Of a stretch of DNA of 64,000 bases, positions 1 through 64,000 are shown piece by piece. The notes beneath the pieces were generated by a model that saw only the letters and a list, made by a program, of their open reading frames with translations, was not told the DNA's origin and searched no databases. Both the position numbers and the translations under genes were made by a program. The stretch comes from Rhodotorula mucilaginosa (lineage: Eukaryota > Basidiomycota > Microbotryomycetes > Sporidiobolales > Sporidiobolaceae): the NCBI GenBank assembly GCA_034406715.1, contig CP137866.1:124001-188000 (forward strand), read 5' to 3'. Each line of letters begins with the position of its first letter. Position 1 is the first letter of the stretch.

Positions 1-359
1 CTCCTTCCGAAGATGAGTTCGGCTCGCGACGAGATCGAAGAGGTCGCGGAGGACCGAACGGGCGGGAGTCAGAGTGGCTCCGGCTCACAGCAGGACCTCT
101 CGGCCAACGACCTCGAAAAGGCTCTCGAGGACGTCGAGCGACAAGGCGCCCACGTCGGTGGCAGCGTCTGGGCTCACTCTGTCCCCGGAAACGAGGCGCC
201 GCACCTTGAGCAGCCAGTTCTCAGCACTTCCTTCCCACGATTCCATCTCGACCTGTACGTGACCATTTCGACAGAGTTCTTTGTCTACGGTGCTAACTTT
301 TCCTTTCCGCTCGCAGCACTTCCGCGGTCGCAGCGGCCGTTGGCAAGGATGACTGGTGA
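1..359 (+). CDS. 3' end of an unidentified protein (partial, left edge)
   Basis: The frame is open from the left edge through a Ser/Gly/Gln- and acid-rich stretch (around SANDLEKALEDVERQG), then meets an intron at 255-316 with donor GTACGT, a GCTAAC branch site and acceptor CTCGCAG. Exon 2 (317-359) joins in phase and ends almost at once with residues SAVAAAVGKDDW and TGA. Codon use in this frame is GC3-rich like its neighbours. An ATG lies at position 13, but the frame is open before it, so the true start is probably outside the window. I do not recognise the family. The acidic DDW ending resembles Arp2/3-binding tails, but nothing else supports that reading. Confidence 0.6.
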
Positions 360-1265
360 CGACGCCCGCTCGAGTCCCATCGCTCCGGTCCCTTTTCCGT
401 TGCATCTCGTGTCTATAGAGCCGCCTACCCGCCTACAAGCCGCATCACACGCATATACATCTCGCCTCATTCCGCATCGAAAGTCGTCCCATCCTGTTGC
501 AATTTTTACGTTCATCCCGCGTCGAGACTTGAAGATTCGACCTGCATACCGCCGGCGACATTTCGCTGGCCTTTTCTGTGTCCATGGGCATTAACGCCTG
601 CCTGCGTCCGTCTGCTTCTTCCGCTGACACCGGCGAGCTTTGAATCAGACCAAATGGTGGCGCAATTCGTCTCCGGGCTTGCTCCCTGCCCGAATCGCAG
701 CCACAACGCTCCGAGCCGGATTGAGTTCCTATCAGCTACAGCAAATGCGTGAATGCCCTCATAAGTTGCGGTCCAAGCAGTTGCAAAACTCTCCGCGCCA
801 TGTGCTCGGTACCGACGTTTCGATGGTGGCGAGTGCTGCGGCTCGACGAGGGACACTCATGTGCCGGCACGGAGACTTTCCAAGCTGAAAAGCACCAGCC
901 ATACCATACGGCCAGTCTTTGTACGCTATCGCTACTGTAGACTCCGCTTGAGACTCGGCGTACTTCAAGAGGTGAGGAGGCGAGCTGAGAATTGGCGCCG
1001 CCTTCCGCGAGCGTTTCTCAACCTCGAGTTCGTCTTGAGGTGCTTGGCAACACCCTCGCAGCTGCATGTCGTCGGAGTCTCAAAGCGTGGCCGCCACGAG
1101 CTGGAGCGGGCTCTCAAGCTGGTGCAAGCTGGACAATTTTCGATCGGCCGGTGTGGCCGTGGCGCCGAAAAATGATCGAAACGCGGCGCGGCCCGACTCC
1201 ACCCGTCGCCGGAGTCCGGCGAGGAGGGCTCGCCAGTCGTCTGCCTCCCCGTCCCTCGTCGCTGC
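360..1265. other. Intergenic region, no supported gene
   Basis: This holds the 3' flank of the left-edge gene and the presumed promoter of the Zn2Cys6 gene. Short open frames exist on both strands, but none has a convincing start, splice pattern or family resemblance. Confidence 0.6.
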
Positions 1266-3829
1266 ATGATTCCGGCGATGAGCGGAGTTAGCATTCCAGG
1301 CTCGCTACAGCCCAGCGGACCCGGCGCAGCTATACTGGCGACCGGCGCGACGTCCGACGGAACGAGCATTTCGTCCTCTTCGACAGCTCATGAGCCGGTC
1401 CGCGCACCCCCTACAGCCGCCGAGACTTCGGCTTTCGCGAATGCGTCCGAGAGACGCCGCGCGAGCTTCCCCGCCTGCGCACGGTGTCGACGAGGCAAGA
1501 TCAAATGCGTGGCCGGCGACGACGGGCAATTGCCGTGCGCTGCGTGCGTAGCTAGGGGCGTCGGGGCGATGTGCACTCGCGCCGACCCAGTTTCTTCGAT
1601 ATACGGTCTCGAATCAACATCTGTGAGACCAGTTTGTACTGTCTCGTATCGATCCGACCACTGATGCTGATTGTACAACAATGTGCCAGGTGCGGCAACG
1701 GAAGCGGCGAGCAGATGCGACCGACGAATTCGGATCTGGAAGCGGCAGCTCTCCAGCTACGCCTTTCGCTCGGTCGTCGTCGTATCCGACGCAGACAGAA
1801 TCAGCACGCGTCGAGGAGCAGTCCGATGGCTACGGTCTTCCGGGATCGGCGCTGTCACGGCCGAGCGTCTCGCCGCCGCTGCGCTCCTGGCAGCCCTCGC
1901 CCGCCAAACCCGAGCCAAACAACTCCTTCAGCCCAGTACCGTGGTCCCTCGCACTGGAAGGATGCAAAGGTCCGTGCACTTCACGCCTGCGCAGCAAAAG
2001 TGCCGTACTCAATTCAGTTCTCGTGCACGCAGTTTTCGTCACTCAATTCTGCCAACTCGGCTTCCTCCATCGACCGACGTTCCTGCACGAGCTCCAAACA
2101 GGCACCGGAGCACACTCGCCGTTCTTACTGGCGTCCATGCTGGCGTTATCGGCTCGCCTCACTCCGGCAATTGTCAAATACTTTGGCTCGCCGCGCGACG
2201 CGACCCGGTTCTTCCTCTCCCGTGCCCACAACCTTCTGGTCGACGGACTGTACGCTCCTTCGCTCGATCGGGTCCAAGCACTCTATTTGCTGTCGCTTGC
2301 CGATACGGTCGAACGCAACGCCTACCGCGCCAAGGTCATGCTCGAGCTCGCTCGCTCAATGGCTGCGACGCTCGAGCTCGATAAATCCGGGAATGCCGAA
2401 ACGGAGATCACCACTGCCATCATTGAGCAGGAGGTTCGCAGGCGAACCTGGTGGTGCTTGCAGGTCGAGCCCACCTTCGAGACAGGGCTGCCACGCCGCA
2501 GTTCCGCCAACCGCCCTTTGCCGGCCGTGCCGCTTCCGATGGACGAGCAGGAATTCCTCTTTGGCACATCGACACATGACCCCGTGTACCTCGATTCCGA
2601 GCCGAAGATTCTGCAGCTCGATAAGCCGATCCGAACCTCGCTCTTGGGCCTGCTCGTCCTCTCGCGAGCGCTCTTGTCCGACGCGCTCGGCGAGTGTACG
2701 GACGGTGTCCCGTCTCCAAACTCTGTTGAGGGGCTACAAGCTCGTCTCGCTGTCATACAAGCGTCTTTCACGCCATTTCAAATGCCCACGGCGTCCAACT
2801 CCCTCGCCTATCGCTCGCAGGATCTCGATGTCAGCTTCCACGAGCTGCATCTGAACCTCCTCGCGACACGTATCCTTCTCCTTCTCCGAGGCCTCAATGC
2901 GAAGCCGGATGCCAACGTAGAGGAGAAGGAAGCGGCAACCAAGTCCAAAATCGACCTGGCAATCGACGTCGCGGACAAAGTCGAGGGCTTGCTGCGGTCA
3001 CGTCCCGGACTCATCCTCCCACCCGATTTGTAAGCAGGTTCCCTTCTTTGCTCTACGCTTCTGGAGCTGACTCGAGTTTTCAATCAGTGCGATCTATCTG
3101 CTCCTTGCCGGCGACGTTTTGCTTCCAGGGACTGCGGCAACTGGAGGTGTGTGCCGCCTCGTCCCACTGCCAAACGAATCTCCTTGAACTGAAGAGGAGA
3201 TGACGCCCGCAGATGAAGTGCCCGACCACGTCGTTTCGGTGATAACTCGCATCCTGGTCATGTTGGAAGACGCCGCGGGCGTGTGGCCGGTCGCACATCC
3301 CTGGGCGAGCGCTTTCGCCGACCGGTACAACACGCGCGTGAAGAGGCAGATGTCGACTTCCCCCTTGCCGTGCTACGCTGCGCCGGGAATCGAAGCTAGC
3401 GCGACAAACGCCGCGTCGACTTTGGCCGCTTTGGCGACGAGCACTCCCGCACCCGTCAAGGGAGACTCGACCTTGCCGCCGGACCCACAAGCTGCCAACA
3501 CGCTCCTCCACCGGGCAAAGGCTCCGTCACCGCCGACGGCCACGCTCGTAGCGTCTCGACCCGATCTTGCCCACCCTCGATATAGCTCGATCGCTGCTTC
3601 AGCCTTCCGTCCGAAACAGTCTTGCGAGGATGCAGGGGCGGTTGACGAACGGATCAGGGCTCGGTCGAGCGACGTAAAGTCGACTTTTCAGCCCTTGCCG
3701 GTGACGTATGGCCTCCCGCCGTCGGATGAGCATGCGCGTCTGCAAGGGCTCGGCGCCGCATCACACAGCTCGAATGGCTCGTCCGGTCAACACACCAACG
3801 GTCACGCGGTCGCGCCACGAGAGGGTTAG
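1266..3829 (+). CDS. Zn2Cys6 fungal transcription factor
   Basis: Four exons: 1266-1622, 1690-3029, 3088-3146, 3213-3829, giving about 790 residues. Residues near 75-110 carry a binuclear zinc cluster, CARCRRGKIKC then a second half with C-x2-C-x8-C, the DNA-binding domain of Gal4-type regulators. A basic linker (VRQRKRR) begins exon 2. The central region, including FCQLGFLHRPTFLHEL and the EVRRRTWWCLQ motif, matches the fungal-specific transcription factor domain (Fungal_trans type). The C-terminal third is Ser/Ala/Pro-rich and probably disordered. All introns are short with good GTRNGT/YAG sites and keep phase. The ATG at 1278 is an alternative start. It is presumably a nuclear regulator; target genes cannot be inferred from the neighbours. 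Confidence 0.88.
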
Positions 3830-3963
3830 GAAAGGGGAGAAAGGTTGGCCGTCTAGAGAGGCACATGTGCAGGGAAAGAGTACAAGTGCAATTTACACAA
3901 GAGCATATGATATTTACACAGACCGCAGATACCCCAGGATAAGTTGGCTCGGGTGTAGATAGG

Positions 3964-6900
3964 TTAGGAAGCTGAGAGCGTGGGAAGATATCGCATGTCA
4001 CCTCTCGCGCCGCCATGATGAGAGGGCTCGCCGACATCAGACGTTTCGAATAGGTCTGCGGGCGCTCGCGGCTCGCTTTCCGGCGCCTTTCCGGAACGGT
4101 CCGGAGGTTGCGACGACGAGCGCCGCCGCGGCTTGACGAGCTTGTTCGCGCTCGGTGGATTGCGCTCGGCTGCGCCGGAGGTGGCGAAGGCGTCCTCATC
4201 TTCGCTCGAGACGACGGCACCTTCCGCATTGCGATGCCGCTTCAAGCCGCGCAGACGGGCTCGCAGCCGATCCAGTAGTCGCTCCGTTTGATCCGGCGCC
4301 GGCTGCTGAGCCAACTCCGAGGTTCCAGCCTGCTCCGACGGTCGCGGGGCAACCATATTGGGCTGAGAGGCACCATGCCGGCGACCTTGAGCGGCTTGGG
4401 CGAGAGTTGTGATCGCGTCCGCTAGCTCCCTGAGCGCAGGATAACCTTCGACGGTGCCATTGCCCCTGGCCTGAAGGGGCAGAGGCGTCGAAGGCTGAGT
4501 CGCGCGTGCAATCGACGCAAGATGGCGAAGAGAATAGAGTTGGATGGCCAAGCTCGACAAGCGAGCGGGGAGATGGACGACGTCGGGAAGGAGGAAAGAA
4601 GAGGACGGGGCAGGTCTAGCTCGCGCTTTGCCCTTGCCTTTCGCGCCGTTGCCAGACTGCGATTTTTGCACGCAGAGTTCGCGATGCACGGCTTGATGGG
4701 AGGCAGGGTCTCGCGGCGGCAAGAGCGCCAGCACGAGGCGCAGGATCGGCACGTCTTCGTCGTCCGAGCGGAACTCGAGCGACGCAGTTGCCGCACAGCG
4801 GGTCGAGGGCGAGTCGGCCAAGTCGTCCGGCGACGCAGTGACGACGGTATCGCCGTACCACATCAAGGCACGAACGAGCGCGACCCACGAGTGGGCTTCG
4901 ATCGCCCAAGAGGTATGGTTCGGGGGCAAATCGGACGCCAATTCGACCGTCTCGGGGATGCCGGCAGAGGCCGACAGTCCGTCGGCAGGACAGACGTGAT
5001 CGAGTTCCCGCGCACACTCGGCGGGATACCCGCAACGGAGACCGTCGTCCTGCGCGAGCGCCGTCGTCACTTGAACCTGTTGAGGCTCGGTTCTTGGGCG
5101 GATCGTCGACGAAGGCCCGGAATGATCGGCGCTCGTCGTCGGAGGTGTGTGCGTGATACTACTCGAGCTCGTGCCAGTCGCTTCAGGTGCATGCGGCGGA
5201 GTGAGGAGTGATGGTGAGGCCGTCCGAGGCGGTCTCGGCGTCGCTGCAACGTCATCTCCGTTCCATCTGCCGGCGATCCAATTCCGCTCGCTGATCTCGC
5301 CATCATGCGGCGATGACTCGTATCTCGACTCCGTGTCGATCGACACCGTACTCGGAAAGCTGTCTGCCCGGCCGGTGCGCTCGCTCGCGCCGTCTTCCGT
5401 CGCCGCCGCGCTCGAGACCGGCTCTGTGAGTTCCGAAATGGCCGACATGGACCGCCCGGCGTACGCCGAAATCGCCATCGCGCCCATCGGGAAGCCAGAC
5501 CCGTCGCCTCCGGCCCAGTGCGGCTCTTGGGAAGCTGGGTCGGAGCCGGCGCTCGTCGTGCTCGAGAGGGTGGAAGAGCGCGACCCGTCCGAGGGTGTCG
5601 GAGCTCGCAAGTCAGGGTTACGAATGCTCAGAGGCGAGAACGGGGCCGGAGTCGAGTCGGTCTCGTCATCGTCATCGTCGTCGAGAGGTGCGCTCAGAGC
5701 GGTGGCGTAGGAACCGCTCGAGGCCTGACTGATCCGTCGAACCAGCTGCTCGGACAGTTTCGGCGATCCCGCCGGCGCGTGCGCTCCTTCAATCGTGTTG
5801 AGTGTAGTTCCCGCCTGATGATGACCTCGGATGGAACTGCTCGGAGTCAAGTTGGGCATCTCGAGCGGCGAGCCGTCGTTCGCCTTCCTCCAAAGCTCAT
5901 CTGCGCTGGTCGACTCAAAACGCGGTAATGGCGAGAGGGAAGTTGCAGCGGAAGTGTGGGCTCCTCCCGGTGGTGGCGGCGGAGCTCGTTTCGGTTTCGG
6001 AGGCGAGGCCTGCCAGTTCGAGGTCCGCGGAGGAGAAGTCGCAGAAGGAGTTTCCGGACCCGTCTGAGAGGACGTTGCTGTAGAAGCGGAACTCCGACCC
6101 GACGCATCCAATTGTGGCAGAGTGGGCCGAGGAGGTCTGGGAGGAGGAGGATGGGCGGCGGAAGCCTCTGCTGATCCGTCCGCCGAGGTATTCGAACCCT
6201 GTCGAGCCATAGACGAAGCGAGCGGCGGCTGGATCCACGAGGATCGACGAGTGCGCGGTGAAGCATGCTCCAGCGGCGGCGGCCGGGACGGTCGTTCAAA
6301 CGAGCCGTCCGAACTCGGAGGCGACCCGGGTGTGATCCTCGGGGCAAGACTGGACGTAGCGCTCGCCGAGTCCGCTCCCCCGTTAGAGGCGGCCGCTACA
6401 TCGTCCTCCAACTGCTGTACCTGTCGCTCACTCTCCCTGAGCGCCTCGCGGAGTTGGAGCTCCTCAATCCGTTTCCGTTCCTCCTCCTCCTCCTGCGAGA
6501 TCCGAATCGCCAACGCGAGCATCTCCATCTCGCGCATCTCGTCGTCCCAAGCACCTCCTGCTCCAGGTGGCAACGCCGGTCGTCCTTGTGGGTGCTGTAC
6601 CGACTTTTCGTTCGGGTAGTACGCTGAGCGAGCGAGGTCTGCGTCGGAGAAGGCGGGCACGGGGGGTGAATGAGGTCGAGAGCTGGTCGGAGTCGGGAGG
6701 TCGTACACGGCCGAAGTCGAGGTTGACGCGGGTGGAGTCGGCGAACGACGCGAGGCTGCGAGGGCGAGGGCAAAGTCGGCTCGTTCGCGAGCGGATTGCT
6801 CGTCCTGGCGGTGACGCTCTTCGGCCTCGGATTCGACGAGCGCCTGATGCAGAGCAGAGTCGTCCCCTTCTGCGGGCTGCAACCCCATGTCAAAGCTGTT

Positions 6901-7566
6901 AGCGAACGTCTGTTTGCTCGGACGATCATTTAGGCAGAGAATCGAGACCAACCTGCTTCTTCCGTTCCTCGTCTTGCAAGCTGGCCCTCACCGCCGCCTG
7001 CATTTGCTCCGCCTCTGCCTTTTCCAACTCGTTTCCCTTCTCCGCTCCTGTCTGCTGGTGGATATCGCGGGTAAATGACTCGGCTGTACGATTCGAGTCG
7101 ACGAGATCGTCTCCTGGCCGTCCGGGAGGCGGGGCATATCCGACGCTCGCGGTCCTCGGAAGAGGCGGCGGCGGAACTCGTCGGCGCGACCCGTCGGCGG
7201 ACGATAGCGCAGAGACGGACGATGAGTCGGCGCTGCGTGCGGTCGCGTACGAGGAAGCTGGGTCGGTCGGGTGTCGAAGTGGGGGCTGTTCCGCCAGAGT
7301 CGCCACACATGAGCGAGTCGTCGTCGTCGTCAGTACACGCGGCCTCGAACGGGGCGGCAAGGTTCACTCACTCGAGAAGGGTTCGAACTCTTATTCCACT
7401 CCTCGTGCAGTGCATGTTTGAGGTGTTTGCCGAACTCTGAAAGCGTCGAAGCGGGCGATGAAGCAGAGTCGCCGGAGGTGGTCGCCGACGAGGACTTTGA
7501 CGATTCGGGTCCGGTCGCAGCGTGCAGGGCCTTTGTCAGCACCGACAATCCACTCGACGGCGCCAT
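3964..7566 (-). CDS. Protein with multiple ubiquitin-interacting motifs
   Basis: Three exons read from right to left: 7566-7372, 7285-6953, 6876-3964, all phase 0, giving about 1146 residues. Four segments fit the UIM pattern (hydrophobic-x-x-Ala-x-x-x-Ser-x-x-acidic): QMQAAVRASLQDEE near residue 165, ALHQALVESEAEE near 185, MLALAIRISQEEEE near 297 and LQLREALRESE near 317. A degenerate copy, FALALAASRR, lies near 215. The middle (about 330-800) is Ser/Thr/Pro-rich. A folded-looking C-terminal region around AIEAHSWVALVRALMWYGD is not assignable. No ENTH or VHS domain is visible at the N-terminus, so it is not an ordinary epsin or Vps27. A ubiquitin-receptor or endocytic role is inference. A possible 5' UTR intron lies upstream of the chosen ATG. 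It is divergent from GAR1 (358 bp between start codons). Confidence 0.78.
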
Positions 7567-7924
7567 AGCTTGCTCGCTGCTCTCTGTGCAAAGTGAAAAC
7601 TGCGGAGTTGCGACGATGATGTCGTCGAGAAGGAGGCGCCTTCCCGCGGGCTTACTCGCACCATCTGCGAGTCTGTACCACTTCCTGCAATCGAGAGCTC
7701 GCCTAGTCCAAGGCAATACTCAACATCGAGCCCGTCTACTGGCGGAGTGTGCATGAGTGAAGATCTAGCCCGCAGACTTCCCCCTGCCAGGCCGAGTTTC
7801 ACGCGGAACGGAAAGAGGAGGCAGCTGGCGCGAACGAGGGCACCGAGACGACTCTGGCCAGCACGCGCGCAGACTCCGACCCTAGGCGGCAGTGCGACCC
7901 GTCCCTCCGACAAAAAGAAAGAGC
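7567..7924. promoter_or_regulatory. Divergent promoter region, UIM protein / GAR1
   Basis: The two start codons point away from each other across 358 bp, so this stretch must hold both promoters and 5' UTRs. A GTAAGC...CCGCAG pair on the minus strand suggests a 5' UTR intron for the UIM gene. No clear TATA box was seen. Confidence 0.45.
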
Positions 7925-9206
7925 ATGTCTTCTCGAGGTGGATTCCGCGGTGGACGCGGTGGAGGAGGTGGTGACCGCGGCGGCGGACGAGGTGGTTTCA
8001 GCCGAGGTGGTCAGTCCTCCCATCTCCCGTTCCTTGCAAGATGCTGGGCCAGTTTCGCACCCAAGCAACACCACGCACATCGACGCTCGAGCCAGGCAGG
8101 ACTGCGAAGGACGCCGCGACGAGGGCGACTGGATCACTTTCCTCCAGCCGATGAGCTCGAGGACGGGAAAACCGCCGCCAGCTACTCTCCCGGCTGTACC
8201 TCTCGATCTGCCTGATGCTACAGCCGAGTAGTCGCATGTTTAAGGTGTGGCTGACCCACCTTGATACGGCTGGCAGGTTCGCGTGGAGGCCGAGGCGGGT
8301 TCGGAGGCCGCGGCGGATTTGGAGGACCGCGCGATGACGGTCCCCCGGCAGAGGTCGTCGGTACGTTTCGGAGGCTTCCCCGGTCGAACTGAGTTTCTCT
8401 CGGTGGTGCGGATGCTGACAGAACGGCCGGTTCGACTCGCACAGAGATCGGAACGTTCATGCATGCCGTTGAGGGCGAGATGCTCTGCGCCTCGACTCTC
8501 CCGTCAAAGGTGCGTTCTTTCCCGCGCAGAGACTCGTTTCCTTCCGACGGCGCTGACTGGGATCCGTGCTACCAGGTTCCGTACTTTAACGCTCCGATCT
8601 ATCTCCCGACCAAGGCTGCGATCGGAAAGGTGGACGAGATCCTCGGACCGATCAGTGTGTCCCTCACACGCTGTTCCGTTCCGGATGAAGGGAAACTGAC
8701 TGTATCAATTCCTCTCTCCCCTCCTCCGTTCTACGCTGTTGCACACTCCGCTCTCGCCTTCTCTCGCTACTTTGCAAACCCGCGCCCTCCCTACTCGTTT
8801 GCGCCGCCCCTTCTCCCGCTCCGATCTGAACTCCCAACCAACAACAGACGAGGTCTACTTCACCATCAAGCCGTCGGCGGGCATCGTCGCGACTTCGTTC
8901 TCGACCGGCGACAAGGTCTGCATCTCGACCGACAAGCTCCTCCCGATCGAGCGGTTCCTCCCCCAACCGAAAGCCCCCGCCGGCGCCAAGCCCAAGAAGC
9001 GCGGAGGCGCTGCCGGCGGTCGTGGTGGTGGGTTCCGTGGTGGACCCCGAGGAGGAGGAGGAAGGGGAGGGTTCTCGTCTCGAGGTGGCGGTGCGCCCCG
9101 AGGCCGGGGTGGATTCGGAGGAGGACCGTCCCGAGGCGGGTTCAGTCGCGGAGGAGGTGGCGGTGGACGCGGTGCTCCTCGCGGCCGTGGCCGAGGCGGG
9201 TACTAA
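7925..9206 (+). CDS. GAR1: H/ACA ribonucleoprotein subunit Gar1
   Basis: Exons 7925-8006, 8277-8360, 8445-8509, 8576-8654 and 8848-9206 join to about 222 residues. The N-terminus is a Gly-Arg-rich (GAR) domain ([13 protein letters not shown]). The core follows the family closely: [44 protein letters not shown] and [15 protein letters not shown] second GAR domain makes the C-terminus. Gar1 is the nucleolar H/ACA snoRNP subunit needed for pseudouridylation of rRNA and snRNA. The NEVYF and VVEIGTF junctions fix the splice sites. Intron 1 is unusually long (270 nt) with a weak GTGGTC donor, so the end of exon 1 is the least certain point. Confidence 0.95.
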
Positions 9207-9708
9207 GGGTTGTACCCGCCATTTCGCGCGCGCGCGAGGCTCGCGGCTCCGCGCGCTCCACCTCGACTCGCTCCTACTCCCATCTTCGAGTCGGATCGCC
9301 GCTGCATGACTGTCCCTGCCGGCTTGGTGGACGCGCGAATGGTAGGACGGGCGAGTGTCGTCTTGACTGCGTTGCGACCTCCTGTACTCTTGTTTTTGTC
9401 TCTTTCCGGGGTCCGGCGCCCCCCGGCCCCTTGTCATTTTTACACGCACATTCTCACTGCCGCGCCTGTTGGAATGACTGTGTGTTTGAGTCGATGCTGG
9501 ATACATATGTGACGCCGATCGAGCTGAGTGACGCCAAGCTGCGAATTTCTCGGCGCGTCGGGCCGGCGAGAGACCTCGTTCACTCAACTCTGTCTTTATA
9601 TACGCACACAAACACGCGGAGACTGTACGAACTTGCACACGGCGCGCTTGTCGTAAGCAAGACTCACCAGCTATAGTAGCCTGCGACTCGCAAGCGGCTG
9701 TACCCAGG
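9207..9708. other. Intergenic region between GAR1 and the mannanase-like gene
   Basis: This carries the GAR1 3' flank and the promoter of the downstream secreted enzyme, including a TATA-like box at 9597. No coding frame is supported. Confidence 0.6.
9597..9602 (+). promoter_or_regulatory. TATA-like box upstream of the mannanase-like gene
   Basis: A TATATA hexamer in the context TTTATATAC lies about 107 bp upstream of the ATG at 9709, a reasonable distance for a fungal TATA element. Confidence 0.4.
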
Positions 9709-12590
9709 ATGCCGTCCCCAACTCGACTCTCGATCGCGTGTATTGTCGGTGCGACTCTCGCCTCGCTCGCCACGCCCGCGTACGCCCACCAACCACCGCG
9801 ACCACGATCTCATGGCGCTCCGGGAGTGCCTGCCCGAGCAGCAGCCGGTGCAGCCGAGCAAGGAGGAGGAGCAGCGGGCAACATGTTGATTGATCGAGGC
9901 TTGTTGAACGGTCAGGACGAGCAGGCATTGCTCTTTGGCGCAGCCGCGGGAGGCGATACCCTCTACGGCGAGGAGACCAGTATCATCGGCAACTGGACGG
10001 ACGAGGACGGGGACCGGGGCGACGCCGCCGTGCCTCCTCCTCCTCACCAGCACCTGAACCGCCGACGAACAGGGCCGTCCCACCATACAGGTACCGTCCA
10101 CCGGAGGGACAGTTCCAATACGACCTTCTCCGAGAGCATCGCCCGCGAGATGAAGCTCATGATCAACCCGAAATGGATCGCCATGAACCCGAAATGGACC
10201 CCTTCGGACGGGACCGCGCTCGGCGGAGTACCCCCCGCCAACGCTTCCGTTTCCTCATCTGCATCCCTCTCGGCATCGGCATCTACAAAGACTCCGGCAT
10301 CGACCAGTGCGGTGAGCCAGAGCGCAACCAAGACCTCGTCGGCCGCGACCTCGACCACTTCGTCGGCCGTCGGGTCCTCCGAGTCGGTCGCATGGGTGCT
10401 GCCGAGCCCGCCTTCGTCCACCTGCGCAACAATGTACACCGATACGTCGGGCGGCGGTGTCTATGGGGCCCAGGTCGGAAACGTACCTTGGTCTCCCCGA
10501 CCGTCAACGTTCGTCGTTCGGGGCGGCAACAAACTCTACCTCGACGGGAAGGAGTTCCGCATCGTCGGTCCCAGTATGTGGCATCTCTGCGCTTCTGATA
10601 CTCGTCATGTATTGACGCGGTCGACGTGCTCGCAGACATTTACTGGCTTGGACTTGACGAGAACATCAACTGGACGCCGTCGTATCCGTCTCACGGCCGG
10701 ATCCGCGAGGCGATGGCCATCTCGGTCGCCATGGGCGCGACGACTATCCGAGCACACACCCTTGGCGTCAGGTGAGGATCTGCTCAAGGATTGCAGGCTG
10801 ATCGCCACCGAGGAATTTGCTGATACCGTCTCGTCCCTGACGTCTTTGCGACTGCTCAGCACCGGTCACCCGTTGACACTTTGGCCGTCGGCCTACAACA
10901 CCAACTCCAAGGCGGTAGGTTCCGCTTCAATCCGTATCCTCCAAATGAGAGAGACATTCTGATCAGAACTCCCTTATGCAGTGGGACACGATCGATTACT
11001 CGATCTGGGCCGCGAGGAACTATGGCCTCCGGCTGATCGTTCCTTTGACCGGTAAGTCCTACACTCTGACGAGCTTTGGCCACCGATGACTGAGCTAACG
11101 AAATAAAACTCGACCAGATAATTATGCGTACTGTGAGCCTCTCTCTGCGCCTCCTCTGCGAAAATCGGTGGCGTACTGACTGCTGCCTCTTTTCTCGCGG
11201 CCAGACCACGGAGGCAAATACGACTTTATCGGGTGAGCCTGACTCTCTCTCTCTGCCGACTTTGCCGCGGGCCAGTACTGACGTTCAGATCAACCTCTAC
11301 AGGTGGGCCGGCGCCGATACGAGCGACGGCAGTCAGTTCTACTACAACAGCAACGTCATCAAGATCTTCAAGGACTACATTACCGTTCTTCTGAGTCATA
11401 CTAACCAGTACACGGGTGTAAGTGGCGCAATAAAAGCTCTTGGAGCGTGCGTCGGCCATGGTCAAGCTCACATTCCGGTCCGCTCATTAGGTCAAGATTG
11501 GGGAAGATCCGACTATTCTCGGTGAGTAGTCCGCTGGCGGTTCCTTACTGTCTCAATTCTCAACAACACCTCCTCATTGCGTACTCAGGCTTCGAAACCG
11601 GGAACGAGCTCGGGGGGTACATGCTCGGCGGTGGCGCGCCTCCGGCGAGCTGGACCAAGAACATTGCGGCGCACATCAAGTCGCTCGCGCCGAGCACGCT
11701 CATCCTCGACGGCACGGACGGCTTGACCACTTATGGTGGCGATCTCGGCAACACGGGAGTCGGGCTCAGTTCGGTCGATCTCGTGTACGTTTTCGCTTCG
11801 TTCGATCTCTCATCTCCTGTCGCGCCCGCTCAACGACTGAAGAACGGTTCCTTTTCCCCCGATCGACTTGAATAGAACCGATCACTTTTATCCGGCGCTG
11901 CAGTGGCTCTTGGAGAAGGACAAGGGCTGGATGAGCAGCAAGAAGGAGCAGGTGTTTTACGTCGGCGAGTTGGACTGGACGGGTCAGGTTCGTCCAGAGT
12001 CTACAGTCAAAGAGCATCTTATGCCTCTTAAGCGAACTGACCGGCTCTCTCTCTCTCGCGCTTCGGTAGAAGGGAGGCGACAGTCTCGCGAAGATGTATT
12101 CGACGCTCGAGAATTGGGCAGGATCCGGATCGATGATGTGGTCGGTCTTTGGACACGGTGCGTGCTTTCTTTGATCTCTACACACACACGCTGCGCACAC
12201 AAGTTGCTGATCATGATCAATCCCTGCTTAGACGACTACTGCTGCAACTATGTCGAGCACGTGAGTAGTTCACAGGCCTGTGCGGGTGACGCTGACCTTT
12301 CTCGCGCGCCCGAGCTGATCACGAGCGCAACGTTTCTCTTCCTCGCGGCGCAGAATGACGGCTATACCCTCGCCTACCCGAACGGCATGTCGAGCAACCT
12401 GAAGGCCCCCGCACTCGCGCTTGTCCAGGTACATGTCCTCCCTCCTCCCTTTGTGCCCGACAGCAGTCCCGGATCGGTCGCACACGCGGCTAACCTCTCC
12501 GCGATGCAGCACTACTACCGCATGCGAGGCTTGACGCCACCGTCAGCGCTGCCGGCAGTCGCGTGCCCGCAGCCGACACTCAGCTTATGA
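9709..12590 (+). CDS. Secreted GH5 family mannanase-like glycoside hydrolase
   Basis: Fourteen exons: 9709-10573, 10636-10771, 10860-10914, 10982-11051, 11118-11132, 11205-11232, 11303-11417, 11491-11521, 11589-11784, 11876-11987, 12070-12157, 12232-12260, 12354-12428, 12510-12590; about 631 residues. The N-terminus is a signal peptide (LSIACIVGATLASLATPAYA). About 250 residues of Ser/Thr/Pro-rich, probably O-glycosylated sequence come before the catalytic domain. That domain starts at GGNKLYLDGKEFRIVGPNIY and contains ATTIRAHTLG, FETGNELGG (candidate acid/base Glu) and FYVGELDWTG (candidate nucleophile Glu), as in endo-beta-1,4-mannanase/cellulase-like GH5 enzymes. It likely acts outside the cell or in the wall on mannan or glucomannan. 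The exon 11 acceptor could shift by one codon. Substrate preference is inference. Confidence 0.82.
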
Positions 12591-13840
12591 AGCACGACCT
12601 TCTCGCATCGACATCCAGTCTCGTCGTCGTCGCTCTTTCGTTCGTTCCTTTCTCCCTCGCATCGCGCTCAAGCGCCGCATCTTTTAGACCGACTGCCCCC
12701 GCTGTTCTTATCGATTTGTTTCCTTGCGACATCTTGCCAACATTATTCATTCCTTCGCTCATCTCGCATCAACCCCCCCAGTTGCTCCTATTTGTTCCTG
12801 TTGCCCCGTCCTTAATTCACATGAGCCCGTATGACTAGCAGCTAGTACCTTCATTTCTTACAGCGCAGTCTCGCAGTCGGCTCGCGAGTGCATCGCAGAC
12901 ACTTCGTCGTCCGTCTCTCTCTCTCTACAAGACTTAGAAGTGCCAAGCCGAGAGCATGTGCAAGAAACCGACCTAAGGACCAGTATAATCGGCAAGATGT
13001 TCGGGTATCAGGAGTGCGAGGACCGATCAGCGAAGGGGAAATGTGAAGGCGTGTAGCTGCTGTAAAAAGCCCGTTTCCACTTCTACCGAAGAGAACGGCG
13101 AGGCGGTGTTTGGCGTCGCTTTCGACGAGCTTGCGAGGAGTTAGCGATGCGGGCCGCTGCGAGCTGATTCAAATGCAGGGATTTTCCCTACAAGTTCGCG
13201 GAAGCTCTATGCAGAATGGGCACTGGAGAGCCTGTGGAAAAACCCGGCTCGCCAGTCTACATATCCGCGGACTTAGACAAGAGAGCGAGGCGCCACTTCA
13301 GCCGAGTCGCCGCTCGTAGCTTTCTGCTTCCTCAGGTCTCGCTACGGGTGGCTCCCGTACGTCGGCTGACAGTGCTCATAGGCGCTAGTCGACTGTGGAT
13401 CGCTCACGTTCGCTCATTCCTTGCAGGACAGGCAGAGCAGCGCGGGTACGAGGTGTCGACATCCAAGTCGTCGCGACCAAGGTGGGCCCCGTCTCCTGCT
13501 TCCAACCCCGCGTGGGCGCGGAAGGACGGAAGCTTATACTGTTCGTAATCGTGCAGTACACCTCGCGTCGTTACGCCTCGTGAGTCCGGCGATGCGGGAG
13601 CGGCAGGCGCTCTTGGGTTGCTGACTGCGAGTTAACCGGTCGATCGTGCACAGGCGGATCGCTTCCCTGCACGACCTGCGCGGTTCGAGAGCTTCGGCTT
13701 GAGCGGACCCTCCGTCCAGTAAGCCGGACTATGCTCGAATCGACCGGGTGGATTTTCCTCCTCATGTGCTCACGTACTTTTCCCCTTTCCTCGTTCCAGA
13801 CAAAATTTGCTTCTTGCACTTTTCGTCGTCTTTGGTCGGG
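12591..13840. other. Convergent intergenic region, no supported gene
   Basis: This 1.25-kb stretch lies between the 3' ends of two convergent genes. Small open frames are present (for example around 13110-13620), but none has family resemblance, a coherent exon chain or typical codon use. CT-rich tracts occur around 12915-12930. I see no RNA gene. Confidence 0.55.
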
Positions 13841-15634
13841 TCACAGGCGCCGCCGGACATAGTGCTTGCGCATCTTGCCCAGCTCCTCGGCAACTTCTTT
13901 GGCAACCTCGTGCTCGACAAACTCTTCCAGCCACCGGAGCCCGTCCGCACCGAGCTTGGACTTGAGTTTCTCCTCGACCGTGGAAAGTCGGTTGCCGTCT
14001 TTGTTGGGCTGCTTCTTCGCGGCCTGGCTCTGCTGCGCCTTCGAACGCTCCATTTGCTCCTTCTCCTTAGCTTTCGCTTCGCGTCGAGCCTGGTCCGCTT
14101 CCTTCTTCTTCTTCTCCGCTGCGCGTTGCTTCCTCGCCTGCGCCTCGACTTGTTTCGCTTGTTCCGCAGCCCGAGCGATGGCTTGGACGAGCTGTTTCTT
14201 CCGGAGAGCTGCGATGCGCGAGAGCTCGGCCGCTTTCGCCTTTCCGAGCGCCCGGAGCCGCTTCGCAGCGAGTTCCTTGTGCGCTCGGAGGTGGGCGAGT
14301 GCTTTGTCTCGTGCGGCGTTGGCGGCTGCGATGGCCTCCAGAGCTGCAGGCGGCAGTGTAGGAGCCGTCGGTGTAGGCGCGGGAGGCTGAGAAGAGGCAG
14401 TCGAAGACAAAGAAGCAGAATATGCTCCAGTCCCGGCGCTAGTCGTGGTAGCCGAGACGCTTTGCGACGTGCTTGCGGTATTGGTGACAGCCTCAGGACT
14501 CGCACCGCTGGAAGGCGATGTCGTGCTTGAGGCTTCGGAATATGACTGTGTCTGCTCCGGGGACAGTGACGGCGATGCGGATCCAATGGAAGAGGTCAGG
14601 GGCGGCGCAGTGGACGTCGCTGTGCTCGTCGTCAGACTGGCGACAGCAGTGCCGCTGCTTGAGGACGCCAAAGTCGTGGAATTCGACGCGAGTTCTGACG
14701 AGGCGATCGACTGCGAAATGGATGAGCTGGATGTAGTGTCGGAGGAAGAAGTCCGGGCGGGAGAGGCGATGGAACCCGATGAAGGTGGCAAAGAGCTCGA
14801 AGAGGTATCACCGTTCGTCGGCTCGCCATAGCTTGCCGGACCAGAGATTAAGGAAGCTGACACAAAGCGCTGCGGATATCGATCTCACCACTGGTCATAA
14901 GGTGGATGCGCTGAGATGACCTAGGCAATCGCTGGCTTTGCCGCACCTGAACGTTGTTGGTGAAATCGAAGAACAGGTGTGGCTGGGTGACTGTGTTGCC
15001 TCCGCAGTACACTTGAACGTTTGGTCCTGGCGCACCAACGTCGCAGATGACTTGGTGGATGTCGGAGAAGGTCGAGAGATACTCAACGCAGGACGAGTCC
15101 CAGTCCGTGCTGCGCGCCGCGAGATGCAACTCGTCAGAGTTCGCTTTGTCGGGCAGGACCGTCTTTTACACGCACCAGAACTCTTCCGTGGATTTATCTT
15201 CCGTCGAAATGCAGTTGCCCAGTCAGCTCGCGTACACATCGACAGGTCAGAAGAGCGCTCACAAACGTAGTCCTTGTACTGTAGATCAATAAAGATGAGC
15301 TTCCCCGTTCCTGCGGTCGGGACAACGATCAACCTCGACTTACCGCTACCGTATACTGCTGCGAAATCAATACGCTCGGCGCTCTAAGCTCGCCCCAGCC
15401 GAGGTCTGCAGCCTCCGTTTCCGACGCATTGGACGCAATCTGAGTGGCGGTCGTCCTCGTCGGTGTCGCAGTCTGACTTGCGAGATGAGCGCTCGTATTG
15501 CTTGACGCAGTCTGCGAAACTTCTGCTGCCGTCTGAACCGTGGTCGCCAGAGTTGTCCCATTGGCGGCGGCGGCCTGAGCGCGGACGACGGCAGCGCCCG
15601 CGAGGAATGCCAGCACCTGGTGCGGGACAAGCAT
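13841..15634 (-). CDS. Secreted protein: small Cys domain, Ser/Thr-rich stalk, charged coiled coil
   Basis: Five exons: 15634-15344, 15278-15263 (16 nt), 15197-15176 (22 nt), 15109-14947, 14869-13841, giving about 506 residues. It begins with a signal peptide (MLVPHQVLAFLAGAAVVRAQ). Residues about 90-165 form a compact Cys-containing module built across the tiny exons (EEFCTDWDSSCVEYLSTF, VICDVGAPGPNVQVYCGGNT). Then come about 160 Ser/Thr/Ala-rich residues. The last 170 residues are Ala/Lys/Arg/Glu-rich with coiled-coil character (AEQAKQVEAQARKQRAAEKK). I see no membrane helix or GPI signal. I do not recognise the family. A secreted or wall-associated location is inferred from the signal peptide. 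The micro-exons are chosen because they alone keep phase with good splice sites. Confidence 0.7.
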
Positions 15635-16041
15635 TGTCGCCAGAGAAGCTGGTAGCAGGTCCTTAAGATATCAGGAGGGGTTCAAGAGGGTCGCCGACTT
15701 GGTATTCGGAGGAGCGATACGGTCCCGGTTCGAGGCCAAGCTGCCGGCTGGGCGAGGTCCGTGCGGCAGAGACAAAGCAAAGCGGTTCGAGCGCTCACAA
15801 GGAGTCCCAGGAGGGAGAGATAGAACGCTTAGTGGGTCGAAGATAACTGTAGGATGTCGCAGGCAGTTGTAAAGGTGCCAGAAGGCCGGGTAGATGCGCT
15901 GGAGAAAGATCAGCAGAAATCCGCTGCGCTGCTTGGGTTTGCCGAAATTGCAGGTGGCTACAACAAGATGATTACGATGTATGACTGCGATTGTTGTCGT
16001 TTGGAAGGGGAGATGGGGGGATGTACAGGTCGGCGAGAGGA
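15635..16041. other. Spacer between two minus-strand genes
   Basis: This carries the TAF2 3' flank and the promoter of the secreted protein. The TAF2 frame appears to run on into it only if its last, GC-AG intron is left in. Confidence 0.6.
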
Positions 16042-19000
16042 TCAGATGCGTTGTTTCTTCGTCGCGCCTCCGCCCGGGGCAGAGGAGCTGCCGCGCTTCG
16101 TCTGCTTCTGAGAATCTGTGCGGGGCAAGCAATCTGTTCGTTAGCGTCCATTGGTCTGGTGGCAGGACGGAAGAAGACTTGCCAGTCTTGATGCGCTTGA
16201 TGCCGAGCTTGAACTTGTCACTCAGCTCGCGCGCAGAGAACGAGATCTGACTCTCGGTGCCGTTAAAGGTGTAGCAGTTGCGGATCATGAGGTCAAAGTC
16301 GGCTTCGAGCGCCTCGATCGAGTTGTACTGGTCGGTCTCGAGCTTGCGCTTGATCATGACGAGGTCGCGACCGTTTTCGACAGGAATGAAGGCGTGGTAG
16401 GTCGGGACTTGTTTCGCCAGCTCCGCAACCTGTGATATTAACGATCGTCAGCATAGAGGTCAACGCACGGCGTGAGTCGGCATGCGAGACGAACAGGAAC
16501 GTTGAACGGGAGCGCGCTGCATTTCCACAAGAGCCATCAGCATCAGAACGCAACTTTCGCAATCGAAGAACACATGGCGACTCACACTCCGTCTTCCATG
16601 AGCTTCTTAAGGAACGCTCCGAGGCTCCTTTTTGTGTTGTAGCTGAGCTTGTTGGCCTTCTCCCACTCGGTCCGCCAGGCGCGATCGAGGATATGCGCGT
16701 GCCAGATCGGCTCGGTGTTTGGCGTGTTGAACTTCTCGCAGTTGCTGACGATCAGATCAAAGTCGGCGAAGAGGGCCGAGTAGTTCGGGTAAGCGCCTTG
16801 CTCGATGCGATTCGACAGCGTCTCGAGGTCCATCGGGTGTTCGATCTCGTCGTAATAGGTCGCCAGTGGACCGACCGCCTCGACCGGGTACTGGAAGAAG
16901 AAGGCTTCGCGGATCGCGCGGACCTTGCTGAGCACGGCGCGGGCCTTGGCGACATCGACCGGGACATCCGGATCCACCCACTTGGTCGGGTAAGGCGGCC
17001 GCGGCGTATCGAGCACGGCCGGGCGATGCGGTACGGCAAAGGCCGAGGGCACAGCTGCGACCGGAATGGTCTCCTCTGCGTCTCCAAAGTCGAGGTCGTC
17101 GGGCTCGGCGTAATTCGGCTTCTTCTTGTCCGTCTTTTCGCGCTTCTTCTGCTTCGCGGTGCCTCCAGAAGCCGAGCCTTCGTTGCTGTAGGCTGACGGA
17201 GCCGGGCTGTACGAGACCTCGGGCGAGAAAGACGTCGTTTTCGGCGGAGGCTTCGGCGAGTTGTCGGAAACCGTGGCACCGCCGAGCTTGATCTTGAATG
17301 ACGGGCGGGCCGGGACAGCGGGGGCAGGAGTTGCGCTCTTCGTGAGCGTGACGGGAGCTGGTGAAGCCGGAGTCGACGGAGGTTGCGAGGCCGGCGGGAC
17401 GGCAGCCGGGCTCGGCTTGGGCGGCAAGGCAGACGGAGGCGGAAGCGACGGCAAGGCAGCCGTGCTGGCAGCCGCCGCGACGTCGACGGCAGGCAGAGGC
17501 GGTGGCGGGGGAGGGGGTGGAGGCGCAGGAGCAGACGTCGACGTCTTCAGCTTGAAGCTGATGACCGGCTTCGACGGCGCAGGTTTGTCGGCTGCCGGGG
17601 GCGCGGGCGGGTTTGCATCCTTGTACAACGGCGGAGGCGGCGGCGGGACTTGTCGAGGCGGTTTCGGTGGTGCCGGTGGTGGTGGATACGAAGGTGCAGT
17701 GACGGCAGCGGGCACGGCGGGCGCGGAAGCAGGTGCCGCTGCGGTCCCGTTATAGTTGCTGTACCCGCTGATCTGTCGAAGCGTTGCCTCGACGCGATCC
17801 CAATGCTTCTCGAAGATTTGATCGAGGTCGTTCGCGAGCTCTCCGATGGGCGAATGCGGGCCGTTGTAGAGCTTGGCGTTGCTGACGATGAGCTTGAAGT
17901 CGTCGCGGAAGGCGTATCGGTCCGGGTAGACACCGGCGTTGAGCTTGGCGCTCATCGTGCCGATGTCCATCGGGTTCTGTACGATGTCGAAGTAGTCGAG
18001 CGCGCCCGCCTTGACCGGGTCGACCGGAGCACGGAAGATGAACGACTTTTTGTCCTTGAGCAGCTTCTTGATGAGGCTCTTGCACGCCGTAATGTCCTGA
18101 AGTGACATGCCCGCGGCTTGGGCAGCGTGCGGCTTGTGCACCTTCGGCGCCTTGTCCTTGGGCTTCTTCACCTTGGGTACTGCCGGCACCGCTGGAGGTA
18201 GAGCTGCCGGCGGCGGCGGCGGCGCGGCCTCGTGGTAAGCCGCATAAGGGTCGTAATCGACGTTGACGGCGCGCGGGGTGCTGAGCTTGATCTTCGTGGG
18301 CGCGCTCACGCTCGGTACCGGTTCCGGCTGCGGCAGCGACTCGACGACCATCGGTGCCGGAGCAGGTGCTGGTGGAGGCGCGGCCGGCAAACGGAACCGC
18401 ATTTTCGGCAACGGTTCTCCTTCAGGGCGGACGGTAGCCTCACAGATCTTGAGGCAGCACAACCGGACCTCCGGATCGACGTCGGGGTGGGTCAAAGTCG
18501 CCAAGAGCGCCGTGCGGTAGTTCATCGAGCGACCCGGCTTTTTGCGAAGGCTCTTGAGGACGTTCGCGAGCTCGTCGCGCTCCTTCTTTGCGTCGCCCGC
18601 AGAGTCGTTCGGATCTGGCGGTGCCAAGTCGTGTACGGCGGCGAGGATCGGAAGCGATTCGAGAACACTCTCGGCCAGGCGTCGCTGCACGAGGCGAGAC
18701 GAATCTTCCCGCATCACGGCGAAGAGGTATCGCACGAGTGGCATGACATCTTGCAGCGGATTGAGGAGGAGGAGCGCATCGAAGGCGGCGAGTCGCACTG
18801 GGGGATAGTTGCCGTCGCGGGTGTAGTTGAACAGCGACAGACGATCCTCCGGGATCAGTGACGCAAGCGTGAGCTTGAGCTTGAACTGCACATGGGAGGC
18901 GCCAAAGGTCAGCTCGCTTTCTCGCAGACCGACCGACATGGCCAAGCAGAGTACGCACCTCGATGCCTGCGATCGTAACGACGTTGTGGTAGCTCGGCAC

Positions 19001-19620
19001 CAGGCGGTCGGTGCTCAAGTAGCGATCAACCTCCTGCACCGCCGGCGCCAAGTTTTCGTTCTCGTCGACCTCGTTGATCTGTGCGAGCTCGCCGAACGCA
19101 TCCCGCGGGAGAACGTTGACGAGCGCGTGTGAAAGAGCATTCATGACGGTGGCGATGTAGTGCGCGTCCGAGTACTGGTGATGGATGGGCTGGAGGTCAG
19201 CCCTCGTTGCCGCGAGACTGGTCATCTCGGCTGCTCACCTTGTTTCCTAGATTGTCGTTGTAGGTGAGGAGGTCGACGAGGAACTGCTGCACGACTGGCG
19301 GAGTCTGTCCATGCTCGTCTCGGACCATCGAGATGGCGGTCACGAGGGTCTGATTGTGGTGCCGCGTCAGCGGCTAGGCTCGAGGAAAGAGAGCGCAACG
19401 ATGTGGCTGACCTTCTTCAGGAAGTACAGCGTAAAGTCGCCAAAGTCATTCGTGCGCGGGATGCACCGGAAGCCGAACGGGTCGTGCGTCTCGACATCGG
19501 GCTCGAAGCAGAACCAGGCCTGGAACAGTTTGAGGAGGTGGAACAAGCCGAGGTATTGTTGCTCGAGGGTTGCGCACTGTGAGGGTCGGGTGTCAGTCAG
19601 CTCATGCCGAAGTCCAGATC

Positions 19621-19659
<39 letters not shown>

Positions 19660-22383
19660 CGCACCGAGATGAGCGCCAACGCTGCCTCCATTCGGATCCG
19701 GACGAAATAGTTGGACACAAGAACCGTCTTGCACAGATTGCTCGATACGATCGGCGACGGCAAGCTCGAGAGAGCATGGATCGCCTGCGCGTCGGAAGAC
19801 CGCATGATCAGCTCACGGTCACGACGAGAGAAAAAGGAGAGAATCGGCAACGTACGTCCAGCTGCGCGACGACATCTCGATCTCGCTGGAGTTGCGAGAT
19901 CCACATAAAGTCGGGCTGCGAGAACTTGACGACGCAGATCCAGTCGAGTTCGGCGTCGATCCGGATCCACTCGTACGTCGCCTGGCTCATGACGTTGTCG
20001 TCCTCCTCGGTCCAATCCGCGACGCGCCACCGGTCGCGCTCCTTCTCGTCTTCCCACATGCCGAGACTGAACCCGACGTCCATCAAGCCGAGGTCCTCGA
20101 GCGCGTCGGTGTCCCCGAGCGCGGCAGCCGTCGCGGCCGCCTGCCTCGCCTGGTACCGCTTCGTGTTTCGGCGCACTCGCTTGTACTTGGTGTTGAACGG
20201 GACCTCGTGCCGCTTGAACTGGTCCTGGATCGTCAACACGTGCTCGTACGGCGTCCCGTCCGCCTCGTGGATCCGAATCGTCATCTGGCCATCAAAGAGC
20301 GGGATCGGGCGCAAGTGACCCTGCGCCTCCCACGGGACCTTTTGCGCCCAGAGACTGGCATAACATCGTTGGGTCACGTTGAGTTCGACGGCCATCCGTT
20401 TCCGGTTAAAGTTGGCCGAGATCTCGAACGTCGGGCACCCGGACCCGTACACCCACTGATCGAAAAAGATCTTGAGCGCCTCGGACGAGCCGCCGCACGC
20501 CTTGCGGCAAGTGCGCATGAACGACGTCGTCGAGAGTTGACTCGCGAGGCCGCCTCCGTCGCCCGAGATGGCGTCGAGGAAGACCTTGGGCAGGACCTTG
20601 TCGAGGCCGAGACTGGTGCCCGATTTGCGCAGGTGCTTGTCGAGGATGTTGAGCACGAGGGGCGCCTTGAGCGCGATGAACTGCATCTGGGCCGGTTCCG
20701 GGATCGTCAACCGCGCCGGGACGCAGATCGGTTCAAACTGGATGTCCTGCTCGACGCAGCGGTTCATGTCCTTCTTGAGGCGGAAGCGGTACTCGTTGTT
20801 GCCCCACAGGTGCTTGACAAACAAGCCCGTCATGTGTAACGCGATCCCGAGGACGAGCCAGCTGTCGGACGGCGTGCGCGGGATGAGTTGCACGCCCGAC
20901 CACTGGACGGCGAGCGCGTGCGCGAGCATGTGCCGCGTCTCGTACGCTTGATCGATCACCGAAGGCGGGTGCAGTATGTCGGACGAGATCAGGGTCAAGC
21001 CGGCCGAGTGGAAAGTCGGCGAACCGGACGCGAGCGAGTCGACGAACGCAACCGTATAGTCCGAGAACGGGTACGACGCAAACGTCGTCGCGTAAAACTC
21101 CATCGCCTGCCTCACGACCCCGATCGAGTACTCCATCTCGGCTTCCCGACCAGGCAAGCACATGGCGTGGATCGTCGGCCCTTGATCCTGTCCCGCCGCG
21201 CCCACCCTGCCACCGCCGCCGCCACCACCACCGCCCTCGCCATCGTTCTCGTCGTTCTCGTCATCTTCTTCCTCGGCCGCCTCGAGTTCCTCCTCGGTCA
21301 ACTCGTGCCCGTCCGGCCCTTTGCGAGCCGACTTGATCTGCGAGACGACGAACGGTCCGACGGCCCACGCGACTTGCTGCGCGCTGACGGGACTAACTTG
21401 GACAAAGTGCCAAATGACGCGGTCACTCCGATCGGGGTGGACGATCTGCTCGACCAGTTCTCCCGACGCGGCGACGCTGATCGGCCACTCGGCTTCGACT
21501 TCTTCCTCGTCTTCCTCGTCGTCCGATTCGGCGTCCCCGTCCCCGTCTCCATCCTTGTCTCCGTTAGCGTCCGCCCCGTCCTCGGGAGCGGCGCTCTGGC
21601 CGCGCAGATTTCGCCGCTCGGGAGGCGCCGCGGCGAGTACGCGCGGGACGACGAACTCGAGATCCCAAGAGCAGCGGTCGCGCGGCGAGTCGGAGCAAGG
21701 GACCCAGGTCCGGGCGGCAATGTCGGACAGCGACGAGGTAAAGACGTGAGGGAAACGCTGAATCGCGCCCAGTACACAATTTCAGCTCGTCCCCTCTAGC
21801 GGAAAGGGAATCCCGAAAGAAACTCACTGAAGGGTTGGCGTCGTCCGGGCCGACAACGACGATTCCGAGTCCGGGTTTCGTCACCTCGTACTCGACGGCG
21901 ATGGTGAACGGTTCAAACTCGTCCAACCTGGGACCCTGTTCAGTGGCGGTGGCGGCAGCGGCGGGAGTCCTGCCCGTGTTGGCGCGGACGATACACCCCT
22001 GCGGGATGGCGATGCCGAGTTCGCCCTCGTCGCCTTCGTGGTCTGCCCTCCAGATCTGGCGCTTCATCTCGGGGTAGGTGTGAATGTTTTCGGGTTGGGT
22101 GAGGGCGGGGAGGGCGGGCGGGAGGTGCGAGTAGGCGAGGGGGACGATGGTCGGGAGGCGGAGGGAACAGCCGAGGACGGAGAGGGAGCGGGCGTGCAGC
22201 CAGACGGTGCGGAGGTCGCCCTCGGTCGGGACGATGGTCAGTTCGGTGTAGCCCTGGGCGCGTGTTTGCAAGTCAGCTCGGCAGTCTGTCGCGTGAGGCG
22301 AGAGGTGGACGCACATTGATCCTGCCGTTCAAGCCGATCGAGATGGACACCTTTTGGTTGGTGATGGCGAATCCCTTGCCCAT
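16042..22383 (-). CDS. TAF2: TFIID subunit TAF2 with three C-terminal bromodomains
   Basis: Ten exons: 22383-22315, 22253-21828, 21757-19856, 19784-19665, 19576-19412, 19349-19239, 19189-18959, 18885-16588, 16429-16183, 16115-16042; about 1880 residues. The N-terminal 560 residues are the M1-aminopeptidase-like fold of TAF2 (GYTELTIVP, RTWVPCSDS). The zinc site is degenerate (LAHALAVQWSG instead of HExxH), as expected for this non-enzymatic family. A HEAT-like region follows (AIHALSSLPSPI). Bromodomains lie near residues 1275-1385, 1650-1750 and 1760-1855. Each keeps the acetyl-lysine-binding Asn (LYNGPHS, KFNTPNT, TFNGTES). TAF2 recognises core-promoter DNA within TFIID. The last intron starts with GC. 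The upstream start is supported by FAITNQKVSISIGLNGRIN, typical of the family. Confidence 0.93.
19626..19656. repeat. (GA)n / (CT)n microsatellite in a TAF2 intron
   Basis: About fifteen GA units lie inside the intron between the TAF2 exons ending at 19665 and starting at 19576. On the coding strand this is a long CT tract just after the donor. Confidence 0.85.
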
Positions 22384-23483
22384 CCTGGCGCCCTCTCTGT
22401 CCCGTCCGGAGCGCCGTCCCTAGTGACTGTTCCTCGTCGTTGCTGTCGTGAGCCAAGGCGGGGGAGTCGATGTCGGCTGAGAGAGAGAGCGGACGAGGGT
22501 GCGGTGCAGCCCAGCAGACGGGATGCACGCAGGAGCTAGTCTGGCTCTTGGCCGTTGTTCTAGCCTGCAGCTGCGAGCTCTATAGAGTCGAAAGCGAGAT
22601 GGTGGTGACCGCATCTTCGAGATCTCGCGGTTGCCCTTCGACTTTTCACTCGATGCGTCTATATCCACGCCTGCTTCAGTAAGCTACCCGGACTAGGGTG
22701 CTACAGGATCAGGGATCGTGCGCTGCCCGCCCTTGCTCACTCGAGTGCTGCTACAATCCTCTCTCCACCTCTCGCTCTCTCGCTCCCTCGCCCTCGCCGC
22801 CCACGTCGCTCTATGCTCGTGCAGTTCCGACTTGCTTCCGACTTTCTTAGAACCTTCATTCGAGGCCAGCTCCTGTGTAAAGCTACAGTAGTCGCCAGAC
22901 GGTGCACTAGGCGAGAGACGGCCCGTTCGATCCATCTCTCGCGCTGCTCTCCTACAGCTGCAGTCAATTTCTCTAACCTTTTGCTCAAGGGATTGGCCGC
23001 ATGTCCACAAGCTGGTCCACAGACCCTCCGGCGCCAGTTCCCGTCGTTAGTCCTGGTCCGAAGAGTCATCCTCGACTTGCTAAATTGACCTTGCTCGGTC
23101 ACGCGAAATGCCCAGCGAAGCTGACCCGCCGCACTTCAAGGAGACACATACTGCTCACACTGTGGATTGCGACCAGGGAGACTGACGGCCATTTCTCTAT
23201 CGTTCCCGAGCGAGGGCCAGTATGTGCGCAGGCAGTCACTGAGTGGCGGCCGAAGAGAGGAGGCCATCGTACTTGTAGAGGTGAACATGTGATCTGATCA
23301 TCAAGTTGCCCAAGGTGTGGTGCCGAGCCCCGAGAGAGAGGACAATGCGAGCAGTGATCGAGTCGGGACCGCAGCGGCGCGCCGAGAGCTGACAAGAAAT
23401 TTCCCGCCGCCTCCGCTCGCCGCCCCACCCAACCTCACTCTTGCAGCCCTTCCCCCGCTGTATACAGAGAGTCTCTCGCCCTG
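22384..23483. promoter_or_regulatory. Divergent intergenic region, TAF2 / acyl-CoA synthetase
   Basis: This 1.1-kb region must hold both promoters. CT/GA-rich stretches occur, notably around 22750-22800. Short open frames here are not supported as genes, and no clear TATA element or RNA gene was seen. Confidence 0.45.
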
Positions 23484-26400
23484 ATGGTCCAGATCAAACA
23501 AGGCTCAGTAGAGGTACGCACACCCCAACCCCAGTCTGCCACGCCGTGTCAACCCGCGGAGAAGGGCCCGCTGACGTAGACTTGAACCCTGCCTGCACTC
23601 CCGGAACTCGCCGCCTCGCCCCTTTTCTGCCTGATCGCGCTCACTCGGCGTGCGCGCTCTCACGTTCAGCAGGTCGGTCCCGAACCGAAAGCCGGCGAGG
23701 GGAGGATCCGCCGCTCGTTCGTCTCGCCGGACCACCTCATCACCTCGCCCGATCCCGGAAAGGTCACCGTCCTCGCCCACATCCTCGACCACGCCAAAGC
23801 CGAGTTTGGCGACGTGCAAGGGCTCGGGTGGAGGGACATCATCGATGTCGTCAAGGAGAACAAGGAGGTCACAAAGGTTCGTCGCGTCGTCATCAGGAGC
23901 GGCAACAGAGACAATTGCCCCAACCGCAGACTCTGTGTCGAAATCCTGCCCTCAACTCTACCGCCGCCGGATCTCTGCTGACCCTGATAAGACTATCGCA
24001 CGCAACAAAACAGAAAGTCGGCGGCAAGCAAGTGAAAGAGATGAAAGAGTGGACGTACTTCCACCTTTCCGACTACAAGTGGTGGACCTACCGCGAGTTT
24101 GCGAGCTACGTCGAGCACGCCGCGAGCGCCCTCCGCCACTGTGGAGTTAACCCTGGCACCGTCTTCAACATCTACGCCTCGACGGGGAGGCACTGGCAGG
24201 TCATGGCCAACGGTCAGTCTCTGCGCGCCCGCAAAACGTCTTCCTTCACGGAGAGCAATCTACTGATGCCCTGAGCCCGCCCTTCCCTTGACCATACACG
24301 CACAACGTATATGTACACAGCCTGCGCTCAGCAGTCGATCACGTTCGCGACCGCGTACGACTCGTTGGGCGAGGAAGGCCTCCGCCACTCGATCAACGAA
24401 CCGGAAGCGTACGGCATCTTTACCCAAGCCTCCCTCCTCGGCACGCTCGGCACCGTCCTCGCCGACACCCCTTCCATCAAACTGATCGTCTACGACGGTC
24501 GCGCCGAAGACGTCCCCGCTGGAGCTCTCGACCAACTCAAGGCCGTCCGTGGGGGCAGTGACGATCGCCAACTCCAGATCTACACGTTCGACGAGTTTGT
24601 CGAGTTGGGAATGCAACACCCCGCCGAGAGGCACTTGCCCCAACCGGACGACGTCGCGTGCATCATGTACACTTCGGGGTCGACGGGAGCACCCAAGGGA
24701 GTTCAGATTACCAACGGCAACATTGTCGCGTGCATCGGCGCCGTGCAGAAACTGATCGGACACATCGTCTGCCGGGGAGAGACCTACATCGCTTACTTGG
24801 TGCGTTTGTGTCTCGTGACTTGCGGGTGGGGGTTCTTGTCCGGTTGCCCGTCGACTGACCTTTCTTTGACCTCCTCTACAGCCCCTCGCGCACATCATGG
24901 AGTTTGCGGTCGAGCTGTGCTTCATGTGGGTCGGTGCCCGCATGGGCTTCGGAAACGGTGAGTGCGGCGCGAGTTCTTGTTTCGATCAGTTCCAGCGCTT
25001 TCGACCTGGACGAGGATGCAGATTCGCTGAGAATCGTACTTCCTGACATCTGTCCGCTCTCACAGTCAAGACCCTGACGGACGCCTCGGTCCGCAACTGC
25101 CTCGGTGACATCCGCGCCCTCCAGCCGACCATCATGGTCGGAGTTCCCGCCGTGTGGGAAACGATCCGTAAAGGGATCGTCTCCAAGGTCAAGGCCGCCG
25201 GAGCGGTCAAGTCGAAAATGTTTGACCTCGGGCTCGCGGCGAAGAAGTACGGCGGCAGGGGATCTTTCCTCGGCAACGTGGCCGACAGTGTCGTCTTCAA
25301 GGCGGTCAAGGAGAACACGGGCGGCAAGTTGAAGTATGCGATGAGTGGCGGCGCGCCCATCTCGAAAGAGACGCAGGAGTTCCTCTCGCTCGCGCTCGTC
25401 ATGATCATCCAGGGTTGTGAGTTTGACTGTGATCTTTTTGACTCGTTCGTCTGTGTGCCGGACTGATCACTTCGCCCACAGACGGCATGACCGAGTCCAC
25501 TGCGTACGTCTGCCCGGAATCCGTTCTACCTGCAGTGGGCCGGCCTAATGACTGACCCATCGCATGATACCTCCCGGTCACGTACAGAATGCTGTGCCTT
25601 CTGCCGCCCGAGATGCACCAGTACGGCGTCGTCGGCGTTCCCGTTCCGTCGTGCGAAGTCAAGCTGGTCGATGGTGCGTTGCATACCGCCCGTTTTGACT
25701 TGCTCCATTTCCGTGTAACTGATCGTGGCGCATGCTTCCTTTCGGCATCTCCACTCCGCACAGTGGAAGAAGCGGGTTACAAGTCGACCAACACGCCGCC
25801 GCAGGGCGAGATCTGGATCCGCGGACCGAGCGTCACCAAGGGCTACTGTGCGTGTTTTTCCTTTGGATCCTCGATCTCCTTCTCGGCCTAACTCCTCCTC
25901 CCTGACACGTTCCGTCTCTCCCGCAGACAAGCGCGACGACTTGACCAAGGAAGCCTTCACGGACGACGGCTGGTTCATGACGGGCGACATTGCGCAGTGG
26001 AACAAGGACGGCACGCTCTCGGTCATTGACCGCAAGAAGAACTTGGTCAAGCTCGCCGGAGGAGAGTACATCGCTCTCGAGCGCCTCGAGTCAGTTTCCC
26101 CCTTCTCTTGCCGTCTTCGTCTGATATAATGGGCTAACGTGAAGGAGTTCAACCGCGGTACAGGTCGCTGTACGGCTCGTGTGAATACGTCGCGCGCATC
26201 ATGGTGCACGCCGACAGCTCGGCCAACAAGCCGATGGCCGTGAGTTGTTGCCATTGTTCTCCCGCTCAACCGCCCACCGTAAAACTGATCTTGTGTGCAA
26301 CCCGCCACTTCAGGTCATCTTCCCGCACGAAGCGAACTTGAAGCAGCTCGCTTCCTCGCTCGGCGTCTCGGGCGACCTGCACGAGCTCTGCCAGAACGAG

Positions 26401-26667
26401 CAGATCCAGGAAGCGGTCCTCAAGGCGCTCAACGCCGTCGGCAAGAAGTCGCACCTCAAGCCGCTCGAGACGCTGCAGACTGTCGTCTTGACGGACACCG
26501 AATGGACGCCGCAGAACGAGATGCTCACGGCTGCGCAGAAGCTCAACCGCAAGGTCATCCTCAAGAAGCACAAGAAGGAGATTGATGTGCGTCCCCCCTT
26601 GCACCTTCGCACTTTCACAGAGTCTGATCTGGCTGCCGTTTTCCCCTCGCAGGCGGTCTACCCGTAA
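23484..26667 (+). CDS. Long-chain fatty acid-CoA ligase (acyl-CoA synthetase)
   Basis: Thirteen exons: 23484-23513, 23673-23876, 24014-24212, 24321-24799, 24882-24957, 25066-25416, 25482-25503, 25588-25673, 25764-25847, 25927-26089, 26164-26239, 26314-26586, 26653-26667; about 685 residues, normal for FAA/ACSL enzymes. The AMP-binding P-loop reads MYTSGSTGAPKGVQ. Later motifs include YLPLAHIMEF, IIQGYGMTEST, DGWFMTGDIAQW and SVIDRKKNLVKLAGGEYIALE. It activates long-chain fatty acids to acyl-CoA with ATP, feeding lipid synthesis or beta-oxidation. The final exon encodes only AVYP and does not end in a clear peroxisomal SKL signal, so location is open. Phase and the YGMTES junction fix the 22-nt exon 7. 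Confidence 0.95.
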
Positions 26668-27085
26668 TGTCCTGTCTCTTCAGACCTCAATGTTCATATC
26701 GTCCCCACTCTATACCTCCCTTCGTACTCTCTCTCCCGCCTAATGACTTCTCATCTCGCCGCTCATCACCGCTCCGCCTGTTTGCGCCGTCATTTGTATT
26801 CACTCGCGAGTCTCTCTCTCTCATAGCATTGTGATTCTACTCGTTGTTCCTTTCGCGTTTGCTTGTTGCATGGGAGGGAAGCTTTCATGACCGTTGGGAG
26901 GCCGCCATCCATGATCCGTCCGAGCTGACATTCGCGCCCTTGAGAGAACCGCCCTGTAACCCGCTTGGACTGGTCATGGCCGTCTGTTGCAGTAGGGGCT
27001 CGGTGCTGGAATTGCAACGTCGCTCAAGATTGGAACGAAAAAAAGAAAGGCCTCGTCGACTCGAATCGAGGGGACCAAAAGCTAA
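26668..27085. other. 3' flank of acyl-CoA synthetase and tRNA downstream region
   Basis: Nothing coding is supported. It includes CT-rich tracts and, on the minus strand, the T-run that probably ends transcription of the tRNA gene. Confidence 0.6.
27039..27046 (-). terminator. Probable RNA polymerase III terminator (T-run)
   Basis: On the minus strand a run of about seven T residues lies roughly 40 nt downstream of the tRNA 3' end, which suits a Pol III terminator. Confidence 0.55.
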
Positions 27086-27168
27086 TGCGTTCGCCGGGAA
27101 TCGAACCCGGGGCTAGGCAACTCAGCAGAAGCTGGCAATGCCCAATTTTGCCACTAAACCACAAACGC
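27086..27168 (-). tRNA. tRNA-Gly (anticodon GCC) with a 12-nt intron
   Basis: On the minus strand the gene runs from GCGTTTG (27168) to CGAACGC plus discriminator A (27086); the acceptor stem pairs with one G-U. The D-arm region is GGTTTAGTGGCAAAAT. The anticodon stem is GGGCA/TGCCT around loop TTGCCA, and the T arm is CCGGG-TTCGATT-CCCGG. The anticodon GCC is at 27134-27136. Twelve extra bases (27121-27132) sit after position 37, the canonical place for a tRNA intron removed by the tRNA splicing endonuclease. Confidence 0.9.
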
Positions 27169-27270
27169 ATCATGTAAGTATCGCCAAGTTTGGCCAACAG
27201 AATCACAAAAACGCGTTTTTCTCAGCGAATGCGCCTCGGAGCGCAGAATTACCAGCCTCATCCGACGCAG

Positions 27271-27367
27271 AAAAGCTGTCGCTACCTGCCAAGCCAAGTC
27301 CGGATGCAATCACGCGAGTCTCCGTAGCGTGAGCCCAGTGAGAAGGTCGGGTGGCAACTTGATCTCG
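27271..27367. repeat. Diverged direct repeat, copy A
   Basis: Shares CGCTACCnGCCnAGCnAnGTCCGGA at its left and CGGGTGGCAA at its right with copy B, with the same order and similar spacing, but is otherwise diverged. It is non-coding as far as I can see. Confidence 0.5.
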
Positions 27368-27429
27368 TCGCGCGGGATTCCGCCATAAATAAAGCCCCGG
27401 AGCTCGAGATTACTTGCCTTCTGGGGTCT

Positions 27430-27524
27430 AAAAAACCCTCGCTACCAGCCGAGCGAGGTCCGGAATCGATCCGAGCAGTCCTCGCATCGAGAAAGCCTGC
27501 CGAAAGAACCGGGTGGCAAATCTC
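27430..27524. repeat. Diverged direct repeat, copy B
   Basis: Second copy of the approximately 95-nt element. On the minus strand it contains GGATCGATTCCGG, close to a Pol III B box, and is followed by a run of six T. Whether it is transcribed is unknown. Confidence 0.5.
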
Positions 27525-29356
27525 CTTCCTGGGCTACTTTCCGGCCTCCGGAGGACCCTAGAGCTGAACAGAGGGTCTTAGATCTGCGGCTGAATAATGC
27601 TGTATGCCGAGAAGCTAGAGACTATGGAAAAGTAGGACGCCGCAGCGGCGGCGGCTTGACACAGTACAAATGCGCAAGAATGTCGACCGCCTTTTTGTCG
27701 CTCCGCATGTGAGTATAGGAACCGAGCGAGAGGATGTACCAGGATTGCAAGCATACATGTGGCAGTCTCGAGTCCTTGTCGCTTGGAATGAAGAAGAGCA
27801 ACGGTTGCGTTCAAGCAAGTCATTGAGGTTGTTGTGCGGTCCCTGGACCGCAGCATAGGCTGATAGCAAGTGTCAGGAGTCTCACTTCCGCGAGTGTCAC
27901 CTTGTTCACAAGGCCATCTTGCCCAATTGCGCCAGACATCAAGCCCTTTCGTCGCGTAAGGCTATGCCGTACGTCCTTTGATCCCAGCCCGCCCGGTCGG
28001 ACGACCTTCTCATTCGGAGTAAGCTGGCGGTATCGACGCGGTAGCAAGGGCGCAAACGAGCTTCGGGCGCACATCGACTGCGACGTCCTTCTTGCCTCCA
28101 GCGCAACCCGCCGGGAGGGGCTCAGAAGCAGCCGGTGGTCAGGCGCAAGGAGACTGAAGCGGAGGCCCCTTTGACTACAACACTCTCGAGACTAATTGAC
28201 TGCTGCCCGGCGCTCTCGAGAGAAGCAAGGTCTGATTAGCAGCGTCTGCTCAGCTTGTAAGTCTCGACGTCCTGCCGCTGAGTGCCGGCGTTCAGGTCCG
28301 TGGTTGGCAGCAGCGACAGCTTTTCGTCCTTTCTGTTCTGCACGCGCAAAGCGCCGCACGCCTTGTTAACAGTTTTGCAGACGGCTGTTGTGTACAGAAC
28401 GCCCGTCGTCTTGTCTGCCCTCGGATCACACCGAGTAGTCTGACGCGCGTGAGAGCGATCGGTGGGGGCGCCGCAGGATTTGCCACCGAGCTGGCCTCAA
28501 TCCGCCACCTTGCGTTCACCCGATCGAGCTTGCGCCCTGTTGCTGAACATTCGACTGTCTGCTTGTGTCAAAGTCAGACTGCTCCGCCGCCCTGGCTAGA
28601 GCAGAAGCCAAGAAAACGCCAGAGCGGCAAGCGCCAACACTTGCTTCGGTACTTCCAGTCGGACTACAAGCAACAGCAGCAGCTCTTTCCCCTCCAGTTC
28701 CGGTGATTACACTTGCTGATGCTATACTGAGCTGTTCTAAGATTGCAGAATCACCAAAAAAGGGTTCTCTAAGCTCAGAAAACGCTTTGGAGATTCGACT
28801 CGCGTGGAGACTCGCATCGGCCCTACGCTCCCTTACCTTTGACTGGCGGCGCTTCGTCGGCTTTGCATAGACCGCCCGAGCCGCGTCGAATGTGACCGCA
28901 TCAAGACGACCGGCAGCAATCCCCAAACCTTAAACCCAAGCGGCGGTCACGGAGAAGTGGGGTAAGATAGCGAGCGTTTCGTCTCGCCGACATGCGGAGG
29001 GTCTTTAATACTCATCCATCCTCGGAGCTGCCGTGAAGCGCGTGAACGCTTCAAGAGGGGCACTGGGAGCGACGCAAGCGTACGGCGATCAGGCGAGCTG
29101 CAAAAGTTCATCAGTCGTGAGTCGGAGCTGCCGTCCTCGCCTCGAGCTCTTCTCCCAATACCCGCCAGGGACCATTTGATGGCTCATGCTGCGCGGGAAG
29201 AGCTCGTTTCGACAGGCTGCTCATGCCTGACGTGCGACGTAGACCCGCTGGACTGACCTCGCCGTTGTGTGCTAGCCTCGCCCTCATCCGAAGACAACGG
29301 CAAAATCTCACCGCCGACGTGAACCACGACGAGCGACACGACACTCGGACTACAAT

Positions 29357-29837
29357 ATGCTGCGACAACGACCGGTCGAACCTGCCAGGGCCGAACTGGC
29401 CCGACCTTTAATGGCTGCGGGCAATGGTGAAGACGACCACGCTCGTGAGCAAAAGCTTTTGCCGCCAACACCCGAAGCCGAGTCGGCAGGAGCTCACGCT
29501 TGTAACGTCAACAACAGGACGCCCTCCGCCGCCGCCGGTCCGGACCCCGCCGCGATTCTCTCGCACTACCAAGGCCATCATCGCATTCTACCTGCTCGCC
29601 TGGGTGGCGTTGACGATCCTGCTATGGTTCAACCAGCGTATCAGCGCGGACGAAGCCATCAAGCTGGCCGAGAAGTACCGGAGAGGCAACGAAGACGTCT
29701 ATGTGCGCACGAATGTCGTCTTTGGAGCCGACGGAGCAGTCTTGCACGACGGCCATACTATCATCAGCCTCCACACGATACCAGACGGACAGAACGTTAC
29801 GACGACAAGTCGGGGCAGCAGAGAAGCGTGGATGTAG
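29357..29837 (+). CDS. Small single-pass membrane protein, family unknown
   Basis: Two exons, 29357-29444 and 29518-29837, about 135 residues. The intron (GTGAGC...AACAACAG) brings the two frames together in phase. The protein has a polar N-terminus with a proline cluster (RPPPPPVRTPPRF), one transmembrane helix (KAIIAFYLLAWVALTILLWF) and a charged then soluble C-terminal part (ADEAIKLAEKYRRGNEDVYV). An in-frame ATG at 29411 with a stronger context (ATGGCT) would give 117 residues. I do not recognise the family. It sits convergent to the coiled-coil paralogs. Confidence 0.6.
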
Positions 29838-29998
29838 AGCCGGGCGGTCCTGAATGAGGTTTTCTCGCAGACCAGAGCACCGGATCGAGGCTCAACGAAA
29901 GTCATCACCAAGTTAAACGCTACAGATTTCAAGCTGCAGTCAAGCGCTCCCACAAGCTATGCAAGCTGCCCCCCGCCAGATACCCCCGCTCCGACGAC

Positions 29999-31378
29999 TC
30001 ACTCGTCCAGCGCAAACAAAACCTCGATCGACGAATCGGAGTCGGCATCGTCACGGCGCGAGTCTTCGGAGCGCAGTTCTGCGCCGTCCGAGTCAGCATG
30101 TTTGTCTGCGCCGTCAGATCCGGAATCGAACGTCGCCTTGTCGGCTTGCTCGCGCGAGAGGTTGTCGTGCTCGTCGACGCGGCGGGCCATGTCCGAAACG
30201 GGTCCTCCGACGAGGTCGAGACGCGAGCTGCAGCGGCGGACCTGGCTGTCGAGGGTGTGCGGCGAGGCAGGCGGTTCGGGCTCGAGTTCCGGCTTCAGAG
30301 CGGGAACGAGTTCGGCGGGAGCGGTTTCGTCGGGAGTAGGGACGGACGGTTTCAAGTCGCAAACGCAGGGTTTTTTGGCCTCGCCGCGACCGCGACGACC
30401 CGCCGCACGCACAAAACGCCAGGCGTAGTCAACCCAAGGGAAACCTCCCAGGCGGTAGATGGAAATGGCCGCGAGGCAAGTGCAGCAAAGGGACGCGACG
30501 GTGAAGACCCAGAACGCGACCTCGACCGGGGTGGACTTGCTCGGACAGTACAAGCGCCTCTGCAGCAAGGACGTTTGACGCTCGTAAAGTTGATCGCGCT
30601 CGTTCGCCAGAGATTTGACCTGCTGCGAGAGACTTGCACGATCGGCCAACACTCCGGCGAGCTGCACAGTGAGTTGACGGCGCGCCGTCTCGAGCTCGGC
30701 CGTCGCATTGGAGAGCTTTTCGTGTTGCGCATTCGAGTTGGCGATGGATTTGAGGAGCTTGTTGTTCTCAGTGAGCGCAGTCTTCTCGGCGCGCATCGAA
30801 CGGTCGCGCTCCGAGATCAGCTTCTTGATCGCAGCGGCCGAGGTGTCGAGATCCTGGGTGAGCTTGCCCACGCGGACGTCAAGCTTGTCGCGCTCGGCCT
30901 GGATGCTGGTGGTAGTCGTCCACAAGCTCTGGTATTCGCGGCGCATCTGTTCCTGCTGGACCGCCGAGGCTTCGAGCTTTTGCTCCAACTGGCCGATGTG
31001 CTTGACCAGGTCGTTCCGGTGGTCTACCAATTCGGAGAAGCGAGTCGACAGCTGTTTCTTGTTCTCTTCGCAGAGCGTGATCGGGATCTGGGCAGAGACA
31101 TGTCAGGCGTACGGCGGTTCAGAGGGCGAGGACGGCCGGGGTCTGCGCACCACCTGGAGAACGGTCCCGTCCGCCTCGATTTCGAACGTGGTCGCCTGGG
31201 CCGGCTGCTTGCCACCGTTGTACGCAGGCAGAGTCATGTTGGGCAGAGTCATGTTGTAGAGAGTCATCTTGGCAGCGATCCAGCGGGTCGATTCGGCAAC
31301 TGTTTGCGAGGCCAGATCGTCGAACGCTCTGGAGCGGTACGCGGCATAGGCGAAGGGAGCGAGCACAAGCTTGAGCAT
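29999..31378 (-). CDS. Membrane coiled-coil protein, tandem paralog 1
   Basis: Two exons, 31378-31154 (75 codons) and 31087-29999, about 437 residues. After a short hydrophobic N-terminus (MLKLVLAPFAYAAYR) comes a long coiled coil at about residues 95-250, rich in ERDKL/ERDQL heptads. A transmembrane helix (VAFWVFTVASLCCTCLAAIS) follows near 265-284, then an acidic, Ser/Pro-rich tail. The tail motif TLDSQVRRCSSRLDLV matches TLDRSIRRFNSRLELV in the gene upstream at the same relative position. Both first exons are exactly 75 codons and both genes have one intron in phase 0. This shows duplication. The family is not recognised; an organelle-surface tether is one possibility but is only inference. 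Confidence 0.75.
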
Positions 31379-31566
31379 CGCTCCCTGCACAGTTTGTAGC
31401 CCCGTCAGCAAGCTGTGCGGGCGCCCCGGGGGGAGCGATTCGTTGATGAGCCCCGTTGGCGACTTTCCGACAGTCGAGCTCGGGTGCACAACGGCTCCGA
31501 AACAAGTCTGAACAGTTCATTCCAAATTCCATCGACAGTACAGTGACCAGTGACTCCAGTGTGTAT

Positions 31567-32984
31567 TCAAGAAGACAAAGGCTCATGAAAGAACTCCGCT
31601 TCCTCCTCCAATCCAAGATTGTCCGCTTCGAAAAGTGGCTCAGTCGCCGCCGACGAAGTGGCATCGTCGTGCTCGTGATGGTGTACACGAGCGGCCGTGT
31701 CCGAGACGACACCTTCCAGTAGGTTGAGCTGCAAACCTTGGCTGCGGTCCTGCAAAACCGTACCTTGCTCGTGAACTCGCATGACCGTGTCCGAGACAAC
31801 GCTTTCGACGAGCTCGAGGCGCGAGTTGAAACGGCGGATGCTGCGATCAAGCGTACGCGGGGAGCTGGGCATCTCGGCCTCGGTGAGAGGAGTGCTAGAA
31901 GACGACTTGGGCTCCTCACACGGCGCGGGATCGTCGAGAGTAGTCGCGGGTTTTTTGGTCGAATCCGTACGAAGAGTGGTGGTGGGCTCGATCTGGCGCC
32001 TGGGGTTCGGATGAAGAGGTTTGCGCTTGTAGAGCCACCTGCAATCTTTGACAAGGTGACTCAAGGCGTAGATGACAAGTAAGATGTTGATGACGGCGAG
32101 AATTCCGTCCCCGTCTCCGAATCTGGCGGCTTGATGCATCTCGCACGCCTGCGAGAGGCGATTGTTTCGCTCAAGCAACTGGTGGCGCTCGAGATGCAGA
32201 CCGTCGAGCTGACCCGCGAGGTTTGCGTGATCGCGCGACAGCCCGTCAAGCCGGACGGTCAGCTGATCGCGCGATGCCTGCAGGTGCGCGGCCGTCCCGG
32301 CGAGCTTGTCACGCTCCGATTTCGAGTTGTCGACGACCTTGAGGAGGTCGCTGTATTTTTCAACAGCCTCGTCCCGCTCCTCGACGACACGATCGCGCTC
32401 CGAGGTCATTTTCGCGATCGTGGCGGCAGCTTTGCGACGCTCGACTTCGAGGACGTTCTCCAGCTGGTCGCGCTCGGCCTTGATCTGCTGGACTTCGCCG
32501 CCCAGTCTGCCGCGTTCCTGATACAGCTCATCTGCCAGCTTGTCGCGGTCGGCGCTGAACTGGCGAACCTGACCACTCAGTCTGTGGCGTTCTTGTTCCA
32601 GCTCCTTCACGCGCGCCAGCACCTGGTCAAGCTCGCTCTTGCTCTGTTTCAGCTTGCGCAACGTAGGATCACTGCCAGCAGATGAGCTTGGCTGGGAACG
32701 ATAGGGAAACTATGATTATCGTGCATGCATCTGGACTTCGGCAGAGGGGAGAGACTTGCTGGTTCTTCTGTCGTCAGTTGCACGAAGCCTTTTCCGAGTA
32801 TCCATGTCATGAAGGAGCCGACAACCCCTCCCACTAAGCCAGTGCACTGGAAAGGCATTGCGCAGACAGCGCCCACAGCCGAGGCGGCCGAGGCCACAGA
32901 GGCTCCGACAGCGGCGACGGCGTAGAACGGCGCGAGCACCGCCGACGCCGCATAAGTGAAGGGAATGAACAGAAAGAATGGCAT
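31567..32984 (-). CDS. Membrane coiled-coil protein, tandem paralog 2
   Basis: Two exons, 32984-32760 (75 codons) and 32691-31567, about 449 residues. Residues 1-65 are strongly hydrophobic (MPFFLFIPFTYAASAVLAPF onward). A coiled coil of about 170 residues follows (heptads such as ELEQERHRLSGQV). Then comes a transmembrane helix (GILAVINILLVIYALSHLV) near 271-289 and a charged tail with two related VVSDTxxRVH segments. The intron appears to start with GC (GCAAGT) and end TTCCCAG; no GT donor gives the right phase. It shares architecture and the SRLELV-type tail motif with the gene at 29999-31378. Confidence 0.75.
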
Positions 32985-33133
32985 GCCCGTCGTGCTACGG
33001 TGCGCAAATGCTTTGCTGAGCAACCTGAGTGAAGAGAAGGAGGGAAACCCGCGAGGAGGTGCGTGCTCACGAGCGTTCGCCATCGATAAAGCCCGATAAA
33101 GCGCATCTTCGCCGTCGACCACACACCCTTCGC

Positions 33134-33140
33134 TATAAAA
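33134..33140 (+). promoter_or_regulatory. TATA box upstream of the F-box-like gene
   Basis: TATAAAA lies about 60 bp before the ATG at 33197, in the region between two divergent genes. Confidence 0.5.
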
Positions 33141-33196
33141 GCACTTCGATCAGTTACCAGCAACGAACACCAGAGCCGCTCCGCTTGTCCAGCCTC

Positions 33197-34410
33197 ATGC
33201 CCGCTCCGCCTGTCGCTCGTCCGTGTGTCCTGCCTCGGGACGTGATGTGCGAGATCGCTCTGCACGTTTCGAAGCCAGACAAGGTCGGTCAGGCAGACGA
33301 CTACGACGAGTCACCAGTCCAGCTAGCCTCGCTCACCCTCTTCAACAAAGCCTGGCACGCCGTATGCTCGCTGTTGATTAGGAAGGTCTGTCCCCACTTC
33401 ACGAGCGTGGCGCCCCTCTCCTCCCGGTTCAACTCGCTGACATGCTCGAGAGATGACGCCTACAGCACATCACGATTCGAGCGAGGACCATCGCCACTCG
33501 CGCCGAGAGCTGGGCCGGCGCCGGAGACGTGTTCCGGACGAGTCAGACAACGTCGCTCCTGCTCGACTTGCAAGGCCTCACCGCCGGCACGGTCAAAGTG
33601 GCCGCGAGCAAGGTCACAGGACACCTGCAACGACTCTGCGTCGAGCTCTCTTCCGAATACGACTTCGATCCCGAATCGGCGCGGTCCGTCATCAAGGGTC
33701 TCAGCCTCGGCTTTGTCAAGCACCTCTCGCTCAAGCTCTCTCTCGCCATAGTTGCGCATCTCCACGTCGCCACGACTATTCTGAATGCATGTCCTCGTCT
33801 GACGTCCGTTCGGCTCGCTCGGGTTCACAACTTCGACTCCGACGGTGACGGCGACGGCGAGGACCTCCCGGAGCACGAGCGTCCGGCCTGCATCCTCCTC
33901 TACGAGCTGCTGCGGAACAAGCTCAAAGTCACGAGTCTTCACACCGAGTTTCCGCTCCCGTGCACGCTCGTCGACGTGCCGTGCCCGTGGCAACTCACCT
34001 CTCTCAGCCTCGTCACGCACTCGGTCACAAACGCCGATACGCTCAAAGAAGTCCTCCTTCACAACTCAAACTCGCTCGTCCACCTCAATCTCGATTGCCA
34101 TGACCCCCTCACCGAAATGGCGAGCAGCAGCCGGCGACTGTTTGCCTTCCCGCGTCTCGAAGCTCTGACTCTTTCCGAGCCGACTTTTCTCGCCTGCCTA
34201 ACCAACAAGACCTCCCTATCTCGGCTGATTGTCACCGTCAAACCGAGTTCCGCACCCGAGCTGCTCACGTTCATCGAGCGCCACCAGTCTGGACGTCTGC
34301 GGCGAGTCACACTCGTGTCGGACAAAACCGCGCCGCCCCTAACTGCGCAGCAAGCCCTGCCTCTGATCGTCCATTGCGCTCGGAGAGGTGTAGAAGTTGA
34401 GATTCGATAG
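33197..34410 (+). CDS. F-box-like protein
   Basis: Two exons, 33197-33385 and 33466-34410, about 377 residues. The intron has a GCTGAC branch and acceptor CCTACAG; an earlier AG would run into a stop. The N-terminal region (VLPRDVMCEIALHV, then LASLTLFNKAWHAVCSLLIR) resembles a degenerate F-box, which links substrates to SCF ubiquitin ligases through Skp1. The rest contains irregular leucine-rich segments (HLSLKLSLAIVAHL, PWQLTSLSLVTHS, SLVHLNLDCHD), consistent with the repeat-type substrate-binding region of many basidiomycete F-box proteins. Substrate unknown. Confidence 0.72.
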
Positions 34411-34648
34411 CGAGCAGCAGGCAGAAACGGCTTGAAATGAACATGCATCTGTCCATCTTGGAGCGGCAAGAGCTCTTGTCACCGAAAGAACAATTCGTTC
34501 GACAGTGCGAGACACTCCGCCCGCCTCTCCTCGCACGCAACGGAGAAGCCGGATGCACAGCGAGGACAATCAGAGAACTCTGAGAAGAATGAAAGGACTG
34601 CGAGTTGCCGGGGTATCCTCGTAAGCAGGGAGGGCAGAGTTACCTTTT

Positions 34649-36140
34649 CTACGCGTCAAGGTCCATCTGGTCCCCTCCAGCTTCCGACAATCCGCTCTTC
34701 CGCCCCTTCTTCTTGCTCTTCTTCTCCTTCTTGGCCGGACTCGACGCGACTGCGACCTCCGCGCTCTCCTTCAGCTTCGCGACGCCATCGACTTCCGCCG
34801 CAGTCGCCGCGGGTGCTGCTGCTGTTGATGGGGACGCCTCCTGACCGACAGCACCGAGTGACTTGCGCTGCTTCTTCTCCTTCTTACTCTTCTTGCCACC
34901 TTCCGACGACGCGGCGGCGGCGGCGGCGAGAGCGGCTGTCCTCTGCTCGTCCGCGACGACCCCTTCCTCGCCGACCTGAACGTCGCCCTCTCCACCGACC
35001 CGCGTCGAAGCCCACTCTTCACCCGCTCCCGCAGCATCGGCGAGTGCATCTGCGCCCTGAGGTGTGGGCAAGCCGGCGAGCGGGTCGAGGCTGGCGTTGG
35101 GGTTGTGGGCCCAGATCGAGGAGGCAGGGGCGGTCGAGGAAGTGTGGAGCGAGGAGAGGGTCGTGAGCGACGTGAGGAGGAGGGAGAGGCGACTCGGGGT
35201 CAAACCGGGTTCCTGCAGAATGAAAAGCGGAGATACAAAGACCGAGAGTGAGTACACTTGGAGATCCGAGCGTGATCGGGAGCGGAGAACGCACCGCGGC
35301 GAGTTTGCCCAAGTCTCCTTCGAACTCGCTAACAAGCCGAGCTCGCCACCAATCTCCGAAACGGTCCTGCCGTTTCCGAGTCGCCTCGCCGGCGGCATCT
35401 TGTTCCTGCTGCGCGTCCTTCATCTGAGCAGCATCCGCGTCTCCTGCCACCAGTCCCTCCAGGATCTGCGCTCCCTCCCCGCCAGTAGCTGTAGTCTCTT
35501 GCTCGTTCGCAGCCTCGTCGGGTTTCGGCGCCTTGCTGCCCTTGCTAAGGAGACCGCCACCGCCATTGACGGCGCGGATCCGGTTCTCGAGGAGGGGGAA
35601 GATGCCCGTCCCGAGCGGGACAAACTCTCTCGGGTCCAACCGCGCCAGTTTCGAAGCCGGAGAGGGTGACCGTTCAGGGTACGGTGCCCTTCTCGGTCCG
35701 GTGTTGGTGGTGGTAGACGAAGCGTGCTGCGTCGTCCCGTCGTTCATCGCACTGTCGCCTCCATTGGTCGTCGTTCCGGAAGTCGCCGCCGCCGCTGCTG
35801 CTGCACGTCGCCTCCCACGTCCGCGTCGTCGACCGCCGTCTGCGATCCCTTCGCCGAGGAAACTGAGATCTGAACCGCTGCTCGAGTCGGATTCGGCTCC
35901 CGACGAGTCGTCGCTGTCGTCGCTCGAGCTGCTGGACGAGGACGAACTCGAGGCGGCTACGGCGGCGGCAGGAGCTGCTTTTGGCGCTTCATCTTCAGAG
36001 TCCGAGTCGCTGCTGGACGAGGACGAAGACGAGTCGGACGAAGACGAGTCGCTGTCGTCCGAAGCGACGTTGGTGCGTCTGCGGCGCTGACGCTTGCGCT
36101 TTGGTCTCCCAGCCGCGTTGGTCGTGGCTGCAGCGGCCAT
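34649..36140 (-). CDS. RSA3-like ribosome-assembly protein (tentative)
   Basis: Two exons, 36140-35295 and 35212-34649, about 469 residues. The N-terminal half is basic (KRKRQRRRR) then dominated by Ser/Asp runs, typical of nucleolar proteins. The segment RFGDWWRARLVSEFEGDLGK joined across the intron to EPGLTPSRLSLLLTSL resembles the short Rsa3 domain (aromatic, FxxDL, then LxxLIxxL) of the 60S assembly factor Rsa3. The C-terminus is Lys-rich (KKEKKSKKKGRK) and ends MDLDA. Location in the nucleolus and a role in large-subunit assembly are inferred from this short match and the composition. An unrelated nucleolar protein is possible. Confidence 0.68.
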
Positions 36141-36341
36141 CTCGTGTTACAGCGCTGTGTCGAGTCTATAGAGCAGGCAGCGTACTCTGAACCCGCAAAA
36201 CGAAGCTGGGAAATTCGAGGTGCTTCCGCGTGAAAGCCCGACTCGAGCAAGCTCACAACGCGTCAACTTTGGCTGCGAACCACCAACGATAGATGCATCG
36301 ATTCGAAATGGCAGCAAACTGATTGCAAAAGAATCTCGAGT

Positions 36342-37182
36342 CTAGTGCGTCTTGGTAAGCTTTTCCTCCTCTTGAAGGCCCTCGTCGCGCAGGGCTTGCC
36401 ACACCGGGAACCCGCCGAGCACCGTCAAGATCGTGTAGACCATCCGGACCGACCGCTTCTTGACGTTGTACGTCCTGAGTAACGGCTTCAAGCAGAACCG
36501 CACCTCGGCGAGATGCGCCCCGACGAGGATCCCGCTCCACAGGAAGGCGATGACCCGTCCGGTCGTGCGCGGATCAAACGGTTTCGGGACGCCGAGGAAC
36601 CGGAGCAGGTGCGAGAGGTACTGCGCCTGGAACGAGAACGCGGACGCGATCGTTTCCGGAGCCGGCACGAGGAAGAGGAGGACGACGGCGGTGCAGACGA
36701 GGGTGGAAAGGATGCCGCCTGCAGTGACGACGACGCGATCGATCACGACCGGGCTCTGTAGGTACCCGCTCGGGCATGTCAGCTTTGCGTCCTGCCTCAG
36801 CAAGAGGGTCATCGCGCCCGCGTTCAAGCTCCATTGGACAAACTCACGATCCCGAGTCCCTTTCTCGCCTCTTGATGCATCCCCTCCAACCTCTTTCTCG
36901 CCTCTCCGGCATACATCGGCGGCTTGAAGTTGTACTTCCACTCTCTCCGCGCGTGCGCGGGACCGTAGCTGATCGACATGGAAGGAGTGGTGAAGGAAGT
37001 GATCTGAGGCGACGAATAAGCGAGCGAAGGCGAGACGGCGGCAAAGTACTCGAGGTAGTGGCTGCGGGAGAGTCGAGGCCTTCAGTACACAAGCACATTG
37101 CGCTCCTTCGCCATGTATAGGTGGCATCTTCCTGCTCCTCGAGGAGGCCTCACCCGAGCGATTCCTCGTGCTCCTTGTTCAT
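36342..37182 (-). CDS. Multi-pass membrane protein of unknown function
   Basis: Three exons, 37182-37154, 37061-36848 and 36755-36342, about 218 residues. The first exon encodes only MNKEHEESL before a GTGAGG donor. It was chosen because a shorter intron from a nearer ATG would be only 27 nt. The soluble N-terminal part contains EWKYNFKPPMYAGEARKRLE. It is followed by about three hydrophobic segments (VVVTAGGILSTLVCTAVVLL, VIAFLWSGILVGAHL, MVYTILTVLGGFPVW). A charged, Lys-containing C-terminus ends KLTKTH. I do not recognise the family; no catalytic motif is visible. Confidence 0.7.
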
Positions 37183-37617
37183 GTGCCTGCACTCGTCGCA
37201 TCAATCCGAGACTTTGAGTCAGTCAAAGGACGTCTACAGCGCCTCATTTCTAGACTGCGCATTGCTTATGACGCACGCGACGATGCGCTGAGCTGCTCGT
37301 CTCGAGATTTGAGCCGAGGTGGGGAGGTGCCGAACAAGGAGCGGCGGCACATAGAGCAGAGAGCAATCGAGTCAGCGTCGTCGTAGCCTTGTGTGCAGAA
37401 GCATCGAGGCACTCGCCTTCAGCATCCGAGACCTGCGCCATCCTGGTGGGATTGGACGAGAACGTAAGTCAAGAAGGCAAAGCCGCGGTTCGAGAGCGAG
37501 TTTAGAAATTCCAACGCCGAAGCCAAGCCGCGGCCGCCATACTGTATACTCGCCAGATGGCACGTTGATTAGAGGCGCAAGAAATTCCAGAAAAGTGCAA
37601 TTGTGGTCTACACTTGA
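37183..37617. other. Spacer between XRN1 and the multi-pass membrane protein gene
   Basis: This carries the XRN1 3' flank and the promoter of the downstream minus-strand gene. Nothing else is supported. Confidence 0.55.
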
Positions 37618-40600
37618 TTAGGCCGAGCCATCCGTCTGCACCGCGGCAGCAGAGCCTGGTCCGCGAGCCGCACCTCGGCCCCGATGAGCTCCTCCTCCGC
37701 GCCCGCGACCCCGTCCCCGGGGCGAGAACGACGGTCCCTGCTGCTGCAGCGAAACCGGAGGCGGGATCGCGACTCCGCCACGCCCGGCGAGAGAAGCATG
37801 CGGCGCTCCGCGGACGGCCAGGTTGGCAGGGTGGAAGGGCAGAGGGTGGTGACCGAGTCCGACGCCACCCATCCCGCCAGACGAACCGAACCCGCCACCG
37901 CCACCACCGCCGCCTCGGTGACCACCCGCCGCGCCTGGTCGGATACCGAGGGTCTGGCCGAGCCGCTGTTGTTGCGAAGTGAGCTGAGCGGCCGCCGAGT
38001 CGCTGGTGGTGGTGGGGGCCGGGGCTTGACCGGTCGCGACAGCTTGGAACGACGTGTGAGGCGAGACTGAACGCCCTGCGCCTCCGCCGCGCTGCATCAC
38101 TTGGACGTGTCCGTTCCTGCACGATCCGGATCGAAAAAGTCAGAAGAGAGCAAAGCAGTACGTCAACAGCAGTCAGTACTCACATGCCGCCACGGCCGCG
38201 ACCTCTCTGCGGCGAAGGGTGGAAACCGCCGGCGGGCAGGCCTCGCGCAGGAAGGATCGCAGGACCACCGAGAGGACCATGGCGGAACTTGGCGTTCTTG
38301 TTCTGCCCGGGCGACGAGGTCTTGTTGCCCTGGGGAGCCTGCTGCGGCGGTGCGCCGGCACCCGTCGCGTACTGGAGGTTCGACAAGTTGAGGACTGCCC
38401 AGTGCGAGACGGTAGCGCCGCGGTAATTGGAGCATCTGCACGAGTAACGAGAGATCAGTAAACGATCGCTCGCCGTCAGCGACGAAGGAAAGACGACGGA
38501 CCGGCCTCCGAGGGTGGTACCTCCCATGAACTGGACGTCAAAGACGACGTCGACAAACTGCGACTGGATACCGACGACGACGCCCTTGGCCGACAAGGGC
38601 ACGCTTCCCGTCTCGGCGACAGTGATGACGCGGTCTCCGAGCTGGAAGTGCTGATCGCGCAGGCGGGTCGCGGCGTGAGCCGGCTTCAGCACGCCCTGAC
38701 GGGGAATGCCGACGATGCGCGCTTGCTTGATCTTGTCCATCGTCTTCGTCGTCGCGAGCTTGTCTTCCAATTTCTCGATGAACTGGACTGCATCCTGCGG
38801 GGGGACGAGAAAGGATGGACGTCAGACATGCCGACAAACAGCTTGGACAACGGTTCGGTTTCAAGTCTTACCTTGTCGAGCTGCTCCGAGAACAAGGGGA
38901 CCTTTTCGAAATCGCGAACGCCTTTCTCCTTGATCCAGCCGGTAAGCTCCTTCATGCGCTCGGCCGCAACGTCCCGCGAGAAGAAGTCGGTCGAGTGCGT
39001 GAGGTCTGCCGCGCGCAAGCGATCAGAATGCGCGTCTGTCAGGGTGTCGCATGCGGAGAGACAGTCGCGAGCAACTTACCACTCTTGTTCGTATCGAGCA
39101 TGCGAATGATCTCGGGGAACTTGTCCTTGTACTCGCGAATAAGCTCGATCGCCTTCTCGCTGAACTCCCAGCCAGACTCGGTCTTGCGCGAGTAGCCGAG
39201 GACTTTTTGCTGCTTCGCCTCGAATTTGAGGTTCAGACCGACATTGACGCGCGTGTCGCCCGTCGGCGTGAAGAGCAGGAGGCTCGAGGTGATCTTGGAG
39301 AGCGTGAGACCCGACATGCCGAGGCGGCGGCTCACTTGGTGCGAAGGCAAGTAGTGCGCATCGCCGAGCTGGGCGAGGCGAGACTTGAAGAGTTGCGCTT
39401 CTTGCTTGTCGGTCGGGAAGAACTGCGAGAGCTTGAAGTGTCAGTACGTTACCGCCACCGCCGCCGGGACAGGTAGGACTCACGGCGATGCGGATGGCGA
39501 GAGTTTCGCCGTCGTGTCCCATGATCTGGGCAGGGACGCCGTAGGCTACCGCACCGAGGAAGAAGACCTTGCCGCCTTCCGGGTACTCGATGTCGATGGG
39601 AATGGGCGGCCGCTCCATGTAGCGAACGTCCTCCGAGCCGACGCTGCGGACTGTCGCCTGCAGGGCAAAGTCCTCCGCCTCGTCGTTCCACTCTTTGACC
39701 ATCGAACCGTCGTCCATCCGCTTCAAGCCCTTGAGCACGCGAGCGTGGACGACGACGTCGACGTGGCCGATCAGGCAGCCGCGCGCCTTGGAGTAGACGT
39801 GCTCGATCTTGTCCGCCGCGCGCTTCCAGGCATTGATCTCGAGCTGCGTGTGCGGGATCGGGTGGATCTGATCGGGACTGTGCTGGTCCGCTTCGTAGCG
39901 GAAAAGTTCGTCCGAGACGGCGTCGACGAGGGCTTCACGCAGGTACGGGTAGCCGACGTAGATACGCTTGCCGACGACCAACCGCGCCGCGTTTTCCGAG
40001 GTGAGGCCTTCGTAGAGATTCTCCGTCGAGATGATCATGGTCTCGCGACGAGAGTCGGTCTGGAAGACGTTGACGCCGTGGAAACCGAGCGAAGCCGTGT
40101 GGGGGATCGTGTGCAAGGACGGGAAGCCAGACACGGCATCCTTGCCGAGCAGGACGCCGGGCATGAGTCCCTTGACGTAGAAGAGTCCGCCTTCGAGCGT
40201 CGGGAGGTGGAACTCGTCGAGGCGGGTGTGATTGTGGACGAGGTCCGGGAAGAACCCGGGCAACGAGGAAGGATAGGTCACGTCGACCGCGTCGTCAAAG
40301 ACAAACTTGGTGCACTCGCCGAACGAGTTGCGAGCACGCTCTTCGGCGGTCAGGCGCGGTTCGCGGGCGTGCATCGTCGTAAGCAAGCGCTTCTCGTCGA
40401 TGAAGGGGATCTTGACAACCGCTTCCCACTCTTGCTTCTTGCCGTTCATGTCGTGCTCGAACGTGGTCGGGTAAAAGTCGATGATCGGCGAGGTCGGGTC
40501 AGACATGAGATCGCGGAACGCGGGCGGGATGTGCTGGGAAGAGAGGTCGGGCAGGACGCCCATGAGCTGCTCGAACGGCCGGAAGGGCTTGCCGAGCTCA

Positions 40601-43413
40601 AAGTTGAACCCGAACTTGTCGGCACCCTGGAGGTCTGTCGTCGCCAGAAGGAGAAAATCAGCCGGGACGGTCGCAGTAAAAGCGATCGCGGCCAGAAAAA
40701 GACGAACCGGTCATCTTCGGAGCATAGTGATAATCGTAGAACCAGCCCCACGACGCCACGCCCTTGTAGTAATACCGCAGCACCCACTGGAGACCCTCAA
40801 TGTATCGATACACGAGTTGCTCGACGGCCTTGTGGTCGCCCGGCGCAAACTCGAGTTTCTCCTGTGATGCGGAGCGGGCGGACAATGTCAGGACTCTCCT
40901 CCTGTCAGAGGTGAAACATGCCGAGTGACCAGACGCACCCTGTAGTAATCCTTCTTCCACTCTTCCATCTTGGCGAGGACCTGCTGCTCCGCCTCGGCTT
41001 CGGTCTCCTCCTGCGACATCTCGCGGATGACTTCGGCCTTCTCGTACCGCGCCAAGACCCGTTCGACCGCCTTCTTCCACTCGGGCTCGTCTCCGGCGGC
41101 CCCATTGGACGTCGGCGTCGAGGCGCCGTTCGTTCCGGCGCCGGTGCCGGGCGTCGAAGCTGCCGATTTCTTGCGAGGGTCCTTGTCCTTGAGCGAGAGG
41201 TGGACGATCCCAATCTCTTCAGCCTCGGAGCTCTCCTCACCCTCGCTCGATTCGTCGCTAACACCGTCCAGCGGTCCCTTGATATCGTCGTCCTCTTCCT
41301 CCTCCTCTTCGCGCGCGAGTTCGATCAGAGCCTCGTCAAACTTGACCGTAACGACGTTCTCGTCGTCGTCGTCAAACTCGTCAAACGTCACATAGAGCTT
41401 GAGGGCGTCGCACAGATCGATGAGGAACCGCCGGTCCCGCTGCGAGGCAAAGTCGTTCGGAAACTGGAGCTGCTCCGAAGCCGACGCGGGCAGGTTCGGC
41501 AGGTGGGTGCGAACAAAGGTCGTGACCTTGTCGATCATCTCCTTCTGCGATTCCGAGACTGCTGCTCCCGACATCAACGGCGATCAGCCAACGCTCGCTT
41601 GATGCAGGAGGAGGAGAGTCGAACAACCCCTAAAACCGGCATGAAAACTCACCGAGCACGCCTCGCTGTTTCGCCTTGTCCACTTTGACTTCGGCGTGCT
41701 TCTTCGCCCCGCGGTGGCGATGTCCGCCGCCGCCTCCTCGACCGCCACCGCCACCGGTCCCGAGGTCCGCCACCTCGTGCTCGAACTGCTCGCGCTCAAA
41801 GACGTTCAACTCGTTCAGGACGAGTTGCAAGCGCTTCGTGTTGAGCGAACCGTGCTCGTTCAGGTACCCACCTGCAAAAACAAAAGGTCCGCCGCCAATT
41901 CCGGGTCAGGTCAGGTCCCAATGAAGCTCCTTCACGAGAGAAGCGGAGGGAGAGAAAAGAGAAACGCACCAGCTTGGGGCAAGATGCGTTTATAGATCTC
42001 AAACAGTCGATTCAACGCCCCCTCGTTGATGTGCAAGCCGGGCAAGTGGGGCAAAAAGTCGTTGCCGATAAAGATGTTGATCAGGATAAAGTCGTCGATG
42101 ATGCGCTCGAGGTCGTACTCGAACGGGAGCGACGACTTGAGCGAGCTGAACTCGTGGTCGAGGTACTCGCGGAAGAGCGAGAGGTGCATCAGGTAGAAAT
42201 TCTGGTTCTCGAGGCTGTTTCCGCGCACCACGGTTGCGTGCGTCCGTCAGCAATCCGGTCCGTCCCGCCGGTGCGTACCACAAAACGTACCTCTTTGCCT
42301 TTCCCTTGCCGCCCCTCGGACCAAAAGTGACCTCTTCCCGCAAGAGACAAAAGTGCGGGTCGTGGCTGAGCAAGCCGAGCATGATGAGGTCGGCGTCGAG
42401 GCCGTACATGCAGTGCCGCATGTTGGGGTTGTACCCCGGTTGAGCCTTGTTGAGGCGAATGTACTCCATGATCTTGTGTTCTCCCTCGCCCGGAACCTGA
42501 AGGCGCCGAAGTAAGTGAGTGAGCGAGCTGATCGATCTGGCTTACAAGGGAAGAAAGAAGGGCCGTCCGCGCACCTCGTGTCCGGACAGGATAATCTCGA
42601 CTCCGCGCCAGTCTGCGTCCTCCGAGACTTTCTTCGCGATAAAGTATTTGAGCTGCGCCGACAGCCTTGCCATGAAAGGCGTTCCTGTTGAAAGCAATGC
42701 CCGTCAGCAAAACGTTCCCGCCAGTGCGGTCCTCGCGGCTCCGAGGCTACCGTCTCACCCGGCGTGATGCAGTTGCTGTCGAACCCGGCTTCTTCCGGGA
42801 TCTCTTCGCCTCTCCGTTTCGCCTTGTCGAGGGTCTCCTTGGCCTCTTTCGCGGTCCTGAACCGCCTACTCCGTTGCTGGTTCATCTTGGCGCGCGGGGC
42901 GACGCCGTCGATCGCGAGGAAGAACAACTTCTGGGGTTTGATGACGGCAAACAGGTGCGCGATGTAGTTGAAGATGGCGAGGAAGATGTCGTGTTCCGAG
43001 ATGCGGAACGTGGCGTCATCGTCGTTCGGGTGCGAACAGTTGTGGATGATGCCGTTCATGTCCAGGTAGAGGGCATCGAATTCGGGGATGCGGTTCTCTT
43101 GGATGAGTTGAGAAATGAGCGGGTAGCGCTCCCTGTCCGTCATACAAGCTGTTAACTTTCACTCTCCCTGCGGCCCCGGCGTTCGCTGTCCTGCCCTAGG
43201 AGAGAGACATCCCCGTGTTGACGTACGACATGAAGCGGAAGAACTGCGTCGGGCAAGGATGGTCAGCTCGGGGGACCAAGGGGCCACGCGCCAGAGTGAA
43301 GCTTTACCTTTGGGATACCTGCATGGGATCGATCCAAGGGTGCGTTTGGTCAGCAGATGGTGACAAGTGGGACGACGAGCGAGGCGGGAGAGCGGGCGGG
43401 GAGACTGACCCAT
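37618..43413 (-). CDS. XRN1: 5'-3' exoribonuclease Xrn1
   Basis: Sixteen exons: 43413-43410, 43318-43308, 43243-43227, 43132-42759, 42684-42575, 42496-42291, 42214-41970, 41871-41653, 41558-40939, 40861-40708, 40634-39484, 39422-39080, 39005-38872, 38794-38502, 38435-38184, 38116-37618; about 1543 residues (yeast Xrn1 has 1528). The first three exons (4, 11, 17 nt) rebuild [20 protein letters not shown], the invariant start. Catalytic-core motifs follow: [61 protein letters not shown] and [34 protein letters not shown] and the later domains also match. The C-terminus is Gly/Arg/Gln-rich. It is the main cytoplasmic decapped-mRNA nuclease. Confidence 0.96.
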
Positions 43414-43791
43414 GATGTGCTCGTTCAAAGCTGGGTTGGGGCAGACAGAGAAAGTTAGACGACTCCTAGCTAGTACAGCCTTGCCTCTGCGAGTCCCTCT
43501 AGAGCGCAGGCGAGTGGCGAGTCGAAACCCCCGCTTCGACCACGACCATCGGCGCCGAACCTCGAGACGGACGAGCGATTTTCCGCAACTCGCGCTCCAC
43601 AGCCTGAGGATTTTCACTTGGAATGATCGCGAGTCATCTACAAACTCACAGGCTAGAAGCAAGCCCGGTTACAATACTTGGAGAGACGGGTAAGAGGCGA
43701 ATCTGGCCTCCGACTTAGCCGGCGTCGACTTGGCTTCCGTCACTTCCTCTCTCGCACTTTGTCAAGGCAGAGAGAGAGGCGAGCAGAGGGA
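43414..43791. promoter_or_regulatory. Divergent promoter region, XRN1 / LEU5-like carrier
   Basis: The two start codons are 378 bp apart and point away from each other. No clear TATA box was recognised. Confidence 0.45.
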
Positions 43792-45296
43792 ATGAGCCCA
43801 CCGACTGCGTCGACTTCGAGCGTCACCCTCGAAGACGCAACTACACTCGCGCCGACTCGCCTGCCGCGCCCTCCTCCTCCTCCTCCGGCTTCTTCCTCCT
43901 CCTCTTCCGCCGCCGCAGCTGCTGCAGAACCAACGACGACGCGCCCAAGGAAGCGCGCCAAACTAGACAGGGATTCGCTCCAGTATGCTCTCACGTCGGG
44001 CTTTGCAGGCGGAATTGCAGGCGAGTCGGTCTCTGCCTTTTCCCCGGCACGCCGTCTCACTGACCCCCACTCTTTCTCTCTCTCTCTCACTCTATAACAC
44101 CCTTCGAACAGGCTGCGTCGCAAAGACTTCAGTCGCACCACTCGACAGAGTCAAAATCTTGTTCCAGACCCGCAATCCAGACTACCAGAAATATGCAGGT
44201 CAGTCGTCATTCGTCGTCGTCGTCCCGCGGCTTTCCTTGATTTTGCGGGTCAGGGCTCACCGCTTTCCCTATGCACGCATGGCAGGAACATGGACTGGTG
44301 TCTTCAGAGCAAGCAGAGACATCTACGCCGAGACTGGAATCCGCGGACTCCTCCAAGGTCACTCGGCCACCTTGATCCGCATCTTCCCTTACGCCGCCAT
44401 CAAATTCATGGCGTACGACCAGATCCATTCCGTGAGGGCCTTCTTGTCTCCTTTCCCCGACCCTTGTGTGTCTTTATCGCTGACGCGCCCCCTGCCCCCG
44501 CCCCCGCGCTCGAAGATGCTCATGCCGACTGCCGAATCGGAAACTTCGGGACGACGGTTCCTCGCCGGTTCACTCGCGGGCATCATCACGACCGGGATCA
44601 CCTATCCGCTCGAACTGATCCGAGTCCGATTAGCGTTCGAGTCGCACCGGTCTCCGAACGACCGTGCGTCGCTCGTCCGCACGATCCGGCAAATCTACCT
44701 CACGCCGCCGACCACGACTCTCGCTCCGAACGATTTGCCCGCTTCCTCCTCGCCGTCATCATTACGAACAACCCCGCCCCAACCTCGTTCCTCGATCGCA
44801 AACTTTTACCGAGGGATCTGGCCGACCTTGGTGGGCATCATCCCATACGCGGGGACGTCGTTCCTCATCTGGGGCCTCCTCAAACAAGACCTCTTCCCGC
44901 GGTTCCTCGCCCCCGAAACGCGCCGCAAGCACCGCGCCGGACTCGACCTCCTCGCGGGTGGCATCGCGGGCGCGATCGGGCAGACGACCGCGTACCCGAT
45001 CGATATTGTCCGGAGGCGGATGCAGGTCGGGAGGACAGCGCCCGGGGCTGGGTTCTGGGATACGGCGAGGGGCGTGTACCAGATGAGTGGGTGGAGGGGG
45101 TTCTTTATTGGGTTGTCGATTGGATACCTCAAGGTGGTGCCCATGAACGCCGTCAGCTTTGCGACCTGTGAGTTCTTTTCGTCCCCCTTCTTTTGATAAG
45201 GCCCAACGCCAGTACATGTGCTTACAGTCTCCTGCAACAGGGGTCGGCATGAAACGTGTCTTGGGATTGGAGGAGACGCCGAGCGGGTCAGGCTGA
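43792..45296 (+). CDS. LEU5: Mitochondrial carrier, LEU5/SLC25A16-like (coenzyme A transport)
   Basis: Five exons: 43792-44020, 44112-44198, 44286-44431, 44516-45167, 45241-45296; about 389 residues. After a low-complexity N-terminus there are three carrier repeats with the PxD/ExxK/R signatures: VAPLDRVKILFQ, TYPLELIRVRLAF and AYPIDIVRRRMQV. The segment GFAGGIAGCVAKTSVAPLDR is typical of the LEU5 group, which supports coenzyme A accumulation in the matrix. It acts in the inner mitochondrial membrane. About 25 Ser/Pro-rich residues lie between the second and third repeats (TTTLAPNDLPASSSPSS). The first intron appears to use a GC donor (GCAG|GCGAGT), because only this restores the conserved AGCVAKT. 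Confidence 0.92.
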
Positions 45297-46033
45297 GCGG
45301 CAGGTCCGGCCTCTCTCGCCCTCCGCAGCCCTCAACCTTGAAAAAACTCTTGTACAAATCCGAAGAGACCAACGACCGGCTACCCTAGAGTCGAGCTCTA
45401 GAAGAAGACTTTTGGAATATCACCAGCACAACGTATTGCAACCGCAATAACAACCTGACGGAGCGGATCGGGCTGGTACAGCGGCAGGTCCAAGAGCGTC
45501 TCCGGGAGAAACAGCGCAGATGGACCAAGATGAATGGCTTTTTTTTTCCTGGTTCCGGCGTACATGTTCTTGGTTCCGTTCGTAGTGTGTGAGAGCAAGG
45601 GCACTGAACTTTTGTAGACTGATTTGTGAATAGTCCGACTGCCAGCCTTCAAGTTCGCCGAAACTCTCTTGCAGCGCCACCGCTTCCTGTTCCCCCCCGC
45701 CGCAGGTTCCGGAGCGCATTGCGTCGTGCGCTACCCTCCTTCAGACTCTACGACGGGGCTACAGCCTTCGGGATTGAAGCCAAGCGACGATACGCGGCGC
45801 CGCACCCCCACCGCCTCCGCTTTGCTGGTTCGCGACTCTCGAGAGTCGGCCGACCGCAGCGACGCGTATCTGCCGCACGGCGGGTTCATCCGGAGCGTGC
45901 TCAAGACGGGTGACGTCGCGTGTACCGAGCTGAACTCGTAGAGCCCAGCAGAGTGGGAAGAGACCAACGCGTCGACTCGTGTGTGTGACGCCCGCACGCT
46001 GCTGCAGGCACGCTGGCTTCGGCAGCGGCGACG
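45297..46033. other. Intergenic spacer, no supported gene
   Basis: This carries the carrier 3' flank and the promoter of the DUF726 gene. It has a run of about nine T near 45539. Short frames on both strands around 45400-45720 have no start, splice or family support. Confidence 0.5.
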
Positions 46034-49000
46034 ATGGACAGCGACATCTGGGACGATGACGGCTGGGAGGACATGCCCGTCATCCGCTCGGCCGACCTCG
46101 ACACGCCCGTCTCGCTCTTTGATGCCGAAGTTCGCTCCGAACGCGACTCGAAGAACCGACTCCGCTTGACCGCGCCGGCTCCGACTCGCCTCGCCGACGT
46201 GCCTGGTGCTACACAAGGTCACGCGACTCTGGCGGGGGGAGCCGCGACCGGGAACGCGACCGGCCGGCTCGTCGAAGCGAGTGAACCGGGCGGCGGCGGC
46301 GGCGGCGGCGGCGTGACTTCGGGGTTGCGAGAAAAGGGCGGCGACCTCGACGAGATGGACTATACTCGCCTCGAACTCGACGACGACCCGGAAGAGGATG
46401 AGATCTCGATGCGGACACAGTACCTCTTCAACGAGGAGACGTCGATGACGCCCCTCTCGCAGATGCAGCAGACCAAGACGCTCCTCACCGAGGGGCAGAG
46501 GATCGCCTACGTCGGGTTGTGTCGGCTCGTCACGCGCGAGATGGTACAAACGCTCGCGCTCGCAGCCAAGGGCGCGAAGGAACTCGAACCGGCGCGCGAG
46601 AGCTGTCACCATTGGGCCAACAAGATCATGGGTCGCTTGTACCGCCACATGGACGTCGATAGCGCGGGTGAGGACGCATTCACGCTTTCTCTTCAGATGT
46701 TCCGCCCTCGCTGACGTCGATCTCTCTCACAGAGCAACGTATGATAGAGCAGCTCGCTGAACACGGAGTCACTTCGGACGACCTCGTTCCTTCCCTCGTC
46801 GCGACCTACACGATGGACAACCCTGAATACGATCCCGAAGCGGCCGAGGAAGCGGCACAAGACGCAGATATCGCGGTATCGGCGTCGTCGCCTGAATCTG
46901 AGCAAATCGCTGCTACAGGCTTGCCAGATGACCCGTGGCGAGCTTCGTCTTCCGCCTCCTCTTTTTCGTCTCCACCTGCTACGAAACGACGAAGAACGCC
47001 TCCACCGCCGCCATTCTCGCACACAAACTCGAGCCAAGAGCGTCTGGAAGAGCGGCTCGGGGACTTGGCACTCGGTGGCGAAGAGGAGGAGGTGGAAGAC
47101 GAGCAACTTCCAGGTTATGTCCGGAACGAAGTGCGCAAGATCGAAAAACGAACGAGTCATGCTGCGCTCGCTTCCGTGGCAGCCGGGTCCCCTCGAACAC
47201 CGCGGAGAGCCCGGACGCGCTCCTCTTCCGACGGGGTCGATTCTCGAGATCCGTTCGACGGTGGCGACATCGGTGCCGCACTGGACGATCCACCGACGCC
47301 GACCGCCGCCAAGACGCCAGATCTACCGCCGCCGTCGTCACCTTCCAGTTCGACGTCGACGAAGCGGCGCGATTCCTCTTTCGACAGTTCCTCCGACGCT
47401 TCTTCCAATCGTTCCGCACCTTCCAGTCCTACCCCCGCTACTCCCAGAGCTTCCACCGGACCTCTCCCTGCGTACGACGTGCAAGATCCCCTCAAAGAGT
47501 CTTCCGAGGACGAGGACAAGTCTACTGCAGCGATCCTACCCTCGACCTTGCCCGGCGTGACGAAAAATCCGACCAACCTCGACCGGACCGTCACTCTCGA
47601 TATCCGATGGACGGTACTCTGCGACCTCTTCCTCGCTTTGATCGCCGACTCTGTTTACGACGCTCGGTCTCGCGTTTTGCTCGGCCGGTGCGCCGAGAAG
47701 CTCGGGCTCGAATGGATGGACGTCGTCCGGTTCGAGCGCCGTTTGACTGAAGCGCTCGAGATTCAAGAAGCCGTCAAACAGAAAGAGCACGGCGAAGTTT
47801 TGGAGGGCCGCAGGCTCAAAGACCGACAGAAGCGGTATCTCATGATGGGTCTCGCCACCGTCGGCGGCGGACTCGTGATCGGTCTCTCTGCCGGCCTCCT
47901 CGCGCCCGTCATCGGCGCCGGTCTCGGTACCGCGCTCGCGACCATCGGCGTCGGTGGAACTTCGACCTTCCTCGGGGGTGCAGGCGGCGTCGCTCTGATC
48001 TCGACGGGCGCGACCTTATCCGGAGCGACGATCGGTGGCAAGGCGATGGCGAGACGGACTCGAGATGTCAAGACTTTCGATGTCCAGCCGTTGCACAACA
48101 ACAAGCGGGTCAACTTTTTCATCACTGTACCTGGGTACGTCTGAGGATCTACGTGTTCTCGGTGTGGGCTTTACGGTCACTCATCGCTCTTTGTTGTGAT
48201 GCAGCTTCATGTCCGGACCGCGAGACGACGTCCGTTTGCCGTTCAGCACGATCGACCCCGTCATGGGCGACGTGCTCTCGATCTTGTGGGAACCCGAGAT
48301 GATGGGCGACACCGGCAACGCGCTCAAGATCCTGACGTCCGAAGTGCTCTCGTCAGCGGGTCAGCAAGTCCTCGCCGCGACGCTCATGGCGACGCTCATG
48401 AGCGCCTTACAATGGCCGATCAGTGCGTCTGTTTTTTGTTGACTTGCACCCCGCTTGAGACCGAAACAGTCTGACCCCCCCCCCCCCCCCCCTCCTCACC
48501 CAGTGCTCACCAAGTTGTCGTACTTGATCGACAATCCTTGGTCGAATGCGCTCGATCGCGCTCGACAAGCCGGCGCCGTCCTTGCCGACATCCTCCTGAA
48601 CCGGAGGCTTGGAGTTCGTCCTGTCTCGCTGATCGGCTATTCTCTCGGTGCCCGCGTCATCTTTTTCGCCCTGCTCGAGCTCGCCAAGCAGAACGCGTTC
48701 GGCGTGGTGCAGGAAGTGTACCTGTTCGGAGCGACGGTGACGGCGTCGATCAAGGTGTGGCGACAAGTCCGCGGGGTCGTCGCTGGCCGGTTCGTGAACG
48801 GCTTTGCCATGAACGATTGGATCCTCGGCTACCTGTTCCGTGCGACGACGGGAGGGTTGCAGACCGTCGCCGGTCTCCGGCCCATCGAGCACGTGCCCGA
48901 CCTGGAGAACGTCAACGTCACGCACATCCTCGAAGGTCACATGAGTTACCGAACCAAGATGCCCAAGCTCCTCGCGCACGTCGGGTTCAAGACGACGGCA

Positions 49001-50005
49001 GATCACTTTGACGAGCCCGACTTTGACCCGGACGCGCCGGACCGCGAAGTCCTCACCGAAGAAGAGATCGAACGTCGCCGACTCGAAAAGGAGAAGCGGG
49101 AACGATCCGCCCTGAACATCTTTCGCCGAAAGAAGAAGAAGAAGACTGAACCGGCGACGTCGCAGTCCCTCTCTCGTACGACCTCGGCCTCGGGCGAAGA
49201 ATACGACTCTACTCCGCGTCTCTCAACTTCATCGAACCGGTCTCTGCATAGTCGCACGCCGTCGGGATCGTCCAACCTCGGCAGCAGCGGCAGCCGAAAT
49301 GCGTCGACCATGTCTGTCAGTTCCGCCGTCGCCGCCTCCGACGAAGCTGCTAAGGCGCCCACTTCCGAGTCTCACGAGACCTCGTCGCCACCTGCGTCAT
49401 CAGCTCCGCCGCCGGCACCCCGCGTGGCGCCCGTCCCGTCCGGGTTCAACATCGACAAGCTGCGCGAAGAAGTCGCGCAGTTGCCTCGACCCTCGCCGCC
49501 CGAGCGCGCCGCGACCGTACCGCCGCCTTCCGATGCCTCCACGGCGGTGGAACCTGCACCCGTATCGCTCTCGGACCGTCCCGAACCGCCGCCCGAGCGA
49601 CCACCATCAGCTCCCGCTATCCCCCTCGGACCGCCTCAAACTGACTTGCGTCAACTGGACCAGAGCCTCGATCCTCGCGAGCTGCTACGGCGACAGTGGC
49701 TCGGCGAGACGGTCGCCGCTGGGAATATGGCTGAGCCATCGAGATTGCCCCTTGCGCCGCCAGCAGCGGTATCGGCGTGGGACTCGGACGCGAACCTCCC
49801 CGACGATCAGTACGCGACCGGCGATTTCGCGTTCCCGTCCTCCACGGCGACGACGACGTCGGATCTACCGACTTTCACTTTTGGCGGCGGCGAGGGAGAC
49901 TTTGCCGTTTCGTCGGCGTCGGCGTCGGCGTCCGCAAATCGACCAGAGGCGTCAGCAGTCTGGGGCAAGACGTCGAGCCTGGCGTCTGACGACAATCCTT
50001 GGTAA
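46034..50005 (+). CDS. DUF726 / TMCO4-family membrane hydrolase (MIL1-like)
   Basis: Four exons: 46034-46667, 46733-48134, 48205-48422, 48504-50005; about 1251 residues. The conserved middle begins with the EGQRIAYVGLCRLVTREMV region. It has a glycine-rich hydrophobic segment (GLATVGGGLVIGLSAGLLAP) and, near residue 793, the nucleophile elbow LIGYSLGARVIFFALLEL (GxSxG), followed by YLFGATVTASIKVWRQVRGV and RFVNGFAMNDWILGYLFR. This is the alpha/beta-hydrolase-like DUF726 family, which includes yeast Mil1 and human TMCO4. A long disordered insert lies at about 250-450, and the 300-residue C-terminal tail is basic then Pro/Ser-rich. Enzymatic substrate is unknown; a membrane-trafficking or lipid role is inferred from the yeast relative. 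Confidence 0.88.
48475..48492 (+). repeat. Poly-C tract (18 C) inside intron 3 of the DUF726 gene
   Basis: An uninterrupted C run immediately follows a CTGAC branch-point-like sequence (48471-48475) and leads to the acceptor CAG at 48501-48503, where it would act as the polypyrimidine tract. Confidence 0.85.
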
Positions 50006-50302
50006 ACTTGTTTCTAGACATCCCCATCTTGCAACACCCTGCATGTTCTCAGAACTCGTCCTTCCCAACGGTTGAAGAGAGATCACGGGAACAAGGATAG
50101 ACAGAGAGAGAGGCTTGCGCTGCGCAAAAAGTCAAAGAGCCTTGAGTGATGAATAGGAGTACAGACCTCGAGGCAAGTGATGGACGGAAAGCAATAGCTA
50201 CAGAAAACCAGAGACGGAAAAAAACTACACAAATAGAGAGAGAGAGAGAGAGCGGTGGGGATAATCTCCTCGAGGTGAGGCGAGGGAAACCACGCGGCGG
50301 GT

Positions 50303-51659
50303 TTAAGCCCTCCTCGCCGCCTCTCGAGGCTCGAGCGTGACCGTCTCGGTACTAGCAAACGCGTCGTCCCTTCCGGCCTCCAAGTCGTACACACCCGCCG
50401 CGGCCAGATGATCGTGCTCATGCTGACGCTGCTCAAACTCGTCGGCCGTTTCTCCCGGTCTGCGAACGAGTTCTCCTCCCCCTTGTCCTCGTCCTTGTCC
50501 TTGGTGCTCGACTTGGTCCGCAAACGGATTCGGATTCGGATTCGGATTGGACGCCGCAACGCCGGGTGGCGGTGGACCGGGGGGAGGGGCATAACCAGTC
50601 CGCTCGGGCGCCTCGGAGGAGGAGAATTTCTCTTCCGAGACCGAGACGCCGTACGGGTTGTCGTAAGACGGGAGGGGTTGTTGGTGTTGTCCACCTTGTG
50701 GGTACATCGGAGGAGGCAGGTTGCTGTCGAAGGGGCGGAGCGGGTAGGCGTATTGGGAGGAGGCGGCTTGAGCGACTTGAGTCCGGAGGGTTTCGGGCTG
50801 TGTGTGCGCGCGTGTATGTGTGGACAGTGTCGAGACGGTCAGATTTCCATGGATGCGTTGAGATCTGACCCGGGGAAGAAGGCATCGAAACGAGTTCGAA
50901 ACCTGTCATGAAAGGACGCACGTGCTGCAGCTGATGCAGGAATGAAGCGGCGACGGACGCGAAGAAGAAGGAGATGAAAAAGGTAAAGACGAGGATGGCA
51001 ATGTCGACCTGTGTGTGTGTGTGTGTGTGCGCGCGCGTGGGGGTATTCGAGTTGTGTGAGTTGCTGCAAGTGGCGCCGCCCCGGAAAGGAGAACGAACTC
51101 ACGTAGGACGAGTTGCGCCAGCTGTCGTTGCAGAAGGACGAGACGTCGGAGCTCGAATAGGTGCCGCGGGCGACGTCGGTGCTGTACGAGTCGATGCACG
51201 CTGCGACAATCTCGCCCTTTTTCGTAAAGTGCAAGGTAGTGCGGACGACTTCGCACGCCGAGACGACGACGGCCGAAGTTGCTGCGGCCCAAAAGTAGGC
51301 GCGGACGAGGGGCACCGAGGCGCGGTAGGCGGCTGCGATGCCGAAGATCTCGATGGCGGTGCAGACAAAGTAGAGGATGGCGAGGACGAGGTAGGGCATT
51401 TCGAGACTGGCGGGGAGCGAGTCCCGGTTCCGACTGCGGAGGTAGGACGCGCCGACGATGAGGGCCCAGACTGCGGGCGACCATTGAGTGTCAGCGCGAC
51501 ACACCAGGGCAGAGTCTCGCGCTCTGGGAGCGACTCACTGGCCGAGAAGAAGGCGATCACGAGGACGACGTTCCTCAGGTTTGTCCTGCGAGTTGTCGAG
51601 GGCAGGAAGCGCTGCAACGCGTACGGCGGAGGCGGCGCATCGGGACTCTGTCGCTGCAT
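50303..51659 (-). CDS. Four-transmembrane protein with PPxY motif
   Basis: Four exons: 51659-51539, 51470-51103, 51008-50922, 50797-50303; about 356 residues. Four hydrophobic helices are visible: NVVLVIAFFSAIWALIVGA, PYLVLAILYFVCTAIEIFGI, LVRAYFWAAATSAVVVSACE and VDIAILVFTFFISFFFASVA. Between the third and fourth lies a loop with two Cys (CIDSYS, FCNDSW). The N-terminus has DAPPPPYALQ, a PPxY ligand for WW domains such as those of Rsp5/Nedd4 ligases. The 165-residue C-terminal tail is Pro/Gln/Glu-rich and ends in a cytosolic-looking charged region. The topology is tetraspan or MARVEL-like, but I cannot assign a family. Intron 2 (51009-51102) has a dinucleotide repeat as its acceptor tract. 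Confidence 0.8.
51010..51030. repeat. (GT)n / (AC)n microsatellite at an intron acceptor
   Basis: GT dinucleotides run through this stretch and continue as GC dinucleotides to about 51037. On the minus coding strand this gives (AC)n directly before the acceptor CAG of the tetraspan gene's third exon. Confidence 0.85.
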
Positions 51660-51946
51660 TGGCACGCGCTCTCTCTCTGCTTGAATCAAGTCGAGTCGAG
51701 TGTGGCGGAGGGGAGAAAGCGAGACGGACGGCGTTCAACTCTTTGACCGCACGACTCACCGCCTCGACGACCAGATTGGGCGGCAGTAGCGAGCGAGGAC
51801 AGCACGCTCGACTTGGAAGCGCCCGTCTGCCGATCTCCCAGCCCAACGGCGTCCAACGAGGTCGCGGGAATGGCGTCCGCCGCATCGTCCAACCTGTCAG
51901 CAGTCCCCGCTCTCTCTCCACGCAGGACCCTGCTGAACTGACAAGG

Positions 51947-54900
51947 ATGGAACACAGATCATGGAGTACCGCCCTCGTCCTGCTCGAAGCAGCGGGCGTC
52001 ACCGGCGTACTCGCACCCGCCGCCGCCGACTTTGTCTCGTCGCACAAGTCGCAACTCGAACGGCCACACGATCCCTTTGCACGCACCGAGAACAAGAGCA
52101 CTGCTGCTGCAGCACTCGTACCCGCCGCTACTGCGACCGCAACGAAGCATCTCGTCCAGGCAGTCGCAGACCGCTTCGACGTCGACGACGCGATCGCCCA
52201 CAGAGCCGTCGAGACCGCCACGAGGGACCGAGACACCAAGGGCAAGCGGAAAGAGGAGACGGCACTGTCGCCGGACGAGTGGGACCGCGCCACCGCGTGG
52301 GTTTTTGAAGAGAGGATGGCCGTCATCGGCGTCGTCGCACTCCTCTTGCGAACGCGTGCGTTTGGCTCCTTCTCCTCGGGAATGCCACACTCGTACGCGA
52401 ACTGACCCTCGAGAAAACATGCGCGACAGACGACGACGAATCGCATCCGTGTTATCCGCTCGCGGCCGAACTCCTCCCCTCGATCCTGACCGATTCGTTC
52501 TGCCCGACCCTGCTCGCCGCCTTTTCGACCCGGACAACAAACCAACCGTTACCCGACGCCGTCCGCGCCTCGCCCTCGCACGCCCTCTTCTGGACTCGCC
52601 AACTCGTCTGCGAACAAAAGGCGCTCCTCGAACTCGTCTTTCTCGCGTTCTACTCGCCCCGCCCCGCTCGAGGCAGCGACCTCGTCCGCGTCCTCGAGAC
52701 GATCCGGTCGACCGAGTGGGGGCAACGGCAGCACTTGTTTGGGTACTTTGACGCCGAGACCCAAGGCGTCGTCGTCGAGATCGGGCACCTGTTGACCCTC
52801 CTCGCGATTGAGGCGATGAACCTCGAGAGCGCGATGGAGCAGGACTACCCGATCGGCGCACCGGGTGAACAAGCCGTCGACCAGGAGAGTTTGTTTGCTC
52901 CCGCGAACCTCGTCCAGGTCAACGACGCGATCGAGGCCGTCGTCCGGCTCGACGGCGAACGGTCGTCGCCCGTCTTGCTCGGGTGGGCGTTCATCCTCTC
53001 GAAAGTCACCACCTCGTTACTCGAGCGAGGAGTTCCCGAAGCCTACCACGCCTTTGCCGAGCAATCCCTCCGCGTCGACGTCGCCGTTTCGTCGTCGTCG
53101 TCGTCGTCGGCTCGGTCGTCGCAGCAGCGAAGTGCCCCGCAGCCTCTCTTCCAAGTCTACGCGGCGCACGCTCTCTCCCCCTCAGCGGCCTTGTTCCCCG
53201 TCCTCGCCACCATCTTGCACTCTTCCTTGCTCGGCAGCGACGCCGCCACGACGACGACCTCCGCCGCCGGCACTTCGGACCCGAACGCGGTCGGCTACCT
53301 CTCGGTCCTCCGCGGCCTCGTCACCTCGTTCCCGAACCTGATCCGACTCTCGTTCCTGTCCCCCGCGCAACTTGAAGCGCTCTATGACGTCTTTGCCGCC
53401 TTGTACGGCAGTCGGTCGGCAGCTCTCTTGTGCGCCCAGTTCTGGGAGGATCAAGCCGTCGTTGCGTCGGCCGCGGCGGCCACGTCTTCATCCGACGACC
53501 CAGCCGACCTCGAAGCAAACTTGTTGCTCTTGAACCGGACGGTACAGAGCTCGGGCGAAGCCGAGATTGTCGAGATCGCGAGGTCGCGGTTCCCGGTCCA
53601 GTTTGGCGGCTTGGTCAAGCTCGTGCGCGCCCTCTGCGTCGGCGTCAGCGGCCTCTTGCCGCCCGACCACGTCCTCGGTGGCGACTTCAACAGCAATAGC
53701 GAAAGCGCCAGTTCGACGAGCGACGACGAACTCTTGGCCGCCAAGTGCGCGCAAACCATCTTTGCCTACCTGGCCACCCTCCCGACCTTGACGCACGTCG
53801 TCCCCTCCGGTCCCGGGATGACCCCTCTCCCGTACGAAATGGCGGCGTACCCCGACCCGGACACGGGCTACGCGTTCCGGGTCGTCCGGCCCATCGGGGT
53901 CTCGCGCAGCGTTGCGATCCCGACGGGGACGCAGGGTCGACTCGTCAGCGCGAACGGGTCGAAACCCGTCGTCGTCGCGTGGGATTTTGAATGGTCCGCT
54001 TGGCGACTGTTTGCCGACGTCCTCGAAGACTTTGCCGGACTCGGGAGGACGGGGTCGTCGTCGTCGACGAAACGCGTTCGGGCCGCCGACGTCTTTGGCA
54101 GCAAAGAGGCCGTGACGGATGCCTTGCCGATGGAGTGGGACTCGGAGGAAGAACAGGAACGCGACGTCACGGCCGTGATCGAGATCCTGCGCGTGACTCT
54201 GCGCACCGACCATGCGCTCGCGCCCGTCCTCGTCGACCATCTCGCCACCGCCCCGGGTCACGCGTCGGGTGATGCCGGCACCTCCTCGGCACCCCGCTAC
54301 GATTTGGTCGAGGTCCTCTTCCGCATCCTTGAGCGTTCACTCGCGCCCAACTCGAACCGCCCCGCCTCGTCGACCGCGCTCGTCAGCTCCCTGATCGGCT
54401 TGATCGCGGCGTTGTTGCCCTCCTTTCCGGGCGTCGTGTGGACCTTCCTTCGCGGTTCGACCCTCCTGTTCCCTTCTCACCGCGTCACAACCGCCTATGG
54501 TGGTGGTGGTCGATCGGCCGTGTCCTTTGCGGCTGCAGCGAGTTCGCCGCTCTTGCAGGCCGAGAAACTGTCGGGTCAATACCCGGTCACGCTCGCTCTC
54601 CTCTCGCTCGTGCGAGCGCTCGTCCTCGAGGATCAGATTGCAGCTTGCGTCTCTTCGCCAGAGTACCGCGACGTCAAGCGAGGCGTTCTCGTCCGCGCTC
54701 TCAAGTGGGTTCGCGACGACGTCTGGCCCGTGTTTGGCTCGTGGAGGTTCGCCACCCTCGCCGACAAGTACGCCCTCGCGCGGAGCTGCGTCCAGCTTTA
54801 CAGTCTCGTACTGGAGTATGCACAGGTCGGTGCTCCCACGGCGGAAGCGGCGGCGAAAGCGAATGATCCCGTCGTGCAGGTCGTGGTCGACTCGTTCCTC

Positions 54901-57900
54901 GGTGCCAAAGCGACGGTGGCGCAGCTCGCGCCCGCGCTCTCGACCTTGTCGAGCGGTCCGGACGGCATCATGCTTTTGCGGAAAGCAGGTCGGTACGCCG
55001 ACGCGCAGACGCTCGAAGACCTTGTCGACTCGACTCTCGGTCTCGTCCTCGAACTCCTTCGTCTGCGGCGGCGCACCAAGGGCGCGTCCATGTCGCTCCT
55101 CGAAAAGCTATGCCTGACTCCCTCCGCCGGTGCGACGTCCTACTCGAAATCGGCGAGCCCGTCGACGTTCGGGTTCACGGCCGTCCTGCATGGTCAGGAA
55201 CCGACGCGGCGACCGGAACTGCTCGAATCGCTCCTCAAGTTTGTCGTCGCTCCGCTCGATACGCGGCTTGCCGTCCAGGCGGCCCAGATCGTGACCTTGC
55301 TCTGTCTCGTATCCGCGGGAACGGACGACGGGACTACTGCCGCCGCCGCCGTGCGGAGTCCGATCAGCTTGGCGACCTTGCTCGGCGGCAGCGACGGCAT
55401 CGAGACCAGCGTCAAGGCTCTCTTGTCCGTCGCAGAAGATCACTTGGCGGCTCCCGAGTTGCAAGTGGCGGTGTGGGACTTGGTGAGCCATATGGTCCTC
55501 ATAACGTGTCCCAGAACCGAGCTGATCTTGGATGCCGCGGGCGCAGATCTCCTCCCTCGTGGATTCTCAGCCCGGGCTCGCCATGCTTCTCGTCACTGGC
55601 CGAGCGTATCCCTTCTCGACCGAGACCGACATCGTGCTGTCACACACGGACGACAAGGGCAAGGGCAAGGAGCTCACGCCGGCCGAGAAGAGTGCGCAGG
55701 AACTCGCCAAATCCCTTGCGCCGAAACCCCCGCGACCTTTGCCGCGAACTGCCGTCGGAGTCGCTCTCGAGACCGTAGGGACGTGGTCGGACGCGTGGGA
55801 GAAGCAGCCGGCCGTCCTCGCGGCCGTTTTGAGGTTCTTCGACTTCGTGTGGCAGCACCTCGTCGATTACGGATCGGCCTTGGACGACTTGCGCAACAAG
55901 GCGCCGACGTGGGACGCCTTTGTCAAGATCGCGTTCGCGAGCACGGGAGCGGAACCGGATGCCGAAGACGCCGTCGTGGCGCACTGCCACCGCACCACAG
56001 CTCGCGCGCACGCTGCTCGCATCGTTGCCCTCGATGTCCAAGCCGCCGCTTCGAAGCCAAAGCCGGAAGACGCTGTCAGCGTCAAGGCCTTCTTCGGGGC
56101 TTTGGCAGACGCGAAGCGAACCACGTCGATTCTGTCCTCGATCATCGCCACCTCTTGTGCGCCGGCATTGCACAGTGGGACGTTTGACCTCGTCAGCTCT
56201 GCTTTCCCGCATCTCGACCTGGACGCGCTGCGGAACCCCGCCTCGACCCACGCGCTCGACGAAGCGCGCGAGTTCGGAGTCGGTTACCTCTTCGCGCTGC
56301 CGCTCGTACGCCGACGTCTCGACGGCTTCATGGCGGATGCCGACGTCATGGCCGGACAAGAGACTCTCGACGATGCGATCCGCCAGATCGTCAAGCTCAA
56401 CCTGAACTACTCGCTGCTCGAAGCCCAGATCCTCGACACTCGGTCCTGGCGGCAACTCCTCGAGACGGTCGCGCCGCTCGCTCGCAACCGAACGGACGTG
56501 GCCGACGCCAGTATCGAAGGGATCAAACTCGTTGCGCGCGAAATTGCGGATGAGACTCGAGGAGGCGAGGTCATGCAGACGGTGCAAGCCGAGCGATTGT
56601 CGATCCTCCTCGTCCTCGTTCAACTGCTCGTCGCAGGAACCCCGGACAAGGTAAAGGCGTCGATTGTGGACCTCATGTCGAGTTTGGCGAGCACTTTTGC
56701 AAGCGAGTCGCTCGAGCCGCTCGAATCGATCACGCGCCGTTCGTCGTCGTCGTCGATGGTTCCCGTCCACGCTACCCTCCTCCGGATCACCTTCTTTGCG
56801 GTCCAACTCGTCACGAAGCATTTCGCGGTCAACTCGACACCGCCACCCACGCCGGAACAGAAAGCCAAGCTGTCATCGGCGACCGAGTCGATCCTGCGCG
56901 ATACCCTGACGGCCACGCGCGACATTCTCGTCCTCTCACGCGCTTCCAAGGACGTCACCCTCGAGCAGGACCTCGCGCTCGCGACCGCCGTCCTGACGCA
57001 ACTCCTGCGCTCGCCGTTCCTTCCCGCGGCGCCCGTCTGGCTCGCGCAGATGCACGCCCTCGACCTGCTCCGATCCGCGTTCGAGGTCCTCGTCTTCATG
57101 GACGTGGGCGCCGATGGACGCCCTCTCTACGCATTGCATGTGCTCGACCTGTGTCTCGCGGTGGCAACGACCTCGCCTCGTGCAGCTGAGCAACTCGCCC
57201 TCGACGGGGTCATGACCGCTTTGACCAACAATGCTCTGACGGCGGCGGCCGAAGCGGGCGCGATCGCGCTCGTCTCGCCGACGGAAGCGACCCGCACGGT
57301 GCAGCACGAGATCTGGACCGCCATGCTCCGACTCGTCGTGGCGCTCATCTCGGCCTTGGGCGAGACGACGAGGTTCGTCGAGCAAGACGTGACGGGCTTT
57401 GTGCGCCTGTACGGGCAGCAGTTTGTCCGCGCGCTCGAGTGGACTTCGGACGCTCCGGTCACCTTGGCGGGACTGGAAGAACTCGGAGCGGTCGTCTCGA
57501 TCATGCACGGCGTCGCACACGCGAGTGCCGCTGCCGCCACGCCGGCCGCCGCGTCGTCGTCGTCGTCGTCCTCCTCCTCCTCCAACAACAACAACTCGCC
57601 CGTGAACGCCGTCGCGCGCGTCTTTGTCGAGCAATCCCTCCACTTGCTCCAACACGTCGTGTACGCCCTCTTGCACCCGAACCACCTCGCGGCCTTGATC
57701 GAGGGCTTGTCAGCCGAAGAGCGCGCGCGCCTCGACAAGGAGAACAACGGCACGATCGACGACGACGTCGAGCGGAGACCGATCGCGGCCCTCGTGACGG
57801 GCAAGGTGCTCCAACTCGCGCGGGACATTGTGGAAGCGCTCGTGGCGTACGGGGACGCCTGGACGACGCTGGTCAAGGACCCGGTCGAGTGGCGGACGGA

Positions 57901-58660
57901 TCGCGCCTGTGTCGCTTTGGTGAGTCGATATGCCATACCTTTTTTTGCGCTTGACGCGCCCCCGCACAGCTGTCGCTTTATAGCCCCGCGCTGACGGGTA
58001 CCGCCCACCTCACAGACGGCCACCGTGACTTCCTCCGAGCCCGCCTCGCTCGGCACCCTCTTCGACTTGATCTCGTACTCTCTCGACGTCTTGCGTTCTC
58101 CCCCTCCGCCGCCTTCCCCCACTCTGACCTCAACGCCGACGCCGACGCCGATGATCGATCTCACTCGTGCATGCTCCGAAACGCTCGAGTCGACTCTGGT
58201 CCTCGCCGTCTCGCAACTGTTGCTCCAGTCCGCCTCGCTCGCTCAACAGCAGCAGCAACAGGATTCTGCCGCCGCCTCCTCTGGTGGTAACCCGCCGCCG
58301 CCACCGTCAGCTCCATCATCATCCCACTCGCAGATGATGGATACGGAACCTTTGAACGGGACTGGTAGTGCGGGATCGGGGCAGCAGAGTGTGGGCGAGA
58401 GGCAGCGCGCGTTACTCGAACTCGCGAGCGAGACGACCGAACTCCTCGACAAGGCCGCGGCGCTCTTGACCACTTCATCATCATCATCATCATCGAGCGC
58501 GACAAAGAAGAAGGACGACATGGACGTCGACTCGAGGAGGAAACGGCTCGCGGAGGTGTTGAAAGCGAGGTTGAGGATGTGGTGCAGCCCCGCTGCTTCG
58601 GGAGGGGGGACGGGCACCACGGCGTCGGGAGGAGGAGTCGGGAACGGTAGCGAGGCGTGA
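51947..58660 (+). CDS. NUP188: Nucleoporin Nup188
   Basis: Four exons: 51947-52355, 52430-55482, 55547-57919, 58016-58660; about 2159 residues of mostly helical repeat sequence. The N-terminal region (ATAWVFEERMAVIGVVALLL, HLFGYFDAETQGVVVEIGH) and the SH3-like insert near residues 605-675 (GTQGRLVSANGSKPVVVAWD, then EWSAWRLFADVL) fit Nup188, an inner-ring scaffold nucleoporin of the Nup192/Nup188 class that binds Nic96 and Nup145N. Ser, Ala and Asn runs punctuate loops. The last exon is Gln/Ser/Pro-rich and probably disordered. The gene is divergent from the tetraspan gene, with 287 bp between start codons. Length exceeds yeast Nup188 (about 1655), in part through low-complexity inserts. Confidence 0.85.
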
Positions 58661-59197
58661 AGTCATAGGATTCATCGAGTCGAGTCGTAGAGCGGGAGGG
58701 GAACTCGAATGGATCCGATCCGATTCTGTTGCACCCACCGCGCGTCCGCCACTGTTTCCGCGGGCACTGATCGCAAGTTGTATTCTCTGGAAAGCTCGCT
58801 CTCTTGGTTGGAGTTGCAGACTGAAGATAGCGTTACAACCGAAGCCGGAACCGGGGAAAGGGGGGGCCGGAGATGAGGATGAGGAAAACTACATGGGAAA
58901 AGGGGCCTCGGGAACGGACTCGTCCGGGGAAAGACGGTCCGATATGGGTATGGGAGTAGGGTTGCGAATCTATGTGTGTGGGTGGGCGGAGGAGGAGGGC
59001 ATCAGCACGGGGGTGGATGGACTGCCCAGGGGGAGGGTGACTGACTCACGCGTGCGAGCGAGCGGAGTGGAGTGGGAAACGAGTACGGGCGGGCGTGCGG
59101 GAAAGGGGCCCGTCTATTTGGACACTTGCTTCTCTGCGGGGAGCAAACTGGGGGGTCAGGGCGAGTCGGGTCGAGCGAGTGGCGCCAATAAGGCGGA
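58661..59197. other. Convergent intergenic region, NUP188 / PAM18
   Basis: Gene 3' flanks only. G-rich stretches occur on the plus strand (58855-59170), but no coding or RNA gene is supported. Confidence 0.55.
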
Positions 59198-59609
59198 CTA
59201 CTGACCGAGGAGGTCCTTTGCCTCGTTGACTTTCGAGGCGATGTACGGGCTGCCACCTCGGTCGGGGTGGTTAGCGAGCATGATCCTCCTATGCGCATCC
59301 TTGAGTTTGGTCAAAGTCATGTGCGACTCTGGCACGCCGAGGATCTGGGCGGCCTCGTTCCTGTCCATCTTGGCGTTGAACCCGCCCTTTGCCCAATCGG
59401 ATTTGGCGCCCGTCGGGTCCTGGCCTGCGATGGCGGCGAGGAAGGGGTTCAAGCGTGCGCCGTTGCGGGCTGCGGCGCGGAGCGAGTAGCGGAGTCCGAG
59501 GGTGGTGGCGGCGACGGCCCCGGTGGCGGCGAGCAGAGAGGCCACTGCGGGGCGGGGCGAGAGGTGTGAGTTCGTGGTCGGGTGAATCTAATGCACGCTC
59601 TGACTCACT
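59198..59609 (-). CDS. PAM18: Mitochondrial import motor J-protein Pam18/Tim14
   Basis: Coding exons 59609 (a single base, A) and 59544-59198, about 115 residues. The start codon is split: A at the end of the upstream exon joins TG after the intron 59545-59608 (GTGAGT...CCCCGCAG). No other ATG lies upstream in that exon. The protein begins MASLLAATGAVAATTLGLRY with one membrane helix. It continues with NPFLAAIAGQDP and the J-domain KMDRNEAAQILGVPESHMT, RRIMLANHPDRGGSPYIASK (HPD motif) and VNEAKDLLGQ. Pam18 stimulates mtHsp70 at the TIM23 channel in the inner membrane. It is divergent from the MIM1 gene. Confidence 0.93.
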
Positions 59610-59766
59610 GTGACTGTGTGTGTGTGCGTGCGAGTGCGTGTATGCGGAGCGAGAGAGCGGCGAGAGAGAAAACTCGGAAGATTTTGCTCCGACGCCCAGT
59701 CCACACTCGACTCGCCCGTCTATTGCCTAGTTGGTGTACTCTGTGGCACGTATTAAGGTGACAGAG
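59610..59766. promoter_or_regulatory. Short bidirectional promoter, PAM18 / MIM1
   Basis: Only 157 bp separate the PAM18 and MIM1 start codons, so both 5' UTRs and promoters must lie here. It includes a GT-repeat at about 59615-59640 that would be transcribed in the PAM18 leader. Confidence 0.55.
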
Positions 59767-62700
59767 ATGGAGTCTGCTCCTCCGCTGCCGTCGCCCTCGG
59801 CGTTCCCAGCCCTGCCCCTCCACCCACACCCGCACTCGCCGCCATCCCTTCCGAGCAACAGCGACCACGCAGACACGCAAGAGCAGTCGACCCCCGCACC
59901 CGCACCCGCGACCGCGACCACGCTCTCGTACGCGCGCGCATCCAAGTCCAACCTGCCGCCGACCACCGCCCCCGAGGGCATCTCGCTCCCTCCGCAGCCG
60001 CACAAGCACACCGCCAACGAGCGCCCGCAGCGGGTCAGGCCAGAAGGCTACGCGTCAGAGAAACCCAAAGGTCCCGTCAAACCCTCCTCGTCCAACCACC
60101 CGAGGAACAAGAACAACCACCCGCGCAGGCAGAGCAACTCGGCTCCTCCACCTCCCACCACCACCACCGCCACGACGACGGCAAAGCGGCCACGCACCGT
60201 ACCCGGAATGCCCGCCTCGATGCTCCCCGCCCCCGTCGCCAACAAAAAGGCAAAGCACAAGTCGCAGCCACCACCCACAAACGGTGATGACCCCACAGCG
60301 GCAACCATGATCCCCGCCGTCGGCAAGAAGCGCAGGCAGACTCTCCGCAAGACGTTGCCGCCGACCGCGTCCAAACTGTCGGCCCTCGCCGCCTCGTTCG
60401 ACTTTGTCCCGCGCGCCGGCGCACCGTCCCTCCCCGCTCCTCCGATCCTCGCACCCTCTACGACAAAGTGCGTATCTCAAGCTTGTCTCGATGTCAAAAG
60501 TTCCTTGACCATGTGGATATTGATGGGCGACGATGAGAACAGATCGGCGCAGCAGCAGCAGCACGATGACGACACGGCGTCGGCCCCTCGTTCATCTTCC
60601 TCGAACGGCACCCTCGTCGCGGACGACGACAACGGTGACCGCCAACAGCAACAACACGTCGACGCCAAAGTCGACGACAAAGACGAGAAGGAGGATGGTA
60701 ACGTCGACCGATCGGCCGAGGAGGCAGAGATTCCCGCGGCCCAGAACGGCAAGCACGACAAGGACAACGACAACGACAACGCCGCCGCCATGATCCGCGA
60801 GACGGTCGCCTCTGCCGGCGCTCAGGGTGACGAATTCCGCTCCGAGTCCCTGACGACCGCCGATGCCCGAGGAGGCGCCATCGAAGCCCTCGACGGGACC
60901 GAACCGGGTTTGCAATCCGCTTCGGCCAAGAAACCCGTCTCGGCGGGATCGGCACCCGAACCAGAGCGGCAGCCGACGAAGGAGGAGGAAGCTCGTGATG
61001 CGGCGGTCAAGGAGGAATTGATTGCTGCGGTGGAGGAGGAAGGGTCGGTCAAGAAGAAGAAGGAACAGCAGCGATCGCTCGCCGGATTCTTGGACGAGGC
61101 GTTTGTCGCGGCTACCGATGGCGGATTCGCCCCGCTCGACTTGCCGGTCACCTCCACCGATTCCGTCTCCCAAGAGGAGAAGGGAGACGCGATGGTGTCG
61201 TCGGCACAGCAGGAGGAGGTCAAGGTGACGACGATTCCGGGCGCGGTGGACGCGAGTCCCGTCGCCGACTTGTCGTGGAGGGAGAAGAAAGGGTGGTGGT
61301 CACCGAAGACTTCGGATCAATTTGACGACTCTACTGCCGCTCGATCGGCTTCGACTACTCCGCCTCCGCCTCCGAACCCGAGCGCAGCCGGTCCCGCAGC
61401 TGTCGAACCTGCCCAGTCGCAAGGGATCAGCAAGGACGAGATCTTGCTCCGCTTCCCGCCTTGGAGACCCACCACCAACGGCGACGACAACGGGGAGAAG
61501 AAGGGCGATCAGACGCCGGTGAAGGAGACGGTCAAGCCGGACGAGGTCAAGCCGTTGGCAGACTTTTTGCCGTCGGCGTTTGTCGCCGCTCAGCCTCCTC
61601 CTTCTTCTGCCGAGTCCGCGGCCTCTACGACCTCGGAAGAGGAGGAGGAGCAGAAGACCGCGACGTCAAAGGAAGAAGAAGAAGAAGCGGCAGGAGGAGA
61701 AGGGGAGAAGAAGTCTCAGCAACAGCAGCAGCAGTCTGGGTCTGCGTTGTCGTCCTTCCTGTCCAACTCCTTCTCAGCGACGGGACCGCCCACTCCGCTC
61801 GAAGCTCCGGTCACCATCACGGTCGGCGAGGATGAGGACGAGGAGGAGGTTCCGCTCAATGCTGAAGCGATCGTTGCCGAACCGCCGTTGAGTGACATCC
61901 TTGATGTGGACGCGATCGGAGAGGACGGGAAAGTCGTTGTCGATCAGCCGAAGGAGGAGAAGGAGCAGGCGGAGAAGAAGAAGGACAAGGAGAAGAAGCA
62001 CGGATGGTGGTCACCGGATTACGTCTCGCCTGAACAGTCCACCACCACCTCGAGCGATGCTCACCAGACCGGTACCGGTCTCGTCGACGACAAGCTCGTA
62101 CAAGAGACGGTCGGAACCGCCGGCGCTCAGGGGGACGAATTCCGTGCCGAGTCGTACTCGAATGCGGACAGGGCTGGAGTCGCGCAGCTCGAACCGGCAT
62201 CAGCGAGTGCGCAATCGGTCCCCGCCTCCTCCTCGTCGTCGCCGTCGTCGTCGAAGCTGGAACAGCCGAAGGAGGAGCAAGAAAATGGCACGGCGGCGAA
62301 GGAGTCGGTCGTCGAGCAGGCCGAGCCTGAACGCTCCAGGACGCCGATCGGACAGTTCCTCGGCCAGGCGTTCTCGGCCCGCTCCCCGTCCGAGTCGGTA
62401 CAGGAGCAGCAGAACGACAACAAGATCGGAACCACCAGTGGTGAGAAGGACCAAACCTCGCCCACCTCAACCGAGGCGTCTGGTTCTTCTTCCGCCACCT
62501 CGACTCCTCGCGCTTCCGCCGTGTCCGAGATGGCGCCGACTGCTTCTTCTTCTTCTTCCTCTCAAGCGCCGCCGCGTCGCCGTCGCTCCTCCTCCTCTTC
62601 TTCTTCTTCTCCCTCGCCTCCTCCTTCCCCACGCCGAACGTCCTCGCATGGACAGGACAACGACGACGACGACGACCAATCATCGCACCCCCACAAAGCG

Positions 62701-63188
62701 GCCGACGAGGCACCCTCGCTCACGCTCGCGATCGCGAGCGCGTGGCACACCGCTCCGTGGTCGAGGAAACTCTGGGCGGTGCTCGCCAGCGTGGCGATCA
62801 ACGTGGGCTTGCCGTTCATCAACGGAGTCATGCTCGGTGCGTTGCGTTCCCCGATTCCTCATCAGACATTTTCTTTCCTCTGTCCCCAGAGTCCCGAAAG
62901 CTGACGCAACGTGCATGCATTCGTTACTTTTTATCCTGACGATCGCCATCCACCCATGCAGGCTTTGGCGAACTCTTTGCCCGCAACGTCCTCGGCGTCC
63001 GGCTCGGCTGGCCGCTCGCCTCTTCCGCGTCGCAAGGTTCGCAACAGCGTGCCAACACTGGTTCGGTCGGCCTCCGCGCAGCCGGCGCTGGCGGCAACCC
63101 CAACATCGGTCGCGAAGTGCCCGGACACGCTGGCGCCAAGACGGCGACGGAAGCTGTCGTCGAAGGCGCTCGCGAGCTTGCCGAATAA
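59767..63188 (+). CDS. MIM1: Mim1/TOM13 outer-membrane insertase subunit with very long N-terminal extension
   Basis: Three exons: 59767-60467, 60543-62836, 62962-63188; about 1073 residues. The C-terminal part reads VAINVGLPFINGVMLG joined across the last intron to GFGELFARNVLGVRLGWPL, the signature of Mim1/TOM13. Mim1 inserts alpha-helical proteins into the mitochondrial outer membrane; yeast Mim1 has only 113 residues. The first 990 residues are low-complexity, Ser/Pro/Glu/Lys-rich, with repeated short motifs. A phenylalanine motif occurs four times: SLAGFLDEAFVAA, PLADFLPSAFVAA, ALSSFLSNSFSAT, PIGQFLGQAFSAR. There are two copies each of KKxGWWSP-type and AGAQGDEFRxES-type motifs. The 60468-60542 segment is treated as an intron. 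Confidence 0.85.
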
Positions 63189-63454
63189 ACCATACCGACC
63201 CTCCCATGATTTAGAACTTTCTTTGGCCCTCGGCTACACCTCTTGAAGGCCTACCCTATACAACTTTTACCTTGCCTTGTACATCGCTGCTTCAAACATC
63301 TCACACCAAAGACTCGGCCCACGGTCGCGAAAACCCGCACTAGAAACACCTTGCAATATGCCGTACCCTTCTGCCTTGGTAACGCTTTCTCTTCTGTTCT
63401 CTCAGAAGTTTCTCGAATAGCGCAATTCCAATTTTACACGAGATCCGTCACCGT

Positions 63455-64000
63455 CTACCAGTCATCGTCTTCAGTCTGTTGTTGTTTTCGACCGGCACGC
63501 TTCGCCAGGGCTGCGGCGAGCATGTCCGCAGACGGCTTGACCAAGCCGCCCATACCTGGTGCAGGCGGCGCCGGGGGTGGAGGTGCACCACCGGCAGAGC
63601 CGTTCGCCGCGGGTCGGGGCGGCGCGGGAGGCGGAGGCGGCGGCGGGGGAGGGGCAGCCGCACCGCCTCGGAAAGGCGGCGCGGGCGGCGGCGGAGGAGG
63701 AGCAGGTGCGGCGCCGCGAAGAGGAGGCGCAGGGGGCGGAGGAGGGGGAGCAGGCGCGGCGCTACGAAGATGCGGCGCTGGCGGTACCGGCGGTGGGCGC
63801 GCCGCGTTCGAGACGGGCGGCGCGCGAGACGCCGCAGGCGGAACGAGAGGGGCATGGTGCATCGTTCCGGGCTTGTGCGGCACAGGCGGTTTTGGCTTTG
63901 GCGCGAGCGGGGGTTTGCCGCCTCCCAGTGCGGAGGAGGGCCGGGAGGATGCCGGCGAGCCGCCGTTCGACGAGACCGGAGTCGACGAGCCATTCTCCTC
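63455..64000 (-). CDS. C-terminal tail of a class I myosin (partial, right edge; tentative)
   Basis: The frame enters from the right edge and ends at 63455. About 180 residues are visible: a Ser/Gly stretch, KPPLAPKPKPPVPHKP, many polyproline repeats of the type APAPPPPPPAPP, then SADMLAAALAKRAGRKQQQ and the terminal acidic EDDDW. Polyproline followed directly by a short amphipathic segment and an acidic DDW end is the layout of fungal type I myosin tails, which bind profilin/verprolin partners and activate Arp2/3 at endocytic patches. A WASP protein would also end DDW but should show a WH2 motif, which is absent here. The motor and SH3 domains would lie outside the window. Confidence 0.62.
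   Translation of the reverse strand, partial: EENGSSTPVSSNGGSPASSRPSSALGGGKPPLAPKPKPPVPHKPGTMHHAPLVPPAASRAPPVSNAARPPPVPPAPHLRSAAPAPPPPPPAPPLRGAAPAPPPPPPAPPFRGGAAAPPPPPPPPPAPPRPAANGSAGGAPPPPAPPAPGMGGLVKPSADMLAAALAKRAGRKQQQTEDDDW

Follow-up and report, generated by a model that had tools for sequence, protein, structure and literature searches.

A giant Mim1 in red yeasts, with a long conserved arm that bears repeated motifs and a PAM2-like motif

Gene model and TOM13 domain

The window, a stretch of 64,000 nucleotides of Rhodotorula mucilaginosa DNA, contains on its + strand (59767-63188) a gene for which we propose three exons, joined in frame to encode 1073 amino acids followed by a stop. 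This model was made from the sequence alone. Its elements, together with the domain and the two conserved blocks of exon 1, are the following.

59767..60467, + strand: exon 1, covering residues 1-233 plus two bases of codon 234; it carries the FPAL, SYA and PAM2-like blocks
59794..59814, + strand: PSAFPAL block, residues 10-16 (alignment, conservation test)
60376..60411, + strand: PAM2-like motif LSALAASFDFVP, residues 204-215 (alignments, shuffles)
60468..60542, + strand: intron 1, 75 nt, GT..AG, which would keep the frame open if retained (gene model)
60543..62836, + strand: exon 2, the bulk of the disordered arm and the first part of TOM13 (gene model, open frame)
62764..63011, + strand: TOM13/Mim1 domain, split by intron 2, a hydrophobic segment with GVMLG (GxxxG)
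62837..62961, + strand: intron 2, within TOM13 (GVMLG / FGELFAR); the spliced form agrees with NCBI proteins, e.g. P0005
62962..63188, + strand: exon 3, the remaining TOM13 and a C-terminal tail, which would face the intermembrane space given a topology as in yeast Mim1

A single open frame of 1057 codons (59731-62904) covers the arm together with the beginning of TOM13. As intron 1 contains no in-frame stop, its retention would yield a protein of 1098 amino acids. Two very close relatives that were predicted without splicing (P0001 and P0002) keep intron 1, and end inside the unspliced second intron. Two others (P0003 and P0004) start just ahead of the exon 2 sequence and miss exon 1, a start that fits a frame broken in intron 1, or else may reflect contig ends. 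The NCBI entry P0028, unlike P0005, does not run through TOM13. The divergent neighbour (exon end at 59205, - strand) is Tim14/Pam18-like (PDB 2guz_A, E 3.5e-21), and about 180 bp separate its frame from exon 1 of the Mim1 gene. The two mitochondrial import genes may therefore have a common promoter region, and the arrangement is also consistent with transcription beginning before exon 1.

The sequence-only reading had identified the C-terminal signature as that of Mim1/TOM13 and placed it at the end of a product of about 1073 residues. Both claims were confirmed. Residues 975-1015 matched Pfam TOM13 (PF08219) with 48.1 bits (E 1.2e-12), the curated cut-off being 25 bits, and the long product of the three-exon model is conserved in relatives. 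Its size differs from the small size that is usual, not defining, for Mim1. The eight top 19-residue hydropathy windows all start at residues 976-983; the best one, residues 980-998 (VLASVAINVGLPFINGVML), is followed by a G that completes GVMLG, a GxxxG motif. A six-frame, exon-by-exon profile search of the genome (20.35 Mb, 19 contigs) gave a single TOM13 match, at this gene. Apart from the gene itself, searches of the genome with pieces of the arm gave weak matches only (best E 0.35), and those with pieces of exon 1 gave a best E of 0.08, with stops inside. No solved Mim1 structure was found, the four PDB matches at E<=1 being designed proteins aligned to the C-terminal tail.

Relatives, predicted disorder and repeated motifs

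A search with residues 320-1073, in which the 7971 candidates with most words in common were scored, gave 39 long relatives of 636-1382 amino acids, some of them incomplete. The named ones come from Rhodotorula, Rhodosporidiobolus, Sporobolomyces, Phenoliferia, Meredithblackwellia and Cystobasidium minutum. Rhodosporidiobolus and Sporobolomyces belong to Sporidiobolales, Phenoliferia and Meredithblackwellia to Kriegeriales, and C. minutum to Cystobasidiomycetes; members of Sporidiobolales and Kriegeriales as well as Cystobasidium show the same junction of arm and TOM13. When the TOM13 region alone was the query (7991 candidates scored), 696 short proteins matched. Among the matches listed, named short Mim1 proteins from rusts, Malassezia and mushrooms had 112-197 amino acids (Melampsora, 156-157; Puccinia triticina, 195; Malassezia, 197; Pterulicium, 127; Russula, 112). 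A third search, with a 362-residue query and covering lengths of about 199-633, gave 16 matches, of which 15 were new, including Pisolithus proteins of 241-302 amino acids. A PAM2-type pattern was present in P0162 from this search; it was found neither in P0160 (563 amino acids), which has a long arm, nor in any of the best 120 of the 696 short proteins, some of which are fragments. Short Mim1 is thus widespread, whereas the giant form looks like a feature of the lineage of Microbotryomycetes and Cystobasidium; beyond that lineage there are also arms one to some hundred residues long.

The sequence-only reading had described the N-terminal part as disordered, and the prediction made on an orthologue agreed with this. 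AlphaFold2, run with 27 sequences on the Rhodotorula pacifica orthologue P0005 rather than on the window protein, gave a mean pLDDT of 43.4, with values below 50 for 826 of the 1024 residues. Besides helices at 909-961 (membrane domain) and 1011-1023 (tail), the model contained a few short ones, several of which fall on or next to the motifs described below: 310-322 and 714-723, just ahead of AGAQ copies 1 (323) and 2 (724); 445-458, ending in GWW copy 1; 627-639, corresponding to the LDVD block; and 801-809, corresponding to FL copy 4. This model showed no helix at FL copies 1-3, at GWW copy 2 or at the PAM2-like block. A passage of PMC6010339 places the N-terminus of yeast Mim1 in the cytosol and its C-terminus in the intermembrane space, and a cytosolic N-terminus is also given in a passage of PMC13254594. 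By analogy with yeast Mim1, the arm would be cytosolic.

The arm contains the following repeated or conserved elements.

60814..60849, + strand: AGAQ copy 1, AGAQGDEFRSES (alignment, conservation test)
61078..61104, + strand: FL motif 1, LAGFLDEAF (motif counts, conservation test)
61285..61305, + strand: GWW motif 1, KKGWWSP, which ends a short predicted helix in the R. pacifica orthologue
61555..61581, + strand: FL motif 2, LADFLPSAF (motif counts, conservation test)
61747..61773, + strand: FL motif 3, LSSFLSNSF (motif counts, conservation test)
61843..61911, + strand: block EEVPLNAEAIVAEPPLSDILDVD, recognisable in Kriegeriales relatives
61996..62016, + strand: GWW motif 2, KHGWWSP (alignment, conservation test)
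62119..62154, + strand: AGAQ copy 2, AGAQGDEFRAES (alignment, conservation test)
62347..62373, + strand: FL motif 4, IGQFLGQAF (motif counts, conservation test, helix in the orthologue model)

The four copies of an FLxxAF-like motif that had been claimed were found, as FLxx[AS]F, at residues 416, 575, 639 and 839, and the two copies of AGAQGDEFRxES at residues 325 and 760. Two GWW copies were likewise present (KxGWWSP, residues 482 and 719), but the proposed form KKxGWWSP fits only the second (KKHGWWSP), the first being EKKGWWSP. In 20,000 composition-preserving shuffles of residues 234-955, the observed number was never reached for any of the four patterns tested; for FL, the shuffles contained on average 0.0002 (longer pattern) or 0.0017 (shorter pattern) copies, compared with 4 observed.

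Conservation was assessed on an alignment of the window protein with 23 of the 39 relatives, the motifs being defined from the window protein alone. Identity to the window protein was 0.64 for FL, 0.62 for GWW and 0.59 for AGAQ, compared with a mean of 0.28 for the arm; when the motif positions were shifted circularly along residues 1-955, these values were reached in 0, 20 and 28 of 954 shifts, respectively. By regular expression, at least three FL motifs were found in 35 of the 39 long relatives, at least one AGAQ in 33, and two GWW motifs (QWW being also accepted) in 33, with one in P0004 and P0035. Close relatives have therefore kept the motifs, as the sequence-only reading would have it. 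P0036-P0039 lacked GWW and AGAQ by the same test; FL was single in P0036 and absent from P0037-P0039, which suggests that the FL motifs are younger than the arm. The LDVD and PAM2-like blocks extend to Kriegeriales, while FL, GWW and AGAQ would mark Sporidiobolales, so that the repeats appear to have arisen later than the arm.

A PAM2-like motif in exon 1 and its candidate partners

The most conserved element of the arm, absent from the motifs listed in the sequence-only reading, is the PAM2-like motif of exon 1. LSALAASFDFVP has the pattern L-S-x-x-A-x-x-F-x-F-x-P, and L, S, A, F, F and P were invariant in all relatives of a separate alignment (27 of the 39, the window protein being left out). 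This block is the densest run of invariant columns outside TOM13: in P0005 numbering, P209, S212, L214, S215, A218, F221, F223 and P225 are invariant, and elsewhere only A495, P624, A627, E628, L640 and P871. In the shift test its conservation was 0.79 (reached in 2 of 954 shifts), as was that of PSAFPAL (7 of 954), both blocks having been chosen after the alignment was viewed. The F-x-F-x-P form was found in 36 of the 39 long relatives. P0038 has a canonical PAM2 form in its place, and the only two with neither form are P0003 and P0004, which begin after exon 1. The canonical F-x-P is also seen in P0039 (LSPLAPSFEP, adjoining LSALAPSFSFHP) and in P0162 (LSALAPSFTP).

PAM2 motifs bind the MLLE domain of poly(A)-binding protein. 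Their consensus is given in a passage of PMC9249222 as xxLNxxAxEFxP, the Phe being the main determinant; dissociation constants of 0.2-40 uM are reported there for MLLE/PAM2 pairs. The window motif has L, A and F in register with this consensus and P two residues later; from its second F it reads F-V-P-R. L, A, F and P are thus invariant in 27 of 27 full-length relatives, yet the F-x-F-x-P spacing is unlike the consensus. The same source describes PAM2L motifs of Ustilago maydis that depart in their F-x-x-P spacing and in acidic residues and that do not bind Pab1.

Comparison with the Pfam PAM2 family (PF07145, cut-off 20 bits) gave mixed results. Neither the whole window protein nor its motif peptide matched, nor did P0036, P0037, P0039 and P0162 as whole proteins. 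Six of eight peptides from relatives that were scanned singly also gave no match, including the canonical-looking ones of P0162 and P0039. Pieces of the Cystobasidium protein passed the cut-off (27.3 bits, and 29.3 bits for a 41-residue piece with two stretches), the whole protein remaining below it with 18.1 bits; the S. koalae peptide scored 15.6 bits (E 0.013). PAM2 was the sole family to appear at E<=1 with the motif peptides (9 of 27), and none of 27 shuffled control peptides matched any Pfam family at this threshold. These peptides, 27 distinct ones out of 40 occurrences, were picked by pattern, so that invariance within the set is by construction. Over the R. mucilaginosa genome, the PAM2 profile had no match at the Mim1 gene; the two that it gave lay in other open frames and stayed below the cut-off, with 17.6 and 16.2 bits.

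The strict pattern occurred in 3 of 200,000 shuffles of residues 1-233, and a relaxed one in 573; across the window's open frames of at least 100 codons (66,550 residues in all), the strict pattern was found once, at the Mim1 gene. All PAM2-type patterns were shaped after the window motif had been seen, and the less forced arguments are the invariance in relatives and the occurrence in ataxin-2 described below. Taken together, the sequence evidence for a PAM2 variant in the arm is moderate. An Atg8-interacting motif (LIR) needs L, I or V three residues past its first aromatic residue. We rejected such a motif at the F-x-F-V core, as the V that the window protein has at this position is replaced in its relatives by A, T, M, R or H; furthermore, the second F is missing in 3 of the 27 motif peptides.

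Candidate partners were looked for in the same genome. It contains a single MLLE match (98.6 bits), in a frame with KLTGMLIE that is Pab1-like by eye. Its single LsmAD protein, the ataxin-2 homologue, carries a stretch (KLSATSAAFVFKPNP; LSATSAAFVFKP; KKLSATSAAFVFKPNPAAASFTPG) with the same F-x-F-x-P spacing as the motif of the Mim1 arm. This stretch was first found with a looser search pattern, which also appeared in 1305 of 20,000 shuffles of the ataxin-2 frame, the strict pattern appearing in 3 of 20,000. A passage of PMC4105795 indicates that in plants the ataxin-2 PAM2 can consist of two overlapping units, an arrangement that the present stretch may share. AAEFVPG, AAEFVPR and LSEGAPVFTP occur in an open frame that lies about 2 kb upstream of the match to the Pan3 kinase and presumably encodes the N-terminal part of Pan3. 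Ataxin-2 and Pan3 are soluble cytosolic Pab1 partners with PAM2 motifs.

Interpretation of the arm

The gene resembles Mim1/TOM13 of the MIM complex, in which Mim2 is a partner of Mim1, by its TOM13 score above cut-off, its hydrophobic segment with GxxxG and its being the single match in the genome. It differs from S. cerevisiae Mim1, given as residues 1-113 in a passage of PMC13254594, by a motif-bearing, predicted disordered arm of about 950 residues ahead of the membrane segment. We propose that it encodes the cell's Mim1, an outer-membrane insertase subunit, the single TOM13 segment of which would act as an anchor, with the N-terminus in the cytosol. The arm would be a multivalent docking platform: the N-terminal PAM2-like motif would most likely bind the MLLE domain of Pab1 and hold polyadenylated mRNPs at the insertase, which would favour local synthesis and insertion of outer-membrane proteins, and the FL, GWW and AGAQ motifs would bind further partners. 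That the protein is a MIM insertase subunit with such a platform, probably tethering mRNPs via Pab1, has in our estimate about an even chance of being right. Docking had already been suggested in the sequence-only reading, and the conserved short motifs of the predicted disordered arm make it plausible; the part of that suggestion that named import receptors, chaperones or other organelles was not supported, nothing in the present analysis linking FL, GWW or AGAQ to any of them. We put forward only tentatively, as a possibility with somewhat less than even prospects, the fuller scheme of an mRNA tether within the insertase of red yeasts, in which the Mim1 arm would bind Pab1 on translating mRNAs through a lineage-specific PAM2 variant shared with ataxin-2, outer-membrane proteins would be made at MIM, and the other motifs would add receptors or organelle contacts.

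Alternatively, the arm could use its FL motifs to dock import receptors or chaperones (Tom70, Tom20, Hsp70/Hsp40), precursors being passed from receptor to insertase along the arm and the PAM2-like block having another partner. FL is the most repeated and best conserved of the three motifs initially listed, and its L-x-x-F-L cores formally read phi-x-x-phi-phi, the pattern of Tom20 ligands. In addition, a passage of PMC6010339 reports in vitro binding of yeast Mim1 to the cytosolic domain of Tom70. However, no profile match identifies a partner of this kind, and the scarcity of FL in P0036-P0039 makes the motif seem younger than the arm, so that we regard this explanation as unlikely. A pure spacer or brush, in which length matters and motifs serve only for turnover or phosphorylation, would account for the low-complexity linkers and the poor conservation of much of the arm, but not for separate strongly conserved motifs, and appears to us very unlikely.

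It is distinctly unlikely, too, that the locus makes two products, a long protein with a separate role and a short, working Mim1 that begins at an internal start or with an alternative first exon. Elsewhere the short form of Mim1 is common, and a Met was found at most 120 residues before TOM13 in 12 of the 37 sequences (out of 40, window included; P0017, P0018 and P0033 left out) in which the domain start could be parsed, the window protein and its two nearest relatives having it at 60-61. The distance from the last Met to TOM13 ranges, however, from 60 to 685 residues (560 in Meredithblackwellia, 439 in R. sphaerocarpa, 372 in R. pacifica), the highest value being that of the fragment P0004, and no conserved Met just upstream of TOM13 was found in the 37 sequences. 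As its place is not shared, a conserved short AUG isoform is unlikely, although a single species may have one; moreover, the genome search gave no second TOM13 match. We rejected as extremely improbable the possibility that the prediction joined two neighbouring genes. The model does come from sequence, and some Mim1 entries are named proteophosphoglycan ppg4, but the arm and the start of TOM13 share one frame and the same join recurs in the three groups of relatives mentioned above.

Upa1 and Upa2, the endosomal mRNA adaptors of U. maydis, are likewise membrane-associated and their PAM2 motifs serve Pab1; they are endosomal whereas Mim1 is mitochondrial, to our knowledge they have no TOM13, and the likeness between the GWW of Upa2 and that of the arm is limited to these three letters. 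In metazoans, AKAP1-LARP4 is an outer-membrane mRNA tether. SYNJ2BP-SYNJ2 anchors mRNPs at the mitochondrial surface, according to a passage of PMC12852828. Unlike in these metazoan systems, the proposed anchor and the insertase would here be one chain. We know of no metazoan outer-membrane mRNA tether that is an insertase subunit. In the open-licence literature searched, we found no paper in which Mim1 and PAM2 both occur as whole words, and none of the matches listed combined Mim1/TOM13 with red-yeast names.

The Mim1 known from fungi is tiny and exposes little mass to the cytosol, and some red yeasts are used industrially. The conserved giant Mim1 of red yeasts suggests that an insertase can bear its own recruitment platform. 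Even if Pab1 is not bound, the arm provides defined motifs with which to seek partners of the MIM complex. If the PAM2-like motif does bind Pab1, it would connect mRNA physically and directly to an outer-membrane insertase, and local or co-translational insertion of outer-membrane proteins would become testable with one peptide and one mutant.

PAM2-like stretches elsewhere in the genome

PAM2-like stretches elsewhere in the same assembly (G000) included the following:
G000:C4:126500-134500 (L016), ataxin-2 homologue with KKLSATSAAFVFKPNPAAASFTPG, of the F-x-F-x-P form
G000:C7:468185-468223 (L011), LSVSAPSFVP, Pfam PAM2 17.6 bits, below the cut-off

The ataxin-2 stretch possibly comprises two overlapping PAM2 units. 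The frame bearing LSVSAPSFVP is presumably Emg1-like.

Features and names of other Mim1 proteins

Among the matches listed, SSFPS[LM] stretches were found in the short or mid-length Mim1 proteins P0050, P0083, P0099, and P0164. They resemble the PSAFPAL block of giant Mim1 and may represent an element of greater age. P0174 (Verticillium albo-atrum, predicted protein of 565 aa) carried PF02096 and TOM13 in one chain, which is either a genuine fusion or the result of a prediction that joined two adjacent genes. Database entries among the matches listed named the Mim1 proteins P0013, P0016, and P0028, as well as P0124 from Malassezia, proteophosphoglycans, apparently a misannotation that has spread.

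Surroundings of the giant Mim1 gene and rest of the window

27086-27168 (-), tRNA gene, the sole Rfam match at gathering score within the window
59205-59587 (-), Tim14/Pam18-like J protein exon (PDB 2guz_A match, E 3.5e-21)
63455-64000 (-), open proline-rich frame adjoining giant Mim1, C-terminal end ...EDDDW

The proline-rich frame with this end bears some likeness to a WASP/Las17 tail. Upstream, the J protein exon and giant Mim1 (start 59767) are arranged head to head, and the gap between them (59587-59767) possibly holds a common promoter for two import genes.
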